DNA of 64,000 bases from Leptolyngbya sp. FACHB-261. Lineage in GTDB: Bacteria > Cyanobacteriota > Cyanobacteriia > FACHB-261. The notes beneath the pieces are model-generated. The model had not been told where the DNA came from. It searched no databases and saw only the letters and a list, made by a program, of their open reading frames with translations. Shown here in pieces: positions 1-64,000 of this stretch; position 1 is the stretch's first letter, and each line of letters begins with the position of its first letter. The stretch is taken from NCBI RefSeq assembly GCF_014696065.1, contig NZ_JACJPL010000016.1, positions 1 to 64,000 of the forward strand, read 5' to 3'. The position numbers and the translations under genes were made by a program.

Positions 1-722
1 GAGTAGGTCAGCAGTTTTGATAGAAATCCTGGCAGCACGGTGGGCTTTCGACCCAATGCTTTCAAAGTTCCTTGAGCCACTTCTCCTGCGCTCAAGACCT
101 TGCCCATCTTCATGCCCGCGCGATCGCCGAAACCACTGTTAGTGGGACCTGGTGCAGAGGCAATCACATCAACACCCTTGGGTGCAAGTTCTACATACAG
201 GGCTTCCGCTAAGGTCTGCACATACGCTTTGGTCGCTGCATAGTTGGCAGCAAATGGCATCCCTTGAAACCCCACGAGCGAACTCATCAACACGATGCCG
301 CCCCTCTGCTGCTGGGCGAATCGCTGCGAGAAGTGCCAAGTTAGCCCCAAGAGCGCTCGACAATTAACATTCAGCATCTCCACCTCTTGTTCCAATCGGG
401 AATTGAGAAACGCTCCTGATGTCCCAAACCCTGCCGCCGCCACCAGTAACCCCACATCCAAATCGTCGGTCTGCGCCACAAGGGTGCCCACGTTCATCTC
501 CACGGCCAAATCCCTGACTACCAAGCGCACCTCAGTCCCATAGCGATTGCGTAGATCCTTCGCCATCTGCTCTAGAACGGCTTGGCTCCGCGCCACCAAG
601 ACGAGATTTAACCCTGCCTCAGCCAACCTCACAGCCATCTCACGCCCGATGCCAGATGATGCACCTGTGACGACAGCCCAAGACCCATATCGGGTTTTCA
701 ACCGATTTTGCAAACTTTCCAT
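1..722 (-). CDS. Short-chain dehydrogenase/reductase (SDR), partial at left edge
   Basis: NAD(P)-dependent oxidoreductase of the classical SDR fold, probably cytosolic; the substrate cannot be read. The start ATG is at 722-720 and the frame stays open to the window edge, so the C-terminus is missing. The nucleotide-binding motif TGASSGIG lies near residue 20, a Ser (LMSSLVGF) and the catalytic pair in NYAATKAYV follow in the right order, and PGPTNSGF after the active site is typical of the DltE/YqjQ-like group. It is divergent from a PadR-type regulator with a 110-bp shared promoter region, so regulation by that protein is likely. I am sure of the family, not of the role. Confidence 0.85.
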   Translation of the reverse strand, partial: MESLQNRLKTRYGSWAVVTGASSGIGREMAVRLAEAGLNLVLVARSQAVLEQMAKDLRNRYGTEVRLVVRDLAVEMNVGTLVAQTDDLDVGLLVAAAGFGTSGAFLNSRLEQEVEMLNVNCRALLGLTWHFSQRFAQQQRGGIVLMSSLVGFQGMPFAANYAATKAYVQTLAEALYVELAPKGVDVIASAPGPTNSGFGDRAGMKMGKVLSAGEVAQGTLKALGRKPTVLPGFLSKLLTY

Positions 723-741
723 ATATATACTCTGGTCATTT

Positions 742-815
742 TATTCAAAAAATTGAATACAACGACCAAGGTACACTTAGATCATGAACCCGTCAAGAAT
801 TATTCAGTCCTGAAT
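742..815. promoter_or_regulatory. Divergent promoter region with two related palindromes, likely PadR operators
   Basis: Two inverted repeats lie between the divergent SDR and PadR genes. The first, 742-759, has 7-base arms TATTCAA/TTGAATA around AAAA. The second, 802-815, has ATTCA/TGAAT arms around four bases. Both share the half-site ATTCA, and the second ends about 20 bases before the PadR start. PadR proteins usually bind such dyads over their own promoter and a divergent target. The binding assignment is inference. Confidence 0.5.
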
Positions 816-833
816 CGCTGAACCCCTACTGTT

Positions 834-1382
834 ATGGCTCTCAAGCACACAATCCTGGCTTTTTTATCGCGTCAACCTCTGAGTGGCTATGAAGTAGCCA
901 AAGAATTTACCGAAGGATTTGGAGGTTGTTTTTGGAAAGCGAGCCAACAGCAGGTGTACGCTGAACTTGCAAAGCTAGAGCAACAAGGTTGCGTCACCTA
1001 CGAGGCAATTCCCCAAGCTGGACGTTTGGATAAGAAAATCTATTCCATCACTCCCGAAGGACACCAATTACTGATCGACTGGTTAACCCAACCGACAGAA
1101 CCCACTGTCATCCGTGAGGATTTAGGTGTGATGGGATTAGCAGGACATCTCGTTCCAAATCAGGTGGTTTATCACGAAATCAAGCGCCGTCAAAAACTCC
1201 ACAGGGAAATGGCACAACACCTAAAAAAAATGGATGAACATTTTGCCAAACATCTAGATTCGCTCGAACTCAAAGATCTCTATATGCACTTGATCATGCG
1301 TCGGGCGATTCGCTATCAAGAAGACTGGGTGGCATGGTGTGATGAATCACTTGCGGCAATCGATCGGATCGTAAATCGTTAG
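834..1382 (+). CDS. PadR-family transcriptional regulator
   Basis: 182-aa cytosolic DNA-binding regulator. The N-terminus (HTILAFLSRQPLSGYEVAKE) is the winged-helix signature of PadR (residues about 5-85), with FWKASQQQVYAELAKLEQQG as the recognition-helix region. It is followed by a C-terminal helical dimerisation domain, giving the usual subfamily-2 (Vir_act_alpha_C) length. PadR proteins are mostly repressors answering to phenolics or other small lipophilic molecules. The divergent SDR gene at the left edge is the natural target, and palindromes lie between them. The ATG at 834 gives a full-length domain with no alternative needed. Confidence 0.9.
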   Translation: MALKHTILAFLSRQPLSGYEVAKEFTEGFGGCFWKASQQQVYAELAKLEQQGCVTYEAIPQAGRLDKKIYSITPEGHQLLIDWLTQPTEPTVIREDLGVMGLAGHLVPNQVVYHEIKRRQKLHREMAQHLKKMDEHFAKHLDSLELKDLYMHLIMRRAIRYQEDWVAWCDESLAAIDRIVNR

Positions 1383-1522
1383 AGGCTTAGAAAGCAAAAC
1401 AAAAGGGCGATCGCTTCATTGGAGATCTCGAAAGGCGTTCCTAAAAAAGACTCTCAGGGAATCTGGCTCTGAGGACTGACAGATAAGCTCTCAGCTACCG
1501 TCTCCGATCCAAATATGAGGTA

Positions 1523-1609
1523 GCCTAACGACCAAGCTCACCGGGCGCAGATAACCTTTTCAACTCAACCGACTAACTTGTGACGTTCCGGTGCAGCGAC
1601 TTGTTAGGT
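1523..1609 (-). other. attC recombination site 1 of a cassette array
   Basis: 87-bp imperfect dyad. Read on the minus strand it starts ACCTAAC (R'') and ends GTTAGGC (R'), matching RYYYAAC...GTTRRRY. The inner L boxes pair as GCTCACCGG against CCGGTGCAGC with one unpaired extra base, the hallmark that sets recombination polarity in attC sites. The stop codon of the upstream amidotransferase remnant lies inside R'', as is common in integron cassettes. Confidence 0.8.
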
Positions 1610-2301
1610 TACACTTCTACTCGATAGATTATTTAAGATTCTGCTCATTGCATCGTTGATGATGTCGAAATTATCGTCTCTTAGCAACATTTCCTCTGGC
1701 TTCTGAGTATGTTTGCCTTCTACTAACTCATCCGCACAGTTTTTAATGATTTGCCGTACGCTGTTCTTATTTAATTCAAGGTGAAACTGCAAACCTAATA
1801 TCTTCTCGTTGTAGACAAACGCCTGGTTCTGGTAACCCTCACTGTAGGCTAGACGAGTTGCGCCTTCTGGGAGGTCAAACGTATCGCCATGCTAATGAAA
1901 AACTGTAAGCTTTTGCGGTAGCGAGTCAAAGACAACAAAATTCTCAGCTTCATCAGTCATCTCGATGGGAAACCAACCAATCTCTTTGTGCTGTCCTTGA
2001 TAAACTTTCGCACCTAAAACATTGGCGATTAACTGCGACCCAAGATAAATGCCAACGACTGTTTTATCTTGCTTAATTGCCTGTTCAATAAACCGTTTCT
2101 CCTCGGCCAGCCAAGGGTATTTGTCATCCTCATAAACGTTCATCGGTCCACCCATCACAATTAGCCAATCAATATCCTTGGCTGAAGGCAAAGACTCGTT
2201 GCTATAAAATCTAGTGGCTGACAACGAGTGATTTTGATTGCCCACGATTCGATGCTGGCAAGTCCTTCAAAAGAAACGTGCTGTAAATAATGAATCTTCA
2301 C
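1604..2301 (-). pseudogene. Class I glutamine amidotransferase, triply inactivated cassette gene
   Basis: Reads as a stand-alone GATase1 protein (GMP-synthase-like amidotransferase type). A GTG start at 2301-2299 follows an AAGGAGTG ribosome site. Three defects are visible. A frameshift near 2246, probably one A lost from a run, separates the N-terminus from DWLIVMGGPMNVYEDD. The nucleophile-elbow motif reads GIYLGSQLIA where the family has GICLGAQ, so the catalytic Cys is Tyr (codon TAT). An in-frame TAG at about 1890 replaces the Trp expected in FHWHGDTF. The segment after the stop still reads well (LQFHLELN), so decay is recent. It is a cassette gene: its stop falls inside attC site 1. It cannot hydrolyse glutamine even if read through. 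Confidence 0.85.
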
Positions 2302-2414
2302 CGTATCACTCCTTCGCAAATTTTTATCTTAGCGCTCCCCTAACGCCCGCACCAACTTAATCTTGAACCCTTACAAGTAGCCTCAAACTACTGCCCTCAT
2401 CAGCTACTCAAGCA

Positions 2415-2499
2415 GCCTAACGCTCCGTTGAGCGGCTGCCAGTAATGCCTGTATCTACACAAAGCCTTGCATCAATCCGCTCTGACCAGATTGTTATGC
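2415..2499 (-). other. attC recombination site 2
   Basis: 85-bp site. On the minus strand it begins GCATAAC and ends GTTAGGC, with GAGCGG/CCGCTC as the core of the paired L boxes and unpaired bases between. It lies 25 bp downstream of the minus-strand gene at 2524-2940, the position expected for the attC of that cassette. Confidence 0.75.
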
Positions 2500-2523
2500 C
2501 GCACAACATACTTCTTTTCAGGC

Positions 2524-2940
2524 TTATTCAATGCTGTCAACATCTTGGAACATCCTTACTTTGTCGGCGAGCAATGTTTTTTTTAAAACACTTCCATAGA
2601 AAGAGTGGAAAGTTTCTGGTCTAACTAGGAAGAGGATTTCATCGTATGAACTTAACTTGTCATTGAAATCCTGAATGACCATCTTTTCTTCTTGCGATGT
2701 AACCGTATCAGGATGTTTTTCGTACCAGACATGATGCTCGTCTGCTAAGTAGACTCCGTAGAGATCTGACAGAATACCCCAATTCACGCCCTTTTCTTTG
2801 CATCTCTCCATAAATTGCTGAATGCCAGGATTTGTGTACAACTTATCCGGTGTAACTGCAATGTCAGTTCCTTTAAGATTAGGTTCCTTTTCTTTTGAGC
2901 AGTGGGTTAGGTAAACGCGCATAGCTTTAATCATCCTCAA
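2524..2940 (-). CDS. Integron-cassette hypothetical protein, DUF6884-like
   Basis: 138-aa soluble protein without signal peptide or membrane segment. The opening VYLTHCSKEK, then LYTNPGIQQFMERC and WGILSDLYGVYLADE, resemble the DUF6884 group of small proteins, whose function is unknown to me; the likeness is from memory. Three Met codons compete for the start (2940, 2934, 2922). The last one lies 12 bases after GAGG and directly before the conserved VYLTHCS, so the true start is uncertain. It is bounded by attC site 2 downstream and attC site 3 upstream on the same strand, which makes it the only gene of a 650-bp cassette. Confidence 0.6.
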   Translation of the reverse strand: MRMIKAMRVYLTHCSKEKEPNLKGTDIAVTPDKLYTNPGIQQFMERCKEKGVNWGILSDLYGVYLADEHHVWYEKHPDTVTSQEEKMVIQDFNDKLSSYDEILFLVRPETFHSFYGSVLKKTLLADKVRMFQDVDSIE

Positions 2941-3062
2941 AGACTAAGTGACTTTGAATTCAACAAACTGCCTGCCAAACTGTCGCTTTCATGATCTACC
3001 TCAAAATCCTCACCTTGAATCTGTACAGCCAAATCTTAACACTGCCCCCTTAACCGATCGCG

Positions 3063-3147
3063 GCATAACGGCGAAGGTCAGGCGGCAGATCACCTCTGCA
3101 TCACCACCGGCCAATTGTAGACCGTCCGCTGCACCGCGTTGTTATAC
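3063..3147 (-). other. attC recombination site 3
   Basis: 85-bp site, minus-strand R'' GTATAAC and R' GTTATGC. The arms GGTGCAGCGG and CCGCCTGACC pair over the L boxes with unpaired bases, as in sites 1, 4 and 5. Confidence 0.7.
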
Positions 3148-3616
3148 AGCGTTTGATTGTACGATCCCTTCAACGCGAAATACAGACGGCGGCATCGGGA
3201 AGCAGATTGTATCTCGATTCCTTAACGAACTTTCTAGCAATTCGTCTGCTACGACACTACGCGCTTCAACCGGTAAAGAAATCAAAGCCTGAGCTAGGGC
3301 TAGGTGAGTTGAAGTTAAATCAAGTAATAGACTATATCAACGCACATCTTGAACAAGAGATTCAGTTAGCTGATTTGGCTCAAGTAACAGATTTCAACCC
3401 ACGCTACTTTGCAAGTCTCTTCAAGCGATCGATGAGAATTTCTCCCTGGTAGTAATCATGCAGCAACGAGTTGAACGATCCAAGAAGCTGTTAGAACAGC
3501 ACGATCATTCAATCTTAGAGGTTGCTCTTCAGTGTGGTTTCAACAGCCAAAGTCACTTCTCCTATCAGTTTCACAGACTGACAGGGGTGCAGCCCAACGC
3601 GTATCGAAATCGTTGA
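3148..3616 (+). pseudogene. AraC-family regulator, C-terminal fragment with frameshift
   Basis: Only the end of the sensor domain and the AraC/XylS DNA-binding domain remain. SLQREIQ...GSRLYLDSL and LLRHYA match the linker; then come DYINAHLEQEIQLADLAQ and YFASLFKRSM of the first helix-turn-helix. At about 3450 the frame breaks (one base missing between SPW and MQQRVERSKKLLEQ), and the second helix-turn-helix (VALQCGFNSQSHFSYQFHR) runs on in another frame to the stop at 3616. The 5' end is cut off next to attC site 3. It is antisense to the array, so it is cassette filler rather than a normal cassette gene. Confidence 0.75.
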
Positions 3617-3729
3617 TTTGGAGCGATCGCTCTACTACCAAATATAAAACATCGCTAATACTGGCACTACCTTAGCCCTGAATACTGGCAGATGGGCTCT
3701 CGACTGCGCCTCTACCAAGGACTTAGGTG

Positions 3730-3816
3730 ACATAACGTTCTCGGTCAGTGGTTGCCATAGAACTTAAACTCAGCACTAGCGGTGTTCTTCAGTCCACTGC
3801 ACTTGGTTGGTTATGC
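3730..3816 (-). other. attC recombination site 4
   Basis: 87-bp site. On the minus strand it begins GCATAAC and ends GTTATGT. L boxes pair GTCAGTGG with GTGCAGTGG, one extra base, as in site 1. It follows 80 bp after the stop of the minus-strand MarR gene. Confidence 0.7.
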
Positions 3817-3896
3817 GACTAGCAACAATGACACATTAGGAATAGAAAGCAATGCAAACTATAATGTAACCTTCAGTTTTAACAAAGATTGCTGTG

Positions 3897-4418
3897 TTAC
3901 TTGCTCACCATTCGACAGTATTGCTGATCAACCGGGCAACGATCGCTTGGGCACACTTCCTCTTCACACAAGCGACAAATTGCAAATGCCCGCAACTCAC
4001 TTGTTGTCATTGCAGTCAGCATTTTCTCCAAAAGGTGAGTTAATTGCTCACACTCATCAGGTGTTAGAGAGTTCACTGCAAACTTCAGTTGCTGTCGCCG
4101 CTCGGTTAGAGTTGCCTGTCGGCGCTCGTAACCCAGATCAGTTAGAAACAACGCCAGCGTTCTCCCATCTGAACCGGATCTGCGCTCAACCAAACCTTGT
4201 GCCTCTAAGCGATCAATCAGACGAACCGTTCCAGGATGAGAAAGATTCAAAATTTGACGCAGTGTATTGATAGAAAGCCCAGGTTCCGCGCCCAGTGTGA
4301 CAAGAGCCGCAGGAGTTTCACCGCCATGTCCCATACTCGCCTCAACAACAGCCTCTAACCCATCGACCACACTTAAAGCCAGTGCACCTAGGAGATTCAG
4401 AGTTCGTTCTTCAGTCAT
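3897..4418 (-). CDS. MarR-family transcriptional regulator with C-terminal cysteine cluster
   Basis: 173-aa winged-helix regulator. The DNA-binding part is plain: LSINTLRQILNLSHPGTVRL, then VERRSGSDGRTLALFLTDLG (wing). The last 35 residues carry five Cys in CRLCEEEVC and DRCPVDQQYC, a pattern seen in some MarR proteins and suited to metal binding or thiol sensing. It is transcribed 10 bp behind the NTF2-like gene, so the two form an operon. A palindrome at 4889-4905 upstream of that operon is a fitting autoregulatory operator. attC site 4 lies downstream. Family is clear; effector unknown. Confidence 0.85.
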   Translation of the reverse strand: MTEERTLNLLGALALSVVDGLEAVVEASMGHGGETPAALVTLGAEPGLSINTLRQILNLSHPGTVRLIDRLEAQGLVERRSGSDGRTLALFLTDLGYERRQATLTERRQQLKFAVNSLTPDECEQLTHLLEKMLTAMTTSELRAFAICRLCEEEVCPSDRCPVDQQYCRMVSK

Positions 4419-4428
4419 AACAATAAAA

Positions 4429-4842
4429 TCACTCAGCCTTGCTTAGGTTGATTACCGTTGACGGATGTTCATGGACGATGAGCCATTGATTGTTTCGCTT
4501 CTCCCAGACATCCGTATGTCTAGCATTCACCTCAAATTCACTGCCATCCTCGAAGGCGTATGCCATCCGGGATGTGAAGACAGTGACAGCAACTTGACCT
4601 TCCGCCAAGAACTTAACCTGCAAGTCCTGATTTGGAGACACGCTCAGTCGTGACAGTCCTGGGTAAATGGATCGCATTTCTGCAAACCCAGCAAAGCCCT
4701 CAAGTGGGGGCAGAGAATCGTAAATCACAACGTCTGAGTCCATTGCATAGAACATTGCAAGACGATCAAAGTCAGGATGACCACTATCAGTCGTCCACGC
4801 CTTGCAATACTCGTGAATCCGGTTTTGCCACTCGCTACTCAT
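4429..4842 (-). CDS. NTF2/SnoaL-fold protein
   Basis: 137-aa small cone-shaped alpha+beta barrel of the SnoaL-like/DUF4440 type. The start follows an AAGGAGG site at 4848-4854. Features are the helical N-terminus (RIHEYCKAWTTDSGHPDFDR), VVIYDSLPPLEGFAGFAEMR, and the C-terminal strands HTDVWEKRNNQWLIVHEHPS typical of the fold. Members serve as isomerases, hydrolases or mere binding proteins; the substrate cannot be inferred. First gene of a two-gene operon with MarR. Confidence 0.75.
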   Translation of the reverse strand: MSSEWQNRIHEYCKAWTTDSGHPDFDRLAMFYAMDSDVVIYDSLPPLEGFAGFAEMRSIYPGLSRLSVSPNQDLQVKFLAEGQVAVTVFTSRMAYAFEDGSEFEVNARHTDVWEKRNNQWLIVHEHPSTVINLSKAE

Positions 4843-4888
4843 ACGTCCTCCTTAAAGGTCGTTGAAGATTACTCAGCGACGGAAATAT

Positions 4889-4905
4889 ATATGCATCATA
4901 CATAT
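4889..4905. promoter_or_regulatory. Palindromic operator candidate upstream of the NTF2-MarR operon
   Basis: ATATGCATCATACATAT, a near-perfect inverted repeat, lies about 50 bp upstream of the first gene of a MarR operon, in an AT-rich stretch fit for a promoter. MarR dimers normally bind such dyads of 15-20 bp. Binding by the adjacent MarR protein is inference. Confidence 0.45.
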
Positions 4906-5411
4906 TTAATGGGTAAATGCAAAGAGCAAATTTTGAGCAAGCCCTAGCTCAGCTCACCCAAGCACGATTTTGCCTTTGCTAGTAGGCTACAACCCATGCT
5001 TTTATCGCCCAGAACAAAGCTGCATAACAACTTATTCTACAGAGTCTAACTGTAGATTTCCGGGGTTCAGCCCTCTATTATTTATCTGTAGATTTGTAGA
5101 CCTGAAAGACGTTTTGACTATGGATCATCCCGACCATCATCCAGCACAAGGTTTGCAAGTGGCGGACATCTTGCCAGGACATTTTGGATTGACTCACAAA
5201 TTGATGCAGCGCATCATAAAGACGGGAAGTGGTTGGCATTGTTCGGCTCTTGTGTGGTTACTTGTTAGCCTAAACCAGCCTCCGCTTCCCACCCTGCTTT
5301 CGGTTCAGCCTTTATTACTTTTGTCAGTCAAGCAGGTCTGGAACCTCATCGAAATTTATGTCGTCTCTAACCTTGAGTCACTTGATTAAACGGTAGCAGG
5401 AGCGCTAATCA
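4906..5411. other. Stretch without a recognisable gene
   Basis: About 500 bp. Open frames exist but none has convincing homology or a ribosome site. A single GCATAAC core-like heptamer near 5022 has no partner. Probably decayed sequence. Confidence 0.4.
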
Positions 5412-5873
5412 ATGGAATCAGCAATGACATCAAGAGCGCGTATTCGGTTCTTGATTGCGGTTGGGGTCAGCATTTCGAGTATTGCAGGTGTCGGAGCAGT
5501 TGCAGCTTTTGCGAGTGCTGGTTCGCATGTTGTTCGAGGAAATCTGACAGCGGCCACAGCAGAAGCGCGATCGATCGCCTGTAACCAAATCGACGTGAAA
5601 TCGGAATTACGACTCGCTTCTTTCACGCTGAAAACTTTAGGTTCAACAACCGCCGAAGGTCAAACGCTGGGTGAAGGCTGCTCCTACACGCTCACGTTCG
5701 ACGATTTACTTTTGTTCTCAGTGCCCCAATCCAGGCAATTGTTCGATAATCGCCTTTTAATCAAAGCGCCCCTAGTTGAAGGAACTTTTGCCTCGCTCTA
5801 CAGCCCATATACAGCACCGATCGACCTGGAGTTGCCAGGGAGCCTTAGTGGAGTAGAGCCAAAGTCGAACTGA
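5412..5873 (+). CDS. Hypothetical membrane-anchored or exported protein
   Basis: 153 aa. Residues about 10-33 (IRFLIAVGVSISSIAGVGAV onward) form a hydrophobic N-terminal helix after two Arg, a signal peptide or anchor. The remainder is a small exported domain with two Cys (SIACNQ, GEGCSYTL) that could form a disulfide. I do not recognise the family. The frame ends after GVEPKSN; a plausible reading continues in another frame for about 35 residues (to 5978), so a late frameshift is possible. No clear partner gene. Confidence 0.5.
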   Translation: MESAMTSRARIRFLIAVGVSISSIAGVGAVAAFASAGSHVVRGNLTAATAEARSIACNQIDVKSELRLASFTLKTLGSTTAEGQTLGEGCSYTLTFDDLLLFSVPQSRQLFDNRLLIKAPLVEGTFASLYSPYTAPIDLELPGSLSGVEPKSN

Positions 5874-5912
5874 ATGAATCAAATAAGGTTAGCAACGATC
5901 GCCAGCCTCAGA

Positions 5913-6107
5913 TCATTCGTTTTCGGGCCGATGACATTCAGGCGATTGAGCAGCACGAGCAGGAGCAGTGGCGATCAATCTGACTGCGCCATCTTCAGCC
6001 ACAACCCAGCCTTGCGCTTCCATGATCGGCGCGGCTTCTGCCACAGCAGCTTGATTGGACGGATCGATCGCAACTGTTGTTTGCTCATTTAAGGTGAACC
6101 AATCAGG
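5913..6107 (-). pseudogene. C-terminal remnant of a filamentous-haemagglutinin-type exoprotein
   Basis: A short open stretch reads DWFTLNEQTTVAIDPSNQ, then PIMEAQGWVVAEDGAVRL and PARAAQSPECH. The pattern EAQGW-hhh-DG-V-L followed by a Pro-rich tail resembles the end of cyanobacterial two-partner-secretion exoproteins (haemagglutination-activity N-terminal family). Nothing of the large N-terminal part is nearby and a stop closes the frame upstream, so this would be a relic. The family call rests on memory of the C-terminal signature only. Confidence 0.35.
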
Positions 6108-6161
6108 GCAACGCCTTTAAGTAAGCATAGCTAACGCTGAAGGATTAAAGTTTACAGCTTT

Positions 6162-6401
6162 CTACCGAAGTGCGACCTCGCCGCCGTTCGCTTGAATTGC
6201 AGCGAGAAGCGCGGGTCTTCCAGCGCCCGCAAGCCACTCGTCCATTGTGAGCAGTTCAGGGAAGTCTGCTCGAAGCGAAGCGATGTCTGCATTGCCCGCT
6301 AGCCGCCCTTGATCGACCAGCTTAGCGAGTCCACCGAGGAACGCATTCTGCTCAAGCAGGCTGTCTGAAAAGCGGTGTCCCCTGAAAGCCAAAAGAACCA
6401 A
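6162..6401 (-). pseudogene. Unrecognised C-terminal gene fragment next to a MITE-like element
   Basis: About 79 codons (…LAKLVDQGRLAGNADIASLR… and TMDEWLAGAGRPAL) with good coding character but no start with a ribosome site. The frame is open back to the edge of the small inverted-repeat element at 6433-6653, where a stop occurs, suggesting that the insertion or a rearrangement removed the 5' part. I do not recognise the family. Confidence 0.3.
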
Positions 6402-6432
6402 CCATTGTTTCTGACCAAGAACGCGCTTCTAA

Positions 6433-6653
6433 CTCTATCCCTCTTCTGTCACTCTCCGAAAACATTTGCCATTTCTGAACTCCAGAGCCTTTGTATATGA
6501 AGCGATTGCCTACGGCACCAGCAAAGCTGATCGCCTGATTTTTTCTAACAACAAATACAGCCACCAAGTTTTTCTAATAGGATAGCTTGTATTGATTGAC
6601 TGATAAGGCTTTTGGAGATTGCCTTCCCGGAGAGTGACAGAAGAGGGATAAAG
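6433..6653. mobile_element. MITE-like element, 221 bp with 26-bp terminal inverted repeats
   Basis: The ends CTCTATCCCTCTTCTGTCAC… (6433-6458) and its inverted copy (6628-6653) match at all but about one position over 26 bases. The interior has no transposase-size frame. Size and structure fit a miniature inverted-repeat element mobilised by a transposase elsewhere. No clear target-site duplication is seen. It lies just downstream of the LysR stop. Confidence 0.7.
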
Positions 6654-6660
6654 CTCCACT

Positions 6661-7581
6661 CTATTTCAAAGGTCTATGCTGGGAGAAACTACCAGCCACT
6701 TCGACTAACCAATCTAAAAACTTTAGAATTAGTTTTTCTTTAGGGTGATTCTCTAAATACACGACCGAATAGCTAAAACCGTCTAGCGACACATCAAGGG
6801 GTTGCACTAAAAACCCCAATGCAACATCATCAGCAACATGAATGTTGCTGCATAGAGCGATACCTTGACCGGCGATCGCGGCTTGAATGGTTAAACTTTC
6901 TTCGTCGAATTTAATCCCATCATTTGGGTCAGTCGTGTTTAGCCCTGCAAGTCTAAACCAGTTTTTCCAGTCAGGGGCTTCTGTTCCAAAATGAATCCAT
7001 TCAAAATGCAGCAGAGGATGATGCAATAGATCACTTGGCTCTTTAATCGGATGCTTTTCATTCAATAAATGTGGACTACAGACGGGCATAAATACATCTG
7101 ACATCAGCTTCCGAACGGTCAGTCCCGGATAGTTGCCTTTGCCATAGCGAATCGCCACATCAACCGTTTGCCTATGTAAATCGACGACATCATTTGAAGT
7201 TTGTAGCCGAAGATCAATTTTGGAATGTGTTCGTTGAAAATCAGCTAAACGAGGCACCAACCACTTGGCTGCAAAGACCGTCGTCACGCTCACAGTTAAT
7301 GTAGTAGATTCTGAAACTTCCGTTGATTGAGCGATCGCTGCTGCAATCGCGTCCAGGCTTTTGCTCACTGCCGGATACAAGAGTTGTCCTACTTCTGTTA
7401 GCGCCAGAGGTCGGGGGCGGCGGCGAAACAAGGACACCCCTAAGTGATCCTCCAGCACTTTGATTTGATGGCTGACTGCGGTTGGCGTGATAGCCAGTTC
7501 TTCAGCCGCTTGCTGAAAACTCAGATGTCGAGCCGCAACCTCAAAAGTATGCAAAGCGTTGAGGGGTGGCAGCGATCGCAT
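6661..7581 (-). CDS. LysR-type transcriptional regulator (GcvA-like)
   Basis: 306 aa. The N-terminal winged helix is typical: LNALHTFEVAARHLSFQQAA, then AVSHQIKVLEDHLGVSLFRR (residues about 5-65). The effector-binding domain follows (LRLQTSNDVVDLHRQTVDVAIRYG is characteristic of the GcvA/AmpR group). It is divergent from a VOC-azoreductase operon, starting about 150 bp away, and probably controls it. LysR proteins act as tetramers and activate upon ligand binding; the ligand is unknown. Confidence 0.9.
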   Translation of the reverse strand: MRSLPPLNALHTFEVAARHLSFQQAAEELAITPTAVSHQIKVLEDHLGVSLFRRRPRPLALTEVGQLLYPAVSKSLDAIAAAIAQSTEVSESTTLTVSVTTVFAAKWLVPRLADFQRTHSKIDLRLQTSNDVVDLHRQTVDVAIRYGKGNYPGLTVRKLMSDVFMPVCSPHLLNEKHPIKEPSDLLHHPLLHFEWIHFGTEAPDWKNWFRLAGLNTTDPNDGIKFDEESLTIQAAIAGQGIALCSNIHVADDVALGFLVQPLDVSLDGFSYSVVYLENHPKEKLILKFLDWLVEVAGSFSQHRPLK

Positions 7582-7729
7582 AAAATTCTTGATGAGTTTT
7601 TTTCATCCTAAGCGTGAGTAGATTGAATTTGCAATCCCCTACTGTCCCTTGCTAGTGTCTAAATTAAGGAAACGAAAGAGTTTTCTGATCACTCATCAGC
7701 TTACTTAAAACCCTTAGACGTTTCTAAAG

Positions 7730-8278
7730 ATGGTACTGGACTTAAACTCAATCCACGTGCTCACCGCCTCCCAACTCTCGAATCATTTTCTAGGGGATGC
7801 AATTGAGATCTGCATTGTCACTCGCAATTATCAGCAAACTATGACGGGTCTCGTCCAATTGGGCATTGGACCCTGGCGAGTTTATACCTTTAACGCTGAA
7901 ACCGTTACGGAACAGACTTACAAAGGGCAGCCAACTGAGTACTCGATTAAAGTCTGTTTTGCTCAAGCTAAGAACGTCATCTGGGAGATTATGCAGCCGC
8001 TCTCTGGTCCCACTATCTTTCAAGAATTCCTCGATCGCCACAACGAAGGGATTCACCACATTGCATTTAATTGTGGCGATCACCCCTGGGAAGAACGTAT
8101 CCAAGAGTTTGAGTCTAGAGGGTTCCGCTTGATTCAGTCGGGCAAGTGGATGGGGCAAAATGCCTTTGCCTTTTTTGATACTGAGGATGCCACTACCACT
8201 ATTTTTGAAACGTATTTCTTTCCACCTGGTTTTGAGTATCCAGAACCTGAAGCCTGGTTCCCTGCACCCCCTCCCTAG
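7730..8278 (+). CDS. VOC superfamily (glyoxalase-like) protein
   Basis: 182 aa. Two beta-alpha-beta-beta-beta modules of the vicinal-oxygen-chelate fold: IEICIVTRNYQQTMTGLVQL in the first, IHHIAFNCGDHPWEERI and TTIFETYFFPPGFEYPEP in the second. The second module keeps the metal ligands His (HHIAF) and Glu (FETYF), but the first ligand position is not a His, so metal binding may differ from glyoxalase I. It is separated by 12 bp from the azoreductase gene, forming an operon divergent from LysR. Likely in detoxification or an aromatic pathway. Confidence 0.8.
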   Translation: MVLDLNSIHVLTASQLSNHFLGDAIEICIVTRNYQQTMTGLVQLGIGPWRVYTFNAETVTEQTYKGQPTEYSIKVCFAQAKNVIWEIMQPLSGPTIFQEFLDRHNEGIHHIAFNCGDHPWEERIQEFESRGFRLIQSGKWMGQNAFAFFDTEDATTTIFETYFFPPGFEYPEPEAWFPAPPP

Positions 8279-8290
8279 GAGATCGCAAAA

Positions 8291-8950
8291 ATGGCTACAG
8301 TATTGAAAATTGACGCTAGTGCGCGCGTGACCCGTTCTCTCAGTCGAGATCTAACGACTGCATTCACTGAACAATGGTTGAAGTCCAGACCCAACGACAC
8401 CCTCATTACACAGGATGTAGGAATAAATCCACCTCCAGCCATTAGTGAGGCTTGGATTGCCGCCGCTTTCACGGCACCGGAGCAGCGGACTCCCCATCAA
8501 CAGGAAGTACTCAAGATTTCCGACCAACTGCTCGAAGAGCTAGAGCCTGCTAGCCTCATCGTGATTGGTACGCCCATGTACAACTACGGCATGCCAGCAG
8601 CACTAAAAGCTTGGATCGATCAGGTGATTCGCATTGGACGCACCTTTTCATTTGATCTGGCGCGTGGTGAACAACCGATCGAGCCGATTGGGACCGGAAA
8701 AACTCTAGTCATTTTGTCGTCATCGGGGGAAGGCGGATTTGAACTTGGTAGTGTTCAGGCCACTATGAACCATCTTGATCCCCACATCGTGACAGCTTCA
8801 AGACTATTGGGAGTCAGTGAACACCATGTCATTCGCATTGAGTACCAGGAATTTGGGGACGAGCGACATCAAAAATCTATTCAGTCTGCTCATGCCGCGC
8901 TTGCTGGTTTAGTGCAACAACTAACTCAGAACATGGGGGGACTTGACTAG
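8291..8950 (+). CDS. FMN-dependent NADH-azoreductase (AzoR-type)
   Basis: 219-aa flavodoxin-fold enzyme that transfers two electrons from NADH to azo dyes or quinones. Hallmarks: LKIDASARVTRSLSRDLT (FMN phosphate loop), IGTPMYNYGMPAALKAWIDQ (flavin ring contact), ARTFSFDL-like segment, and VILSSSGEGG. Length fits AzoR (about 200 aa). An AGGAGATC site precedes the ATG. Second gene of the VOC operon under the divergent LysR regulator, an arrangement typical of quinone or electrophile stress loci. Confidence 0.9.
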   Translation: MATVLKIDASARVTRSLSRDLTTAFTEQWLKSRPNDTLITQDVGINPPPAISEAWIAAAFTAPEQRTPHQQEVLKISDQLLEELEPASLIVIGTPMYNYGMPAALKAWIDQVIRIGRTFSFDLARGEQPIEPIGTGKTLVILSSSGEGGFELGSVQATMNHLDPHIVTASRLLGVSEHHVIRIEYQEFGDERHQKSIQSAHAALAGLVQQLTQNMGGLD

Positions 8951-9178
8951 GCTGATAGCAGCAAATCAAGCGAATGAGACTGCAATTCAGGGGTTGATTA
9001 ACTCGCAGCTTAAATGATTACTTAACCCATCTCTATACTTCTCAAAATTGATTCTGTATTAGGTCTCAAACGAGGTCACTTATGTCTATTGCGACCATTG
9101 CTCCTTTTGATGCCCCAAACCGCAAAACGATTGCCCAAGGTCATCCAACTGATTGTCAGTCTCCTCACCCGAAAGACG

Positions 9179-9390
9179 TATACGCTTTGACGGTCCTCGG
9201 CGGCGGGCTGGACGACCGCCTCGTTTGGTGCCACCGCCGCACTGGCTCAGGCAGAGGGTGCCACCGTCACGATTACCGGGCGTGACCGGGACAAGCTCGC
9301 GCACGCAGCCTAAACGCTCGGCGCTGTCAAAACAGCGAGCAAGGACGCGCCCGGCGAAATCTCGCGCCTCATTTCCGACTTCATCACTTA
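9179..9390 (+). pseudogene. SDR remnant, GC-rich
   Basis: Pieces of an SDR read TVLGGG and, in a shifted frame, ATAALAQAEGATVTITGRDR, then after a TAA, DAPGEISRLISDFIT. The order matches the nucleotide-binding start of an SDR with much of the coenzyme loop and the whole catalytic domain missing. Base composition jumps to high GC here and stays high to about 11.4 kb, so the fragment came in with the imported block. Not functional. Confidence 0.55.
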
Positions 9391-9405
9391 ACCAGGAGAA
9401 CAAAC

Positions 9406-10068
9406 ATGCACGTTTTAACCGTTTTCGACCATCCGCAACGTAAGAACTTCCCCGGAGCGGTGCTCGACGCTTTCGTCGAAGGCGTCGTCCAGGCCGGTCA
9501 CACGGCGGAGGTCGCCGACCTGCACGCCGAGGGCTTCGACCCGCGCTTCACCGTCGAGGACCACGCGCACTTCTGGGGCGGACCGCGGCCCGCCGAAATC
9601 GCTCGGGAACAGGCGCGCGTCGACGCCGCGGACGCGATCGTGCTCGTCTTTCCGGTCTACTGGTGGTCGTTCCCCGCCCTGCTCAAGGGTTGGATCGACC
9701 GCGTGTTCACAACCGGTTGGGCCTATTCGCTCGACGCGAAATCCAACAGCCGGGGGCACCTGAGCGGCAAGCCGGTCATGCTGATCGGCACCGGTGGAAC
9801 ACGCCAAGCCACCTACGACAAGTACGGCTACGGCGACGCGCTGCGCACGCAAATCGAAGTCGGCATTTTCAACTTTTGCGGCATGACTGACGTCGAGACG
9901 CACCTGCTGCTCGACGTCGACGGTGAGGCCAACGCGGAGCGTCGGGCAGGGTATTTGGTCGACGCCCGCGCGCTCGGGGCCGGGCTGGTCGCGCCCGACC
10001 GCGTTCCTACGGGCGTGCAACACGGTCCTAAGCGCGTGCAACACGATGCCGGGCATTCGAGCACCTAA
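9406..10068 (+). CDS. NAD(P)H dehydrogenase (quinone)/flavodoxin-fold oxidoreductase
   Basis: 220 aa. MHVLTVFDHPQRKNFPGAVL is the N-terminus of the NQO1/KefF-like family. AIVLVFPVYWWSFPALLKGW followed by IDRVFTTGWAYSL is the flavin/quinone-site signature, and VMLIGTGGTRQATYDKYGYG follows. The enzyme would reduce quinones with NAD(P)H via FMN or FAD. An AGGAGA site sits 8 bp before the ATG. Codon use is strongly GC-biased, unlike the neighbouring cyanobacterial-looking genes, which points to transfer from a high-GC donor. The tail after residue 200 (…VPTGVQHGPKRVQHDAGH) is repetitive and may be aberrant. Confidence 0.85.
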   Translation: MHVLTVFDHPQRKNFPGAVLDAFVEGVVQAGHTAEVADLHAEGFDPRFTVEDHAHFWGGPRPAEIAREQARVDAADAIVLVFPVYWWSFPALLKGWIDRVFTTGWAYSLDAKSNSRGHLSGKPVMLIGTGGTRQATYDKYGYGDALRTQIEVGIFNFCGMTDVETHLLLDVDGEANAERRAGYLVDARALGAGLVAPDRVPTGVQHGPKRVQHDAGHSST

Positions 10069-10175
10069 TGAGCGTTCGACGCCCAGACTTGGCTTATGAG
10101 CCCACTACGATTGGAGCCGACTTAACGGACGCTCGCAATTTTCACGACCACTAGAGCCTTAAAGGAGATAAAGCT

Positions 10176-10601
10176 ATGGCTAATGAGACACTGCAGACAC
10201 CAGCGCAAGGTCAGATTTGCCGCTCGATGGCCGGCCTCGGCAACTACAACTACGCCGCCGATGGACGGAGCGGCGTCGCTGCCCTCGCCGGCAACCTCCG
10301 TGGAGGGGTCCACTTCCGCCAGATCGGAGAGTTCCGCGACTTGGGAGACGGTCGCTTGGAGGGGGAGTTCGAACACATGTTCGTCACTGAAGATGGGTCG
10401 ACGCTGCGGACACGCGACAAGAGCTGGGGCGTAGCCGTTCCGGGTACCGATTATATCGTCGGCGGTGCCGCCTACACTGTGGTCGAAGGAACCGGCGAGT
10501 TCCAAGATTTCAAAGGCACATTCCGCTCCTGGGGCACATTCGCTCCGAAGGAAGGCAAAGCGATCTTGCGCTACGAAGGGCAGATCTGCCGACCGGACTA
10601 G
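10176..10601 (+). CDS. Hypothetical beta-barrel protein, GC-rich
   Basis: 141 aa, no signal peptide. Alternating short strands with many Gly (GLGNYNYAADGRSGVAALAG, VGGAAYTVVEGTGEFQDFKG, RSWGTFAPKEGKAILRYEGQ) suggest a small all-beta barrel of lipocalin or allene-oxide-cyclase-like type; I cannot name a family with confidence. Preceded by AAGGAGATA at good spacing. It belongs to the imported GC-rich block. Confidence 0.6.
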   Translation: MANETLQTPAQGQICRSMAGLGNYNYAADGRSGVAALAGNLRGGVHFRQIGEFRDLGDGRLEGEFEHMFVTEDGSTLRTRDKSWGVAVPGTDYIVGGAAYTVVEGTGEFQDFKGTFRSWGTFAPKEGKAILRYEGQICRPD

Positions 10602-10972
10602 TCTCACTGCGCTTCTTCAGCTTCGCCTCCGTGAAATTCACTGACCCGAGTACTCACGGCCTTGAACTTGCTCCTGTCCACTGCCGCGAGCCCCCCGAGA
10701 AAACAGGCCGATCTCCTGACGGAGCACGACCTTCGCCCCGGGCGCTTGGACAGCATCTCGCGGATGGTGGCTGCGAGGTAACAGTCGTGAACGGTTTGAG
10801 GACAAGTCCTATCCCGGGCTTAGCTGAGGCCCGGCTGAGGCGAAGCAGCAGCGGGCGGCATGAGCGGGGCGGCGGCTTGACCAAGTCGGAGGACTTGATA
10901 CTGCTATGCCGCCGCCGCAGTTGGAGGGAGACATCAGCGCATTGGATTGAAGCACCTATATGGAGGAGCGAG
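10602..10972. other. GC-rich stretch without a recognised gene
   Basis: The plus-strand frame is open here and joins the downstream NTF2-like gene, but composition is low-complexity Arg/Ser/Pro-rich and shows no family signature. Probably relic or leader sequence of the imported block. Confidence 0.4.
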
Positions 10973-11413
10973 ATGGAAGAGCGAGTGGCTGACCTCAGGG
11001 CGATCAGGGACCTCATTGAACGCCAGTTCTCGAGCATGAGCTGGTCGGTGGGAGGAGGACCTGACACGGCTATGTTCAAAAGTGCCTTCCTCCCGGGCGC
11101 GCCGCTTTATCCGTCCGCCCGTCCCGTTTCGGTGAAGTCGCTCGAGGAGTTCACAGAGCGCATGGGCGAACTCGCTCGAACGACGCTGACGTCCCTCCAT
11201 GAGCGGGTGATCGGAACGCAGATATTGGTCTTCGGCAATGTCGCGGTGGCCGTAGCAGCCTGTGAGAACACGGAAAACCAAGGCGAGGTCAACCGCAATG
11301 TGGAGATGTTGCTGCTCGTCAAAAGCGAGGGGCATTGGAAGATAGCGGCGCAGGCTTGGGACAAGGAAACGAACAGCGTGCCGATACCAGCCGAACTACT
11401 GGTGGACTTCTGA
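10973..11413 (+). CDS. NTF2/SnoaL-like (DUF4440-type) protein, GC-rich
   Basis: 146 aa from the ATG at 10973, chosen because GGAGG lies 6-10 bases upstream and the fold begins there (ADLRAIRDLIERQF). The C-terminal strands ILVFGNVAVAVAACENTENQ and MLLLVKSEGHWKIAAQAWDK are the classical ending of DUF4440 proteins. A longer open frame to 10631 has no family signal. Function open: a stand-alone small-molecule-binding or enzymatic barrel. Confidence 0.65.
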   Translation: MEERVADLRAIRDLIERQFSSMSWSVGGGPDTAMFKSAFLPGAPLYPSARPVSVKSLEEFTERMGELARTTLTSLHERVIGTQILVFGNVAVAVAACENTENQGEVNRNVEMLLLVKSEGHWKIAAQAWDKETNSVPIPAELLVDF

Positions 11414-11524
11414 CCCGGTGCTCAGAAGCGCGGCAGCCAAAAGAGTGACCCTACCCCAATAAATAGTACCGATGGATTCAACCGGTCGATGCAACACGTT
11501 CCGTTCAATCAATTTGAAGAGGGC

Positions 11525-11642
11525 GATGAATTCTGTTTGCCAGCTCGGGCGGTGTAAAGACCTCATCGCTGGACAAGTTGGCGATGCATGTCAATACATC
11601 CCGGTTACGTCCGCGCAGCGTAAAACTGGCTTGAATAGTCAT
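11525..11642 (-). pseudogene. N-terminal fragment of a restriction-modification DNA methyltransferase
   Basis: The minus strand reads MTIQASFTLRGRNRDVLTCI, then ANLSSDEVFTPPELAN before the resemblance stops. The words DVLTxIANLSxDEVFTPPxxAN recur at the start of Eco57I-like or type III adenine methylase/restriction proteins, from memory. Only about 40 codons remain, cut on the 3' side and abutting a MerA-like fragment on the other strand, so it is a breakpoint relic. Confidence 0.45.
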
Positions 11643-11654
11643 GAGAGGGGGGTG

Positions 11655-12324
11655 CAGCTGCACCTGGGAGTGAAACCGATCAAGGTGGACGGCGGACAAA
11701 AGCGACTGACTCTGAGCGACGGGGCGGAACTGGCGTATGATGCGCTTCTGATCGCGACTGGACGTAAGGTGCATGTGGACGGGATGGGGCTAGAGGCCGC
11801 CGGGGTGAAGTTCAGTGCCGCTGCGGTCGAAGCTGACGACCATCTCCGGACGGCGAACCACGCAGTGTACGCCGCTGGGGACGTAGCACGACTGGAGAAG
11901 TACACCCATGCGGCGCACACGACGGGCGAACTGGCGGTGGCAAACGCGCTGGACGGAGCCGGAAAGCGCGTTGCGGATCTGGTCATTCCCCGCTGTACCT
12001 ACACTGACCCGGAAGTGGCTCAAGTTGGGATTACTCCGCAGGAAGCGGCAAAACAGGGGATCGCCATCAACACCCATCGCCTGGAGTTAGCAAAAGTTGA
12101 GCGGGCAGTAATTGATGGGGAGACAGACGGATTTGCCGCTTTGCACACCCACAACGGGATCACCGTGGGGGCAACTTTTGTGGCTGCTCATGCAGGCAGT
12201 CCGTGCCGCTGCTAACCCTGGCAGGGATGCAGAAGATGTCACCATCCGAGTTGGCAGCAGTAATCTACTGCTTCCCCACTCAGATCGAGGCAATTCAGCA
12301 GGTTGCCGCTCAAGCCAGCTGATA
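11655..12324 (+). pseudogene. MerA/dihydrolipoamide-dehydrogenase-like flavoprotein, truncated and frameshifted
   Basis: C-terminal two thirds of a class I pyridine nucleotide-disulfide oxidoreductase. Visible are LSDGAELAYDALLIATGRKV (NAD domain), HAVYAAGDVARLEKYTHAAH (FAD-binding ATG/GD motif), and the dimerisation domain RCTYTDPEVAQVGITPQEAA through GATFVAAHAG. At about 12195 the frame shifts and continues as MQKMSPSELAAVIYCFPTQI to a stop near 12324. The N-terminal FAD domain with the redox-active CxxxxC is absent, so it cannot be active. The end resembles mercuric-reductase-like cyanobacterial proteins. It directly precedes the EamA gene. Confidence 0.75.
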
Positions 12325-12375
12325 GCCGAAACAGCCGGGTTCCAGCATTTTCTACCACCAGGTCACAAGGATTCT

Positions 12376-13317
12376 GTGCTGAAAACATCAACACCTGAAA
12401 CAGCCATTGGAGCTTCTCAACGCAGGTTAGGGCTAGCGGCGGTACTTTTCGCAGTCGTGCTCTGGGCAGTCGCTGCCAACATGATCAGTAGCTTGCTTGT
12501 CGCAGGCGTGAATCCTTTTGAACTGGCAGTATCGAGTGTGGTGATCGCCACCTTTGGTCTTGCTGTTGTGAATAGCTTCAGGATGAAACCAGAAGCGAAA
12601 GCAATGAATTGGCAGCAGTTTATTCTGGGCTTGTTGTTTGCTGGCTTAATAGGAGCAAATTACCTGGCGATCGCCCATCTTCCAGTTGCTGTTGCGATTT
12701 TACTGCTGTTTACATCGCCTCTGATGGTCGTGATATGGACAGCCTTGACAACGCGGCGGATGCCCAGGGGATCGGTACTTGCAGCAATGCTTTTATTGAT
12801 TGTCGGCGTTGTGCTGGTGTCGAAGGTAGTGGAGAGTAACCTCAGTGAATTTAATGGGTTTGGCATTGTCATCGGTCTATCAAGCGCTGTGTTCTTCACC
12901 GCTTATAACCTGCAAGGTGAGCGAGTTGGACATTCAGATGAAACCCTTGGAGTGATGCTGAAAACGTTTGCAGTTGCCAGCGTCTTCTGGCTTGCCTATC
13001 AGGTAACGCAAGGAGTCCCTGAGACGTTGCTTGAGCCGGAAAACATGTGGAAAATCCTTTATGTCGGCATTGCTGGAACCACCCTTCCTTATTCCCTCTT
13101 CTTCTGGGGTATCCAACGCGTTCAGACTGAACGAGCTGTGGTGATTGCAACGCTTGAACCCGTGATTGCTTTTGCGCTGGCATGGCTGTGGTTTGGTCAG
13201 ACGCTAACGCTTCTGCAACTCGTCGGCGGTAGCCTGATTATCCTTGCGGTCACGGCATTGCAACTCATCAAGCCATCGTCACAAGTCACTGCAAAAACCG
13301 AGCGACAGGGTTTCTGA
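12376..13317 (+). CDS. EamA-family (DMT superfamily) transporter
   Basis: About 313 aa from the GTG at 12376, chosen because the first transmembrane helix begins soon after; the frame upstream crosses the MerA relic. About ten hydrophobic helices in two EamA repeats: RLGLAAVLFAVVLWAVAANM opens the first, GFGIVIGLSSAVFFTAYNLQ the second. The last helices carry the typical ATLEPVIAFALAWLWFGQTL. Such proteins export metabolites or amino acids across the inner membrane; substrate unknown. Its 3' end is duplicated at 13929-14091. Confidence 0.85.
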   Translation: MLKTSTPETAIGASQRRLGLAAVLFAVVLWAVAANMISSLLVAGVNPFELAVSSVVIATFGLAVVNSFRMKPEAKAMNWQQFILGLLFAGLIGANYLAIAHLPVAVAILLLFTSPLMVVIWTALTTRRMPRGSVLAAMLLLIVGVVLVSKVVESNLSEFNGFGIVIGLSSAVFFTAYNLQGERVGHSDETLGVMLKTFAVASVFWLAYQVTQGVPETLLEPENMWKILYVGIAGTTLPYSLFFWGIQRVQTERAVVIATLEPVIAFALAWLWFGQTLTLLQLVGGSLIILAVTALQLIKPSSQVTAKTERQGF

Positions 13318-13408
13318 AGGAGTAACGCTCAAGACCTTGCACAGTGAATTCGACTTTTTGCTGCAATGATTCAGCGTCGAGTCACAAAGAAGCCTTCCTA
13401 TCAACATT

Positions 13409-13831
13409 ATGGAAAACACCATGAAGATATCTGACATGACGCTTGAGCAGATTAAGACTGACCCTGACCCTTATCAACCTTTTCTTCTATCTCAAGGCAT
13501 TCAGGTTGGGAACCTCCTGTTTATATCAGGACAAGCGGGTTATGCGGACGACGGAAAAATTGTTACGGGTAGCTTCCGCGCTCAAGGCGAGCAGGCTTTT
13601 TCAAACCTCGATCGCGCCCTCGTCGCTGGCGGTTCTAATCTCAGCCATGTCGCTAAAGTAACCATCTTCCTGACAGATATGAGTAACTTTGGTGCGATCG
13701 TCGAACTCCGCCGCCAGTATTTCAGCCCTCCCTATCCCGCCGATAGCATTGTCGAAGTGTCCAGCCTCTCCACGCCCGAAGCGATGATTGAAATTGAAGC
13801 GATCGCGGTAGTAATTGAGAGTACGTCATGA
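13409..13831 (+). CDS. RidA family (YjgF/YER057c/UK114) protein
   Basis: 140-aa trimeric enamine/imine deaminase-type protein. FLLSQGIQVGNLLFISGQAG is the family start and SNLSHVAKVTIFLTDMSNFG with YPADSIVEVSSL covers the ligand pocket. Members remove reactive 2-aminoacrylate or act in amine catabolism. Two Met (13409, 13421) are possible starts. The gene sits between the complete EamA transporter and a duplicated piece of its 3' end, so it was either inserted or enclosed by a duplication. Confidence 0.85.
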   Translation: MENTMKISDMTLEQIKTDPDPYQPFLLSQGIQVGNLLFISGQAGYADDGKIVTGSFRAQGEQAFSNLDRALVAGGSNLSHVAKVTIFLTDMSNFGAIVELRRQYFSPPYPADSIVEVSSLSTPEAMIEIEAIAVVIESTS

Positions 13832-13928
13832 CGCTGGTTCAACCATTACAGCGCTTTTCAGATTAGTAAGCCACAGGAAGACATTAAGCAGTAGCTCGTT
13901 GAACTGCTAGTTCGTGTGGCTTATTCAA

Positions 13929-14091
13929 GGGTATCCAACGCGTTCAGACTGAACGGCCTGTGGTGATTGAACGCTCGAACCCGTGATTGCTTTTGCGCTG
14001 GCATGGCTGTGGTTTGGTCAGACGCTAACGTTTTTGCAACTCATCGGCGGCATCCTGATTATTCTTGCTGTTACTGTGCTGCAACTGATGT
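13929..14091 (+). pseudogene. Duplicated 3' fragment of the EamA transporter
   Basis: About 163 bp match 13109-13271 closely (GGTATCCAACGCGTTCAGAC and GCATGGCTGTGGTTTGGTCA occur in both), with scattered substitutions and a short deletion near 13967 that breaks the frame. Non-functional copy. It runs straight into the inverted-repeat element at 14087. Confidence 0.85.
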
Positions 14092-14308
14092 GAGCGAGCA
14101 AAAGATCTGGCGCAATTTGCAAATGAGTGGCGTAATCTTGCAAGGCTAGCACCTGTCAGCATTCTAGGCTTTTGGCCTACTTCTAAGCTGTGCTGTTTAA
14201 CCACAGGTTATCCCAGGTCATCACAAGCCAGAACGTTGGGCTGAAAGGATATTGACCCATTGCGTCACTCATTTGCAAATTGCGCCAGATCTTTTGCTCG
14301 CTCACATC
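14087..14308. mobile_element. MITE-like element with 49-bp inverted repeats
   Basis: Arms 14087-14135 and 14260-14308 are inverted copies with about two mismatches over 49 bases (GATGTGAGCGAGCAAAAGAT at the outer edge). The 124-bp interior has no gene; it holds a small AGGC/GCCT hairpin. Either a non-autonomous element or an inverted duplication. It lies between the EamA copy and the AraC pseudogene. Confidence 0.65.
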
Positions 14309-14335
14309 TGTAGGACGCAACATTAAATTGCTTTT

Positions 14336-14984
14336 ATGGCAAACAACGCAGCACAAATTTCGGTTCATGCATGGAAAGCGGATGGTATCTTACTAGAGCG
14401 ATATGCTTACACATCAGGTTCCGTAGAACCGCTTCCCAGACATTCCCACGAAGAGTATCAGTTTGGTTTGAGTTTAACTATCAAGGTGAGTATCACTATC
14501 ACGGCGCGTACTATGCCATCCCTAGTGGAAGTTTGAGCGCGATCCGTTCGGGCGAGGTATATGCGCCAAGCGATCGCACCGATCTGCCAGCACCTGCCCA
14601 TTTTGCGATGCTACACATCAGACCAACGTGGTTACACACGATTGCGGCTGAAATGGCCGAAAAGTTTGTCAGTCTTCCCTTCTTCTCAACAGCATTTCTT
14701 ACCGATGCGAAATTGAATCGTTTGTTCTTAGCGTTGCAAGTAGCAGTGGATCAGAAAAATTCTAACTTGGAGCACGATGAAGCACTGTGGGACTTTCTCT
14801 CCTATCCAATCAGGCGCTACGCCTCAAATAGCCCTTCTGTTCGTTTTTTGAAGTCAAGCTATGCGGCTGTAAGGCTTGCTTGTGACTATCTTCATGCTTA
14901 CTACGGCAGTGATATTTCTTGAAACACATTGGCAGCGATCGCTGGCTTAAGTCACTTTCATTTTTGCCGTGTCTTTCGCAAAGC
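14336..14984 (+). pseudogene. AraC-family regulator, frameshifted and stopped
   Basis: N-terminal cupin sensor starts MANNAAQISVHAWKADGILL and reaches HSHEEYQFGLS. One base is missing near 14475, after which the sensor goes on in another frame (YQGEYHYHGAYYAIPSGSLS, GEVYAPSDRTDLPAPAHFAM). The linker and first DNA-binding helix follow (AAVRLACDYLHAYYGSDIS), then an in-frame TGA at 14920, then TLAAIAGLSHFHFCRVFRKA. Beyond FRKA the sequence becomes an SDR fragment and the second helix-turn-helix is missing. Three separate lesions make it a clear pseudogene. Confidence 0.8.
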
Positions 14985-15109
14985 TGATGTCCGAAGTGAG
15001 GAAGATGTAAAAGCGTTTGTGAATGGTTGCGTTAAGCAGTATGGGCGCATCGACATTGCTTTCAACAACGCATTCAATATTGTGGCGTTTATCACAGCGA
15101 TTTCACCAT
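14985..15109 (+). pseudogene. SDR internal fragment fused to the AraC remnant
   Basis: In frame with the end of the AraC remnant come DVRSEEDVKAFVNGCVKQYG and RIDIAFNNA, the stretch from the cofactor pocket to the NNAG motif of a classical SDR. It then degrades and stops at 15109. The junction near 14985 is a clean illegitimate fusion of two gene relics. Confidence 0.7.
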
Positions 15110-15172
15110 AGTAGATAACGACTGAGGCATAAGTACCTATCCACTTGAAACGATGTTTATAAATTGCACACG

Positions 15173-16081
15173 TTATGCCGAGTACTGCGTCTGTTCTTTG
15201 GTGCTTCTTACTTGGCTTGCATAACGGCCTGGTGACTCGCCAAAGAGTCGACGATACTCGCGATTAAATTGCGACGGGCTGGAATAGCCCACGGCATATC
15301 CAGTGCCAGCAACATCTGTGACTTGGCTCGCAAGCAGACGCCTTGCCTCCTGAAGACGAATACACTTCTGGTATTCGAGCGGACTCATAGCAGTGATTTC
15401 ACGAAAATGGCGATTCAGGGTTGAAACACTCATCCCTGCAACTTTGGCTAATGCCTCTGCCGTATAGTCAGTCGAGTAGTGTTCGTGCAACCACGCAATC
15501 GCCCTACCAACCTGTGACAGTCGGCTGCTTGCTTGACTTGCCGCATGCAATGACCGACCCCACGGGCCAACGTAGAGTCGATAGAGCAGTTCCTGCTCGT
15601 ATAACGGTGCCAGGACGTCGATATGCTGACTATTGTCGAGTAATTGCGCCAGCCTGAAGGCTGCATCAACAACTTCAGGCGTGGCGGTTCCTACCTGAAG
15701 TCCCCGATCGCTCCCTTGCGTGACATTGGGCATCACCGTTGCTCGGATAGCGATTTCGGCAAGCGTTGGGTGGTGTAGATCAAGACATAGTGCAAGATAC
15801 GGACTCTCAGGAAGCGCCTCCAAAACGGTGCCAACAACAGGCAGATCGACGGTAACAAGGAAGCAATCGCCTGGTTCGTACTCAGAAGTCTTCTCACCGA
15901 AGAACACCTGCTTTCGACCTGAGACAACCAAGCAGAATATAGGGTGATAGATTGCAGGCGTCCGAGTTGTGGAATGGTCGGCACGAAAAATAGAAAGCCG
16001 AGGCACGACGGTAGGCTCCATTTGTTCCGACGCGAAGCTGTGGCGCGAAAGAATCTGAGCAAGTTCATGCAGTGTATTCAT
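15173..16081 (-). CDS. AraC-family transcriptional regulator (AraC_N type)
   Basis: 302 aa, intact. The N-terminal AraC_N sensor contains AIYHPIFCLVVSGRKQVFFG and YEPGDCFLVTVDLPVVGTVL. The C-terminal domain has two helix-turn-helices: YTAEALAKVAGMSVSTLNRH and VAGTGYAVGYSSPSQFNREY, ending RLFGESPGRYASQV. It is divergent from the SDR at 16301 with a 220-bp gap, a common arrangement where the AraC protein activates the oxidoreductase in response to aldehydes or alcohols. Its stop codon overlaps a GTTATGC heptamer, but the dyad beyond is too poor to call attC. Confidence 0.9.
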   Translation of the reverse strand: MNTLHELAQILSRHSFASEQMEPTVVPRLSIFRADHSTTRTPAIYHPIFCLVVSGRKQVFFGEKTSEYEPGDCFLVTVDLPVVGTVLEALPESPYLALCLDLHHPTLAEIAIRATVMPNVTQGSDRGLQVGTATPEVVDAAFRLAQLLDNSQHIDVLAPLYEQELLYRLYVGPWGRSLHAASQASSRLSQVGRAIAWLHEHYSTDYTAEALAKVAGMSVSTLNRHFREITAMSPLEYQKCIRLQEARRLLASQVTDVAGTGYAVGYSSPSQFNREYRRLFGESPGRYASQVRSTKEQTQYSA

Positions 16082-16300
16082 GATGATCCACCACTATTGA
16101 AGCCAGAGAACTGCTTAATTTTATCAGGCTTGAGCGAATTGAGCAGTATTTTGAGCGAATCGTTGATTGTCTTATAGCCTGAAAATGCCACAATTGCAGG
16201 TAATGAAGTGAAGCTTCTAGCAAATTGCATCTGCGTTCTTAGTCAAGATGGAGCGAAATATGCAATTTAAAGAAAACATAATTTTGGAAGGAGTCATAGC

Positions 16301-17056
16301 ATGACTAAAATCACCCTGATCACCGGTGCTAGTCGTGGGCTGGGCCGAAACACTGCTCTGAGTATTGCCCGCCACGGCGGTGACGTTATCATCACGTACA
16401 GAAACAGTGCCGAAGAAGCTCAGGCTGTTATCGACGAAATTAACGGAATGGGTCGCAAGGCGATCGCCTTCCAACTCGACAGCGGCAACATCACTGAATT
16501 CGCACCGTTCGTCGAGCGCCTGCGGACAGCGTTGCGCAAAACCTGGCAGCGCGAAACCTTCGACCACCTCGTGAACAATGCCGGTCACGGCGAGTACGCC
16601 CTGATCGAGCAGACGACCGAGGCGCAGTTTGACGGGTTGGTCAACGTCCATTTCAAGGGTGTGTTCTTCCTCACCCAGGCGCTTTTGCCACTCTTGGCGG
16701 ACGGTGGCCGCATCGTGAACTTAGGCACCGGACTGACCCGGGTATCCTACCCCGGCTTTTCCGCTTACGCGGCAGCAAAGGCCGCAGCCGATATGCTCAC
16801 TGTCTATATGGCCAAAGAGCTAGGCGGTCGTGGGATTGCGGTTAACACAGTAGCGCCGGGCGCGATCGAGACCGATTTTGGCGGCGGTGCCGTCCGCGAC
16901 AACGCGGATGTCAACAAGCAATTCGCAGACATGACCGCCCTCGGCCGCGTCGGCGTGCCAGACGACATCGGGCCGATGATTGCGAGCCTGCTGTCCGAGG
17001 AGAATCGCTGGGTCACTGCGCAGCGGATCGAGGTCTCCGGCGGTCAAGTCATCTGA
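16301..17056 (+). CDS. Short-chain dehydrogenase/reductase (classical SDR)
   Basis: 251 aa. Complete motif set: TLITGASRGLGRNTALS (NADP loop, Arg-containing), HLVNNAGHG, Ser in GGRIVNLGTGLT region, catalytic YAAAKAA, VNTVAPGAIETDF, and the usual C-terminal VTAQRIEVSGGQVI. It reduces or oxidises a carbonyl/alcohol pair with NAD(P)(H). AAGGAG lies 8 bp upstream. Target of the divergent AraC regulator by context. The coding region is somewhat GC-richer than the flanks. Confidence 0.9.
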   Translation: MTKITLITGASRGLGRNTALSIARHGGDVIITYRNSAEEAQAVIDEINGMGRKAIAFQLDSGNITEFAPFVERLRTALRKTWQRETFDHLVNNAGHGEYALIEQTTEAQFDGLVNVHFKGVFFLTQALLPLLADGGRIVNLGTGLTRVSYPGFSAYAAAKAAADMLTVYMAKELGGRGIAVNTVAPGAIETDFGGGAVRDNADVNKQFADMTALGRVGVPDDIGPMIASLLSEENRWVTAQRIEVSGGQVI

Positions 17057-17143
17057 TCAGTCAGTCACCAATGGTGAGGCGAAGGCGTCGAGCGTTGCCT
17101 CGCCATTGGTGAGCATGGTCACTCTCTCAGAAAAGAGCTCACA

Positions 17144-17263
17144 ATGCGCGTGTTCGGCTATGCCATGCAGCACAAGGGCAGCTCAATGGAGCCAGTGCAG
17201 TTCGATCGGGAGTTCTTCGGCATAGGCATCGTCGAGATGATGTCAGGGAAATTAGCCATCTAG
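17144..17263 (+). pseudogene. N-terminal remnant of a zinc-type alcohol dehydrogenase
   Basis: About 39 codons, MRVFGYAMQHKGSSMEPVQF and a few more, resemble the first strand of cinnamyl-type or NADP-dependent alcohol dehydrogenases and then lose similarity before the stop at 17261. No zinc-binding or Rossmann part is present. A weak call based on the N-terminal pattern. Confidence 0.35.
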
Positions 17264-17285
17264 GCTATCAGGAGGAAACGACGAG

Positions 17286-18086
17286 ATGCAAGATTTCAAT
17301 GAAAAAGTGATCGTTATAACCGGGGGTGCTACCGGCATTGGATTTGCGCTTGCTAAGCAGTTTGCAGAGCGAGGCGCGCGGATCGTCATTGCGGCGCGGC
17401 GGCGCGAGCGTCTGGATGAGGCAGCAGCGATTTTGGCCGCAAGCAGTACTGAAGTCCGGGTGTTTGAGTGTGACGTCACCCAGCGTGACCAGGTCGAAGC
17501 CCTAGCTGACTTTGCTTGGGAGCAGTTTGGACGGGTAGATGTGATTGTCAATAATGCTGGGGTCCTCCCTACCTTGGCGACTGTGATCGAAACGAAGCAA
17601 GAGGACGTGCAGCGCGTGTTCGACGTCGATTTCTTCGGTGTCTGGAATGGCGTCTCAGTATTTGGGCAGCGGTTCATCGCGCAGGGAACGCCAGCTGCGA
17701 TCTACAACGTCGGCTCGGAGAATTGCTTCTTCAGTGCCGTTCCGCAGGGGGGCGGATACGTGGCCGCCAAACATGCCGTTCTGGCAATGACCGAAGCACT
17801 GCGGGAGGAACTGCCTGATCACATCGAGGTCAGCCTGATTTGCCCAGGGTTGGTGAAATCCGAACTCGGCGAGGTCACCAATCATGGCATGGACACAGAT
17901 AAATTTGCAGTCTTGGCGATGACGCAAATCCTGGCAGGGGAATTTTTGATCGTCTCTCATGCGTATAACATGGTGCGAATTCAAGCGCGCTATGAGGAAA
18001 TCAAGACCGCTTACACAAAGTATGCACCCCGCTATCAGGGCGACAACGAATTCGATGTCAGAACCTTGAGTGCCGAATCCAACTAG
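17286..18086 (+). CDS. Short-chain dehydrogenase/reductase
   Basis: 266 aa with GGAGG upstream. VIVITGGATGIGFALAKQFA (NAD(P) loop), DVIVNNAGVL, Ser of YNVGSENCFF region, catalytic YVAAKHA, and LICPGLVKSEL are all in place. The C-terminal 40 residues (YNMVRIQARYEEIKTAYTKY) are helical and unlike the short tail of typical reductases, resembling SDRs of the hydroxysteroid or polyol type. It follows the other SDR and precedes a broken tautomerase, so a small catabolic cluster may have existed here. Confidence 0.85.
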   Translation: MQDFNEKVIVITGGATGIGFALAKQFAERGARIVIAARRRERLDEAAAILAASSTEVRVFECDVTQRDQVEALADFAWEQFGRVDVIVNNAGVLPTLATVIETKQEDVQRVFDVDFFGVWNGVSVFGQRFIAQGTPAAIYNVGSENCFFSAVPQGGGYVAAKHAVLAMTEALREELPDHIEVSLICPGLVKSELGEVTNHGMDTDKFAVLAMTQILAGEFLIVSHAYNMVRIQARYEEIKTAYTKYAPRYQGDNEFDVRTLSAESN

Positions 18087-18100
18087 GACTAGGACGCGCA

Positions 18101-18451
18101 TGTCGCCCCGCGACGCAGACTGTTCCCTCGTCAGCACACCTTTCAACAAGCACTGGAGCCATCTCTGTGCCGCTGGCATACTGTCGCCCGCAGCCCGCGA
18201 CGCTCTAGCTGAAGAACTCACAGATGTAGCTCTCGAGTGCGAGAAGCTGCCGACTACACCATTCGTGAAGAGCACCATTTAGGTGTATTTCAACGAACTA
18301 CCGTCCGACCGTATCTACCATGGTGGAAAACCTGGCGGGACGAAGGTCATCTCCCTCGAGGTCAATCCGTTCAAAGGGGGTTATGACGAAACCTCGAAGC
18401 AATTGCTCTTCGAGCGGTTCACTCAAGCAATTTGTAAGTACGCCGAAATTC
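18101..18451 (+). pseudogene. Tautomerase (4-oxalocrotonate tautomerase-like), stopped and cut by an IS
   Basis: ILSPAARDALAEELTDVALE, then PFVKSTI, stop TAG at 18280-18282, then VYFNELPSDRIYHGGKPGGT and KVISLEVNPFKGG. The family has Trp at the stop position (STxWVYFNE), so TGG became TAG. The remaining frame runs to KYAEI, where the IS1-family element starts at 18452 and the last residues are lost. Doubly broken. Confidence 0.8.
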
Positions 18452-19231
18452 GGTAGTGCTAAAGATGTAAGGATGCATTGTAGTGGTGAACAAAGTACCA
18501 AATTGCGCCAATATGGTTCTCCAACTTCTTGGAAAACGACAACGTCTTCCTCACAAGGCGCGATGCTCGCTGGCCTAAGGTGCAGTTAAATCGCTCAATA
18601 TAACTGGTTTTGCCACTCTCCTTGCCAACCCTTTGATGTCGCTTGCTGGGGAAGACCTCGTCGTAAGGTGACCAGAAATCGGTCTAAGTAAGGGCACACT
18701 GACGATACACCCCTGGCAAAGCATCTCATCATCCTTGGGCGCCATCTCGGCTCCGGTCTCCAACATGTACCCCCACAATTTCTCGTGTTTCGACATCCAG
18801 CGGCAACCCAATCCACTGCTTGTTGCCTTTGTTGCCGATAAACGACCACAGCTCATCACACTGGATAGTTAAGCGTCCCTTTTTTTAGCCCGTACGTTGG
18901 TCTGACACGGCACAGTTTGATATTTTTCATTGACATAGCTTTGCCGCCAAGGTTCTGAAACACCTGCGACTCTGGCAATTCCAGCTAGCGTAATCTTCTC
19001 CAGTAGTAGTTTATCAATTAGGGTTTTGGTTGCCTAATCAATGATTTTGTTTTGGGGGTCTTGCACAAATTGCCTGCCACAATCCCGGCACTTAAAGTTC
19101 TGTTTCCCGTTGTGGATTTTGCCATTTTTGACGACATGAGTTGAGTGACAGGCAGGGCAGGTGGGTTGGAAATCAGACATGGAGCATCTGAGGTAGCTTT
19201 ATTCCTCTATCCTTACATCTTTAGGGCTACC
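18452..19231 (-). mobile_element. IS1-family insertion sequence, degenerate
   Basis: 780 bp bounded by inverted repeats GGTAGTGCTAAAGATGTAAG (left) and GGTAGCCCTAAAGATGTAAG (right, reverse strand). Length and the InsA/InsB-type content on the minus strand fit the IS1 family. No target duplication of 8-9 bp is visible, so one flank has changed since insertion. The left end sits inside the tautomerase gene; the right end abuts a truncated membrane-protein fragment. Confidence 0.85.
18470..19180 (-). pseudogene. IS1-family transposase, several stops and frameshifts
   Basis: Starts at the ATG 19180 as CPACHSTHVVKNGKIHNGKQ and FKCRDCGRQFVQDPQNK, the InsA zinc ribbon with two CxxC pairs, followed after a TAG (expected CAG) by LIDKLLLEKITLAGIARVAG (helix-turn-helix). 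The catalytic part continues in other frames: CDELWSFIGNKGNKQWIGLP, then YIERFNCTLGQRASRLVRKT and ENHIGAIWYFVHHYN. At least two stops and two frameshifts; not functional. Confidence 0.85.
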
Positions 19232-19232
19232 C

Positions 19233-19480
19233 TTTTAGGAATGCCGATATGGGTGGTGTTTTATATAGCCAAGCAGCGAGTTGAGTAGAAAATAGAAACG
19301 CTATTGACAGAATAACGACTATTGCAAGCCAAATTCTCCATTCCTCTCGTAAGGTTTCTAGGGTCAATGACCAAAAGGTTTTTTGTTTTTTTGCCTATTG
19401 ACTTGCTCATGAAGGATTGCCTTGCAAAAGCTTGCCACAAAACCTAGCAAATACCCATCACGGGCTGTTTCAACTGGGAG
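19233..19480 (-). pseudogene. Membrane-protein fragment in a cassette, truncated by the IS1 element
   Basis: The minus strand reads RDGYLLGFVASFCKAILHEQ, shifts frame by one base in a T-run, and continues SLTLETLREEWRIWLAIVVI and LSIAFLFSTQLAAWLYKT, a single strong transmembrane helix. It ends at the IS1 right end. It begins just after attC site 5 on the same strand, so it was the next cassette. Family not recognised. Confidence 0.4.
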
Positions 19481-19486
19481 CTTGCG

Positions 19487-19571
19487 GTCCAACGACTCGC
19501 ATCACCGGTCAGCAGTACCTTAAACTGGGCACAAGGATGGCACGTTGAGCTGGTGCATGCGGTTGTTATGC
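19487..19571 (-). other. attC recombination site 5
   Basis: 85-bp site. Minus strand begins GCATAAC and ends GTTGGAC. L boxes pair GCATCACC with GCATGCACC, one extra base, as in sites 1 and 4. It is 6 bp past the stop of the minus-strand NTF2-like gene. Same length class and orientation as sites 1-4, although 15 kb away. Confidence 0.75.
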
Positions 19572-19576
19572 AGGGA

Positions 19577-19975
19577 CTATGCAAACACAGGTGTTGTATC
19601 CGTATAGAATCGCACTGATTTTACCAAGCCATCTTCATTAAGGTCTGTGAAAGCTACGGCCGGAATAGAAACTTTCTTCCCATCCAAGAGAGTGTAATGA
19701 TTGACAGCTTCTAAAACGTAGTTTTGGTCAGTTCCGTAGATATTGAGGAGGTCATGCTCTAACTTCTTAAAGCTTTGCCAATAAGCCCCAAGCTCTTGCA
19801 TAATAGCTTCCTTGCCCTGCATAGGAAAATTATTGTTGGACCGAACTTCGCAATCATCTGCTAAAAATTTAGTGTAGGCTTCTATATCTAAGCTGTCGAG
19901 TGCCTGCAAATACCGGAGATAACGCTCGTAGGCTGGCTTAGAGAGTTGGTTGATTCTCAATGAATCGGTTTTCAT
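19577..19975 (-). CDS. NTF2/SnoaL-like protein, cassette gene
   Basis: 132 aa from the ATG at 19975, which has AAAGGAGG 8 bases upstream; an in-frame ATG 51 bases further out has no such site. YLRYLQALDSLDIEAYTKFL, ADDCEVRSNNNFPMQGKEAI and YVLEAVNHYTLLDGKKVSIP with FTDLNEDGLVKSVRFYTD define the nuclear-transport-factor-2 fold used by SnoaL-type isomerases and binding proteins. It is followed immediately by attC site 5, so it is an integron cassette gene. Confidence 0.8.
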   Translation of the reverse strand: MKTDSLRINQLSKPAYERYLRYLQALDSLDIEAYTKFLADDCEVRSNNNFPMQGKEAIMQELGAYWQSFKKLEHDLLNIYGTDQNYVLEAVNHYTLLDGKKVSIPAVAFTDLNEDGLVKSVRFYTDTTPVFA

Positions 19976-20131
19976 GCTGTTTCCTCCTTTAGTCTTAACT
20001 CTATATGAGGCATGGAATGATTGCAATCTAAAACCAACTCAACAGCATCACATGAAATCGCACCCCACTACAAACTTCAAATCACAACTGGGCTCGATTG
20101 TTAGACCCGTCGTTATCTTTAGCATACTCGT

Positions 20132-20215
20132 TCAATGTGTCAATCCTAGCTTGACCAGCCGTGAGCTGATAGCACCTCGATTGCGCTTCAGAATCTCGAA
20201 TATTTCTTTCACCAT
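20132..20215 (-). CDS. Small ORF, 27 aa, helix-turn-helix-like tail
   Basis: MVKEIFEILKRNRGAISSRL followed by VKLGLTH. The pattern RNRGAISSRLVKLGL resembles the C-terminal tail of larger proteins that end in a small DNA-binding helix pair. Its start overlaps the end of the 40-codon frame upstream in another frame. Either a very small gene or the frameshifted 3' end of a longer one. Confidence 0.3.
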   Translation of the reverse strand: MVKEIFEILKRNRGAISSRLVKLGLTH

Positions 20216-20216
20216 T

Positions 20217-20339
20217 CTACCTTCTGAATAAAGCCTTGTAACTTTCAAGCTTATTGTCTTCTTCTTTGGTTAACTTTGCGTATGCTTTTGCGTATTCCTT
20301 CCGCTTCTTTTTAGCTGTATATGCTTTACGACTTGTCAC
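20217..20339 (-). CDS. Small ORF, 40 aa, Lys-rich
   Basis: GTG start overlapping the TGA stop of the upstream 84-aa gene (GTGA), suggesting translational coupling. The product begins TSRKAYTAKKKRKEYAKAYA and is highly basic. No family recognised. It may be a real small cassette protein or part of a frameshifted longer gene with the 27-aa frame downstream. Confidence 0.35.
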   Translation of the reverse strand: MTSRKAYTAKKKRKEYAKAYAKLTKEEDNKLESYKALFRR

Positions 20340-20590
20340 AGCATCATTCCCGGAGTTCTTGGTAAATACGGACGATTCTCTTTTGACTCTGCTAGGAATC
20401 TAGCTGCGGCGTGCACCATCTCAGCGAATGCTGGTAGGTACTCGTCAGTTATAGTTAGAGTAGCCTCAACTTTTTCGCTTTGAGTCGACTTACTTCTTTC
20501 GGTTATTTTCAAGTGCTTAACTTGAGTTGAAGAAGATTGAACTTCGAAGGTATATACGCGCGCTCCAGTATACATATTTGTGAGATACAT
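20336..20590 (-). CDS. PUR-domain (DUF3276)-like small protein
   Basis: 84 aa. TGARVYTFEVQ and HLKITERSKSTQSEKV, then ATLTITDEYLPAFAEMVHAA, give the strand-strand-helix pattern of PUR-alpha-like nucleic-acid-binding repeats (DUF3276 in bacteria). If so it binds single-stranded nucleic acid. A GGAGGAGAC site precedes the ATG. Two tiny coupled frames follow. Orientation equals the cassette array. The family call is tentative. Confidence 0.5.
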   Translation of the reverse strand: MYLTNMYTGARVYTFEVQSSSTQVKHLKITERSKSTQSEKVEATLTITDEYLPAFAEMVHAAARFLAESKENRPYLPRTPGMML

Positions 20591-20895
20591 GGATTCTGTC
20601 TCCTCCTATAGTTCATACTCCAAACAACATCAATCCACTCCTGCAAGGGCCTAGCGTTATTGATTAGCGACTATCGACTTTTTTGCGGCCCCCTCAAGTG
20701 GCTGTGGCTAGTTTGCTGTACTAGGTTGTTAGCCCTCTTTGCTACAGCCCGTTCACTGCCCAACTAAGCGATCGAGTTTGGTGGACTTGGTGGGCTCGCT
20801 GCTGACTGTCCAGGTCTGAGGTGCGTTATCAGGCTGCGTATCTCGTGGGCGCACCAGTTTTTACACCCTGTTTTTACACCCTTTAACTCTCAGCA
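20591..20895. other. Stretch without a recognised gene
   Basis: About 300 bp. It holds fragments reminiscent of attC cores (GGGCCTAGC at 20657, GTTAGCCC at 20728) but their arms do not pair. A short tandem duplication TTTTTACACCC occurs just before the LysR stop. Confidence 0.35.
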
Positions 20896-21810
20896 TCATT
20901 TCACAGCTGCCCGGATCTGGTCACGGAACCACACATGCCCAGAATCACCACCGAGCCGAGGATGCCAAATCATTGTGTAGGGGAAGTCAGCAATCTCTTG
21001 AGGTGGTAATATCTGCCGAAAGTTCGCCAACTTCGAGAGTGCGAGCGCTACACGCATTGGGACGGTGAATATCAGGTCGGTACCCACAATATTTAGCGCA
21101 GTTGCCATGAAGTAGGGTGACTGGAGTGCGACATTTCTCGCCTGCCCAAGATCAGCAAGCGGACGATCGATCATTGTTTGCCGCCCTTCTGCTGTTGCAA
21201 CTACCGCATGCGAGCGGCACAGGTATTCGTCCAAAGAAAACCGCTTACCCTTGAATTTACAGTCCGCACTCATGAGGCACACGAAGTGCTCCTGGTACAG
21301 CACTTCCACCTTCAATCCCTTGGGCGGAGTTGGTACACTGCCAACTCCAAGCGCGACGTCGCAGCGACCCATCTCCACATAATGGTAACTGTCTTCTGTC
21401 CAGCCAATAACCTCAACGCGGACGCCCGGAGCGAGTTTGCGACAGAGCCGCACGGTGCCGCTGACGATAACGCCAGCGGCGTAATCAGTGCCTGTGACCC
21501 GGAACCGTTGTTGTGAGGTGGAAGGATCAAAGTCATTGCCCCCAATCACTGTGTTTAAGCGAGGCAGGAGGATTTCCAACTCTTGCAGTAAGCGATCGCC
21601 GCGCGGTGTCCGCTCGTACCCCACACCGCTACGGACGAGCAGTTCATCACCGAGTGCTGCCCGCAGCCGACTCAGCACTCGGCTCATTGCTGGCTGACTG
21701 AGCGAGGCTCGAGCGGCCGCTCGAGTGATATGCCGCTCCTCCAGAATGGCTTGTAAAGCCAGAAGCTGATTAAGGTCGATGCGCGAGAGATTGGGGAACT
21801 GTTGAGCCAT
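20896..21810 (-). CDS. LysR-type transcriptional regulator (NodD/LinR-like)
   Basis: About 304 aa from the ATG at 21810 (an upstream ATG at 21828 is possible). DLNQLLALQAILEERHITRA and SQPAMSRVLSRLRAALGDEL form the winged helix with the NodD-subgroup style start. VRSGVGYERTPRGDRLLQEL follows. The effector domain runs to the end (IWHPRLGGDSGHVWFRDQI). Divergent from the ester-cyclase-like gene at 21930, which it probably controls. Confidence 0.9.
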   Translation of the reverse strand: MAQQFPNLSRIDLNQLLALQAILEERHITRAAARASLSQPAMSRVLSRLRAALGDELLVRSGVGYERTPRGDRLLQELEILLPRLNTVIGGNDFDPSTSQQRFRVTGTDYAAGVIVSGTVRLCRKLAPGVRVEVIGWTEDSYHYVEMGRCDVALGVGSVPTPPKGLKVEVLYQEHFVCLMSADCKFKGKRFSLDEYLCRSHAVVATAEGRQTMIDRPLADLGQARNVALQSPYFMATALNIVGTDLIFTVPMRVALALSKLANFRQILPPQEIADFPYTMIWHPRLGGDSGHVWFRDQIRAAVK

Positions 21811-21929
21811 AGTTTCATGGTATATCACCGTTGATATAGTAGCTATCCCAGATATGCATTGGACACATTATGCACTGCGTGTAATGATCGTCATAGTTTC
21901 ATTCGTGTTTGTTATTAACCGAGGATTCT

Positions 21930-22388
21930 ATGCATTCATTGGCGACGATTCAAACTTCAGCATTGACAGTGGCGCAAAAACAATCACTCGAAACGTTTTA
22001 CCGGGCATTCAGCGATAAAAACCCCAATCTTCTTGACGAAGCCGTGACCCCAGATTGGCAAGATATTCCTCTTGCACCCGGTCAAGCTCCTGGTCCTGAG
22101 GGTATGAAGCCGCTGATGCCGATGTTTTTTACTGCGTTCCCCGACTTGCAGATCATCATTGACCAGGTGATTGCACAACCCGATCATGCTGGTGTGCGGG
22201 CGCGGATGGTTGCGACTCATCAAGGGGAAATCTTTGGCTTGCAGCCGACGGGAAAGCCGGTCTCGATCGCGTTGCATGAGTTTCATCACTTCGATCGCGA
22301 TCGCATTACGCACACCTGGCACTTGGAAGATTGGTTTGGAATGCTCAATCAGATTGGTGCATGGCCGTTGGCTTCAATTCCCAGTTAG
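21930..22388 (+). CDS. Ester-cyclase/SnoaL-like polyketide cyclase
   Basis: 152 aa from the ATG at 21930 (GAGGA 5 bases upstream; an in-frame ATG at 21909 is less well placed). SLETFYRAFSDKNPNLLDEA, then TPDWQDIPLAPGQAPGPEGM and FFTAFPDLQIIIDQVIAQPD are the family signature of SnoaL-like ester cyclases. HEFHHFDRDRITHTWHLEDW supplies the His/Asp residues of the pocket. Divergent from LysR. Likely acts on a small electrophilic or aromatic compound; true substrate unknown. Confidence 0.85.
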   Translation: MHSLATIQTSALTVAQKQSLETFYRAFSDKNPNLLDEAVTPDWQDIPLAPGQAPGPEGMKPLMPMFFTAFPDLQIIIDQVIAQPDHAGVRARMVATHQGEIFGLQPTGKPVSIALHEFHHFDRDRITHTWHLEDWFGMLNQIGAWPLASIPS

Positions 22389-22442
22389 AACCTGACTGAC
22401 TTTTGCCGCCAGCAGGCAGATATCGGAATCGGGAAAAGAATC

Positions 22443-22710
22443 ATGCAAATTCAACCCAACTCTCTGGGACTCACTCTGCTACTGGGTACACTCGCTGCGT
22501 TACCGCCTTTAGCAATTGATGTGGGATTGCCCGCCCTCGCTGTACTTGGCACATCCTTAAATGCACCACCTGCTGCAACAGGTTTGACCCTCACTTTATT
22601 CATGGCTGGCTTTGCCATCGCCTAACTTGTCTTTGGACCATTTTCCGAGCGATACGGACGACGCCCAATTCTATTAATGGGTTGTGGGATCTTCGCACTC
22701 GCTAACATGT
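22443..22710 (+). pseudogene. MFS transporter N-terminal fragment with stop
   Basis: LTLLLGTLAALPPLAIDVGL, then TGLTLTLFMAGFAIA, a TAA (CAA expected, AQLVFGP), and LVFGPFSERYGRRPILLMGC. These are helices 1-3 and the MFS loop GPxSxRxGRRP of a Bcr/CflA-like drug-resistance transporter. After about 22710 the sequence changes into an SDR C-terminus. Stop plus truncation make it a relic. Confidence 0.8.
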
Positions 22711-22714
22711 CGCG

Positions 22715-22891
22715 ACAGAACTCTTTCTCCAGGGCAAGACTCAAGAACAAATTGAGCATCTCAGCAAGCTTGCTCCAATGGAGCGGCTAGGAGAACCCAT
22801 TGACATTGCGCGTGTCGTTTCATTCCTGGCAGGAGCGAACTGGGGCTGGGTTAATGCTCAAGTTCTTCGCGCTAACGGCGGTTACGCTTAA
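22715..22891 (+). pseudogene. SDR C-terminal fragment fused to the MFS remnant
   Basis: ELFLQGKTQEQIEHLSKLAP, then MERLGEPIDIARVVSFLAGA and NWGWVNAQVLRANGGYA with a normal stop at 22889-22891. This is the last quarter of a classical SDR (cofactor-binding lid and C-terminal strand) without its Rossmann and catalytic parts. The junction lies near 22712. Confidence 0.75.
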
Positions 22892-22940
22892 TTCAAATTG
22901 AGCATATTTCATCTTCAACGCATCACAAAGGAAACGCACA

Positions 22941-24047
22941 ATGAAGGCAGTCCATCCATCAATTAGGCGAAATGTTTCCCGTCGGTCGGTACTTGGATTG
23001 TTAGGATTTGGTGCCGCTGCCGCTGCCTTAACACCCACTTTTTTTAAGACGGCACAGGCACAGAATCAAACCCAAATTCAAACTCGACCGTCTCAAACTG
23101 CTCCAAATCAACCATCGCAGATCATCACGAAGGAAATCCCGCGCACACAGGAGAAACTGCCTGCAATCGGTCTGGGAACGTTTATGACCTTTGATGCTTT
23201 ATCTGGTCAGCCCCGCGATCATCTTCAGCAAGTAATGCGCCGCTTTTGGGATGCAGGCGGGCGAGTGGTCGATACCTCACTGCTCTACGGGATGTCGGAA
23301 GTAAACGTGGGCGAATTTGCCAGAACACTCGGATTGACCAATGATTTGTTTATTACTAACAAAACCTGGGCAACTGGTGAGTATCTGGGCGATCCCAACC
23401 AGGCGCAGCGTCAGTTAGAACAATCAATGACACGATTGTCACGCGATCGCATTGATGTAATGCAGGTTCATAGCTTGGTGAATGTAGATGCGATTTTGCC
23501 CTTGTTAAAGGCATGGAAAGCAGAAGGTAAAATTCGCTACGTGGGTGTTACCCACCACGATCCGTTATATTTTGCTGCGCTTGAGAGGTGGATCGAGAAC
23601 GGCGATCTGGACTTTGTTCAACTTCGCTACTCGATTCGTCAGCGTGGAGTTGAAGACAGAATTCTTCCTGCGGCGGCGGCGCGAGGAACAGCCGTCTTAG
23701 CCAATATGCCCTTTGAGAAAGCCCGCCTTTTTGAATTGGTAAAGGGGCAATCACTACCCGATTTTGCCAGCGAAATTGGCTGCGAAAACTGGGCACAGTT
23801 TTTTCTCAAGTATGTGATTTCTCACCCGGCTCTAACCTGCGCGATTCCCGCGACCACAAACCCCGATCACGTTGCTGAGAATATGGGGGCACTAAGAGGA
23901 TCGCTACCCGATAATTCAATGCGTACCCGGATGGTGGAACACATGGAAAGCCTTCCCGGTTTTGACAACCTTCTCCAAACGCCCTGGTATCCTGGCAAGA
24001 ATTTTAGCGGGTTGGTTCGCCTGCCAAATCCACGTCCGCTCGGTTGA
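22941..24047 (+). CDS. Aldo/keto reductase with Tat-type signal
   Basis: 368 aa. The N-terminus RRNVSRRSVLGLLGFGAAAA is a twin-arginine signal with a likely cleavage after TAQA (about residue 39), so the enzyme is periplasmic or thylakoid-lumenal. The AKR barrel then starts with LPAIGLGTFMTFDA; catalytic residues include Asp in VVDTSLLYG with the Tyr of LYG, and Lys in FITNKTWATG. It lacks the usual NADPH-binding C-terminal details at a few places, common in secreted AKR-like proteins. It leads a run with two further exported proteins (kelch and DUF3500). Substrate unknown. Confidence 0.85.
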   Translation: MKAVHPSIRRNVSRRSVLGLLGFGAAAAALTPTFFKTAQAQNQTQIQTRPSQTAPNQPSQIITKEIPRTQEKLPAIGLGTFMTFDALSGQPRDHLQQVMRRFWDAGGRVVDTSLLYGMSEVNVGEFARTLGLTNDLFITNKTWATGEYLGDPNQAQRQLEQSMTRLSRDRIDVMQVHSLVNVDAILPLLKAWKAEGKIRYVGVTHHDPLYFAALERWIENGDLDFVQLRYSIRQRGVEDRILPAAAARGTAVLANMPFEKARLFELVKGQSLPDFASEIGCENWAQFFLKYVISHPALTCAIPATTNPDHVAENMGALRGSLPDNSMRTRMVEHMESLPGFDNLLQTPWYPGKNFSGLVRLPNPRPLG

Positions 24048-24062
24048 GATGGAATATGTATT

Positions 24063-25103
24063 ATGTTGCGTAGATTTAGATATTTGATTTTCCTATCGCT
24101 GTTGGTCTTTTCGCTCATAGCGTTAGGTTCGCCCGCGCTCAGTCAAGCACAAAGCCAGTTGCCCTATTGGACTGAAGCTGCACCGCCAACGATCGCTCGA
24201 CAAGAGCTTTATCCAGAAGTTTTGGACGGAAAAATTTACGTGGCTGGCGGTTTCCTCAGCCAAAACCCTGGGTTCACAGATCATTTCGAGTCTTATGATC
24301 CGGTCAATAATGCCTGGGCACAATTGAGGTCGCTCCCTGAAGCACGTCATCACATCACGCTGTCGGCAGTAAGGGGTTTGCTCTACGGTGTTGGCGGTTT
24401 CACAGGCGGGTTCCCAGACTGGCGCGCGCAGCCAACAATGTTCATCTACGATCCCGCCTCTAATACTTGGACTGGAGGCATTGACCTGCCAGCGGCTCGC
24501 GCAGAGGCCATATCCGCAGTGGTTAATGACAAGATATACCTGATTGGTGGGCGCGTTCGAGCCACTGACGACGCTCGGCTGTTCAATGACCACATTGACA
24601 GCGTGCGAAATGAAGTCTTTGATCCGACAATCGATCGCTGGGCAACTCTGGCCGATGCACCGACAGCGCGCAACAGTGCAGCGTCGGCTGTGATTGCTGG
24701 CAAGATCTATGTGGTGGGCGGTCGCAATTTTGTCAGGAATGCTGATGGCACGACGCAGCAAGTGAATGTGCCAAATCTTGAGGTCTACGATCCACAGCTT
24801 GATCGCTGGGAGACGCGATCGCCGATGCCTCAAGCCCAAGGGGGTCTGGCTGCAACCGCACTCAACGGCAAGCTTTACGTTTTTGGTGGCGAACAGTGGG
24901 TTCCAGAGCAAAAAGTCTTCGCTGAGAGTTGGGTATACGATCCGGAGACTGACGCTTGGAAAGCATTGCCTCCCTTGCCAACCCCACGACATGGATTGGG
25001 AGCATCAACAATCGGCAACCGAATCTTTGTGTTTGGTGGCGGAACGAAAACAGGCGGAGATGCAGCTACAACAATTCACGAAGTGCTGATATTACCCACC
25101 TAG
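24063..25103 (+). CDS. Secreted kelch-repeat protein
   Basis: 346 aa, 15 bp behind the AKR gene. Signal peptide LRRFRYLIFLSLLVFSLIAL with cleavage after ALSQA. Five or six kelch repeats follow, each with the GG and YDP-W pattern: GKIYVAGGFL...ESYDPVNNAW, GLLYGVGGF...IYDPASNTW, DKIYLIGGR...VFDPTIDRW, GKIYVVGGR...VYDPQLDRW, GKLYVFGGE...VYDPETDAW, ending IFVFGGG. This makes one beta-propeller, probably a binding or galactose-oxidase-like scaffold outside the cytoplasm. Likely co-transcribed with the AKR. Confidence 0.9.
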   Translation: MLRRFRYLIFLSLLVFSLIALGSPALSQAQSQLPYWTEAAPPTIARQELYPEVLDGKIYVAGGFLSQNPGFTDHFESYDPVNNAWAQLRSLPEARHHITLSAVRGLLYGVGGFTGGFPDWRAQPTMFIYDPASNTWTGGIDLPAARAEAISAVVNDKIYLIGGRVRATDDARLFNDHIDSVRNEVFDPTIDRWATLADAPTARNSAASAVIAGKIYVVGGRNFVRNADGTTQQVNVPNLEVYDPQLDRWETRSPMPQAQGGLAATALNGKLYVFGGEQWVPEQKVFAESWVYDPETDAWKALPPLPTPRHGLGASTIGNRIFVFGGGTKTGGDAATTIHEVLILPT

Positions 25104-25238
25104 AGTAGTGCTATGCACGAAGAATTTGATAGATGAAATTTTTGGAGTGGGTGCCTAATCAACTCCTTTTTTAAGGAGTCTTCTGTTCTCAACAAGCTTT
25201 TGCAACACAACCGTTAAAGCTAACTCTAGGAGGTGATT

Positions 25239-26477
25239 ATGAACATGAATCGTCGTAAATTCTTGGGCATCATGGCAGGCACTAGCGTCGTCCTCAGTCT
25301 TGCTAGTGTCTTGACCCAGGATGTCAAATCGCATGCACAGCAGTTATCAGGTGCTCTCGCTGAGCGCTTCCGGCGCATGTCGCAAGAAGCCGAAGCCCGT
25401 GGTTTAGCCGAGCCGTTTAAGGGTATCACCACAAACGGCGACGTTGTCCCAGGTCTCTTCCCCATCCGCTCGACCGGAGTCTCCACTGCGCCTGTGCGCA
25501 GGTCTGCTGATGCTTTTCTCGCCACCTTGACCCCGGAGCAGCGCAGTAAGACGATGTTTTCGGTTGACGACCCGGAATGGCGTAAGTGGATGAACCAGCA
25601 CTTTTACATCCGTCAGGGCACGGCTTTCTATGAGATGACTGAGACCCAGCGTGAGGTGGCCTTCGACCTGTTGCGAGCCTCGCTCAGCGCTAAGGGATTG
25701 AAGCAGTCGCGAGACATCATGCGGCTCAACCACACGCTGGGCGAGCTGAATAACAATAACTTCGACGAATACGGCGAGGGGCGCTACTGGATTACGGTGA
25801 TGGGCACGCCTTCAAACACGGAGCCGTGGGGCTGGCAGCTCGACGGGCACCATCTGACCGTCAACTACTTCGTGCTGGGCGATCAAGTGGTGATGACACC
25901 CACTTTCATGGGTTCCGAGCCAGTGACGGCTAACTCCGGCAGGCACAAAGGCACGACCGTGCTGCAAAACGAACAGAACAAGGGACTGGCGCTGATCAAC
26001 GCGCTTAATGACGCGCAGCGTGAGAAGGCCATCATCGAGGTCTCCAAAACCCGCAACAATAACGTGGGCGAAGCGTTCCAGGATAATGTCGTTCTTGACT
26101 ACGCAGGCATCCGCGCCGCAGAGTTCACAGCCGAACAGAAGGAGCAATTGCTTGATTTGATTGGCGAGTATGTGAGGAACATGCGCGACGGGCACGCGAC
26201 GGTTAAGATGGACGAGGTGCGGCAACATCTGGATGAGACCCGGTTCGCTTGGATCGGCGGGACGGAACCAAACAGCGTCTTTTATTACCGCATCCACAGC
26301 CCGGTGACTTTGATCGAGTTCGATCATCAGACGCCGATCGCTCTGCGGTATTTGGAACGGGGTCAGCCTACACGCGAGCATATCCACAGCGTAGTACGAA
26401 CGCCGAATGGCAACGACTACGGTAAAGATCTACTCCGGCAGCACTACCAACAGCACTCACACCCGCACAGGCACTGA
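25239..26477 (+). CDS. DUF3500-family exported protein
   Basis: 412 aa from the ATG at 25239, which has AGGAGGTGATT directly upstream; a GTG six bases earlier lies within that site and is less likely. [20 protein letters not shown] is a Tat-type signal. The mature part has [60 protein letters not shown] and FMGSEPV, the core of DUF3500, a family of unknown function with a conserved His pair (GHHL) that suggests metal binding. It ends in a His-rich tail (QHSHPHRH). Composition is GC-richer than the upstream gene. Confidence 0.85.
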
Positions 26478-26803
26478 AAGAAATCAAGGTAGCCATAAAT
26501 AATTTGTTTTTGCTCTCAGGGGTGAGCAGATAAAGCGATGAGCTTATTTAAGGAATTCCCTAGCAGAAACAAATTAGCTCTTTCCATAGCATATCTTCAT
26601 GCCGGAATTATCTATTTCTCTAGAGAGGAAACAGCAGGGCAACTCATCAGGGTTTTCGCTTAGGCCCCATCCTCTACTTCTGGCAGTAGATAGGGTACCT
26701 TACCTACTAGGGCACAAAAGCCCAACTTGTATTGCAGTTTCAATCAACTCAAGACCGTATGACCTTGCCTAATCTTTGCGCTGAAGTAATTCCTGCTTAT
26801 GGT
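26478..26803. other. Stretch without a gene
   Basis: About 325 bp of AT-rich sequence between the DUF3500 gene and the recombinase fragment, which converge on it. No convincing frame or strong terminator hairpin was seen. Confidence 0.4.
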
Positions 26804-27343
26804 TCAATCAATCAAAAATTGCTGGACTAGGGTAACCATTACCTCTTCAATTGGCCTGCTTTTCTGTTGAGGCCGACGACGATCATAAATCTTAAGTAGC
26901 ATCTTTTCACTATGGGCCATCGCGTAAGCAAGCGATCTAATTCTGTCCTCTGAATAGCCCTGATCAAGAAACCAAGTGGCGAAAATATCACGTAGTAGGT
27001 GGGGCGTCACTAGTTGCCCTGTGAGCCTATGAACGCTGCCTCTGACCAGCCTCATAAAGGTCGATACATCAAAGGGTTTGCCTGAACGAGGCGCAGAGAA
27101 GACATGATTATGATCGGTGTTAAACGTCATTCGCAGGCTATGCCAGCTTCCCTGTCTCTTTGGGGTTTCAGCAAGTTCAGCCCCGCTAATGCAGTCACCG
27201 GCCTTATCTCGGTAATAGCCATACAGAAACGCTTCTAGATACTCATAGAAGCGTTTTCCATCAGAAAAGGCAAGATTGGAGATACGAAGCGATTGATGGC
27301 CATAGGTCTTGCCAGTCTTGTAGGATTGCGGCAGCATATCCAT
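26804..27343 (-). CDS. Tyrosine recombinase/integrase, C-terminal catalytic part
   Basis: 179 aa from the first ATG; the frame is open a further 25 codons upstream. VTPHLLRDIFATWFLDQGYS is box II (H-x-L-R), and MAHSEKMLLKIYDRRRPQQK carries the His/Trp-position and the nucleophile Tyr (KIYDR). The N-terminal core-binding domain and the first catalytic Arg region are absent or not recognisable, so it is probably a 5'-truncated integrase. It could mark an integration boundary between the cargo region and the plasmid backbone. Confidence 0.6.
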   Translation of the reverse strand: MDMLPQSYKTGKTYGHQSLRISNLAFSDGKRFYEYLEAFLYGYYRDKAGDCISGAELAETPKRQGSWHSLRMTFNTDHNHVFSAPRSGKPFDVSTFMRLVRGSVHRLTGQLVTPHLLRDIFATWFLDQGYSEDRIRSLAYAMAHSEKMLLKIYDRRRPQQKSRPIEEVMVTLVQQFLID

Positions 27344-27386
27344 GTACCCTCCAGGTTTCCCCTCGGGCTGGGCTTTTCCAACAAGA

Positions 27387-27412
27387 AAGCCCCTACCATG
27401 AGGCGGGGGCTT
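27387..27412 (-). terminator. Intrinsic-terminator-like hairpin downstream of the secreted-repeat gene
   Basis: On the minus strand AAGCCCC and GGGGCTT form a stem around an 11-12 base loop, followed by TTCTTGTT. It lies 64 bp past the stop of the gene at 27476-27802. Confidence 0.55.
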
Positions 27413-27475
27413 AGATGTCTGAGGAAATCGTCAAAGTCGTGGCACAGCGCGGCGCTGGCGATTACCTGTTGAGGC

Positions 27476-27802
27476 TTACGCGGTCAGCATGTGGGTTTCT
27501 ACTTGGGTCGGAATTGCAGCAGTCTCAAACCGCTCACGGATTTTGTCGGGAATTGCGGCTTGAAGGTTGCGCACGTCGTACTGAGCGTCAGAGGGGCCAA
27601 TCACACCAGCCGAGGCGGTCAGCAGACGGTCCCGCAGTTGTTGGGGAATCTCAGCCGTCAGCATGTGGTCGCGCACTTGGGTTGGGATGGCAGCAGTTTC
27701 AAAGCGCTCCCGAATCTTTTCGGGGATGGCCGCTTGAGCGGCAGAAGCGAGACCGAGGGTGAAGAGGGTGGCTAGAGCAGCGTTGCGAAGTGTGGTTTTC
27801 AT
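27476..27802 (-). CDS. Small secreted protein with a duplicated 27-residue unit
   Basis: 108 aa. Signal peptide LRNAALATLFTLGLASAAQA, cleavage at AQA. The mature protein is almost only repeats: IPEKIRERFETAAIPTQVRD + HMLTA, then a shorter relative IPQQLRDRLLTA, a spacer, and again IPDKIRERFETAAIPTQVET + HMLTA. The two long units are near-identical also in DNA. No known domain. A good promoter (27847-27875), an AGGTAAAGGAA ribosome site and a terminator frame it as a single-gene unit. Confidence 0.7.
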   Translation of the reverse strand: MKTTLRNAALATLFTLGLASAAQAAIPEKIRERFETAAIPTQVRDHMLTAEIPQQLRDRLLTASAGVIGPSDAQYDVRNLQAAIPDKIRERFETAAIPTQVETHMLTA

Positions 27803-27807
27803 TTCCT

Positions 27808-28077
27808 TTACCTCAGACTGTTTGGGCTCGAACTCTCTATGTCCTTAATGTAGACCCTTATTGTTCGAGTGTCAACAGTCTGAATAGGAGAATCTTCGGC
27901 AAACTTTAACCAGGTCCCACCAAGCAAGACCCCAAGGGGATTGATTCGCTGCTGGTTTTGCACCAGCTCCTGCTCAGCCGTGCTTAATCGGTAAGCGAGC
28001 TGTAGGGCAACTGTACGTTGGGAAGGGTCGGTCGGACCCCAACACTTCCCAAATGCCCTCCCAAGCTGCAGGCGCAC
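27808..28077 (-). CDS. Hypothetical 89-aa ORF, doubtful
   Basis: The frame (…FGKCWGPTDPSQRTVALQLA… NPLGVLLGGTWLKFAEDSP) has reasonable composition, but its end covers the promoter of the secreted-repeat gene and no ribosome site is evident. It may be the C-terminal remnant of a larger protein. Family not recognised. Confidence 0.3.
   Translation of the reverse strand: MRLQLGRAFGKCWGPTDPSQRTVALQLAYRLSTAEQELVQNQQRINPLGVLLGGTWLKFAEDSPIQTVDTRTIRVYIKDIESSSPNSLR
27847..27875 (-). promoter_or_regulatory. Sigma-70-type promoter for the secreted-repeat gene
   Basis: On the minus strand TTGACA (consensus -35) is followed after 17 bases by TACATT (-10, four of six), about 45 bp before the start codon at 27802. 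Confidence 0.55.
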
Positions 28078-28177
28078 AGTTCTTGGCTCCCCCCTGTAGC
28101 TCTCATCTATTAATTGCTTATGGCTCTGACGCAGTTACTCACTGTCAAAGCCATAGACAGCAGCACTACCTAGCTTT

Positions 28178-28762
28178 TTATAAGAGCTGACTCAGGAGCT
28201 GAGCCAGTTGATCGCACATCACCTGCAGCTTCGAGGCTTGATGACCCCGCTCAATCTCAGCCTCGGCCTTCAGCTTTTGCTTCAGGGGTAGATAAACGCG
28301 TTTGACTTTGCCCTGCTCACAGGTGACATGGTTGTAGTAGGTTCGGCCATTGGGTTTAGGGTAAGCGGCGATTGAACCCTCCCGAGTTCCCTGAGCCACC
28401 AACTCATTCACTGCCTGCTGCAGCTCCGCTATTGCTGCAGTGAGGTGAGTGGCAACTTGCCCAACTGGAGCTTTGCTTTCATGCCAAACCTGAGGGCTTT
28501 GGCATGAAAGCAGAGCGGTTGCTTGAGGCGGCCGCAGCGGTTCTGCGTCACCGAGTGATTCATGCAGAAGTTCTGTGTTTTGGCATGAATCGCTTATCAG
28601 GGGTTTAGGCTCTGGCCCAACGACTCCCATTCCCGTCTGTTCATGCAAAATGCTGTCGCTTTGACATGAATGCTCAACCGATTGGGGCTCAGCCCCTTCA
28701 AGCTGGCCCGGAATTTCTGTAGCACCAGGGGTTAGGACACGGCGCCTCCGACGTTTGCTCAT
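28178..28762 (-). CDS. Rep-operon partner protein with three SCQ-HE repeats
   Basis: 194 aa, 9 bp behind the replication gene. N-terminus MSKRRRRRVLTPG is very basic. The middle holds three units, HSCQSDSILHEQ, DSCQNTELLHES and LSCQSPQVWHES, each 27 codons apart. The C-terminal half is helical (LTAAIAELQQAVNELVAQGT, KLQVMCDQLAQLLSQLL) around GSIAAYPKPNGRTYYNHVTC. That C-terminal part resembles small cyanobacterial plasmid proteins found next to rep genes, from memory. The three repeats exist because the DNA carries three palindromes there. Role possibly in replication control or partition. Confidence 0.65.
   Translation of the reverse strand: MSKRRRRRVLTPGATEIPGQLEGAEPQSVEHSCQSDSILHEQTGMGVVGPEPKPLISDSCQNTELLHESLGDAEPLRPPQATALLSCQSPQVWHESKAPVGQVATHLTAAIAELQQAVNELVAQGTREGSIAAYPKPNGRTYYNHVTCEQGKVKRVYLPLKQKLKAEAEIERGHQASKLQVMCDQLAQLLSQLL
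28478..28670. repeat. Three 31-bp palindromes at exact 81-bp intervals inside a coding region
   Basis: Copies at 28478-28508, 28559-28589 and 28640-28670. Each is TTCATG-19 bases-CATGAA; the arms extend inward in the first copy to TTCATGCCAAA/TTTGGCATGAA. Start-to-start distance is 81 bp in both intervals. The inner bases and the 50-bp spacers differ, so spacing and arms, not the whole unit, are conserved. Candidate binding sites (parS- or iteron-like) next to rep. Confidence 0.8.
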
Positions 28763-28771
28763 CTTCTGCTC

Positions 28772-31700
28772 CTACCTCCAGGTAGACACGCCTAGTCCAG
28801 CTTCGGCTGGCTTATTCCGGACACCCAAAGCCAGCAACTCCCCCAACCGCTCCTGACGCTCAGGACTCAACTGCTGTATGGCTTGCTCCAAGCTCTCGCT
28901 GCTGTAGCTTGAGACCAGCTCCTGAAGTTGGCCAGGGGTTTCACACTGCTGTAAGGCAGCACATAGGGCAGCCAGGGCAGGATTGCCTCGTTCAGGCAGC
29001 AATGGTGCAGTAGCTAAGGCGGGTGTCTGGACAACAGCGCCAGGGAGCACTTTCAGCAAGTCCCAGGCTCGCAACACTTCCTGGCTGCAACCCACCTGAA
29101 CTTGATAACTGGCCGTCTGTGGGTAGAAGCGGAGCACCTTACCCCGCTCTCCCGGTCGCTGGCGCAACCCCACCACTTCTTGTAGATCAAAGGCGGTTGC
29201 TGAAGGCGGCTCAGAGCCTTTTTCACTTACCTGCTGCACCCAGGTCTGCTGCTCTGGCGTCAGTAGCTCGAAAACCTGTTTCAGGTGGGGTGTAGGAGTC
29301 TTCTGTTGCAGCAGCTCTTGTTCCTGACGAGTGCGACACTGCAGCAGGCGTTGAGCGAGGTGCAGCCGTAGTTGGGGCGAAAGGGGCTCAACTGCTTGAG
29401 CAGCAATGGTTTGACTGGGTGGTTCTGACTTATTCCTAGTGTCACTACTAAGATCTAAAGCGCTAGGAATAGTGTCTGACCACTGCTCCAACCTCTGTAG
29501 GTTCAGGCTTCTCAGAATCTTGCTCACTGCTCCTTGCGTCAGGCCAACCAGCTGGGCAATCACTTGCTGCGTTAGCTTCTCGCCGCGCTCCTTGAGCTGG
29601 GCAATCGCCTGCACCACTCGCTCTCGGCTCAGCTCGGGCTTGGACTTAGCCTCTGGGCTCAGGTCCCCCGCCCTCAGCAGCTCTACTGGCTGGTTGAGGG
29701 GGTAGTCGCTCAACCAGTAGACCGTGAGCCGCTCTCCTGGCCTGCAGTTGGCCCGTAGTCGTCCTATCGCCTGCTCGATTTCCGCTAGGGTGCGCTGCCG
29801 GATGAACTGGGCGAGTCCTGGGTCAGCACTCTCCATCAGGTCAGCGACCCACCAGGGACCGCCAGGGTCGAGGTTAGTAGCAGTCATGGGATAGGTGCGC
29901 AGGCTGCTGCCACTGGCTGGGTGCCGCCCCTGCATCAGGGCATACTCGTCGCTCAGGGCACTGACATTGGCAATGGGAGCTCCGACTAGAACCAGGACGT
30001 TGCAGTGTTGGTGGGCATTGCTGCCGCGGCTGTCGCGGTGCCACAGCCCATCCCCAGCTCGGCTGAAGTTCTTGCCGTCGATGACCCCCACTCGTGCATG
30101 TGGGTGTCTAGCTCGAATGGCGTCAAGCACAGCCTCAGTGCGGCGTTGCTGCTCGTTGCCCCGACGTGAGCCCAGGAGGCCCAGACCCGTGACGTGCTGG
30201 ATGGAAACCTGGGCGATCTGGGTGGGCAGAGCTTGTTGGAGGTGAGCCACGGGTGCCCCCAGCCAGGCCTCAAACTCTGCTGCTGGAGCGGTGGCATCAA
30301 GGAAAATGCAGGTGACGTCTGGGTGCTGCAACAGGTTGAGGAAGCGCTGGTTGCGGGCGGTGATTTGCAGGCCATTGGTGTTGAGCTGGAGCCGTCCGTT
30401 CCCCTGCACCGCCTGCCAGAACTCGGGCAGCCAGCGCAGGGCGATTTGCTCCTCGGCCTGGGTGCTCAACTGCTGAGCACTGGGACGGAACAGCTGCTGC
30501 AGGCGACCTGGCAGGTCCGAGAGCTCAGTCTCGCCATCCGGGGCCAGGTTCAAGAACTCCAGGCCCTGATGGGATAGCTCCTCAATCTGCTCCAGCGAGA
30601 GCTCAGGGAGGGGCGGTAGGTGGGCGAGAACCTGGTCGTGGGCCAGACCATGTAGGGGCAGCTCTAGCTGCAGGGCAGCACGCAGGGCAGCAAACAGGGG
30701 AGCTAGCAGCGCCGCCTGCTGGGGATGGGTCTGCAGCAGGTCAGCGGCGGTGCGCTCGAGGTCGGGCAGCTTGACCAGGAAGCTGCGCAGCCAGGGATGC
30801 CTGCTCGCCTCGTCAAGAATCAGTAGGGTTTTGCCCAGGAAGTCATCGGGGCTGAGGCTTTCGGGATGGGCAATGTAGCGAGGCTCGACGGTCACCTGGC
30901 GCCGCTGCTGCAGATAGTTAATAGGGCCACTGCCCGTGCGGCAGCTCTTCTGAAACGAGCAGCTCTTGCAAATCTCATCGCCGGTGGCCGGTCGGTTACG
31001 AGCGGGGAGCAGTTCGGCCAGCTGCCAGCGGTCGCAGTTGGGTGGCACCACCAAGTCCTCGTCTCCCGCCTGAGCCCGACGCAGCTGCAGCGTTCCCTCC
31101 ACGGGCACGCTCATTAAGCCTCCATGACGTCCCTGCAGTACTGGCCACTCTCGTAGGGTAGGAGTGCTGACGTTGCGCGGGTCGAGGGTGACATAGATGG
31201 CCTGCTCACAGCCGAACAGGGCTGGGTCGAGTAAGCCAGCCTCGTAGGACTTGCCCAGGCCCACCCCTGAGGTGTCAAGCACCAAGCGATGGCTGCGGCT
31301 GACAGCGCGCCAGGCTGCCAAGCGTTGGCCCCGCTGGTACTCCAGAGGCGGACGAGCAGCTGCGGCAGGATAAGGCAATGGCACCGGGAACTCTACCTGC
31401 CGCAAGCCGGTGCGATGAGGTCGAAAGGGCTCTAGCCTCTGCCGGGTAGCCAGCGGGTGCAGCTCGAAGAACGCTTGGGGGCTGATCTCCTCAATCTCCT
31501 CGCCTCTGCCTGCAACCAGCAGCTCGTCGATATCCAGGTGGGCTTCTTTGCGCTCCTGCCCCCACCAGGCAACACTGACCTCATAGCCCCAAGCCTGCAG
31601 ATACCGAAACAGCTTGTAGGTGTTGCCCGGAATGCTGCCAGTGTTATTCACCGCCCCAGCATCGGGGTAGAAGACAAGGCGTAACTGCTCAAAGCCCGGG

Positions 31701-32539
31701 CGTTCCTGCAGTTGCTCCAGATAGCTTCTGAGAGTCTCAAAGCCAAAGTGCCCTCCCGAGGCACCGATGAAGATCTGGCCTGAGAGCTCAGCTGCAATCG
31801 CACTCTTGAGCATGCCCTCACACAGCCCAACAATGCCTAGCACTGGCTGATTTGGAATTTGACAGGCTAGGGGTAGCTCGCCATTAGGCAGCTGAGGACC
31901 ATTGCCACCCCCTTTCTCGCTGCTCCACCAGAGGTACTTGGGGGAGCCCGAGTCTGTCTTGATTTGGCCTCCCAGAATGCGACCGGTCGGGTCATAGCAC
32001 CACAAGAGGATGCCCCGGCTGCCGACCAGTCGTTCGCCCCGTTGGTCAATACCGGCTAGAGCAGCACTCACACCTGCAACCTTGCGTCCAGGCATCAGGC
32101 TGCGGTAGCCCAAGCGCTCGATGACCTCCAGGTTCAAACCCCGCCGCAACAACTCCTGTCGGTGAGGTGTGCTGAGCCCTAACTGAGACTGGAGAGCTTG
32201 ATATTGCCCATGCCGCTCATTCTCATGCAGCAGTTTGCTACGAGCTTCAGCAGCCTGTTGCTCTCGGTCTCGGCGTTGGCGTTCGCGGTCGAGTCGGTCC
32301 TGCCAGGACAGCTCCCCTTGCCGAGGCGCAATACGTTCCCGGATATCCCGGCTTGTGCAACCGCCACTCCAGCACTTGTACTTGCCGCTGGTAGTAGCGC
32401 CTTTAAGGGAGTTGCCGCCACAGACGGGACAGGTGGCTTCCCAGGAGCGCCCTCGTACCTTGAGGTTCTCTAGAGCTTCTAGATGGTCACGAATATCGAA
32501 AGCTTGGTGAGGCTTCCCTTGCTCGATAGGAAGGTTCAT
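28772..32539 (-). CDS. Plasmid replication protein, zinc finger-primase-helicase type
   Basis: About 1255 aa. The ATG at 32539 is chosen because AAGGAGGGAG lies 10 bases upstream; a TTG at 32563 would overlap that site. Domains: a CHC2-like zinc finger (CPVCGG ... CWSGGC, residues 37-61); a Toprim/DUF3854-like primase part with LCEGMLKSAIAAEL, LVFYPDAGAV and HLDIDELL (about 245-350); a superfamily-2-like helicase with P-loop GVGLGKS, LILDEAS and QAIGRLRANCRPGERLTVYW; and a helix-turn-helix near residue 1000 (LTQQVIAQLVGLTQGAVSKI). This matches large cyanobacterial plasmid primase-helicases. The origin-like repeats lie just upstream. First gene of an operon with the 194-aa protein. Confidence 0.8.
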   Translation of the reverse strand: MNLPIEQGKPHQAFDIRDHLEALENLKVRGRSWEATCPVCGGNSLKGATTSGKYKCWSGGCTSRDIRERIAPRQGELSWQDRLDRERQRRDREQQAAEARSKLLHENERHGQYQALQSQLGLSTPHRQELLRRGLNLEVIERLGYRSLMPGRKVAGVSAALAGIDQRGERLVGSRGILLWCYDPTGRILGGQIKTDSGSPKYLWWSSEKGGGNGPQLPNGELPLACQIPNQPVLGIVGLCEGMLKSAIAAELSGQIFIGASGGHFGFETLRSYLEQLQERPGFEQLRLVFYPDAGAVNNTGSIPGNTYKLFRYLQAWGYEVSVAWWGQERKEAHLDIDELLVAGRGEEIEEISPQAFFELHPLATRQRLEPFRPHRTGLRQVEFPVPLPYPAAAARPPLEYQRGQRLAAWRAVSRSHRLVLDTSGVGLGKSYEAGLLDPALFGCEQAIYVTLDPRNVSTPTLREWPVLQGRHGGLMSVPVEGTLQLRRAQAGDEDLVVPPNCDRWQLAELLPARNRPATGDEICKSCSFQKSCRTGSGPINYLQQRRQVTVEPRYIAHPESLSPDDFLGKTLLILDEASRHPWLRSFLVKLPDLERTAADLLQTHPQQAALLAPLFAALRAALQLELPLHGLAHDQVLAHLPPLPELSLEQIEELSHQGLEFLNLAPDGETELSDLPGRLQQLFRPSAQQLSTQAEEQIALRWLPEFWQAVQGNGRLQLNTNGLQITARNQRFLNLLQHPDVTCIFLDATAPAAEFEAWLGAPVAHLQQALPTQIAQVSIQHVTGLGLLGSRRGNEQQRRTEAVLDAIRARHPHARVGVIDGKNFSRAGDGLWHRDSRGSNAHQHCNVLVLVGAPIANVSALSDEYALMQGRHPASGSSLRTYPMTATNLDPGGPWWVADLMESADPGLAQFIRQRTLAEIEQAIGRLRANCRPGERLTVYWLSDYPLNQPVELLRAGDLSPEAKSKPELSRERVVQAIAQLKERGEKLTQQVIAQLVGLTQGAVSKILRSLNLQRLEQWSDTIPSALDLSSDTRNKSEPPSQTIAAQAVEPLSPQLRLHLAQRLLQCRTRQEQELLQQKTPTPHLKQVFELLTPEQQTWVQQVSEKGSEPPSATAFDLQEVVGLRQRPGERGKVLRFYPQTASYQVQVGCSQEVLRAWDLLKVLPGAVVQTPALATAPLLPERGNPALAALCAALQQCETPGQLQELVSSYSSESLEQAIQQLSPERQERLGELLALGVRNKPAEAGLGVSTWR

Positions 32540-32596
32540 TAGCTCTACACTCCCTCCTTCCAAAGGAGGTGAGCCAATTGCTTGTTTAGAAATGCT

Positions 32597-32833
32597 TTAG
32601 ACGATAGAGGTGGTTTTCTCTTGAGATTGGCAACTATAGACATGTAAGGTTTGCACACCCTGGCAATGGCTCAGCACTCGAAATTGCTGGTTGGATTTTG
32701 CCAGAGTCGCTGCAACTGGTTTTGACACTTCCTCAGACTTATCAGTCTGATCAGAAGCGTAATAAAAGCTGAAACCTAAGCGGGATAAGGGTTTCAAAAT
32801 TGGGATGTCACTCGATCCTAGAGGTTTTGTCAC
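32597..32833 (-). CDS. Small ORF between the iterons and rep, doubtful
   Basis: 78 codons starting inside the tandem iterons and ending 34 bp before the rep TTG. The product (…GFSFYYASDQTDKSEEVSKP…) has no recognised family. It could be a leader or copy-control peptide, or chance. Confidence 0.25.
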   Translation of the reverse strand: MTKPLGSSDIPILKPLSRLGFSFYYASDQTDKSEEVSKPVAATLAKSNQQFRVLSHCQGVQTLHVYSCQSQEKTTSIV

Positions 32834-32871
32834 TCGATCCTAGAGGTTTTGTCACTCGATCCTAGAGACAC
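32807..32871. repeat. Three tandem 22-bp iterons
   Basis: GTCACTCGATCCTAGAGG plus TTTT occurs at 32807, 32829 and 32851 with exact 22-bp spacing, two helical turns; the third copy changes after GAG. Typical of Rep-binding iterons. Confidence 0.85.
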
Positions 32872-33720
32872 CGTAATAATCTTGTAAGCTTTATGTGGTA
32901 AGGGTTTAGCTAGATTTTTTAAGTAATTTCGGGCTATTACACGAGACACATAGCTCCGTTTGCAAATTGAGGTATGCACGCCTAGGGTGCGTTCCTGAAG
33001 CTCGAACCAGTGAGCCACTTCAGCTTTGGTCTACCTAACCCTAGCTGTCACCCGATCCTAGAAGCTGCGTAATAATGTTCTATCCCAGAGATGCCAAGGG
33101 CTGAGCAGGCTTTCGGAAGGTAATTCTAAGTATTACACCAGAGCCTAAGTCTTAATTGCAGGCTGCTCCTGGGCTTGACCTTCCTAGGAGTTCTAGGATC
33201 AAGTGACAACCATTGGATTGAATTTGAGGTGTCACTCGATCCTAGAAAATTCGTAATAGTGCTGTAACCAAGGCACAGCAAGGGTTTGATAGGAATTCCT
33301 AGACCAATCTTAGGCTATTACGTTTGAGCCCTGGCCTCCATCTTGCTGCAGCTAGACCGGAGCAGACAGCATTCCCAAACTAGGTGGTGAACTAGCTAAG
33401 TGCGAGCTGTCACCAGATCCTAGAGGCTGCGTAATAATCTTGTAAACCAGCAACTGCAAGGGTTTGTTAAGTTTACCCAGGGTAGTTCAAGGCTATTACG
33501 CTGGTAACCCATTCTGCGCTGAATGCTAATTTGAGCCTATCAAGGTCATTGGGGCAGCTTTCCCCTCAACCCTACAGCAACTCCAAACTCGTCAAGTTGC
33601 AGTTGGGGTACTGAATCTGACCTGTCACTGGATTCTAGAGGCTGTGTAATAACCTTAAAAACTGGAAGTAGCAGAGGTTCAACAGAATTTTTTGAGGGAA
33701 ATTTAAACTATTACGTTGGA
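32807..33720. other. Probable plasmid replication origin: five iteron/dyad units
   Basis: The iteron core GTCAC-CGATCCTAGA recurs with small changes at 32851, 33047, 33231, 33409 and 33624 (178-215 bp apart) and once inverted at 33192-33207. After each iteron comes GTAATA (32872, 33069, 33251, 33430, 33646) and about 60 bp later TATTAC (32935, 33128, 33314, 33492, 33710), with AAGGGTTT-like sequence between. No large frame exists here. It lies between the rep operon and the 659-aa gene, both on the minus strand. Confidence 0.75.
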
Positions 33721-33750
33721 ATTCAGGTCTGGAGACAGTGTTGATGCAAG

Positions 33751-35730
33751 CTACTTCTTCAAGTTTGATAATTCTGGAAGAAATTCCAGCAAGACCTGCT
33801 CCGTCAAGACCTGTGGCAACACTTTCTTAAGTTTAGTAGCTGTTTGAGGGCTGATACGTTTCCCCCCTTGGAGTTGAGAGACTAGGGGTTGAGATACACC
33901 CAGCTTAGTAGCGATTAGGCTTTGTTTGTCCCAATTCATAGCCTTACAAGCTTTCAGGACGTTTTCCCACTCTAAATTTGGTGGAGCCTCTTTGCGTTTC
34001 CATGTCTTGGTCTTGGTTTTGGTTTCTGTCTTAGCCGCAATCAAGGCGGGAATTCTACCTGGTGGTTTGATGGTGACTTTAGCCCCTAGCAACAGGTTGA
34101 TGGTTTTATGCTCACAGTCTTTGGGCTTTACACTCTCGCTATTGGGCCTCAGCCACTCGGGATAGGTTTCAATGTTGTATTCAACGGTCCACTCTAGGTT
34201 CTTCAGCTGGCCTAGAGCTCTGTCCCAACGTTGTTTCAATTTATGAGCCAAGCGATGATCTCTACAGGCTGATTCAATCTCAGTTGGAGCCAAGCACATT
34301 GCCAAAAGAGTCCTTACTTCGTACTCTCCATTCAGTCTAATGGCACTATCTGCGGTTAAATTGACTGCGATTAGAAAAGCTAGTTCTTGGTGGTAGGGGT
34401 CAATCTTTAACGTAGATTTGGCAAGCCAACCAAATTCATATAATGCTGTCTTAGCCTTTTGGCCATGTTTATTAAAGAAAAACTCGGCCCATTTTCCGAC
34501 TTGGACATTAACTTCTAGCTCAGAAGGGTTGTCAACATTACCAGTGACAAAATTTCTTTGCCCATATCGTTTGATATCAATGTGCCAAATCATTGAATTC
34601 ATATCGCAGCTTACCTTTCCTAGATCCCATTTGATTGTGGCATCTAGCTTCCTAAGCAATCTTAAGCAGTGGTCTATTCGATTCAATTTTGAAGCTGTGG
34701 ATAGATCTGTGCGATTGCTCCAACCCATCAATTTAATTAGACTCTCGTCTCCATGTACGGCGTACAATTTAAAAGAAATTTCCCAAGGGTTGGAACATTG
34801 CTGAAAGGCATAAGCTGAGAGTATCCAATGTAACTTGACAGCATCTTTACCAAACTGCTCAAACTGTTTTATAATTCCCCAAGCTGCTTTACCAGCGAAA
34901 AGCATATATTCCTGTTTTTCAGGATTTAAATCCTTAATGGATAAATCTATACTTCCTACGCTGTATTTGTCAGGAAAGTAGACAGCACTATCCTCTTGGC
35001 CGGGGTATTGTTCTATCCAGTTGTGGCACTGAATCAGTGAGCGTCCGGCAGTTCTCGATGGAGCTGCAGTGATAACTTGGGCCTCAGATTTACTGAGAAA
35101 TAGTGGTTGTGGCGATGCTCTAAGCTTTTCATTTTTCCGCGGCCTTAGAAATTCTTCAAGAAATTCTTCAAAGTCTTCTTCTAGCTTACAATTGAGCAAG
35201 TTCGATTTTTGTAATAGTTCACTGGCTGTATAAAAAGCACAGGCACTAGTTACATCAGCCTCTCTCCAGGTAATCTCTTCACCTTCCCTTAGGTCGTTGG
35301 AATCAGGTTGGATAGATAATATGCCTGGTAGAACACAGTCTGCAGGGACCTCATTTCCTGCATCCCATTCATCTAATCTCGTTAAAATCCATTCAGCTTT
35401 TTGTAGCCAAAATTCTTCTTCGTCGAAGAAATTTAGGAAGAGATCAGTTAACTTGGCCGATGGCATTTTTGAAAGTGCACCCAGTTTTTCTGCTTCCTGA
35501 TAAAATTGAAGCATATTTATCGTTTTCGATTTTCCTGACAGCTTCCTTGTACCCTGTTGAAAAATTCCTATCATTATATTGTTTAATACTAGCTCTATAA
35601 ATGTTCCTGTACGCCGTAGCGTTTCAGCGTACTTTCGTACCCGCATAGGATCTACCATAATTCTGCTTTCTACAAAGTTTGCAGGGCCTGCGCTATTGGG
35701 AGTTTCGGATGATGTCCGGGCTCGGGACAT
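33751..35730 (-). CDS. Unrecognised 659-aa plasmid protein with C-terminal helix-turn-helix
   Basis: Starts at the ATG 35730 with GGAG 8 bases upstream. Residues 1-560 show no family I know; helical segments such as FIELVLNNIMIGIFQQGTRK and FEQFGKDAVKLHWILSAYAF and a strand-rich core (SMIWHIDIKRYGQRNFVTGN) suggest an enzyme or DNA-binding scaffold. A repetitive linker TETKTKTKTWKRK precedes a Cro/XRE-type helix-turn-helix: LIATKLGVSQPLVSQLQGGK (about 610-635). It flanks the iteron region on the side opposite to rep. It may be an initiator, a copy-control regulator or a partition factor. Confidence 0.65.
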   Translation of the reverse strand: MSRARTSSETPNSAGPANFVESRIMVDPMRVRKYAETLRRTGTFIELVLNNIMIGIFQQGTRKLSGKSKTINMLQFYQEAEKLGALSKMPSAKLTDLFLNFFDEEEFWLQKAEWILTRLDEWDAGNEVPADCVLPGILSIQPDSNDLREGEEITWREADVTSACAFYTASELLQKSNLLNCKLEEDFEEFLEEFLRPRKNEKLRASPQPLFLSKSEAQVITAAPSRTAGRSLIQCHNWIEQYPGQEDSAVYFPDKYSVGSIDLSIKDLNPEKQEYMLFAGKAAWGIIKQFEQFGKDAVKLHWILSAYAFQQCSNPWEISFKLYAVHGDESLIKLMGWSNRTDLSTASKLNRIDHCLRLLRKLDATIKWDLGKVSCDMNSMIWHIDIKRYGQRNFVTGNVDNPSELEVNVQVGKWAEFFFNKHGQKAKTALYEFGWLAKSTLKIDPYHQELAFLIAVNLTADSAIRLNGEYEVRTLLAMCLAPTEIESACRDHRLAHKLKQRWDRALGQLKNLEWTVEYNIETYPEWLRPNSESVKPKDCEHKTINLLLGAKVTIKPPGRIPALIAAKTETKTKTKTWKRKEAPPNLEWENVLKACKAMNWDKQSLIATKLGVSQPLVSQLQGGKRISPQTATKLKKVLPQVLTEQVLLEFLPELSNLKK

Positions 35731-36358
35731 ATTTGATGCTCCAGCAATGCGTCAGTTGATTGAACGGTTCAGCCTGCTGATATTAGCGTAGCTTGCTTCT
35801 TAGTTTTAGCCTCAGATTTTACCAAGACTTCTGCTTCTCTTTGGAAGCACCGGTAATAGGAAGACCTATATCTCAGTAGTACAGGACGATAATAAGTCAT
35901 TCATGAATGCTTTTTCCAATCCTATGACAAACCTAAAGCCGGTTGCAAGCCTTCAAATTGAATTGTATTAGTGAGAATTAAGAGTGACAGGATGAGCTAA
36001 TCGAGGAGAAAAAGAATGATGTAGCCTCTGAGCCTCGGTGAATATGACCTTGCACAAAGTGATGAGGAGCCATTGCCTCCTTCCGATTGGGCACCAGCGC
36101 TTTTGGCCAATTTGTCTAGCGATGTAGAACCTCCGAGGAGACGATGCCAGCTCGATGCTAGAAGCTCCACCAATCGCCTTGCTGTTAGGTTTGGGGGTGT
36201 CTTCCTGTTGAACTTTGGCACTCATTGGACACAATCTAGATTGACAGGCCCAAGCCTGTCAGAATTTTGTGTGGACGGCAATAGTTCAGCTCTCCCCACT
36301 GCTTGCTTAGCAAGGTCTGCTTGTTCCTCCTATGGCAATGGCTCATTCATGACCTAAA
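35731..36358. other. Stretch without a recognised gene
   Basis: About 630 bp. Short overlapping frames on the minus strand (e.g. PPNLTARRLVELLASSWHRL near 36150) look like decayed coding sequence, but no family could be named. Confidence 0.35.
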
Positions 36359-37186
36359 ATGCCCGCTCTGCCGCCGCTGTCCTCGCTCGCTTGCCATAAC
36401 GCTGGAAGGTTGCCCTCGAACGTGCTGAGTCAAAGCCATCGCATGCTCCGATTCCATCCCCTCGCTGCCCTTGGCTGTTTGGCCCCTGGGTCAGAGACAA
36501 AAGGCTCTGCGGCTGCTAAGAACCCTCCCTGCTGCGCTGCGACTCCAGGTACCGGCTCAACTGCTCTCGCCCCTCTTGCATCAGGGGAACTGTCCCGGTG
36601 CTGTCGTCCTTGGCTTTGCGGATGTGCACCCGCACCCCGTCGAAATCCCCCACGTTCAAGTCACAGACCTCACTGGCTCTTAGCCCATGAGCGAGACCAG
36701 CGAAGATGGCTTGGTCCCTGAATTGATTTGTCTTCTTCGTCTTCAGGGCTTGCTGGAGCGTTTGCACTTTGGCGGGCAGGAGGTCGCGGGCTTCCGGCTC
36801 TGGAACTTTTTCCATCGCCACAGCAGGAGCAGGATTGAACTCAAGCGCGTGAGGATAAGCTTTATCGAGCCAGCTGAAGAAGCTTTTGACCGCAGCTAGG
36901 GCTCGGTTGACGGAGGTTGGGGCTAGACCTTGAGCCTTGAGATGCTCCTTGAACTGGACCAGTTGACGAGGGGTGATGTCCTTCCAGGAACGGTCCGTCC
37001 AATCCAGAAAGCGCTGCAGTTCCCGCTGGTAAGCTTTGCGAGAATTTGGGGCGAGCGAGCAGAGAAGAACTCCTCCACTCGCAGACAGTGCAGATCTGAG
37101 GGATAGTTTTGCTCAACACCCTCTGAAGTCGAAGGAGTGCCCCCATCGAGAGTAATCAGGTGGATGGGAGGCAAGGCTTTAGTCAC
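36359..37186 (-). pseudogene. Tyrosine recombinase (XerC/D-like), copy 1, frameshifted and deleted
   Basis: GTG start at 37186. Core-binding domain: SDLHCLRVEEFFSARS, a one-base frameshift near 37065, then APNSRKAYQRELQRFLDWTD and TSVNRALAAVKSFFSWLDKA. Catalytic domain: DQAIFAGLAHGLRASEVCDL (box I Arg) and VHIRKAKDDSTGTVPLMQEG. After ESQRSREGS the part with box II (HxLRH) is deleted, and the frame ends as GMESEHAMALTQ... remnants near 36400. Not functional. A second copy lies at 42758-43250. Confidence 0.8.
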
Positions 37187-37220
37187 AGGAAGTTACTAAT
37201 CGGGTTCAGAGCTAGTGAAT

Positions 37221-37577
37221 CTAAACAGAGGGTGGTGTTTCAGGAGACGAGGGCAGATGACTTCCTAGCAAGCGCTCAACGATACTGACCAACCGGTCTG
37301 TAGTCTGAGCCTGCTGCTGAGCTGTGTCTGCTACTCGTTCAATCTGCCCTTCAATCCGCACCATGCGCTGGTCCAAAGCTGTATAGCGAGCTTCCACTTG
37401 CTCCCGGTACTCTCCTACTTCAAGTCGGGTCATCGTCAGATGCTCTTCCTGCCGTCCCAATAAGTCCACAGCAACTTCTAGAGTGCGATTGAGGCGGTTG
37501 AGTGCCTGAAGCAGGTTTTCTGGTTCACTGCTTTGGTCGAAGCCATTGCCAGTCATCGTCGCTATTCTGTCCTTCAC
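37221..37577 (-). CDS. Coiled-coil hypothetical protein
   Basis: 118 aa, no signal. ENLLQALNRLNRTLEVAVDL, LTMTRLEVGEYREQVEARYT and MVRIEGQIERVADTAQQQAQ show heptad spacing over most of the length. Such small coiled-coil proteins are common beside cyanobacterial plasmid recombinases. It is 35 bp upstream of the recombinase relic on the same strand. Start could be the second Met (37550). Similar in style, not sequence, to the coiled-coil gene at 42318. Confidence 0.55.
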   Translation of the reverse strand: MKDRIATMTGNGFDQSSEPENLLQALNRLNRTLEVAVDLLGRQEEHLTMTRLEVGEYREQVEARYTALDQRMVRIEGQIERVADTAQQQAQTTDRLVSIVERLLGSHLPSSPETPPSV

Positions 37578-37687
37578 GAATTCTGCATCTGTCTATTCTG
37601 CTAGTGCCCACATACCTAGACTGAGACCCGGAGCGCCACTGGTTATGAAGGGCGATCGCAAGGCTAGTAGAGTCAGTGCTCCTTAGC

Positions 37688-39329
37688 ACCTAGCTTATGG
37701 CATTGTCGAACGCATCAATGCCGTCATTCAGAACTATGACATTGTCCTGGCATCAGCATTGATGTGCGAGGTCATTCTCAAGCCGTCTTCGGCATCTTTC
37801 AGGGCGCTACTCCTGATGCAGAATCACGTCAGGCATTAGCACGAGTGCGAGAACCCGTCCCCCGCTTTGTCTGGGCAGCCCCTTTTGGTCCTGGCAAAAT
37901 CGGTAATGGCAGCTGCCATTATCAAGATGTTGCTATCTCCACAGCCAAAGGCATCAAGTACAACATTGCTCTGCTGAAGGAAGTGGACTTTGACCTGGAT
38001 GCTCAGAGCGATCCCATTACCCTGCGCACCTGGGCGAGGATGGCAGCCCGGGTCAACACCTCCATGTGGAACTATCGGGAGGAACTGCGCCGGGGCTTAG
38101 AAACCGAAGGGCATCAAGTGGCGATCGTCACAGCTGACTTGACCCAAATCCTCACCTCAGATTTCCTAGCTTTGTGTACAGAACTCTCAGACCTGTTGGG
38201 TAAGGAAGTGATTACCCAGGCGCTATTGCAAGACTTGAAGCAGGGGATACTGCAATTTCCAGGCTACGAGTATTTGGGCCGGCAACATGACCCAATCATA
38301 TGTGAACAGGTCAAGACCCATATTGTGGCAGTCCGCGATCAAAACAAACAGCAGGAGGCGATTGCCGTTGCTAGTGCCCCAGATATCACTGCGACTGAAT
38401 ATGAAACCCTGAAAGACCAGCGAGCCAAGACGTTAGAGGAGCGGCATGTCGAGCGCAAGCATGAACTGCAACGCCGCTACCCAACTGCTATCACTCCAGA
38501 ACTGAAACTTAAAGACGATGAGGGCTGGTATCCAAAGCTGCGCTTGCACTACTACCTGACGCACGACCCAGCGTTTGTCAGGTTCCGTGACCGCAAGGAA
38601 TGGCAGGGTCATATCGATCGCGGCACAGGCAAAGTGGCGCTACAAGATGTGCGGCTACTGACAGCACAGGTGGAAGCGTTACGAGGCCTGAGCCTCCTAT
38701 CCTTGCTGGATCCCACTCGTGAGGTAAGAGCAATAGACCCTGATGTGCAGCAGTTGGCTCGCTACTGCATGCAGTTCAGCAGGGATATTAAAACTCTCTT
38801 CGGGTTAACGATCACTGAGAAGATGAAACCGATCGAGGTCGTCCAAGCGCTGCTGAGCAGACTGGGGATTAAGTTAGCTTGTATCGGTCGAGATGTAGCA
38901 GATGACGGACGACGAGGGGGATTACGCGTCTACCAGTACCAGCCCCCAAGCGATGGTAGGGCAGCCATCTTCGCGCAGTGGCAGCAACAGGATGACCTTG
39001 CGCTCCAGGGGGAGCGAGCTGCCCAGACCGCTCTCTGCCCTGCACTAATTCCAACAGCTTCTGATCCACCCCCTGATATGTATGAAGTAAATCACTCAAC
39101 CAGTGGATTACGGCAAGCTGAAGCAACTTCTCAAACAGAACAGCGTAAGCTTCTCCCCTCAGTAAAGCTGGTGGTAGACCGGTTAGCCCAACCAGTCAAG
39201 CAAGCCTGTCACTCGGGAGTAATGCAAGTTAGTAATGCCTCTGCTCATCTAAAGCAATTGAGCGATCGTCCAGAACCTATCACCAACTTAGATGTAGTTC
39301 TCCCTCACCAGTTGGGCAATAGTTCTTAG
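37688..39329 (+). pseudogene. CyRepA1-type plasmid replication protein, C-terminal remnant
   Basis: The remnant opens AYGIVERINAVIQNYDIVL, shifts frame near 37750, and then reads GISIDVRGHSQAVFGIFQGA and QALARVREPVPRFVW (helicase motif VI region). Then come KIGNGSCHYQDVAIST and PITLRTWARMAARVNTSMWN, the signature of the large cyanobacterial CyRepA1/DUF3854 replication proteins. The rest runs intact for over 450 codons to 39327. The zinc-finger, primase and front helicase parts are gone. Orientation is opposite to the intact rep gene, so this is the scar of a second replicon. Confidence 0.75.
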
Positions 39330-39396
39330 GGAATATAGATCTCCTAAAGGGATCCTCGATTAGTTGCACCAGCTTCAGAGGGTATTTAGGGGCCAA

Positions 39397-39449
39397 GCAG
39401 TTAGGGAGTTAAATCGAGTCGATGTTGTCGCGTATGACTTCCTAACTGC
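39397..39449. terminator. Inverted repeat between convergent genes
   Basis: GCAGTTAGGGAGT (39397-39409) and ACTTCCTAACTGC (39437-39449) pair at 12 of 13 positions around a 27-base loop, between the end of the plus-strand Rep remnant and the end of the minus-strand TIR gene. It may act as a bidirectional terminator; there is no clear T-tract. Confidence 0.35.
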
Positions 39450-39497
39450 CCAACCATTGCCTTTTGTAAAACACATCAGCTGTAAGTTCTGAGCTGG

Positions 39498-42011
39498 CTA
39501 CTGGTTGCGTAGACTCTCCAGTTCCTGCTTGGTAAAAGGGTTCTTACCTGCCTCTAGGGCAGCGATCCAGCGCTGTCGTCGTGCCTTTCGTTCTTGATTG
39601 TCAGTCCAGGCAATAAATGCCTGGAAGTCTTCAATTGCTCCCTGAGTATTGCCAGTTAGTGCTCTGGCTAGGCCACGGCTGTTCCGAATCTCGCCATCCT
39701 TAGGGTCAGGAGCCACTGCTTTTTCGCAAGCGTCTAAGACTTCAGCCGCATGTCCAGACAAGCTGCCAAACCAACAAAGGCTGTCCCAATCCTGGGCAGA
39801 GATTTTGAGTGTGGGGTCTAGTTTCCGTGCCTCTGTGTAGGCTGCTAGAGCCTCTTCGATACTTCCACCTTCAACAAGTTTTTTTCCCTTCTCAAGTATG
39901 GCTGGGGCTGCCAATTGTCGTGCTTCTGCTTCTAGATTAAAAGTCAAGCTGGGATCCCACGTCATAGCTCTCCGGAGGGTACCAACTGCGCCCTTGACAT
40001 CGCCTGCTTTTGCTTGTGTTTCAGCTTCCTTCACCAGAAATGGTGCGGCCTCCAGCAGATTAGCCTGTGTTTGACAAACTCTTAGTGTTGCCAACTCTTG
40101 AGGATTGGAAATCAAGTAACCCTCAAGCCATTGGCAGCCCCGCGCTAGCAGCTTATCCAAATTGTCAAAAGGCCACACACGTGCAGTGCCATCAGCAGAA
40201 GCGGTGAGAATAGTCTGTCCATCGGGACTGAAGCTGGCACTCCAGACAGTGTCCTGATGCCCCTTAAGCTCAGCGAGCTGCTTGCCGGAGCGGTCCCAGA
40301 GGCGGGCCGTGTTATCCCCAGAAGCGGTGAGAATGGTCTGTCCATCGGGACTGAAGCTGGCACTAGTGACAGTGCCCTGATGCCCCTTGAGCTCAGCGAG
40401 CTGCTTGCCCGAGCGGTCCCAGAGGCGGGCAGTACCATCATCAGAAGCGGTGAGAATAGTCTGTCCATCGGGACTGAAGCTGGCACTAGTGACAGCGCTC
40501 TGATGCCCCTTAAGCTCAGCGAGCTGCTCGCCGGAGCGGTCCCAGAGGCGGGCCGTGTTGTCATAAGAAGCGGTGAGAATGGTCTGTCCATCGGGACTGA
40601 AGCTGGCACTAGTGACAGCGCTCTGATGCCCCTTGAGCTCAGCGAGCTGCTTGCCGGAGCGGTCCCAGAGGCGGGCCGTGTTGTCATAAGAAGCGGTGAG
40701 AATGGTCTGTCCATCGGAACTGAAGCTGGCACTCCAGACAGCGTCCTGATGCCCCTTGAGCTCAGCGAGCTGCTTGCCGGAGCGGTCCCAGAGGTGGGCC
40801 GTCTTGTCACGAGAAGCGGTGAGAATGGTCTGTCCATCGGGACTGAAGCTGGCACTGGTGACCCAGCCCTGATGCCCCTTAAGCTCAGCGAGCTGTTTAC
40901 CGGAGCGGTCCCAGAGGCGGGCCGTGTTGTCAGCAGAAGCAGTGAGAATGGTCTGTCCATCGGGACTGAAGCTGGCACTGTAGACAGGGCCCTGATGCCC
41001 CTTGAGTTGGTGTTCCTGAATGTCATTAAGGATGGTCTGCAGCGCCAATAGCGGAGTGGCTGTTGAATATTGTTCAAGTGACCTATTCTTGCCCAGCTCT
41101 TTCAGGGCTTGCCCAGCTCTCATCGCTGCTAGCAAGGCTTCCGACTGCTGAAACTGGAATTGCTGAAGTGCAGCTACGCCCTCCCGTTCTAGCCTTGTAA
41201 CTATTCGAGCTTCTTCCAGAGTGCGAAATGCCCAAACGGTCATCACCCCAACTACTGCGGCTATTGTGAGCGTCACCCCCAGCACTACTGATCCGAAGCG
41301 AATCATCCGCCCTGATTTCTGCGCAGTCTTCGCCAAGCGCTGATTGGCGTCCTCAGCCTCTCGGCTTTTGCTGATGTAGTTCTGCTGCTGCTCTGTGGGC
41401 TGGGGCTCCTTCTGGCTTGCCTGATTTAGCCACTGCTCCGCCTCTGCTAAGTCACTTCCCCGCAGCAAAAAGCTGTCATTGCGTCCCTTGCCGTCCCACT
41501 CCAGCGCCCGCACCAACAAGCGAGTATGCGCCCGCACATGAACTAAGTCAGTATCAATAGCTTGAATCAGTGCTTGGAAGGCACGGTCAAAGTCATCCTG
41601 CTCCTGGAAATACAGCCAGTTGTGCTTGGATAGCTCAGGATGGAGCTGCTGCGGATCAAACCCCTCCCTCCGCACAATCGGTACTAAGCGCTTATTGTGT
41701 CTAACCGAGTGATCGATCTCCCAGGTGCAAATTTCTGAGGCTACCGAGTCCGGGCTAATAACAAACACAAAGGTATTAGCCGCTTCAATTCCCGCCTCAA
41801 TCGCCTTCCGCCAGTCTGCTGTAAGTGGGATACTGTCCCAGTCCACCCAGGTATCTCGCTCACAGTTCCTTAGCGCTGCATGGAGCTTCTCCACAAACGC
41901 TTTATCCCGGCGCGAATAAGAGATAAAAACGTCAGTCCCAACACTTCGGGCTTGAGCGTCTAAGGTCGTCACAAAATGCTCCCAGTCCAGAAAAATCTCC
42001 AGGCTTGGCAC
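39498..42011 (-). CDS. TIR-transmembrane-WD40-TPR protein
   Basis: 837 aa. TIR domain at about 25-150: DVFISYSRRDKAFVEKLHAA, VDWDSIPLTADWRKAIEAGI, and FVFVISPDSVASEICTWEID, where Glu98 in CTWE occupies the NADase-type catalytic position. A transmembrane helix follows (FGSVVLGVTLTIAAVVGVMT, 236-261), then seven WD40 repeats of 41 residues (about 336-616) forming one propeller. The C-terminus has TPR-like helices (EEALAAYTEARKLDPTLKIS, AIEDFQAFIAW). Such proteins are thought to sense a ligand through the propeller and signal or kill through TIR. The WD repeats are almost identical to each other, a sign of recent expansion or homogenisation. Confidence 0.85.
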   Translation of the reverse strand: MPSLEIFLDWEHFVTTLDAQARSVGTDVFISYSRRDKAFVEKLHAALRNCERDTWVDWDSIPLTADWRKAIEAGIEAANTFVFVISPDSVASEICTWEIDHSVRHNKRLVPIVRREGFDPQQLHPELSKHNWLYFQEQDDFDRAFQALIQAIDTDLVHVRAHTRLLVRALEWDGKGRNDSFLLRGSDLAEAEQWLNQASQKEPQPTEQQQNYISKSREAEDANQRLAKTAQKSGRMIRFGSVVLGVTLTIAAVVGVMTVWAFRTLEEARIVTRLEREGVAALQQFQFQQSEALLAAMRAGQALKELGKNRSLEQYSTATPLLALQTILNDIQEHQLKGHQGPVYSASFSPDGQTILTASADNTARLWDRSGKQLAELKGHQGWVTSASFSPDGQTILTASRDKTAHLWDRSGKQLAELKGHQDAVWSASFSSDGQTILTASYDNTARLWDRSGKQLAELKGHQSAVTSASFSPDGQTILTASYDNTARLWDRSGEQLAELKGHQSAVTSASFSPDGQTILTASDDGTARLWDRSGKQLAELKGHQGTVTSASFSPDGQTILTASGDNTARLWDRSGKQLAELKGHQDTVWSASFSPDGQTILTASADGTARVWPFDNLDKLLARGCQWLEGYLISNPQELATLRVCQTQANLLEAAPFLVKEAETQAKAGDVKGAVGTLRRAMTWDPSLTFNLEAEARQLAAPAILEKGKKLVEGGSIEEALAAYTEARKLDPTLKISAQDWDSLCWFGSLSGHAAEVLDACEKAVAPDPKDGEIRNSRGLARALTGNTQGAIEDFQAFIAWTDNQERKARRQRWIAALEAGKNPFTKQELESLRNQ
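40165..41006 (-). repeat. Seven tandem 123-bp repeats encoding WD40 blades
   Basis: Each unit encodes LKGHQ-x-x-V-x-SASFSPDGQTILTAS-x-D-x-TA-x-LWDRSGKQLAE. Variation clusters at the two residues after GHQ, the residue after V, and the residues around the D after TAS, the positions on the propeller top. Between copies the DNA is nearly unchanged (CCATCGGGACTGAAGCTGGC recurs). Confidence 0.9.
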
Positions 42012-42078
42012 CTTGCTATCACATCCGCTAAGGGAACGCTACTCTCCGAGCACTTCTGCAGATTCTATTCGTCTCAAG

Positions 42079-42294
42079 CTAGCGCCGGTCGCGTTCTAGG
42101 TCTGCAATCACCCGCTCAAACACCCACTGCTCTGTCTGCCCTAGATACTTGTGCTGCGCAGCCTGGAGCAAACGCTGTGCGGTACTGTGGCTACCCCCCA
42201 CCATTGCCAGCAGCAACTGCTGAGTTTGGAAATCAACAAAAGGCGTTCTAATCACCTCACGACGGGGGCTACTGGGAGCAGCGAGCGAATTTAC
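42079..42294 (-). CDS. Small conserved cyanobacterial-type ORF, start unclear
   Basis: The frame reads FVDFQTQQLLLAMVGGSHST, then AQRLLQAAQHKYLGQTEQWV and FERVIADLERDRR. Words like MVGG-x2-AQRL...PGQSEQW-hEKVI-x-DL are seen at the C-terminus of small cyanobacterial proteins. The only clear ATG (42204) would give 41 aa; an upstream non-ATG start or a truncated gene is possible. It lies between the TIR gene and the coiled-coil gene, same strand. Confidence 0.4.
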   Translation of the reverse strand, partial: VNSLAAPSSPRREVIRTPFVDFQTQQLLLAMVGGSHSTAQRLLQAAQHKYLGQTEQWVFERVIADLERDRR

Positions 42295-42317
42295 TGCCCA
42301 GTTCAGCTCTACTCTCC

Positions 42318-42647
42318 CTACGCCTCTAGTCGCTCCAATCGGCGCTCATGCGCCTCAATGCTCTCCCGCTGCGCCTCAGCCGTAGAGCGAAGTTCAGTAA
42401 TCTGCAAGGTGTTTGCCTCAGCTATAGAGCGAAGTTCAGTAATTTGCAGGGTGTTTGCCTCAGCCGTGGTTCGCAGTTCGGTGATCTGTGTGGTGTTCGC
42501 CTCTGCGGTTTGCCTCAGCGCTTCCAGACCAACCAGAACCTGATCCAAGCGTTGCTCAGTGCGCGTCTGGGACACTGCCAGCTCGTTGAGAATAAACCAG
42601 ATCTGTTCGGCTTGAGAGCCGTTGCCGTTACCGTTGCCATTGGTCAT
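42318..42647 (-). CDS. Coiled-coil protein with 13-residue repeats
   Basis: 109 aa. After MTNGNGNGNGSQAEQIWFIL and a helix, the unit AEANTLQITELRS repeats four times with small changes (TTQITELRTT, LQITELRSI, LQITELRST), then AQRESIEAHERRLERLEA. The repeat is visible in DNA as a 39-bp tandem array (42370-42500). Likely an extended trimeric or tetrameric coiled coil; function unknown. GGAGGAG precedes the ATG at 42647. Confidence 0.65.
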   Translation of the reverse strand: MTNGNGNGNGSQAEQIWFILNELAVSQTRTEQRLDQVLVGLEALRQTAEANTTQITELRTTAEANTLQITELRSIAEANTLQITELRSTAEAQRESIEAHERRLERLEA

Positions 42648-42757
42648 TCTTACTCCTCCACCTCTGCAACCAGAGCCCGCACTTCTGCATCAAAGTCTAC
42701 CTTCAAGGCCACCGCCACTGCTCCATCTATTGCTCATCCAATAAGATGCAGTTATTT

Positions 42758-43250
42758 CTACGGCTCCTCTCCCATAACCTCATAGAACGCTCGTTCTGCC
42801 GCTCTCGCTCGCTTGGCATAACGCTGGAAGGTTGCCCTCGAAGGGTGCCGAGTTAAAGCCATCGCATGTTCCGATTCCATCCCCCGCAGCAGCTCTGTTG
42901 CAAAGGTATGCCGCAATCGGTGCGGGGTCCATCCCCCAGACCTGACGCTTTCTGCAACTGGACAAACACAGGTGGTTGGTAGACAGCTCGGTACGTCACT
43001 CGTTGCCCCTGGCTGTTGGTCGCTGAGTCAGGGCTTTGCGACTGCAAAGACCCCTCCACTCCGCGCTGCGACTCCAAGTATCGATTCAAATGCTCTCGTC
43101 CTTGGCTTTGCGGATCTACAGGTGTACCCCATCAAAGTCACCACGTTCAAGTCACGGACTTCACTAGCTCTTAGGCCATGAGCGAGAACGGCAAAAATAG
43201 TTTGATTCCTGAGTTGATTCGTTTCCTTTGTCTTTAAAGTTTCCGTATGA
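42758..43250 (-). pseudogene. Tyrosine recombinase, copy 2, degenerate
   Basis: Begins mid-gene (ETLKTKETNQLRNQTIFAVL, AHGLRASEVRDLNV = box I), then frameshifts with a deletion of the beta-sheet region, LNRYLESQRGVEGS, SQGQRVTYRAVYQPP, another frameshift, and HRLRHTFATELLRGMESEHA (box II, intact H-x-L-R-H). It ends ALTRHPSRATFQRYAKRARA with Tyr nucleophile and EVMGEEP. It keeps the C-terminal part that copy 1 lost and lacks the N-terminus that copy 1 kept. Not functional. Confidence 0.8.
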
Positions 43251-43351
43251 TAATAGAGAAGTCTTGGCTGCTAAGGAGATTACAAGTTCTAGAATCTACG
43301 ACTTGTGCGCTTGGCGTATGTTCAATCTACTCTGAATAATTGCAGTGGTTG

Positions 43352-43383
43352 GCTGTCCCACGAGCGAGCATAAGTGGGACAGC
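43352..43383. terminator. Perfect 10-bp hairpin past the STAND gene
   Basis: GCTGTCCCAC and GTGGGACAGC flank a 12-base loop 36 bp after the stop of the minus-strand giant gene. No T-run follows, so termination is only a guess. Confidence 0.35.
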
Positions 43384-43418
43384 TGATGCCAAGTAACTTT
43401 ATTTTTACGTTAGTGTTG

Positions 43419-46400
43419 TTATATGATGGCCTGTCTACGCAACCTTCTGGGAGCCACATAACAGCCCAATCGAGTTGGCGTTCGATCGAGCATTTCCAAC
43501 GCAGAGCGTGTCTCTCTAAGATTCAAAGCAAGTAGCTGTTCAAACATCTGAAGACCAAGCTCACGGCATACGGGTTGGCGATGCAGCTTAATGGCGATTG
43601 TGGTTAGGCTTTCCGCTATAAATGCAGTAGATCGTGATGGATTTTTAAGTTCTGCACCTAGATCAATTAAACTTTTGCAGACTTCGGCTACAACTTCAGG
43701 ATAGTTATCAATCAGTTCTTCTGCTTCAAGAATTTCGGTCAAATCTCTGGCAGATTCCAAGAGCACGCTCTGATTTTTGCAGACTGCTCCAAGGACCTTC
43801 AACATTCCGCTGTCTAACTCAAAGTGATCACGGCTGCAATGAAAGACTTTTGCCACAGCATATTGAACAGATGTGGCGGAGGAAGAGGCAAGAGTGTAAA
43901 GAATTTTTGCCGCAATCGCCCGACATCTTCGTTGAGACCATAGATGACTTGCTGCATGAGCAAGACCGCAAAGAACTGATTCATTGTCCTGAGCAGCAAG
44001 GTGAGAATGAATCCTCTGAATTGACCATTCATCCTGATACTGAAGGTAGTGGATTAGCAATAATTCTCCATATGCTTGATGGGAGAAGTTGGAGTTATTA
44101 GACCAGAGTATCTCCAGCCAGCCTTGTGCCGCTTCTTTAGGTTCGAACCAGCCGATCGTGCGTGAGATAAAATAAAGTGCCCAGGGATATTGAAGAACTT
44201 CCGGGCAATTTTGAATAACTTGGTTAAAGAGCTTAGTTGCCTCAGTGCGATTGCCATTCAGGAGTGGTGGCATCCGTGTTAATATATCGCACCAAACTGC
44301 TGGATGAGGTTCCACACCTATGTGCGATTTGATAAACTTTGCCCAGCCTTCCAAATTCGGAGGGCTTTGCTTGAGGTACCCCTCAGCGATTGCCCGCACG
44401 ATATTACCTCTACCACCCGGAAGGATGTGTGAACCGCGAATACCAAAGAGGATGGGTGACCTTAGGTCAGAGCTTTGCTGCTCTTTACTTCTGTAGTGGT
44501 CTAACTCTGGTTGAGAATAGTTTGGCAACCAGCCTTCAAGCAGCGATAAAGAGGATTGTGGTAAGCCTTGATGTCGCTTAGCAATCTTTTCCAGAGCATG
44601 GGCGGCTTCAGAGCGAAAGTTCTCTGAAACGAAACCTTGCTGATCAAGCCCCTCAATGATATGAATTAAATCAATTGCTGGAAAATCAGTTCCAGCCAAG
44701 TCTTCTAGAGCGTCGCCCACGTAACTTTCATGCCGTTGAGGCTCCAATTGTGGAAGGATACGAATAAACCGTGATGGGTCATTCTTTACCAACTCGCCAA
44801 ATTCGCGAGACTGTTGGATTGCTCCACCTGCACGTGAACGGTCATCAAACCACTGACGTTGGGGATGGTTCCATTCTGTTTCGTCAGATAACTCATTGAA
44901 AAGACTTAACAAATGTTGATCTGATGCATGGCTCATCTCATTGCTAGTCATGCGGGGTCCAACGTTTTGAGCAATTGTTATACCGCTACTCTCATTCAGA
45001 TTAAACCAAGGGAGTGCGCGTTCCTCTTCCTCTTTCAACCGCCTTGCCTGGGGGCTCAAATATTCCTCAGGAATAGCTTGTAGGAGAGACAATCGATGTT
45101 CTCGGTTGTATGTGCGATATCTACGACGAATGTCCACATCCCTGTCACCCTGGATCTGCCAGTAGGTAAACTCCTGAATTGTCTGCTCAAGTTGCTCTCT
45201 ATCCTTTGGTTGGAGGTGAGGAAAGATAGCTGCAATCAGTTTCTCTGTTTCTCTATGGCGACCGCTACCCATCTGGCTACCCAAACTGAATCGCCTCGGA
45301 TCCGCCAACAGATAGTTCGAAATCCTTGTAGCTTCCTCTGAAGCGACTACCTCGAGCCCACATGCTACTAACTGATGAACAATTAATAGGTCTGAATTTT
45401 CATTTTGCTCAACAAAGTTTAAAAAGGTAGACTTATCCTGTTTCGCTAACTTAGTGATAGCTGTGAGCAAAGACTGAATAATTTTGCTTCTAGAAAACTC
45501 GAAACCACCCACTTGATCCCAGCGATAACTGAGCATATCAGAGTTTGTATCGTATAGAATGTGCTGAATGAGATCTGTGAACCAGGGCCACATTAACTCC
45601 AAAAAGCTTTGCGGATGTACTTCGGCAATTTTCTCAATTTCGTAAAAATTGCTTTCGTTTTCAAGTAGGGCTTTCAATGGACTCAATGGAGCATGTCGAT
45701 AAGCATGAACTGTGCGTTGGACTTCATCGACATCTGACGGCAAGACTGGGGGCATCATCTTACTAGCCTCGGTTGCCTGTGTTAATAAGCAATCCAAGTG
45801 ACCACGGATAACTCTCGCAGCCTGATTAGGTAAAACCTCAGCTATCCTTTCAGCAATCGCAGCAACACTATGCCAATCAACGTTAGAACGTTGAACCACC
45901 TGCTGTATTAGCCGAACTCTTTCAGAAGTCCATTGCCCAATATCCCAAATGACTCGGATGATCAGGAAATCGTATGTCTTATCATCCAACCAATACTCTT
46001 CCAACAGGTTCCAGATATCCTCTGGCGCGGAATTTGCCGCTGCTGCCAGAAATGGAGAACAGTACATCGCCTGCTCCACTGGTTTCTCTAACCATTGGGT
46101 AAATTCAGGGCGATCGCGCAAACGTTTGAACCAGCCAGAACTCCCGGTCGTGGCATCCAAAACTTTGATTCCTTCTACTTCTGAGTTGAGTAGAGGAATA
46201 AGTAGCCTAGCTTCAACCAAATTAGGACTAGATTGCGCTCCCACAAACTCAATCAGTAGACTGCGAATGTGATGCCTTATCTGCTGCTGTGAGGTTTGCA
46301 GCAGAGTGGTTAATTCCTTCTGATACTGTTGAGTAGCTGTGCCACGTAAATAGTTCAGACCTCTTAATAAAGTAGGTCGAATGAATAGACCATCCTGTCG

Positions 46401-48173
46401 CTCTAGAACAAGATCTGTCAGGGATTGTGAACCACTAGCAAAGGCACGGGCAAGGGTATGGTCATAGTAAGTTTGGTGACGAAATCCGATGTTGCCATTT
46501 TCTGGATTGGTCATTAGTAGACCAGCATGCTCCAACGCTCGGCAGATTTCTGGAGATGCGTCAGCAATCGCATTTGGTACCCACAGGACTTCTTCTTTAG
46601 TCATGCGGTCAGCAAGCCTTTCTAGAAATGCCACACACTTTTCAGCTTCTGGGTGCTTCTTCACCCGTTCCTCCCACAGGCGGTCTAATAGCCTCTGAGA
46701 GGATGTAAAAATGTCTCCTAGTTGGGCAACATCAAGAAAAACATTCAGGTGCAGTGGATTCTGTAATAGCTCTCGGAGGGTCTCTCCCATACTTGCAGGT
46801 TGATGTCCCGCTGCTTCCAGTATTGGGGAAATAGTTTCCCAGGCAGGAAGGCTCAAGAACAATTGCTTGATTTCTGCCAGTCGAGCAAATTGAGAACCGT
46901 AGCGAAATTCAAATTCCCGACAGGTAGCAATAATATGAACGTTTTTACTTCCAGACAACCTCTGAGTTAGAGACAGAAGTAGGTTCAACCGTTGGGATTT
47001 ACGATCAAGTAGCTCAGAAACAGCGTCTAACTGATCGATCAGAACAACAATTTTCTCTTTGCTAGCAATTGCATGAACGGTATCACTGGGAGGTAACTCA
47101 AGATGCAAGTCAAACTGTAAATCCTCAATGGTATTGATGGCTCCGTTTAACTGGTCAGCTTTAATTGCCAAAACTGAATAGCCTTGTATGACTAGCTCAT
47201 TTCCTAAGGTTGCCATCAATGCTGACTTACCCGATCCAGGAACACCTAGAACGATCGTTGTAGATGATTCTTCCACTTTGATACGGTTCAGCAACTCGTC
47301 CAATTCAGAACGTTTGATTTGCTGCTTGTTACTGAGTGTATGCTGCCAACTCAGCAACCCTTTTGATGCATCTGCCACATTCTGTTTGAGTTTGGTGTAT
47401 TTAGCCGAACTTGAACTGAGAAGAGAACCAGCTTCTAATTTTGCCAAAATTGCAAAGGCAAAGGCACTTGCGTGTTGAGCTGCAACTATGCTTGCTGTGG
47501 TAGGGCCGGTAGCGGCATCCTGGCCGATCACATGGGTGATGCCTCGAATAATTAGAGCATTAGTGTCAGCATTGGCATGGACTGCCTTTAGGACACCATA
47601 CCCTGTGACATCTACCGCCAAAGCATCTCCGTGGTTCGCTTGTAAAAGCTGATAGACTGCAGATTGATTGGAAGTAATCTCCTTCTCACCTGCCGCGATC
47701 GCTCCGACAAAAACTTTTGGTACCCAGTTTGGCTTTTCCCTCTGGATGCGCTCTAACCAATCCTCTCGCTTCGCTTCTGCTTTCGCACGCTGTTCCAGCA
47801 CATAACTTGCCAGCTCTAGTTTCGGTGTCGGTAAAAAGCCAGATGCTGTTACCTTACCAGTCTCATAACTATAGACCTTGATCGCAGCGACAACATCTGC
47901 CGCAGTAACATCCTTCAATCCAGCCGCTACCCCGACTGACAGAACTACGTTGGGCCGCCAATGTGCAATTGCCCGTTCTGTCTCCATCGCTGCATCAGAA
48001 TTTTCTAAATTGACTTGGGCGACCACGACCTTCCAAGTTTTTCCGTTTGCAGAAAATTGCCCCGATTCATAGACCGTACCTTGCGGATGCGTTTCCTCTG
48101 CAAGATGTATCAAATGAGTACAAACAGCATGGTACTCATCAGGAAGAGAGGTTAGGATGACTGCGCAAGGCAT
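43419..48173 (-). CDS. Giant PNP-like/STAND NTPase protein
   Basis: 1584 aa from the ATG at 48173, aligned with the start of the paralogue at 52199 (MPCAVILT versus MPSAVILT); a TTG six bases earlier is possible. Residues 1-245 are a nucleoside-phosphorylase (PNP_UDP_1) domain: AVILTSLPDEYHAVCTH, NVVLSVGVAAGLKDVT, VFVGAIAAGEKEI. Its active site looks dead: V187-D-V-T190 replaces VEME, and RGITHVIG (His214) replaces RGISD. Residues about 285-560 are a STAND-type P-loop NTPase: VLGVPGSGKSAL, VVLIDQLDAVSEL, HIIATCREFEFR, then a winged-helix-like segment. Over 1000 residues of helical repeats follow, presumably the sensor. Known PNP-STAND proteins are predicted immune switches. Confidence 0.85.
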   Translation of the reverse strand: MPCAVILTSLPDEYHAVCTHLIHLAEETHPQGTVYESGQFSANGKTWKVVVAQVNLENSDAAMETERAIAHWRPNVVLSVGVAAGLKDVTAADVVAAIKVYSYETGKVTASGFLPTPKLELASYVLEQRAKAEAKREDWLERIQREKPNWVPKVFVGAIAAGEKEITSNQSAVYQLLQANHGDALAVDVTGYGVLKAVHANADTNALIIRGITHVIGQDAATGPTTASIVAAQHASAFAFAILAKLEAGSLLSSSSAKYTKLKQNVADASKGLLSWQHTLSNKQQIKRSELDELLNRIKVEESSTTIVLGVPGSGKSALMATLGNELVIQGYSVLAIKADQLNGAINTIEDLQFDLHLELPPSDTVHAIASKEKIVVLIDQLDAVSELLDRKSQRLNLLLSLTQRLSGSKNVHIIATCREFEFRYGSQFARLAEIKQLFLSLPAWETISPILEAAGHQPASMGETLRELLQNPLHLNVFLDVAQLGDIFTSSQRLLDRLWEERVKKHPEAEKCVAFLERLADRMTKEEVLWVPNAIADASPEICRALEHAGLLMTNPENGNIGFRHQTYYDHTLARAFASGSQSLTDLVLERQDGLFIRPTLLRGLNYLRGTATQQYQKELTTLLQTSQQQIRHHIRSLLIEFVGAQSSPNLVEARLLIPLLNSEVEGIKVLDATTGSSGWFKRLRDRPEFTQWLEKPVEQAMYCSPFLAAAANSAPEDIWNLLEEYWLDDKTYDFLIIRVIWDIGQWTSERVRLIQQVVQRSNVDWHSVAAIAERIAEVLPNQAARVIRGHLDCLLTQATEASKMMPPVLPSDVDEVQRTVHAYRHAPLSPLKALLENESNFYEIEKIAEVHPQSFLELMWPWFTDLIQHILYDTNSDMLSYRWDQVGGFEFSRSKIIQSLLTAITKLAKQDKSTFLNFVEQNENSDLLIVHQLVACGLEVVASEEATRISNYLLADPRRFSLGSQMGSGRHRETEKLIAAIFPHLQPKDREQLEQTIQEFTYWQIQGDRDVDIRRRYRTYNREHRLSLLQAIPEEYLSPQARRLKEEEERALPWFNLNESSGITIAQNVGPRMTSNEMSHASDQHLLSLFNELSDETEWNHPQRQWFDDRSRAGGAIQQSREFGELVKNDPSRFIRILPQLEPQRHESYVGDALEDLAGTDFPAIDLIHIIEGLDQQGFVSENFRSEAAHALEKIAKRHQGLPQSSLSLLEGWLPNYSQPELDHYRSKEQQSSDLRSPILFGIRGSHILPGGRGNIVRAIAEGYLKQSPPNLEGWAKFIKSHIGVEPHPAVWCDILTRMPPLLNGNRTEATKLFNQVIQNCPEVLQYPWALYFISRTIGWFEPKEAAQGWLEILWSNNSNFSHQAYGELLLIHYLQYQDEWSIQRIHSHLAAQDNESVLCGLAHAASHLWSQRRCRAIAAKILYTLASSSATSVQYAVAKVFHCSRDHFELDSGMLKVLGAVCKNQSVLLESARDLTEILEAEELIDNYPEVVAEVCKSLIDLGAELKNPSRSTAFIAESLTTIAIKLHRQPVCRELGLQMFEQLLALNLRETRSALEMLDRTPTRLGCYVAPRRLRRQAII

Positions 48174-48598
48174 TTGCAAATACCTTTATCACTGGCTATC
48201 ATCTTATTTTGGCAAGCCTGTAGAGATTCGTCCACTCGTAGTCATAATTGTTCCTACTAGGGAGTATTTTGGAGATGTTTCATAGTCCCTCGAGTTTAAA
48301 GCATAAGTCAGTCTACAGAACACAATTTACAATCATGTTCCAAAGCCAAACCCCGTACCAAGTGGGCGGATCTTTTTGAGAAAAACAGCGAATAGAAGAA
48401 AGAGATATGGAGCGAAGTGGGAGGTCTAACAAATTAGAGACTAGCGGAAAATCAAAAACTTGATTTAAGTATTTTCACCTCTTTGCCAGGATGTTTTGAA
48501 TCTCCCAACAAGCAAGATTGAAGCCTTTCTTTTTTTTCCGGATAATTATCCTATTGATGGTAAGTACAGAATGAGTACCTACCATCAACATTCTTCGT
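48174..48598. other. Intergenic region between PNP-STAND and the truncated 70-codon gene
   Basis: About 425 bp of AT-rich sequence holding the promoters of two divergent genes. A 14-bp inverted repeat TTGATGGTAAGTAC/GTACCTACCATCAA (48554-48588, 13 of 14 paired, 7-base loop) lies 10 bp before the plus-strand ATG and could be an operator. Confidence 0.5.
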
Positions 48599-48811
48599 AT
48601 GTATCCAGATAATTTCAATGGTTATAGTTTTGAGCAATTAACATGGTGGCGAACTAAAATTTTAGCTGACTTACAGCAAGCGGAAGAACAGGCGATAGAT
48701 GCGGGCATAGACCCAGAAGAATTAAAGATAATTTTATCAAAAGGTATAGCTTTGGGGAAAGTTGAAAGCAAAATAGACCTGTTGCGAAATAGGAGGAGGA
48801 GAGTAAAGTGA
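48599..48811 (+). pseudogene. Small gene truncated by an IS5-family element
   Basis: MYPDNFNGYSFEQLTWWRTK, then ILADLQQAEEQAIDAGIDPE and ALGKVESKIDL. At LLRN the frame enters the IS left end (48781) and stops soon after. The host part, about 60 residues, is helical and soluble; family not recognised. No continuation was found beyond the IS pair. Confidence 0.45.
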
Positions 48812-49820
48812 TTTTTAAAGTGATTTTTAAGAGTCGTGTTGGGGTGCGCCAACCCCATGATCGATATCGCTAGAGCCTGTCCTCCAACCGTTTGATGAAA
48901 GCCCTCACTGGGCTCTCTCCTACTGAGTTCCAACACTTGCTCCCTAGTTTCGAGGACTGCCTGCAAACAGCCAATCCCTCCCTTCACCGGCAGCGCCAAC
49001 GAGCACCAGGAGCAGGACGCAAGCACACCCTCGCCGAGGCCAGTGGCAAACTCTTCTTCAGCCTGTTCTACCTCAAGTGCTATCCTACCTTTGATTTGGC
49101 TAGCTTTTTCTTCGGCGTCAACCATTCTCAATGCCATCGCTGGCTGCACCAACTGCTGCCCATCCTTGAGCAAGCCCTGGGCCGAGAACTAGTGCTGCCT
49201 AAGCGCAATATTAGTAGCGTTGAGGAGTTCGTGCAGTTGTTTCCAGAAGTCAAAGATGTGCTGGTAGATGGCACAGAACGTCCCATCCAGCGCCCGAAGA
49301 ACCAGGACCGACAGAAAGCTAACTATTCAGGCAAAAAGAAACGACATACGAAAAAGAATCTAGTCGTCAGTGATGGGCAAAAGGTGCTGATGCTGAGCGC
49401 AACAGAAGCCGGGAAGCGGCACGACTACCAGATGTTTAAGTAGTCAGGCTTAGGGGATTTCTTTGCCGGTGAGGGTTACCTGTGGGTGGACCTAGGCTTT
49501 CAAGGAATAGGTGATGACTACCCCCAGTTACAAGTGGTCATTCCTCATAAGAAGCGACGCGGGGAACAGTTGAGTAAAGAACAGAAGAGAATCAATCGTA
49601 TCATTGCTCAAGGGCGAATCTTTGTTGAGCATGTGTTAAGTGGCATCAAGCGTTTAAGAGCCGTGAGCGAGGTATACCGGCATCGACGAGAGGGTGTTGA
49701 GGACCAATTCATGTTGCTTGCCTGTGGCTTGTGGAACTATCACTTGAAGTTTGCAGGATAGAGCAATTTGAGCCAATGAGATTTGGATACCCCCTTAGTA
49801 ATTCTCTGTTATTTCGCAAC
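48781..49820 (+). mobile_element. IS5-family insertion sequence, copy A
   Basis: 1040 bp bounded by inverted GTTGCGAAATA ends (48781 and 49820). The left-end sequence continues similar to that of copy B (CTG-TGCG-ATAG-AG-A), which supports the boundary. Encodes one transposase with an internal stop. It cuts the small gene at 48599. Confidence 0.75.
48895..49761 (+). pseudogene. IS5-family transposase with one in-frame amber codon
   Basis: 288 codons. LTGLSPTEFQHLLPSFEDCL and LFFSLFYLKCYPTFDLASFF form the helix-turn-helix N-terminus. The DDE triad is visible: LVDGTERPI (D), WVDLGFQGI (D), VEHVLSGIKRLR (E). A single TAG at 49441 after QMFK, where the family has Gln or a similar residue (MFKQSG), interrupts it between the first and second Asp. 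Otherwise intact, so recently active. Confidence 0.85.
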
Positions 49821-49868
49821 TTCTCTAATGCAGAATCACTTAGATTAATTTCTAATTTATTAGAGAAA

Positions 49869-50870
49869 TCGCGAAATAGTAGGTGATTGCTGAGAGGGTC
49901 CCTGAGTTGCGTTGGTTCAAATGATCTCCTTGCAACTTCAGGTGATATAGGTAGACAACATTAACTGGTTCTCAACACCCTCTCGCCAATTCTGGTACAC
50001 CTCTGTCATAGCCTCAACTGATTGATGCCATTCAAGGCACGTTCGTTAAAGGCTCTCCCCTTAATGATTCAGTTGACTCTCTTTTGCTCTTGACTAAGCT
50101 GTTCCCTCGCCGCTTCTTGTGGGAAATTACCCCTCCCACTGGGGATAGTCATCACACATTTATTGAAGGCCCAAATTCACCCACAGGTAACCCTCACCAG
50201 CAAGATAATCCTTTAAGCCTGCGTGCTTAGACATCCGGTAGTCGTGCCGCTTCTCCACTGCTGTCACGCTCGCCATCAGCACCTTTTGCCCACCGCTGAC
50301 TACCAGACTCTTCTTCGTATGTCGTTTCTTTTTACCTGAGCCATTGCCCTTGAGGTGCGGCTTATCCTTTGGGCACGAGATGAGACGCTCAGTGCCATCC
50401 ACCAGCATATCTTTAACTTCTGAAAACAACTGCACGAACTCTTCAACGGTACCAATCTTACCCTGGGCAGCCCTAGTTCTTGACCCAAGACTTGCTCGAG
50501 AATGGGCAGCAGTTGATGTAGTTTAGGATGCCCACCCTGTGGGTGACGATTGAGAGCGGTTGGCTCTGAAGAAAAAGTCAGCCAAGTCGAAGGTGGGATA
50601 GCACTTGAGATGGAATAAGCTGAAGAAGAGTTTGCCGCTTGCGCCAGTGAGGATGGACTTGCATCCTGCCCTTCGTGGTGATTTATACTGATGAGGGGAG
50701 AGGCTAGCTGATTGCAGGCAGTAAGTGTTGAAACTCGGTCGGAGAGAGCTCAATAAGGGCGTTCATCAAGCGTTTTGAGACAAGGCATGTCTATATCGAG
50801 CATGGGTTGAAGCACCCTACCTACCACGACTACTCAGAAATCAGTGACTCAATTACTACTATCCCGCAGC
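49869..50870 (-). mobile_element. IS5-family insertion sequence, copy B, degenerate
   Basis: About 1 kb in inverted orientation to copy A, 48 bp away. Ends TCGCGAAATAG (49869) and, inverted, GCTGCGGGATAG (50870). The transposase is broken in many places: KLFFSLFHLKCYPTFDLADF, then LVDGTERLISCPKDKPHLKG, HDYRMSKHAGLKDYLAGEGY and WVNLGLQ (second Asp lost to Asn), then unreadable. Older than copy A. Confidence 0.7.
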
Positions 50871-50900
50871 AGAACTCTTGACTGGCTTAAAGGCTGAGTC

Positions 50901-52199
50901 TTATCTTGGAAGATTATTTCTTAGATTATGAATGTAATCAATCATTTCCAGTTTAATATCTTCTGAATAACGTTTAGGCACAGCATCTTTGAGGTTTTGT
51001 AGAGCTAATGTGTAAAATCTACCTTCTTCAGGTTTAAATGTTCTCCTTTCTTCCAAGGTAAATAGGCTTCCCTCTTTCTTAAGAAATGAATATATGGGCG
51101 GTTGATCCAAGAGCTTTCTGTGTTTTGTTAGTAAAGAGTTTTGAATATTTTCTAAATATTTCTCAAATTCCCAGTTAATTCGATTTTCTAAACTCTTATT
51201 ACTTTTTACTACCCGCTTTAAATTAGGGCAATCCTCAAAGGCATCATTAACAATCCTTTGTGCTAGACTACTTCGACTAGTAGATAGCCAATCCAATACT
51301 TCTTTCAGAGTAGGACTAATATAAGGTTCCAAATGCTGATCAAGCTGAGATAGTTTGTATCGCTTCTGCTCAATATTTTCCAATGGCCGAGATTTGTCTG
51401 TCCTTAAAAACTCCTGCGTTTCCAGGGCTGTCATTGATTCTGACCTATTATCTAAGGAAAACTTTGCTAAAACCTCAAAAGTAAAAGCACTGGCATGATG
51501 AGAAGCCTTCTCCTGCCGAACCTGTTCAGATTCTACAGAATCGTCATTTTTGCCGTCAATCAAATCGGAAATTCCACGGATCACGAGCGCCTTGATGTCT
51601 GGGTAAGCAAAGACTGCACTCAGGAAGCCAAAACTCTCCATCTCAACAGCGATCGCGTCATTGTAACTTGCCCTAATGAACTTGAAAACGTCTGACTGTT
51701 TGGAAGAAATAACTTTCTCCCCAGCAGCAATGGGAGCCACAAACACATGGGGCCGAGAAGTTAAACTACTAGATAGCCGTTGTAACCACTCTCCTTTTCT
51801 CGCCTCCGATTTAGCTCTTTGCACCAGTGCATAAGCAGACTGCCCTAATGCAGGTCGGGTGAAGAATTGATTGTCTACCTTACCTGACTCATAGCCGTAG
51901 ACCTTTGTTGCTGCGACTACATCACCGATCGCAACGTCTTTGATCCCTCCAGCAATCCCAACAAACAAAAGGACGTCAGGTCTGAAGTATGCGATCGCCC
52001 GTTCTGCTTCCACGGCTGCTCCCGCATTACCTGCTCCCACTTCGGCAATCCCAACTTCCCATACCTGTCCGTTCGCAACGAATTTCCCCCGCTCGTAGAT
52101 TGTTCCCTGGGGATGCATTTTTTCCTGGAGATCCGTCAGATGAGTACGAACAGCCGAGTATTCAACGGATAGAGCAGTCAATATCACTGCACTAGGCAT
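50901..52199 (-). CDS. Stand-alone nucleoside phosphorylase-like protein with C-terminal helical domain
   Basis: 432 aa. N-terminal PNP_UDP_1 domain with all catalytic signatures: AVILTALSVEYSAVRTH (Glu13), LLFVGIAGGIKDVAIGDVV, PIAAGEKVI, AVEMESFGFLSAV (Glu188), ALVIRGISDLIDGK (Asp212). It should cleave a nucleoside or related glycoside. Residues about 255-432 are a different, helical domain (QKRYKLSQLDQHLEPYISPT, LTKHRKLLDQPPIYSFLKKE) that I do not recognise, possibly a partner-recognition or effector-associated domain. It is a paralogue of the PNP-like domain in the giant STAND protein. Divergent from a membrane protein. Confidence 0.8.
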   Translation of the reverse strand: MPSAVILTALSVEYSAVRTHLTDLQEKMHPQGTIYERGKFVANGQVWEVGIAEVGAGNAGAAVEAERAIAYFRPDVLLFVGIAGGIKDVAIGDVVAATKVYGYESGKVDNQFFTRPALGQSAYALVQRAKSEARKGEWLQRLSSSLTSRPHVFVAPIAAGEKVISSKQSDVFKFIRASYNDAIAVEMESFGFLSAVFAYPDIKALVIRGISDLIDGKNDDSVESEQVRQEKASHHASAFTFEVLAKFSLDNRSESMTALETQEFLRTDKSRPLENIEQKRYKLSQLDQHLEPYISPTLKEVLDWLSTSRSSLAQRIVNDAFEDCPNLKRVVKSNKSLENRINWEFEKYLENIQNSLLTKHRKLLDQPPIYSFLKKEGSLFTLEERRTFKPEEGRFYTLALQNLKDAVPKRYSEDIKLEMIDYIHNLRNNLPR

Positions 52200-52340
52200 G
52201 AGCTAACCCTTCAAGTAACCTAAATACTCACTATTCTGACTACTGGATGGTGGTTTGCCTAGAGTGTGGAGAATTTTTTGACTTGCTGAGGAATGGTTTC
52301 TAATCCGTCACAATAGTTGCAGGGTTCGAAGGAGGCAGGT

Positions 52341-52892
52341 ATGGGCAACAAAGACCAGATCCTTGAGATTTTCTTTAAGGAATATGACAAGCTGAAGTCG
52401 GAGCAGGCTCAACGGATTGGCTTTCGGGATAACTTGCTCTACGTGACTTTGGGTTTGTTTGGAACAGTCGTCTCGTTTGCAGTTTCTAACCCATCCAATT
52501 ACTACGCTTTGCTGGTGGTTCCCTGGGTATGCCTGATTCTGGGCTGGACCTATATAGTCAATGATGAAAAGATTTCGGCAATCGGCAGGTATGTCCGTTA
52601 CAAGCTAGTTGATAGGGTTAAGGAATACACTGGTTATATGGATGTAGACACCCTATTTGGTTGGGAAATTGCTCACCGCGACGACAAGCATCGTAAACGA
52701 CGCAAAATCCAGCAATTGATTGTGGATGAAATTACATTTGTCTTTTCGGGGGTGGTTGCTCTAGCAGCATTCTGGTTTCTAGTTCCCACGCCTCCTTTAG
52801 GTGTGACGATCCTGTCTTGGGCGGAGCTTCTACTTTTAATCGTTTTGGGAGTTGAAACGTTCATTTATGCTGACCTGGAAAAGGGACAATAG
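52341..52892 (+). CDS. Four-helix integral membrane protein
   Basis: 183 aa from the ATG at 52341 (GGAGG 5 bases upstream; an in-frame ATG at 52317 lies too early). An N-terminal amphipathic helix KLKSEQAQRIGFRDNLLY is followed by helices YVTLGLFGTVVSFAV and YYALLVVPWVCLILGWTYIV. A cytosolic loop with a very basic stretch (HRDDKHRKRRKIQQL) follows, then FVFSGVVALAAFWFLV and ILSWAELLLLIVLGVETFIY. The two-hairpin plan recalls SLATT-like and other conflict-system membrane effectors, but no family is established. It starts 140 bp from the divergent phosphorylase gene. Confidence 0.7.
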   Translation: MGNKDQILEIFFKEYDKLKSEQAQRIGFRDNLLYVTLGLFGTVVSFAVSNPSNYYALLVVPWVCLILGWTYIVNDEKISAIGRYVRYKLVDRVKEYTGYMDVDTLFGWEIAHRDDKHRKRRKIQQLIVDEITFVFSGVVALAAFWFLVPTPPLGVTILSWAELLLLIVLGVETFIYADLEKGQ

Positions 52893-53080
52893 GCAGTTAT
52901 AGCTCCAACAGGAGTAGTGTATAAGAGGGTAGCATCAACAGAATCGCGAAAGGGAGCAGAGACTGAAATATTTTCTGGTGGGAAAACTGTCACTGGCTGG
53001 TAGCTTTGAGCCTGTGAATACGGCAATAGGTAGGGTAATTCACAGCTCGTGCTTTTGATTAGCTGCTCAATTTTTCCAGT

Positions 53081-53899
53081 AGACCTCTTGCATGAATAGC
53101 GAGAAAGTAAGAGTTCATAATTGAGCAGACTTGCAATCAGGTTGACTCGCAAGCCAAACCTCCTCCTGTGATGGCGGTAGCGCTCGGCTAAAATGCGGAA
53201 TAGCTTCAGTCTGCGATTGGCCTGCTCAACTACCACTCGTCCATCCGGCCAAACTCCGATTGTACTGTTGTTTCGCTACCGCTAATAATCGTTTGGGCGG
53301 CTTACGGGTAGGAGACGACCATTGACATGCAGCTTGGCCAACCCTTGATAGCCCTTATCCGCCAGACTTAACTGCTGAGGATGAAAGCGAACACCACTGC
53401 GCTTGAACATTCTATGGTCATGCACCCGTCCTCGACTATAAGCAGTACAAACAATCAGACCACTCTCCTGCTCAACCAGGAGTTGCGCTTTGAGGGTGTG
53501 CCGTTTCTGTTTGCCACTGTCGTAACGACGCTGTTTTTTGGAGGCGTTCAATGGGTGTTTCTATCGCACCCACAACTACCCTATTCCATCGGTAAGCTGA
53601 GGCCTCGAAAGAGCCCGCACGCGATGAGCAGGTTCTTGACCTTCTGCACAGTTTGGCAGACCGTTGCTTCACAATGCCCCAGGTTTGGGTGACGTGAAAC
53701 TAGGTACCCGCCAATAGCCTAAGCGACTGGCAGTTGGTCCTCAAATGTAAGCTTGCACTGTCCCCTAAGCTTGCCTTGGTAGTCTAGGTGAGAGGCGGTT
53801 TGAAGCTACTGGCTTTGAGGGTTCGAAGGCGCTCGTAGGTCATCTTCTGCTCCCGTTCTGACCTACTGACATCCTCTAAATCATTTGTGCAAGAGGTCT
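53081..53899 (-). mobile_element. IS5-family (IS1031-like) element, degenerate, with 3-bp target duplication
   Basis: 819 bp with inverted ends AGACCTCTTGCA (53081-53092, 53888-53899), flanked on both sides by AGT, the 3-bp duplication expected for this group. The transposase reads on the minus strand from MTYERLRTLKASSFK (near 53840) through GHCEATVCQTVQKVKNLLI, KKQRRYDSGKQKRHTLKAQL and SLADKGYQGLAKLHVNGRLL to VVEQANRRLKLFRILAERYR and LLNYELLLSRYS, with frameshifts and stops. D and E of the DDE triad are visible in LADKGYQG and VVEQANRRLK. Confidence 0.8.
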
Positions 53900-54157
53900 A
53901 GTGGCCTGAGCCCCATCACGCTATAGGGAAATCCAACACATGGGAGGCAAAGCGCCTTTCTCATTAGGCAAGAGCCGTTGACCCCTCTCGACCTCGAACC
54001 CGTCGGTAGCGCCGAACCAAGGCGAATTCCAGAGGCCCAGCGCAGCTCTAATGTGGGATAAGTCAACGCATTATCTTACAGACCAGGGATTGTCGAGGTT
54101 TATGAACGGCTTATCAAAAAGCTCACCCTTCTCCCCACCTCCAACCTGATTGGTCTA

Positions 54158-54514
54158 ATGGGATTTTTCGAATGGCAACCGAACCGGGTCACTGGTGTGG
54201 CAGAAATGCTAACAAATTCACCCTTGGCCAGTACCAATGCTTTCGAAGAGCTCCAAACTTCGCTGCAAGCAACTGGTAGTCAAGGATCTGGCCGGAACTT
54301 CTCCATCACAAACATTAAGGGCACAGGAGCAACCGGAGCTTTTTGGGCGATACGAGAGAATGTTTCAGTCCGACTTCTAAGAATGTTTGTGGCAGGACGT
54401 ACCAACCAAATCGATATTGACAAATTGATTACTTGTAAACGAATGGTAACCCCTAATATTCAAGGGATCCACACGTCATACCAGCACAGCAGGTCAAAGC
54501 TGGAATGGAGATAG
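54158..54514 (+). CDS. Hypothetical ORF, possibly a gene remnant
   Basis: 118 codons. MGFFEWQPNRVTGVAEMLTN, then QATGSQGSGRNFSITNIKGT and AFWAIRENVSVRLLRMFVAG have protein-like character. There is no ribosome site and plausible coding continues upstream in the same region, so it may be the end of a decayed gene. Family not recognised. Confidence 0.3.
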   Translation: MGFFEWQPNRVTGVAEMLTNSPLASTNAFEELQTSLQATGSQGSGRNFSITNIKGTGATGAFWAIRENVSVRLLRMFVAGRTNQIDIDKLITCKRMVTPNIQGIHTSYQHSRSKLEWR

Positions 54515-54828
54515 CGATCCCGCCATCACTGGCTATGCAGCTAAGGGGAGCCCAAAAACTGGATGGGAACCAGTACCGTTGTAAGGGATCTGAGCGATAG
54601 ATATTCTTGTCCTAACCAGAAGAACGTGAGCGACCTGTCTGAGCCTGAGTGAGCGCCTTACCAGCTCTGGGCTGAAGCAGAAGAAGCTATTGTCAAAACC
54701 TCTAAAAATTACTCGCAGATTCTAGGTAGCGCTTGAGTTCTTGTGACATTTCTTCACTAATTGGAACACTCCTATGCAATCCATAGGAGGTAACTTGACA
54801 GATGATTCAAAATCTACCAACACATAAG

Positions 54829-54865
54829 CGTTCGAGAAGTACCCGGGTAGGGTACTTCTCGAACG
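54829..54865. repeat. Perfect 16-bp hairpin with 5-base loop
   Basis: CGTTCGAGAAGTACCC (54829-54844) and its exact inverse (54850-54865) around GGGTA. No T-run follows and it lies far from any gene end. Candidates: recombination or IS200/IS605-like end, binding site, or structured RNA. Confidence 0.85.
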
Positions 54866-55399
54866 GGATGAATCTGACAGAATGCTGTATGTAGGTTAGA
54901 ACATTAACCAGGATCAGATCAAAGGATTCACATCACCCTCCTCTAAGAAGAAGGAGTTACAAGCCTCACCGAGGCTAGTACATAGACATTAGGTAAAGAG
55001 CTCTATGACTCCCACAAATAGCGCTCTATGAGAATCAAGGAGATCAGCTTGCTAGAAAGTTCCTAAATGCACGGCCTGCCTTGGAAAAGGGGCGAGGGAA
55101 GGGCCGCCTGTGCCTTCTTCCCCCATCTGACGCTGAATACGGCTTTTTGAGCTTTTGCCAACAACGCTTGCTCAACCAGTTCAGAGCGCTTCTTCAACGG
55201 TCATAGATTCTGCTCTCACGGGCATGCCAGCTAACGTGCTTCGTAGTTCCACACTTCATCATCGTCCATGTTGGTGCTTAGTAATAGCGACTCTATTGCC
55301 CACTGGAGAAATTTATGTCTTCTTTTTCTCTACTCGCAACAATATGACCCTACGCCAATGTTTGAAACTTACAAGTGAGCTTTAGATCTTCTGCCTAAC

Positions 55400-55438
55400 C
55401 TTTATCCGACTTTTTCCCACCTTTATCCGACTTTTTCC
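55400..55438. repeat. Direct repeat with 21-bp spacing upstream of the RTX gene
   Basis: CTTTATCCGACTTTTTCC occurs at 55400-55417 and 55421-55438, two helical turns apart, 170 bp before the RTX start codon. A possible activator or sensor-regulator binding array. Confidence 0.7.
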
Positions 55439-55607
55439 TATCTCGAGCTTGCTGCACAGCAGGTAAAGTGAGCTCAGAAATTGCACCAGGGACAGAACTC
55501 ACAGTTTCAGCTTGCAAGGCTCGCCGTAACAGTTCTTTGTACTAGAGAGTCACTAGGCTCTCTAGGTTATCTCATCACCCTCGTAACTATCCCTAGAAGA
55601 AATTGTC

Positions 55608-58600
55608 ATGCCTACAACTTACACTGGAACAAATTTAAACGAGCTAGTCAGCGGACTTGACAAACTCTTCAGCACAATTCAGGCTGCAATTAATACCCAA
55701 GTTCTTAGTAAAGAACTACCTATCTTCGGCAAAGGCTTAGACAACTCCTTATCACTACAAGATTTATGGAAATCTAGTGTATTTGATGGCGTAGCGCTCA
55801 CTGTTGAGAATATTGCTGCAAAACTCGCCGAAGCAACCCGGGGATTGGTCTCAGTCGCATCTCAGGACGACAGTGAGATTAAGTTTCAACTTAATTTAAA
55901 CTCTGTTAAGCCTCTCAAAGACCGTCTAATTGATGCTGACTTAGGCATTCCCAACATTGGGTTCGATGTCAAAGGACAGGCAGAAGCAGATCTGGGCGCC
56001 AAGTTCAATTTGGATTTCGGCGTACGGAAGGATAGCGGATTTTTCCTTGACACGTCCAAAGCTGACGAATTCACCTTTGAGCTAAACTCCTCTCTGTCAT
56101 CTTTAGAGACGTCCGCTGGCTTAGGTTCATTTAAGCTGGATGTGCAAGACAATGGTACTCGATTTAACGGTAAATTCTCTCTGGATTTACAGGATATCGA
56201 TACTAACAACGTTATTACTGCTTCTGAAGTTAGCGCAACGCTGAATGGCAGTGCCAATATTGGACTCAAAGCTAAAACAACATTGGGAGATTCTACTGTT
56301 CTGCCATCGTTTAACTTTGATTTCAATGCGAGCTTGCAAAATGTATTTACTGGAGAACAACCAAAAATCGCGTTCAACAATATCAATGTTGGGCTCGGCT
56401 CATTCGCTCAACAGTTTGCTGGACCAGTGCTGGATAGTGTGAATAGCGTTATCTCGCCGATTCGTCCGTTGCTAGATGGTTTGACCAGCAACATTGATTT
56501 TTTAACAAATGACTTACCCAGCGGTTTAGGTCTTGCGGGAGTGCTGGATGTTGAAACAGTCGCTACGCCTGGTGAAGTGACATTACTAGACATCTTTAAG
56601 CTGATTGATACGGTTAAGCCGATTCCTGGTCTCAATCAAAGCTTGCAATTTTTCAAGGCAGCAAAAGAAATCACCAATTTAATTGATATAGTTTCAGAAA
56701 TTGTTAGCCCGAACAGCATCTCTTTGGGCAATTTTGAATTTGATCTAAGCAATCCTAAAGGTGCGACTACTAATCCCACTAGCACAGCCGCGATTAACTC
56801 TCAACTGAGCACTTTTGTACCTGGACTTAGCAGCTCATTAGATTCACTTACTGGTCTCCAGTTTCCAATTTTAACGAATCCGTTGGAGGGATTTAACTTA
56901 CTTCAACAACTGGCTCTGCCAAACGTTTCTACCTCTAATCTATTGTTGGGCAGAACGAGCAATTTGTTTCTGTACGATATGCCAGCGCTGCAACTGGGCA
57001 TCACCAATGTAAATGTTCCCATTCCAGTCATTCCACCGCTATTTGCCAAGATTGGGGTGGAAGAATTTACTGCGGAAGCAGATTTTGCTTTTGGCTATGA
57101 CACGGAGGGAGTTACAGCAACGCTTAGCAGTGGCGACGTATTTAATGGCTTTTTTGTCAGCGATCGCGCCAATGCTGATGGCACGGGACCTGATGTGGAC
57201 GAAGTGTTCTTGCTAGGTGATTTTGGGGCGAAACTCAGTCTTGATTTTGGAGTCGGTGAGCTAACAGGTGGTGGCATCATTCGCACCCAGGCAGGATTTG
57301 ATCTAGCAGATTCCAATGGAGATGGCAAAGTTCGGATTGATGAACTAAAACCTCCCTTCTTCGACGAAACCTCCGGCAGAATTTCTGCCTTTCTCAGAGC
57401 CGAAGCCCGGTTGGCAGTGGGAGCTGCAATCGTCAAGAAGCTGCTAACCGATCCAGTTTATTTAGTAAACCCTGTAGCAGGGGTGCTAAAAGATCTCGCT
57501 AAAGAAGCGGGCTGGCTCAATGACATCGGCGAGTTTGTGGGGCGTACCGTTAAAAGGGTTGTAGAGGTTATCGAGAGTATTCCCGTCATTGGGGATATTG
57601 TGTCAGCGGTAAAAGAAGTCTTTGAAGAAGACGAGAGCAAGCCAGCGGACGTACTGTTCCGCATCGATAGTCCAGAGGTGGTTCTGTGGGACTTCAAAAC
57701 GGGTGCAGGGGGCGGTTCAACTAGCTCTAAAGCGTTGGTCGGCGACGACAACGACAACGTGTTAAACGGTGGTTCCGGTAAGGACGAGATTTTTGGACGC
57801 GGTGGCAACGACTTGCTAAATGGCAACGGCGGCAATGACAAGCTGTTTGGTGAAGCCGGAAATGACACGTTAAACGGTGGTGACGGCAACGATATTTTAG
57901 ACGGCGGTGACGGCGACGATCGACTCTCTGGTGATGCTGGCAACGACACTCTAAGTGGCGGGGCTGGCAACGATGTGTTGGAGGGCGGTAACGACGACGA
58001 TCGCCTGAACGGCAATGAGGGCAGCGATCGACTCGCAGGTGGAGATGGAAAGGATGCCTTGTATGGAGGGATGGGTAACGACACGCTCACTGGGGATGAG
58101 GGCAATGATGAACTGTTTGGCGAAGCCGGAGACGATTCTTTAGTAGGTGGCAACGACAACGACCTGCTGGTAGGCGGCGATGGGGCTGACGCATTATTAG
58201 GCGGCGACGGTACTGATGATCTAGTTGGTGAAGCCGGAAACGATCTGCTAGACGGCGGTGCTGGCAATGATCGTCTGTTTGGCAGTGAGGGTAGCGATCA
58301 TCTCTTGGGTAGTGTTGGTAACGATCTACTGGACGGGGGTACAGGCGATGACACTCTGTCAGGTGGTGAGGGTAGCGACAATCTAGCCGGAGCTGAGGGC
58401 AACGACACCCTCAGTGGCGACGCGGGCAACGATACGCTCAACGGCGGTGTAGGCGACGACTCCCTCTTAGGCGGGCTGGGTAACGACCAACTCCTCGGCG
58501 ATGTAGGCAACGATACGCTAGACGGCGGTGCAGGTGACGATCAACTCAACGGTGGTGACGGTAACGACAGCTTATTTGGCGACAGTGGCAACGATGCCCT

Positions 58601-61600
58601 GTTTGGCGATGTAGGCAACGATACGCTGGATGGCGGCAGCGACAACGACCGCCTGATTGGCGGTGATGGAAATGATCGGCTGCTGGGACAAGAGGGCGAT
58701 GATTTACTAGCGGGTGGCAACGGTGATGATACGCTCTTGGGCGGTCTGGGCAACGATCGCTTTGCCGGACAAGAAGGCAACGACCAATTATCTGGCGAAG
58801 CGGGCGATGATCTGCTCACAGGAGGGAATGGCGATGATCTGCTGAATGGTGGCGAGGGCAATGACCAATTATTTGGTGAAGCCGGAAATGACACGCTGAA
58901 TGGCGGCAGTGGCAACGACTCTCTCGAGGGCGATACAGGCAACGACCAATTGTTGGGTGAAGCAGGCGATGACACGCTTAGTGGCGGTACTGGTGATGAT
59001 CAGCTAGCGGGCGATACAGGCAGCGATCTCCTAGTAGGCGGCGCAGGCAACGATTTGATTGATGGCGGCAGCGAGATTGATACGGTTAGCTATGCCAATT
59101 CTCCGACTGGAGTCGTCGTCAACATTGACGAAACCAGCAGCTACAGCAATCCAGGCAGCACTGTTGATCCTGAACCCGCCTTCACGATCGCTGCTGGGTC
59201 TGCTACCGATGGCTTCGGGACAACAGATACCCTGCAAAACCTGGAAAACATTATTGGTTCGGACTTCAACGACGTTCTGATTGGTAATGCGGCTGAAAAT
59301 GTCATCCTGGCTGGAGCCGGAAACGACCTGGTGATTGGCAATGCCGGGAATGACACGCTGGATGGCGGTACAGGGGTTAATGTCGTCAGCTATCGCCGTG
59401 ATCCAGAGGCAGCGTTCATCAGCCTGGAGGACGGACGCGCGATCGACGGATTCGGCACTGTGGATAGCCTCAGCAACTTCCGAGATGTGGTTGGGTCACA
59501 GGGCAACGACACGATCGTTGGCGACGGTCAAGACAACATCCTCTACAGCGGTAGCGGCAACGATCGCATCGAAGCTCGCGGCGGCAACGACCTAGTTTTT
59601 GGCAACGATGGTATTGACGCTCTCTTAGGTGAAGACGGTGATGACAAGCTGGTGGGTGGAGCCGGGGCTGACTTTCTCAACGGTGGCAACGGCATTGATA
59701 CGGCATCCTATTTCACTGCCTTATCGGGTGTCACCGCTAACCTGACGATCGCCAGAGGTACCAGCGGCGATGCCAACGGAGACACTTTTACTCAAATTGA
59801 GAACCTGGAAGGCTCCGAATTTAACGATCGTCTGACTGGGGATGCTCAAGCTAACTATCTGTGGGGTTTGGGTGATGATGATTTCTTAGATGGCCGCGAA
59901 GGCAATGACACGTTAGACGGTGGCACGGGCAACGATCGCCTATCCGGTGGAGACGGCAATGACCTGCTGTTCGGGCAAGCCGGAGACGATGCTCTAGACG
60001 GAGGTGACAGCAACGACACCCTAGTCGGCGGCAGTGGTGATGATTTTCTCGAAGGTCGCGCCGGGAACGATCGTCTGGAGGGCGGTGACGGCGATGATAC
60101 CTTCCTAGGCGGAGAGGGCAATGATACCCTCTTCGGCGAAGCCGGAAACGACAACTTAGATGGCGGCGATGGCAACGACAGCTTAAGCGGCAGCACTGGC
60201 GATGATCTTCTCTATGGCAGTGATGGTGACGACCAACTGTTTGGTGATGCAGGCAGTGATGTCTTGGAGGGCGGCACAGGCAACGACCAGCTATTCGGCA
60301 ATGACGATGATGACTTCCTCTACGGACAGCAGGGGAACGACACACTCAACGGCGATGCAGGCAATGACCAACTCTTTGGCGGTGAGGGCGATGATCAACT
60401 GTTTGGCGGTGAGGGTAATGACACATTAGAAGGGGAGACAGGTAACGACCAGCTGTTTGGGGAGGCTGGCAATGATCTGCTCGCGGGCAGTGATGGCAAC
60501 GATTCCTTAGCTGGAGCGGAGGGTGATGATCGCCTGCTCGGAGATGCTGGTGATGATTTCTTGTCAGGGGGAGCCGGTAACGATTCTCTCAACGGAGATG
60601 ATGGCAACGACCTGCTTGCTGGAGATGATGGCAACGACGCGATCGATGGTGGCAGTGGTAGCGACACGGTTCTTTACCAAGCTTCCCCTACAGGAGTCGT
60701 GGTTAACCTTAACTCCACCAGCTACAGCAGCGAAACACTTCTGGGATTGCTGCCCTTTACAATTACTGCCAGTACTGCCTTGGATGGCTTTGGCACAACG
60801 GACACCCTGCACAATATCGAGAATATTGTTGGTTCGCAATTTGCTGATGCCTTGATTGGTGACGATACTGCGAACGTGATTCAGGGGTTGGCAGGCAACG
60901 ATCTTCTAGTTGGCAACGCAGGCAACGATCGCTTAGACGGTGGAGAAGGTAACGATACCGTTAGTTACCAGTTTGATCCGAATGCAGTAACGGTAAATCT
61001 GGAACTTGGTACCGCAATCGATGGCTGGGGTAACAGCGACCAACTGCTTAGCATCGAAAATGTTATTGGCTCTGCCTTCAACGACTCCCTCACCGGCAAC
61101 TCTGGGGCCAACGTGATCCTGGCAGGCGCAGACAATGATACCGTGCTTGCTCGGGCAGGCAACGACACCGTATTTGGTGGTACTGGCAATGATGTACTGT
61201 CGGGTGAAGCTGGAGACGACTTGCTAGAGGGTGAAACAGGCAATGACACTTTGTCTGGCAATATTGGCAATGACACGGTAGTAGGTGGGTCTGGCAGCGA
61301 CCGGATTAATGGTGGTGTTGGTAACGACGTAATTGACGGTGGGCTTGACAATGACACGCTGTCGGGTGGCGGCGGACGCGATCGCTTCATCCTTCGAGGC
61401 GGAGATGGCATCGACACAATCACTGACTTTGGTGGTGTGGGTCAAGGCAAAAATCCATCAGCGGCAATGATTGCTGAAATGGACATTCTTCAATTTGAAG
61501 GCGAAGAATTGACTGCTGAAAATATGCTGTTGACTCAAAATGGAAACAGCTTAGAAATTACATTCGAGGGTCTTGCTGAAACCCAAGTGATTCTGCAAGG

Positions 61601-62342
61601 CTTCCCGCTAGAAAGCCTCGACAACCTAGGTCAGGGAAATGGAGATATCAATCTAGGCAACATTGCTTTTCTGTTTAATGGTCAAGCTCAAGTTACGGAT
61701 AGCTTTGACGTGTTCAATGCTAAGTGGAAAAATGGAAACCCAGACTGGAACTATGGGCATGTGCTTAATCCAGATACAGTCACCTTCCTCAACGACTTGA
61801 ACAATACAATTCAAGGTTTTGATAACTCTGATGATGTTATCAACGCTCAGGGAGGTAATGATCTCCTTGGGGGGCTGGGTGGTGACGATACCCTGCGCGG
61901 TGGTACTGGCAACGACACCTTGGTTGGTGGCTTGGGGAGAGACTCTTTAGCAGGCGACGACGGCAATGACTCTCTCTATGGCCAGGACTGGGATGATTTT
62001 CTGATGGGTGGTAGAGGGGATGACCTACTGGTAGGTGACACCGGCATCAACACCCTTTCTGGTGGCTCTGGAAATGACATCTTCGCTCTTACTAATGTCG
62101 GCGAAGACACTGTGTTGGACTTCACCCTTGGGCAAGACCGCATTGGGCTCAGCAGTAGTCTTACTTTCAACCAATTAATTATCATCCAAGGCACTGGAGC
62201 TGATTCCAGTAGCACCTGGATCAAACTCAACAGTACAGGCGAGACTTTGATGACCCTTAATAATGTTGAAGCTAGCGCTCTCACAACTAGTTCCTTCTTG
62301 ACGTTGACCAATCAGCAACTAAAACCCTCTCTCTCTGTCTAA
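55608..62342 (+). CDS. Giant RTX/haemolysin-type calcium-binding protein
   Basis: 2244 aa, acidic, no N-terminal signal, so type I secretion via a C-terminal signal is expected. Residues 1-710 are a non-repeat region, strand-rich and unrecognised. It includes an EF-hand-like loop [12 protein letters not shown] (568-579) and ends in [23 protein letters not shown] nonapeptides (GGxGxDxLxG) begin near residue 715 and fill most of the rest in several blocks. Between blocks lie non-RTX modules ([36 protein letters not shown]) that recur around residues 1160, 1370 and 1690. The last 60 residues ([20 protein letters not shown] onward) are the usual end. Binds Ca2+ outside the cell; role could be surface layer, adhesin or enzyme carrier. 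No export genes are nearby. Confidence 0.9.
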
Positions 62343-62517
62343 TCTTGGCTAGACCTGTGGCTGGCTTCTCTTTAAATTCCTGCGTTGGCACTGTTTTAGA
62401 GCAATGAACCACAGGTCTAGTGCATCATTCGAATCTGGAAATTGGGAGAAACTTGAGGGCTATGCTATGGCATTGCCAGATTCTCTGTTATACAAAACGC
62501 AAGAATGGATGTGTTAC

Positions 62518-62680
62518 CTACGGTTTTGCCATGACTTTGATAGCCCCTCGTCCATCCATTGCGGCATATTCTTTGAGGACTTCATCCAAATCAACGATCA
62601 AATCCAGCACAGGAGAAGCATCAGTTGAAGGTTTTCCTACCTTACTATCAACCTGTTTTTGCGACAGAACTATAGTGTAG
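62518..62680 (-). pseudogene. C-terminal remnant of a zinc-type dehydrogenase
   Basis: The minus strand reads VGKPSTDASPVLDLIVDLDE, then VLKEYAAMDGRGAIKVMAKP and a stop. The ending YAAMD-RGAIKVMAKP is typical of medium-chain dehydrogenase/quinone-reductase proteins. Only about 50 codons remain. It directly follows the RTX gene and precedes the hydrolase on the same strand. Confidence 0.5.
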
Positions 62681-62695
62681 ATTCCACTTAAATAA

Positions 62696-63598
62696 CTACG
62701 TCAAATGCTTTTGCATGAATGGAACGACTGCATCCACAGCTTTATACATTTCAGGAGCCACATCATAGAAATTGAAGTGGTATCCCTCTGACCAAACCAG
62801 TTCTTTCTCGCTTTGCACCAAGTCATAAAATTTGCGGGCCTGAGCAGGAATTAAGGCATCGTCTGTGCTAAACACCAGCACCGGAATTTTGATCTTAGGA
62901 GCTTGACTAATTGGGTCAAATACTTCTACCCATTCGTCCCAGGCACCCCAAAAGATCTCATTCTTCCAGTTAGCGATCGCTCCACCTCGATGCAGATCGA
63001 AGTAATACTCACCAGGTGTGAGATTGAAGCCTTCAACGTCAGGTGTATTTGTAAAAATTTGAGTGGTTAAAAATTCACCAGTTTGCTCAAACCGCTGGCG
63101 AGCCCCTTCAGCGCGGTTGCGATTTGTTTCCAGCGTTTCCTTACCCCAAAAGGGTTCTGCTAGTGCTGGTTCATACATCCAAGGAACAACGGTAGCCAGA
63201 GCAGAAAGGCGATCGTCGCTAGCCGCAAGATAGGCAGCATTCCCTCCAGACGTACAAATTCCCACCATGCCAATTCTGCCGACAAACGGCAAGGTTTGTA
63301 AGTAGGAAACTGCTGACTGGAGATCTTTTAACTTGCTTGCAACATTCTCATTTTTTCGCGGTACCCCTTCACTTTCCCCGTAAGAGGCGTAATCAAAACT
63401 AAGAACGACAAAGCCTTCACGGGCTAACAAACGAGCGTAATTGTCAGGCATCATTTCTTTCACCGAGCTAACTGAGCCTTGACAAATCAGCGCTGGGTAT
63501 TTGAGCGTGTTATCAAAATCAGTAGGAGTAAATAGATGTCCCACTAATTTCAAATTATCTCGTTGGAAACTAACTTTTTGTTTACTGGTAATTTGCAT
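62696..63598 (-). CDS. Alpha/beta hydrolase (dienelactone-hydrolase-like)
   Basis: 300 aa from the ATG at 63598 (GAGG 7 bases upstream; the frame is open further but composition changes). KVSFQRDNLKLVGHLFTPTD opens the fold. The nucleophile elbow is GICTSGGNAAYLA, where Cys occupies the nucleophile position (G-x-C-x-S), as in dienelactone hydrolases. Asp in VLVFSTDDALIPAQA and His in SEGYHFNFYDVAP complete the triad. A cap insertion lies in the middle (MYEPALAEPFWGKETLETNR). Cytosolic; substrate unknown. The aldo/keto reductase lies 40 bp upstream, so they form an operon. Confidence 0.85.
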   Translation of the reverse strand: MQITSKQKVSFQRDNLKLVGHLFTPTDFDNTLKYPALICQGSVSSVKEMMPDNYARLLAREGFVVLSFDYASYGESEGVPRKNENVASKLKDLQSAVSYLQTLPFVGRIGMVGICTSGGNAAYLAASDDRLSALATVVPWMYEPALAEPFWGKETLETNRNRAEGARQRFEQTGEFLTTQIFTNTPDVEGFNLTPGEYYFDLHRGGAIANWKNEIFWGAWDEWVEVFDPISQAPKIKIPVLVFSTDDALIPAQARKFYDLVQSEKELVWSEGYHFNFYDVAPEMYKAVDAVVPFMQKHLT

Positions 63599-63638
63599 GG
63601 GAGCCTCAAAAGAAGGTAATGAACAGTGCGATCGCTCA

Positions 63639-64000
63639 TCATCCTTCCCGGATGCTGGGAATTCGCTCAGTGCCATACTTCTGCTGATGCCAGTATGGGT
63701 AGATGGCAGGAACTTCGCTGACTTCGTTTAGGCGCTTGACTTCATCCGGGGTGAGTTTCCAACTAGCGGCTCCAAGATTGTCTTTCAACTGTTGTTCGTT
63801 GCGTGCGCCAATGATCACGGAGCTAATGCCAGGCTGATGCAAGAGCCAGTTGAGCGCAACTTGAGGAATGGTGACATTGCGATCGCGGGCAATCTCATCC
63901 AATACGTCCACAATGTCATAGCCTTTTTCTAAATCCAACGTCCCTACATCGCCAAGTTTGGCGCGCCGCGTGTCTTCCGGTTCTGACTGGCCACGACGAT
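63639..64000 (-). CDS. Aldo/keto reductase, partial at right edge
   Basis: Only the last 120 codons lie in the window; the frame is open to the edge. YDIVDVLDEIARDRNVTIPQ, VALNWLLHQPGISSVIIGAR and NEQQLKDNLGAASWKLTPDE are the NADPH-binding C-terminal strands and helices of the AKR11/YghZ-like group. Ends IYPYWHQQKYGTERIPS. First gene of an operon with the hydrolase downstream. Confidence 0.9.
   Translation of the reverse strand, partial: RRGQSEPEDTRRAKLGDVGTLDLEKGYDIVDVLDEIARDRNVTIPQVALNWLLHQPGISSVIIGARNEQQLKDNLGAASWKLTPDEVKRLNEVSEVPAIYPYWHQQKYGTERIPSIREG

Follow-up and report, generated by a model that had tools for sequence, protein, structure and literature searches.

What is the function of the repeat-rich region that separates two large genes in Leptolyngbya sp. 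FACHB-261? The window that we analysed comprises bases 1-64000 of a 117.8-kb contig. Within it, the repeats lie between the gene for a 1263-aa protein (P0001; 28772-32563, - strand) and the gene for a 659-aa protein (P0002; 33751-35730, - strand). We think it probable that the region serves a cyanobacterial plasmid as an iteron-type theta origin and that P0002 is its initiator, with the core of the protein acting on the iterons and its XRE domain acting on the arms of the dyads.

The region contains two kinds of repeated elements. First, a 17-bp iteron core (TGTCACTCGATCCTAGA) occurs eight times, seven times in direct orientation and once inverted, and a repeat search that allowed up to four mismatches found no further copies elsewhere in the 64-kb window. 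Three of the direct copies are in tandem (32806-32866, + strand; starts at 32806, 32828, and 32850, 22 bp apart). The other four, also on the + strand, are at 33046-33062 (unit 2), 33230-33246 (unit 3), 33408-33424 (unit 4), and 33623-33639 (unit 5). Second, there are five dyads, or pairs of GTAATA and TATTAC arms, that start 62–63 bp apart: 32873/32935, 33069/33131, 33253/33316, 33431/33494, and 33646/33709. These dyads extend over 32873-32940 (unit 1, with its centre at about 32886-32907), 33069-33136, 33253-33321, 33431-33499, and 33646-33714. The centre of each unit, which is similar to AAGGGTTT, belongs to a conserved palindrome, AAAGCYTTAC-nnn-GTAWRGCTTT. The five units of iteron plus dyad span 32806-33714, with 196, 184, 178, and 215 bp from one unit to the next, and the end of the P0002 gene is 31 bp further on.

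The initial annotation had described these five units and had called the region an origin. The units are real: pairs of GTAATA and TATTAC with this spacing are absent from the rest of the window, and in 500 dinucleotide-shuffled versions of the region, any one 6-mer gave zero, one, or (once) two pairs, as against the five observed. The inventory was incomplete, though. It lacked the inverted iteron (33192-33208, - strand), and it lacked a sixth, partial unit at 32759-32800 (- strand), between the tandem iterons and the P0001 gene. Sequence and comparison with relatives show that this half-unit has the central palindrome and a single GTAATA arm, while the second arm is missing. Next to it, CAGACTTATCAGTCTGATCAG (32734-32754) is a possible DNA-unwinding region; its position equals that of the GATC/GATTAATTAGATC stretches of relatives. 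The position of this GATC-containing stretch near the P0001 gene is conserved; its AT content is unexceptional. A scan for DnaA boxes (TTWTNCACA) gave one-mismatch matches only and no clear box, and an Rfam search of the region gave no credible match. We also considered that the units might be terminators or promoters, but predicted matches were no more frequent than in shuffles.

The two flanking genes had been said to face the region from two sides. In fact both are on the - strand, and the P0001 gene is transcribed away from the putative origin. P0001 appears to be a primase-helicase type of replication protein: it has a zinc-finger-like cysteine motif, a P-loop-like motif, and an internal HTH, its profile matches (phrog_47, DNA primase and HTH) are weak, and its plasmid homologues are annotated as PriCT-2 or DUF3854. 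It had no match above the cut-off to the CyRepA1 model (NF042913). The GC skew had been suggested as a check on the origin. The cumulative minimum for the window is near 55–57 kb, away from the repeats, but this criterion is uninformative here because the contig is incomplete (its ends do not overlap) and mosaic.

We noticed other traces of replication genes on this contig. A 521-aa CyRepA1-like fragment (37764-39329, + strand), which covers profile positions 265–593 only, is a second, truncated replication gene. Outside the window, at 83745-83981 of the contig (- strand), the C-terminal part of the 1263-aa rep is present once more as a fragment (78% identical), which suggests the fusion or decay of replicons. 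Also, the replicon genes are beside defence-like cargo: a TIR-WD40 protein (39498-42011, - strand), a phosphorylase-STAND NTPase (43419-48179, - strand), and a second protein with a phosphorylase domain (50901-52199, - strand).

A scan with a profile of the P0002 family yielded 80 named cyanobacterial loci, and in 57 of them at least one full unit lies downstream of the P0002 homologue. Of 65 scanned loci, 54 have tandem repeats after the arm, mostly with a 22-bp period. Plasmids of Allocoleopsis, Nostoc, and Calothrix share an order of elements from the P0002 homologue towards rep: an arm, an A-rich stretch, the palindrome, and another arm come first, then three iterons of 22 bp, followed by a half-unit and a stretch that contains GATC, although the arrangement varies somewhat. 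Most loci have one full unit and some have two or three; the five in our window are the most that we saw. So the design, which had seemed more elaborate than usual, is indeed expanded at this locus, but its basic architecture is widespread and no one-off. The rep genes downstream of the module belong to several primase/helicase families (CyRepA1/DUF3854, PriCT_2, and Prim-Pol+DUF3987), so the cassette of P0002 plus module pairs with different types of rep. Regions upstream of distant P0001 homologues had no comparable array; the module accompanies the P0002 gene instead. The profile found no unit at 23 of the 80 loci, including the entire clade L092-L102. (The homologues in this clade have the helix VDRSLITRWVKGER, and some of these loci carry TTCTTATGTA inverted repeats instead.) The viral contigs that we searched had no relative of P0002.

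Because the same module sits between a P0002 homologue and a primase/helicase rep in many cyanobacterial plasmids, the identification of the region as a putative origin is well supported by comparison, as the initial annotation had it. Could the array instead be a centromere or a recombination or resolution site, with P0002 as an adaptor and the origin elsewhere? Dispersed repeated units do look like centromere arrays, and there are fragments of tyrosine recombinases nearby. But most relatives have just one unit with three iterons, and P0002 and rep always lie on either side of it; also, there was no ParA or ParM gene among the subset of window proteins that we scanned. We consider this explanation very unlikely.

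What reads the dyads? In an alignment of 33 units, the arm sequence varies between replicons while its mirror complementarity is kept: 94% of cells are paired, and both sides have changed at six of the eight pairs. In contrast, only 66% of the inner stem is paired. (If the partners are slid by one column, the pairing of the whole structure falls from 78% to 48–49%.) The variation in the arms is centred on two positions within TTGTnnTA. We compared these bases to the recognition helix of the C-terminal domain of P0002 (about residues 582–647), which is a helix-turn-helix of the XRE type. Pfam's HTH_3 was found in 51 of 53 P0002 homologues; P0002 itself did not match at E = 0.01, though its structural model aligns to XRE structures. 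The residue that follows Ser-Gln in the helix matches the base at one position of the arm: lysine or arginine with G in 22 of 22 cases, asparagine with A in 21 of 22, proline with T in 2 of 2 (one of them our window), and glutamine with C in 2 of 2. The sole exception comes from L156, a short contig whose unit is degenerate, and both types of arm occur in its sister, L162. At a second position of the helix, lysine goes with G in 8 of 8 cases, all from one clade. The rules of protein-DNA contact predict the pairing of lysine with G and of asparagine with A. On a tree of the core domain there were five independent switches between asparagine and lysine or arginine; four or five of these were matched by the arm and none were opposed (sign test, p = 0.0625, which is the minimum that five pairs can reach). 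Since the residue in the recognition helix predicts the base in the arm, the XRE domain of P0002 probably uses each arm as a half-site. The suggestion that the dyads might bind a second factor should thus be turned around: the apparent reader of the dyads is P0002, which is itself likely to be the main initiator.

Alternatively, the dyads could be hairpins for single-strand initiation, like the ssi sites of RSF1010: the iterons would open the DNA, the dyads would fold, and the 1263-aa primase would start there. The arms are always complementary, the downstream gene is of the primase-helicase type, and the units from contigs C30 and C33 of the same genome and from locus L143 fold far better than shuffled sequences. 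But three of the five units in the window, as well as the unit from Nostoc, do not outperform shuffled sequences in folding, with only units 3 and 4 beating most of them. Also, the variation lies mainly at two positions of the arm whose bases follow the XRE residue, rather than being distributed along the stem, and the inner stem is poorly paired. These results weaken the idea that the dyads extrude, and we rejected a cruciform or single-stranded hairpin as the main reading; that they serve as initiation hairpins seems improbable to us.

The central palindrome behaves differently from the arms. It is conserved (e.g., 32886-32907 in the window) across replicons whose arms and iterons differ, and hence it is probably read by some factor that is common to all of these replicons.

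Other contigs of the same genome allow the two flanking genes to be compared. C30 and C33 each have a related module with a single full dyad, and their arms (TTGTTATA/TATAACAA in C30 and TTGTAGTAA/TTACTACAA in C33) are unlike those of the window. The primase-helicase of C30 is 92% identical to P0001, yet its P0002 homologue has just 33% identity, and both the iterons and the arms differ. Therefore, site specificity tracks P0002 and not P0001. The genome carries at least four further related modules or remnants (on contigs C30, C33, C3, and C6). On C3, we noticed that TGTCAGARCCGTCGGG-type repeats form a large array; they occur in both orientations, and the arms are TGTTTTA/TAAAACA.

The core of P0002 (about residues 220–560) also points to initiation. 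In structural alignments with VIA-align, the AlphaFold model of P0002 (pLDDT 75.7) matched domains 2–3 of RctB, the initiator of Vibrio cholerae chromosome 2 (5tbf/5ubf; Z = 11.3 over 243 amino acids, for residues 220–556), and RepE54 (Z of about 7.4). Foldseek with this model gave no significant match, but with a second, independent model, that of a homologue from Nostoc, Foldseek ranked RctB first (E = 2.1e-4), and structural alignment gave Z = 11.3 over 252 amino acids. The match is remote, with 10–11% identity and an rmsd of 4–6 Å, and involves two predicted models. A profile search of PDB sequences listed no RctB chain, and nearly all of the matches were HTH domains, so the kinship of P0002 and RctB is of fold only. 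The models suggest that the core has the tandem winged-helix fold of RctB- and RepE-type initiators. Because this predicted initiator fold and the domain that appears to read the dyads sit in one protein, P0002 is likely to be the main initiator, rather than the 1263-aa "rep".

We also considered that P0002 might be a transcription factor similar to CnfR/PatB, so that the repeats would be an array of operators that control the primase-helicase gene, and the 1263-aa protein would be the real initiator. The region is upstream of rep, and CyRepA1-type proteins are demonstrated replication proteins (PMC10899382, PMC9978351). Furthermore, chromosomal homologues of P0002 in related genomes (L172:2597-4198 and L173:2867-4471, each on a single large contig) have the architecture described for CnfR (PMC8510180): the shared core is preceded by a 4Fe-4S ferredoxin domain at the N-terminus and followed by an XRE domain at the C-terminus. 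The core of this nif regulator appears to be homologous to the core of the plasmid initiator. However, a domain scan found no ferredoxin domain in P0002, whose core matches RctB and RepE; tandem 22-bp iterons are a hallmark of initiator binding; and rep genes with 92% identity are found alongside different iterons and arms. Overall, a regulatory role of this kind seems unlikely.

Our preferred reading, in which P0002 initiates replication at this region, draws on what was computed: the anatomy of the region and its conservation, the mirrored variation of the arms, the match of residue and base, and the fold of the core. Judging from its fold, the RctB/RepE-like tandem winged-helix core would bind the 22-bp iterons. 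The C-terminal, 434-like XRE domain would bind the arms of the dyads (half-sites of the TTGTnnTA type, here GTAATA), as the covariation suggests. In each dyad, the two inverted arms, about 62 bp or six helical turns apart, would flank the conserved palindrome. The core origin would be 32734-32870, that is, the tandem iterons, the half-unit, and the GATC-containing stretch, which adjoin the primase-helicase gene. The strands may open near the GATC stretch, where P0001 would be loaded. The four additional units are likely to hold initiator molecules or to bridge them, which would limit copy number.

More tentatively, P0002 could represent a large and unannotated family of cyanobacterial plasmid initiators, in which positive control (iterons, winged helices) and negative control (dyads, XRE) are split within one protein and a residue-to-base code sets plasmid compatibility; CnfR/PatB, which shares the core, might then be an initiator that turned into a transcription factor, or the reverse. 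The replication proteins of large cyanobacterial plasmids have been described as poorly known (PMC10899382), and neither this origin nor an RctB-like protein of cyanobacterial plasmids was described in the papers that our literature search covered, few of which were from subscription journals. The module and the candidate initiator family would make origins recognizable in dozens of cyanobacterial plasmids. The compatibility of co-resident plasmids might be predicted from two or three residues and bases, and the module could be a source of parts for cyanobacterial vectors. The shared core also suggests that plasmid initiation and the control of nitrogenase genes are linked in evolution.

Among known systems, the CnfR/PatB activators of nitrogenase resemble P0002 in having a homologous core and a C-terminal XRE domain, but they are chromosomal transcription factors with a ferredoxin N-terminus. 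The CyRepA1 replicons such as pSYSA of Synechocystis are similar in that some plasmids with the P0002 module have CyRepA1-type rep genes; P0001 itself, in contrast, does not match the CyRepA1 model, and the origin of pSYSA was described with sense and antisense RNAs, in a paper that does not mention iterons (PMC9978351). Iteron plasmids with RepE- or pi-type initiators (F and R6K) share the tandem iterons of about 22 bp by an opening region and the winged-helix initiator, while our locus adds an XRE domain with dyads and a cognate primase-helicase gene and has no clear DnaA box. RctB, which has been described as a structural homologue of RepE, reads 12-mers that promote initiation and 39-mers that restrain it, and binding to the 39-mers has been placed in its C-terminal region (PMC5395669). 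Like RctB and ori2, P0002 and its putative origin combine a tandem winged-helix core (domains 2–3 of RctB) with two kinds of origin site. They differ in that the sequences have no detectable similarity, the second site here is an inverted pair of putative half-sites for the XRE domain, and the helicase/primase is encoded by the plasmid. By analogy, iterons and dyads that appear to be read by separate domains may work like the two types of site of RctB, which is a likeness in design and does not imply membership in the same family.
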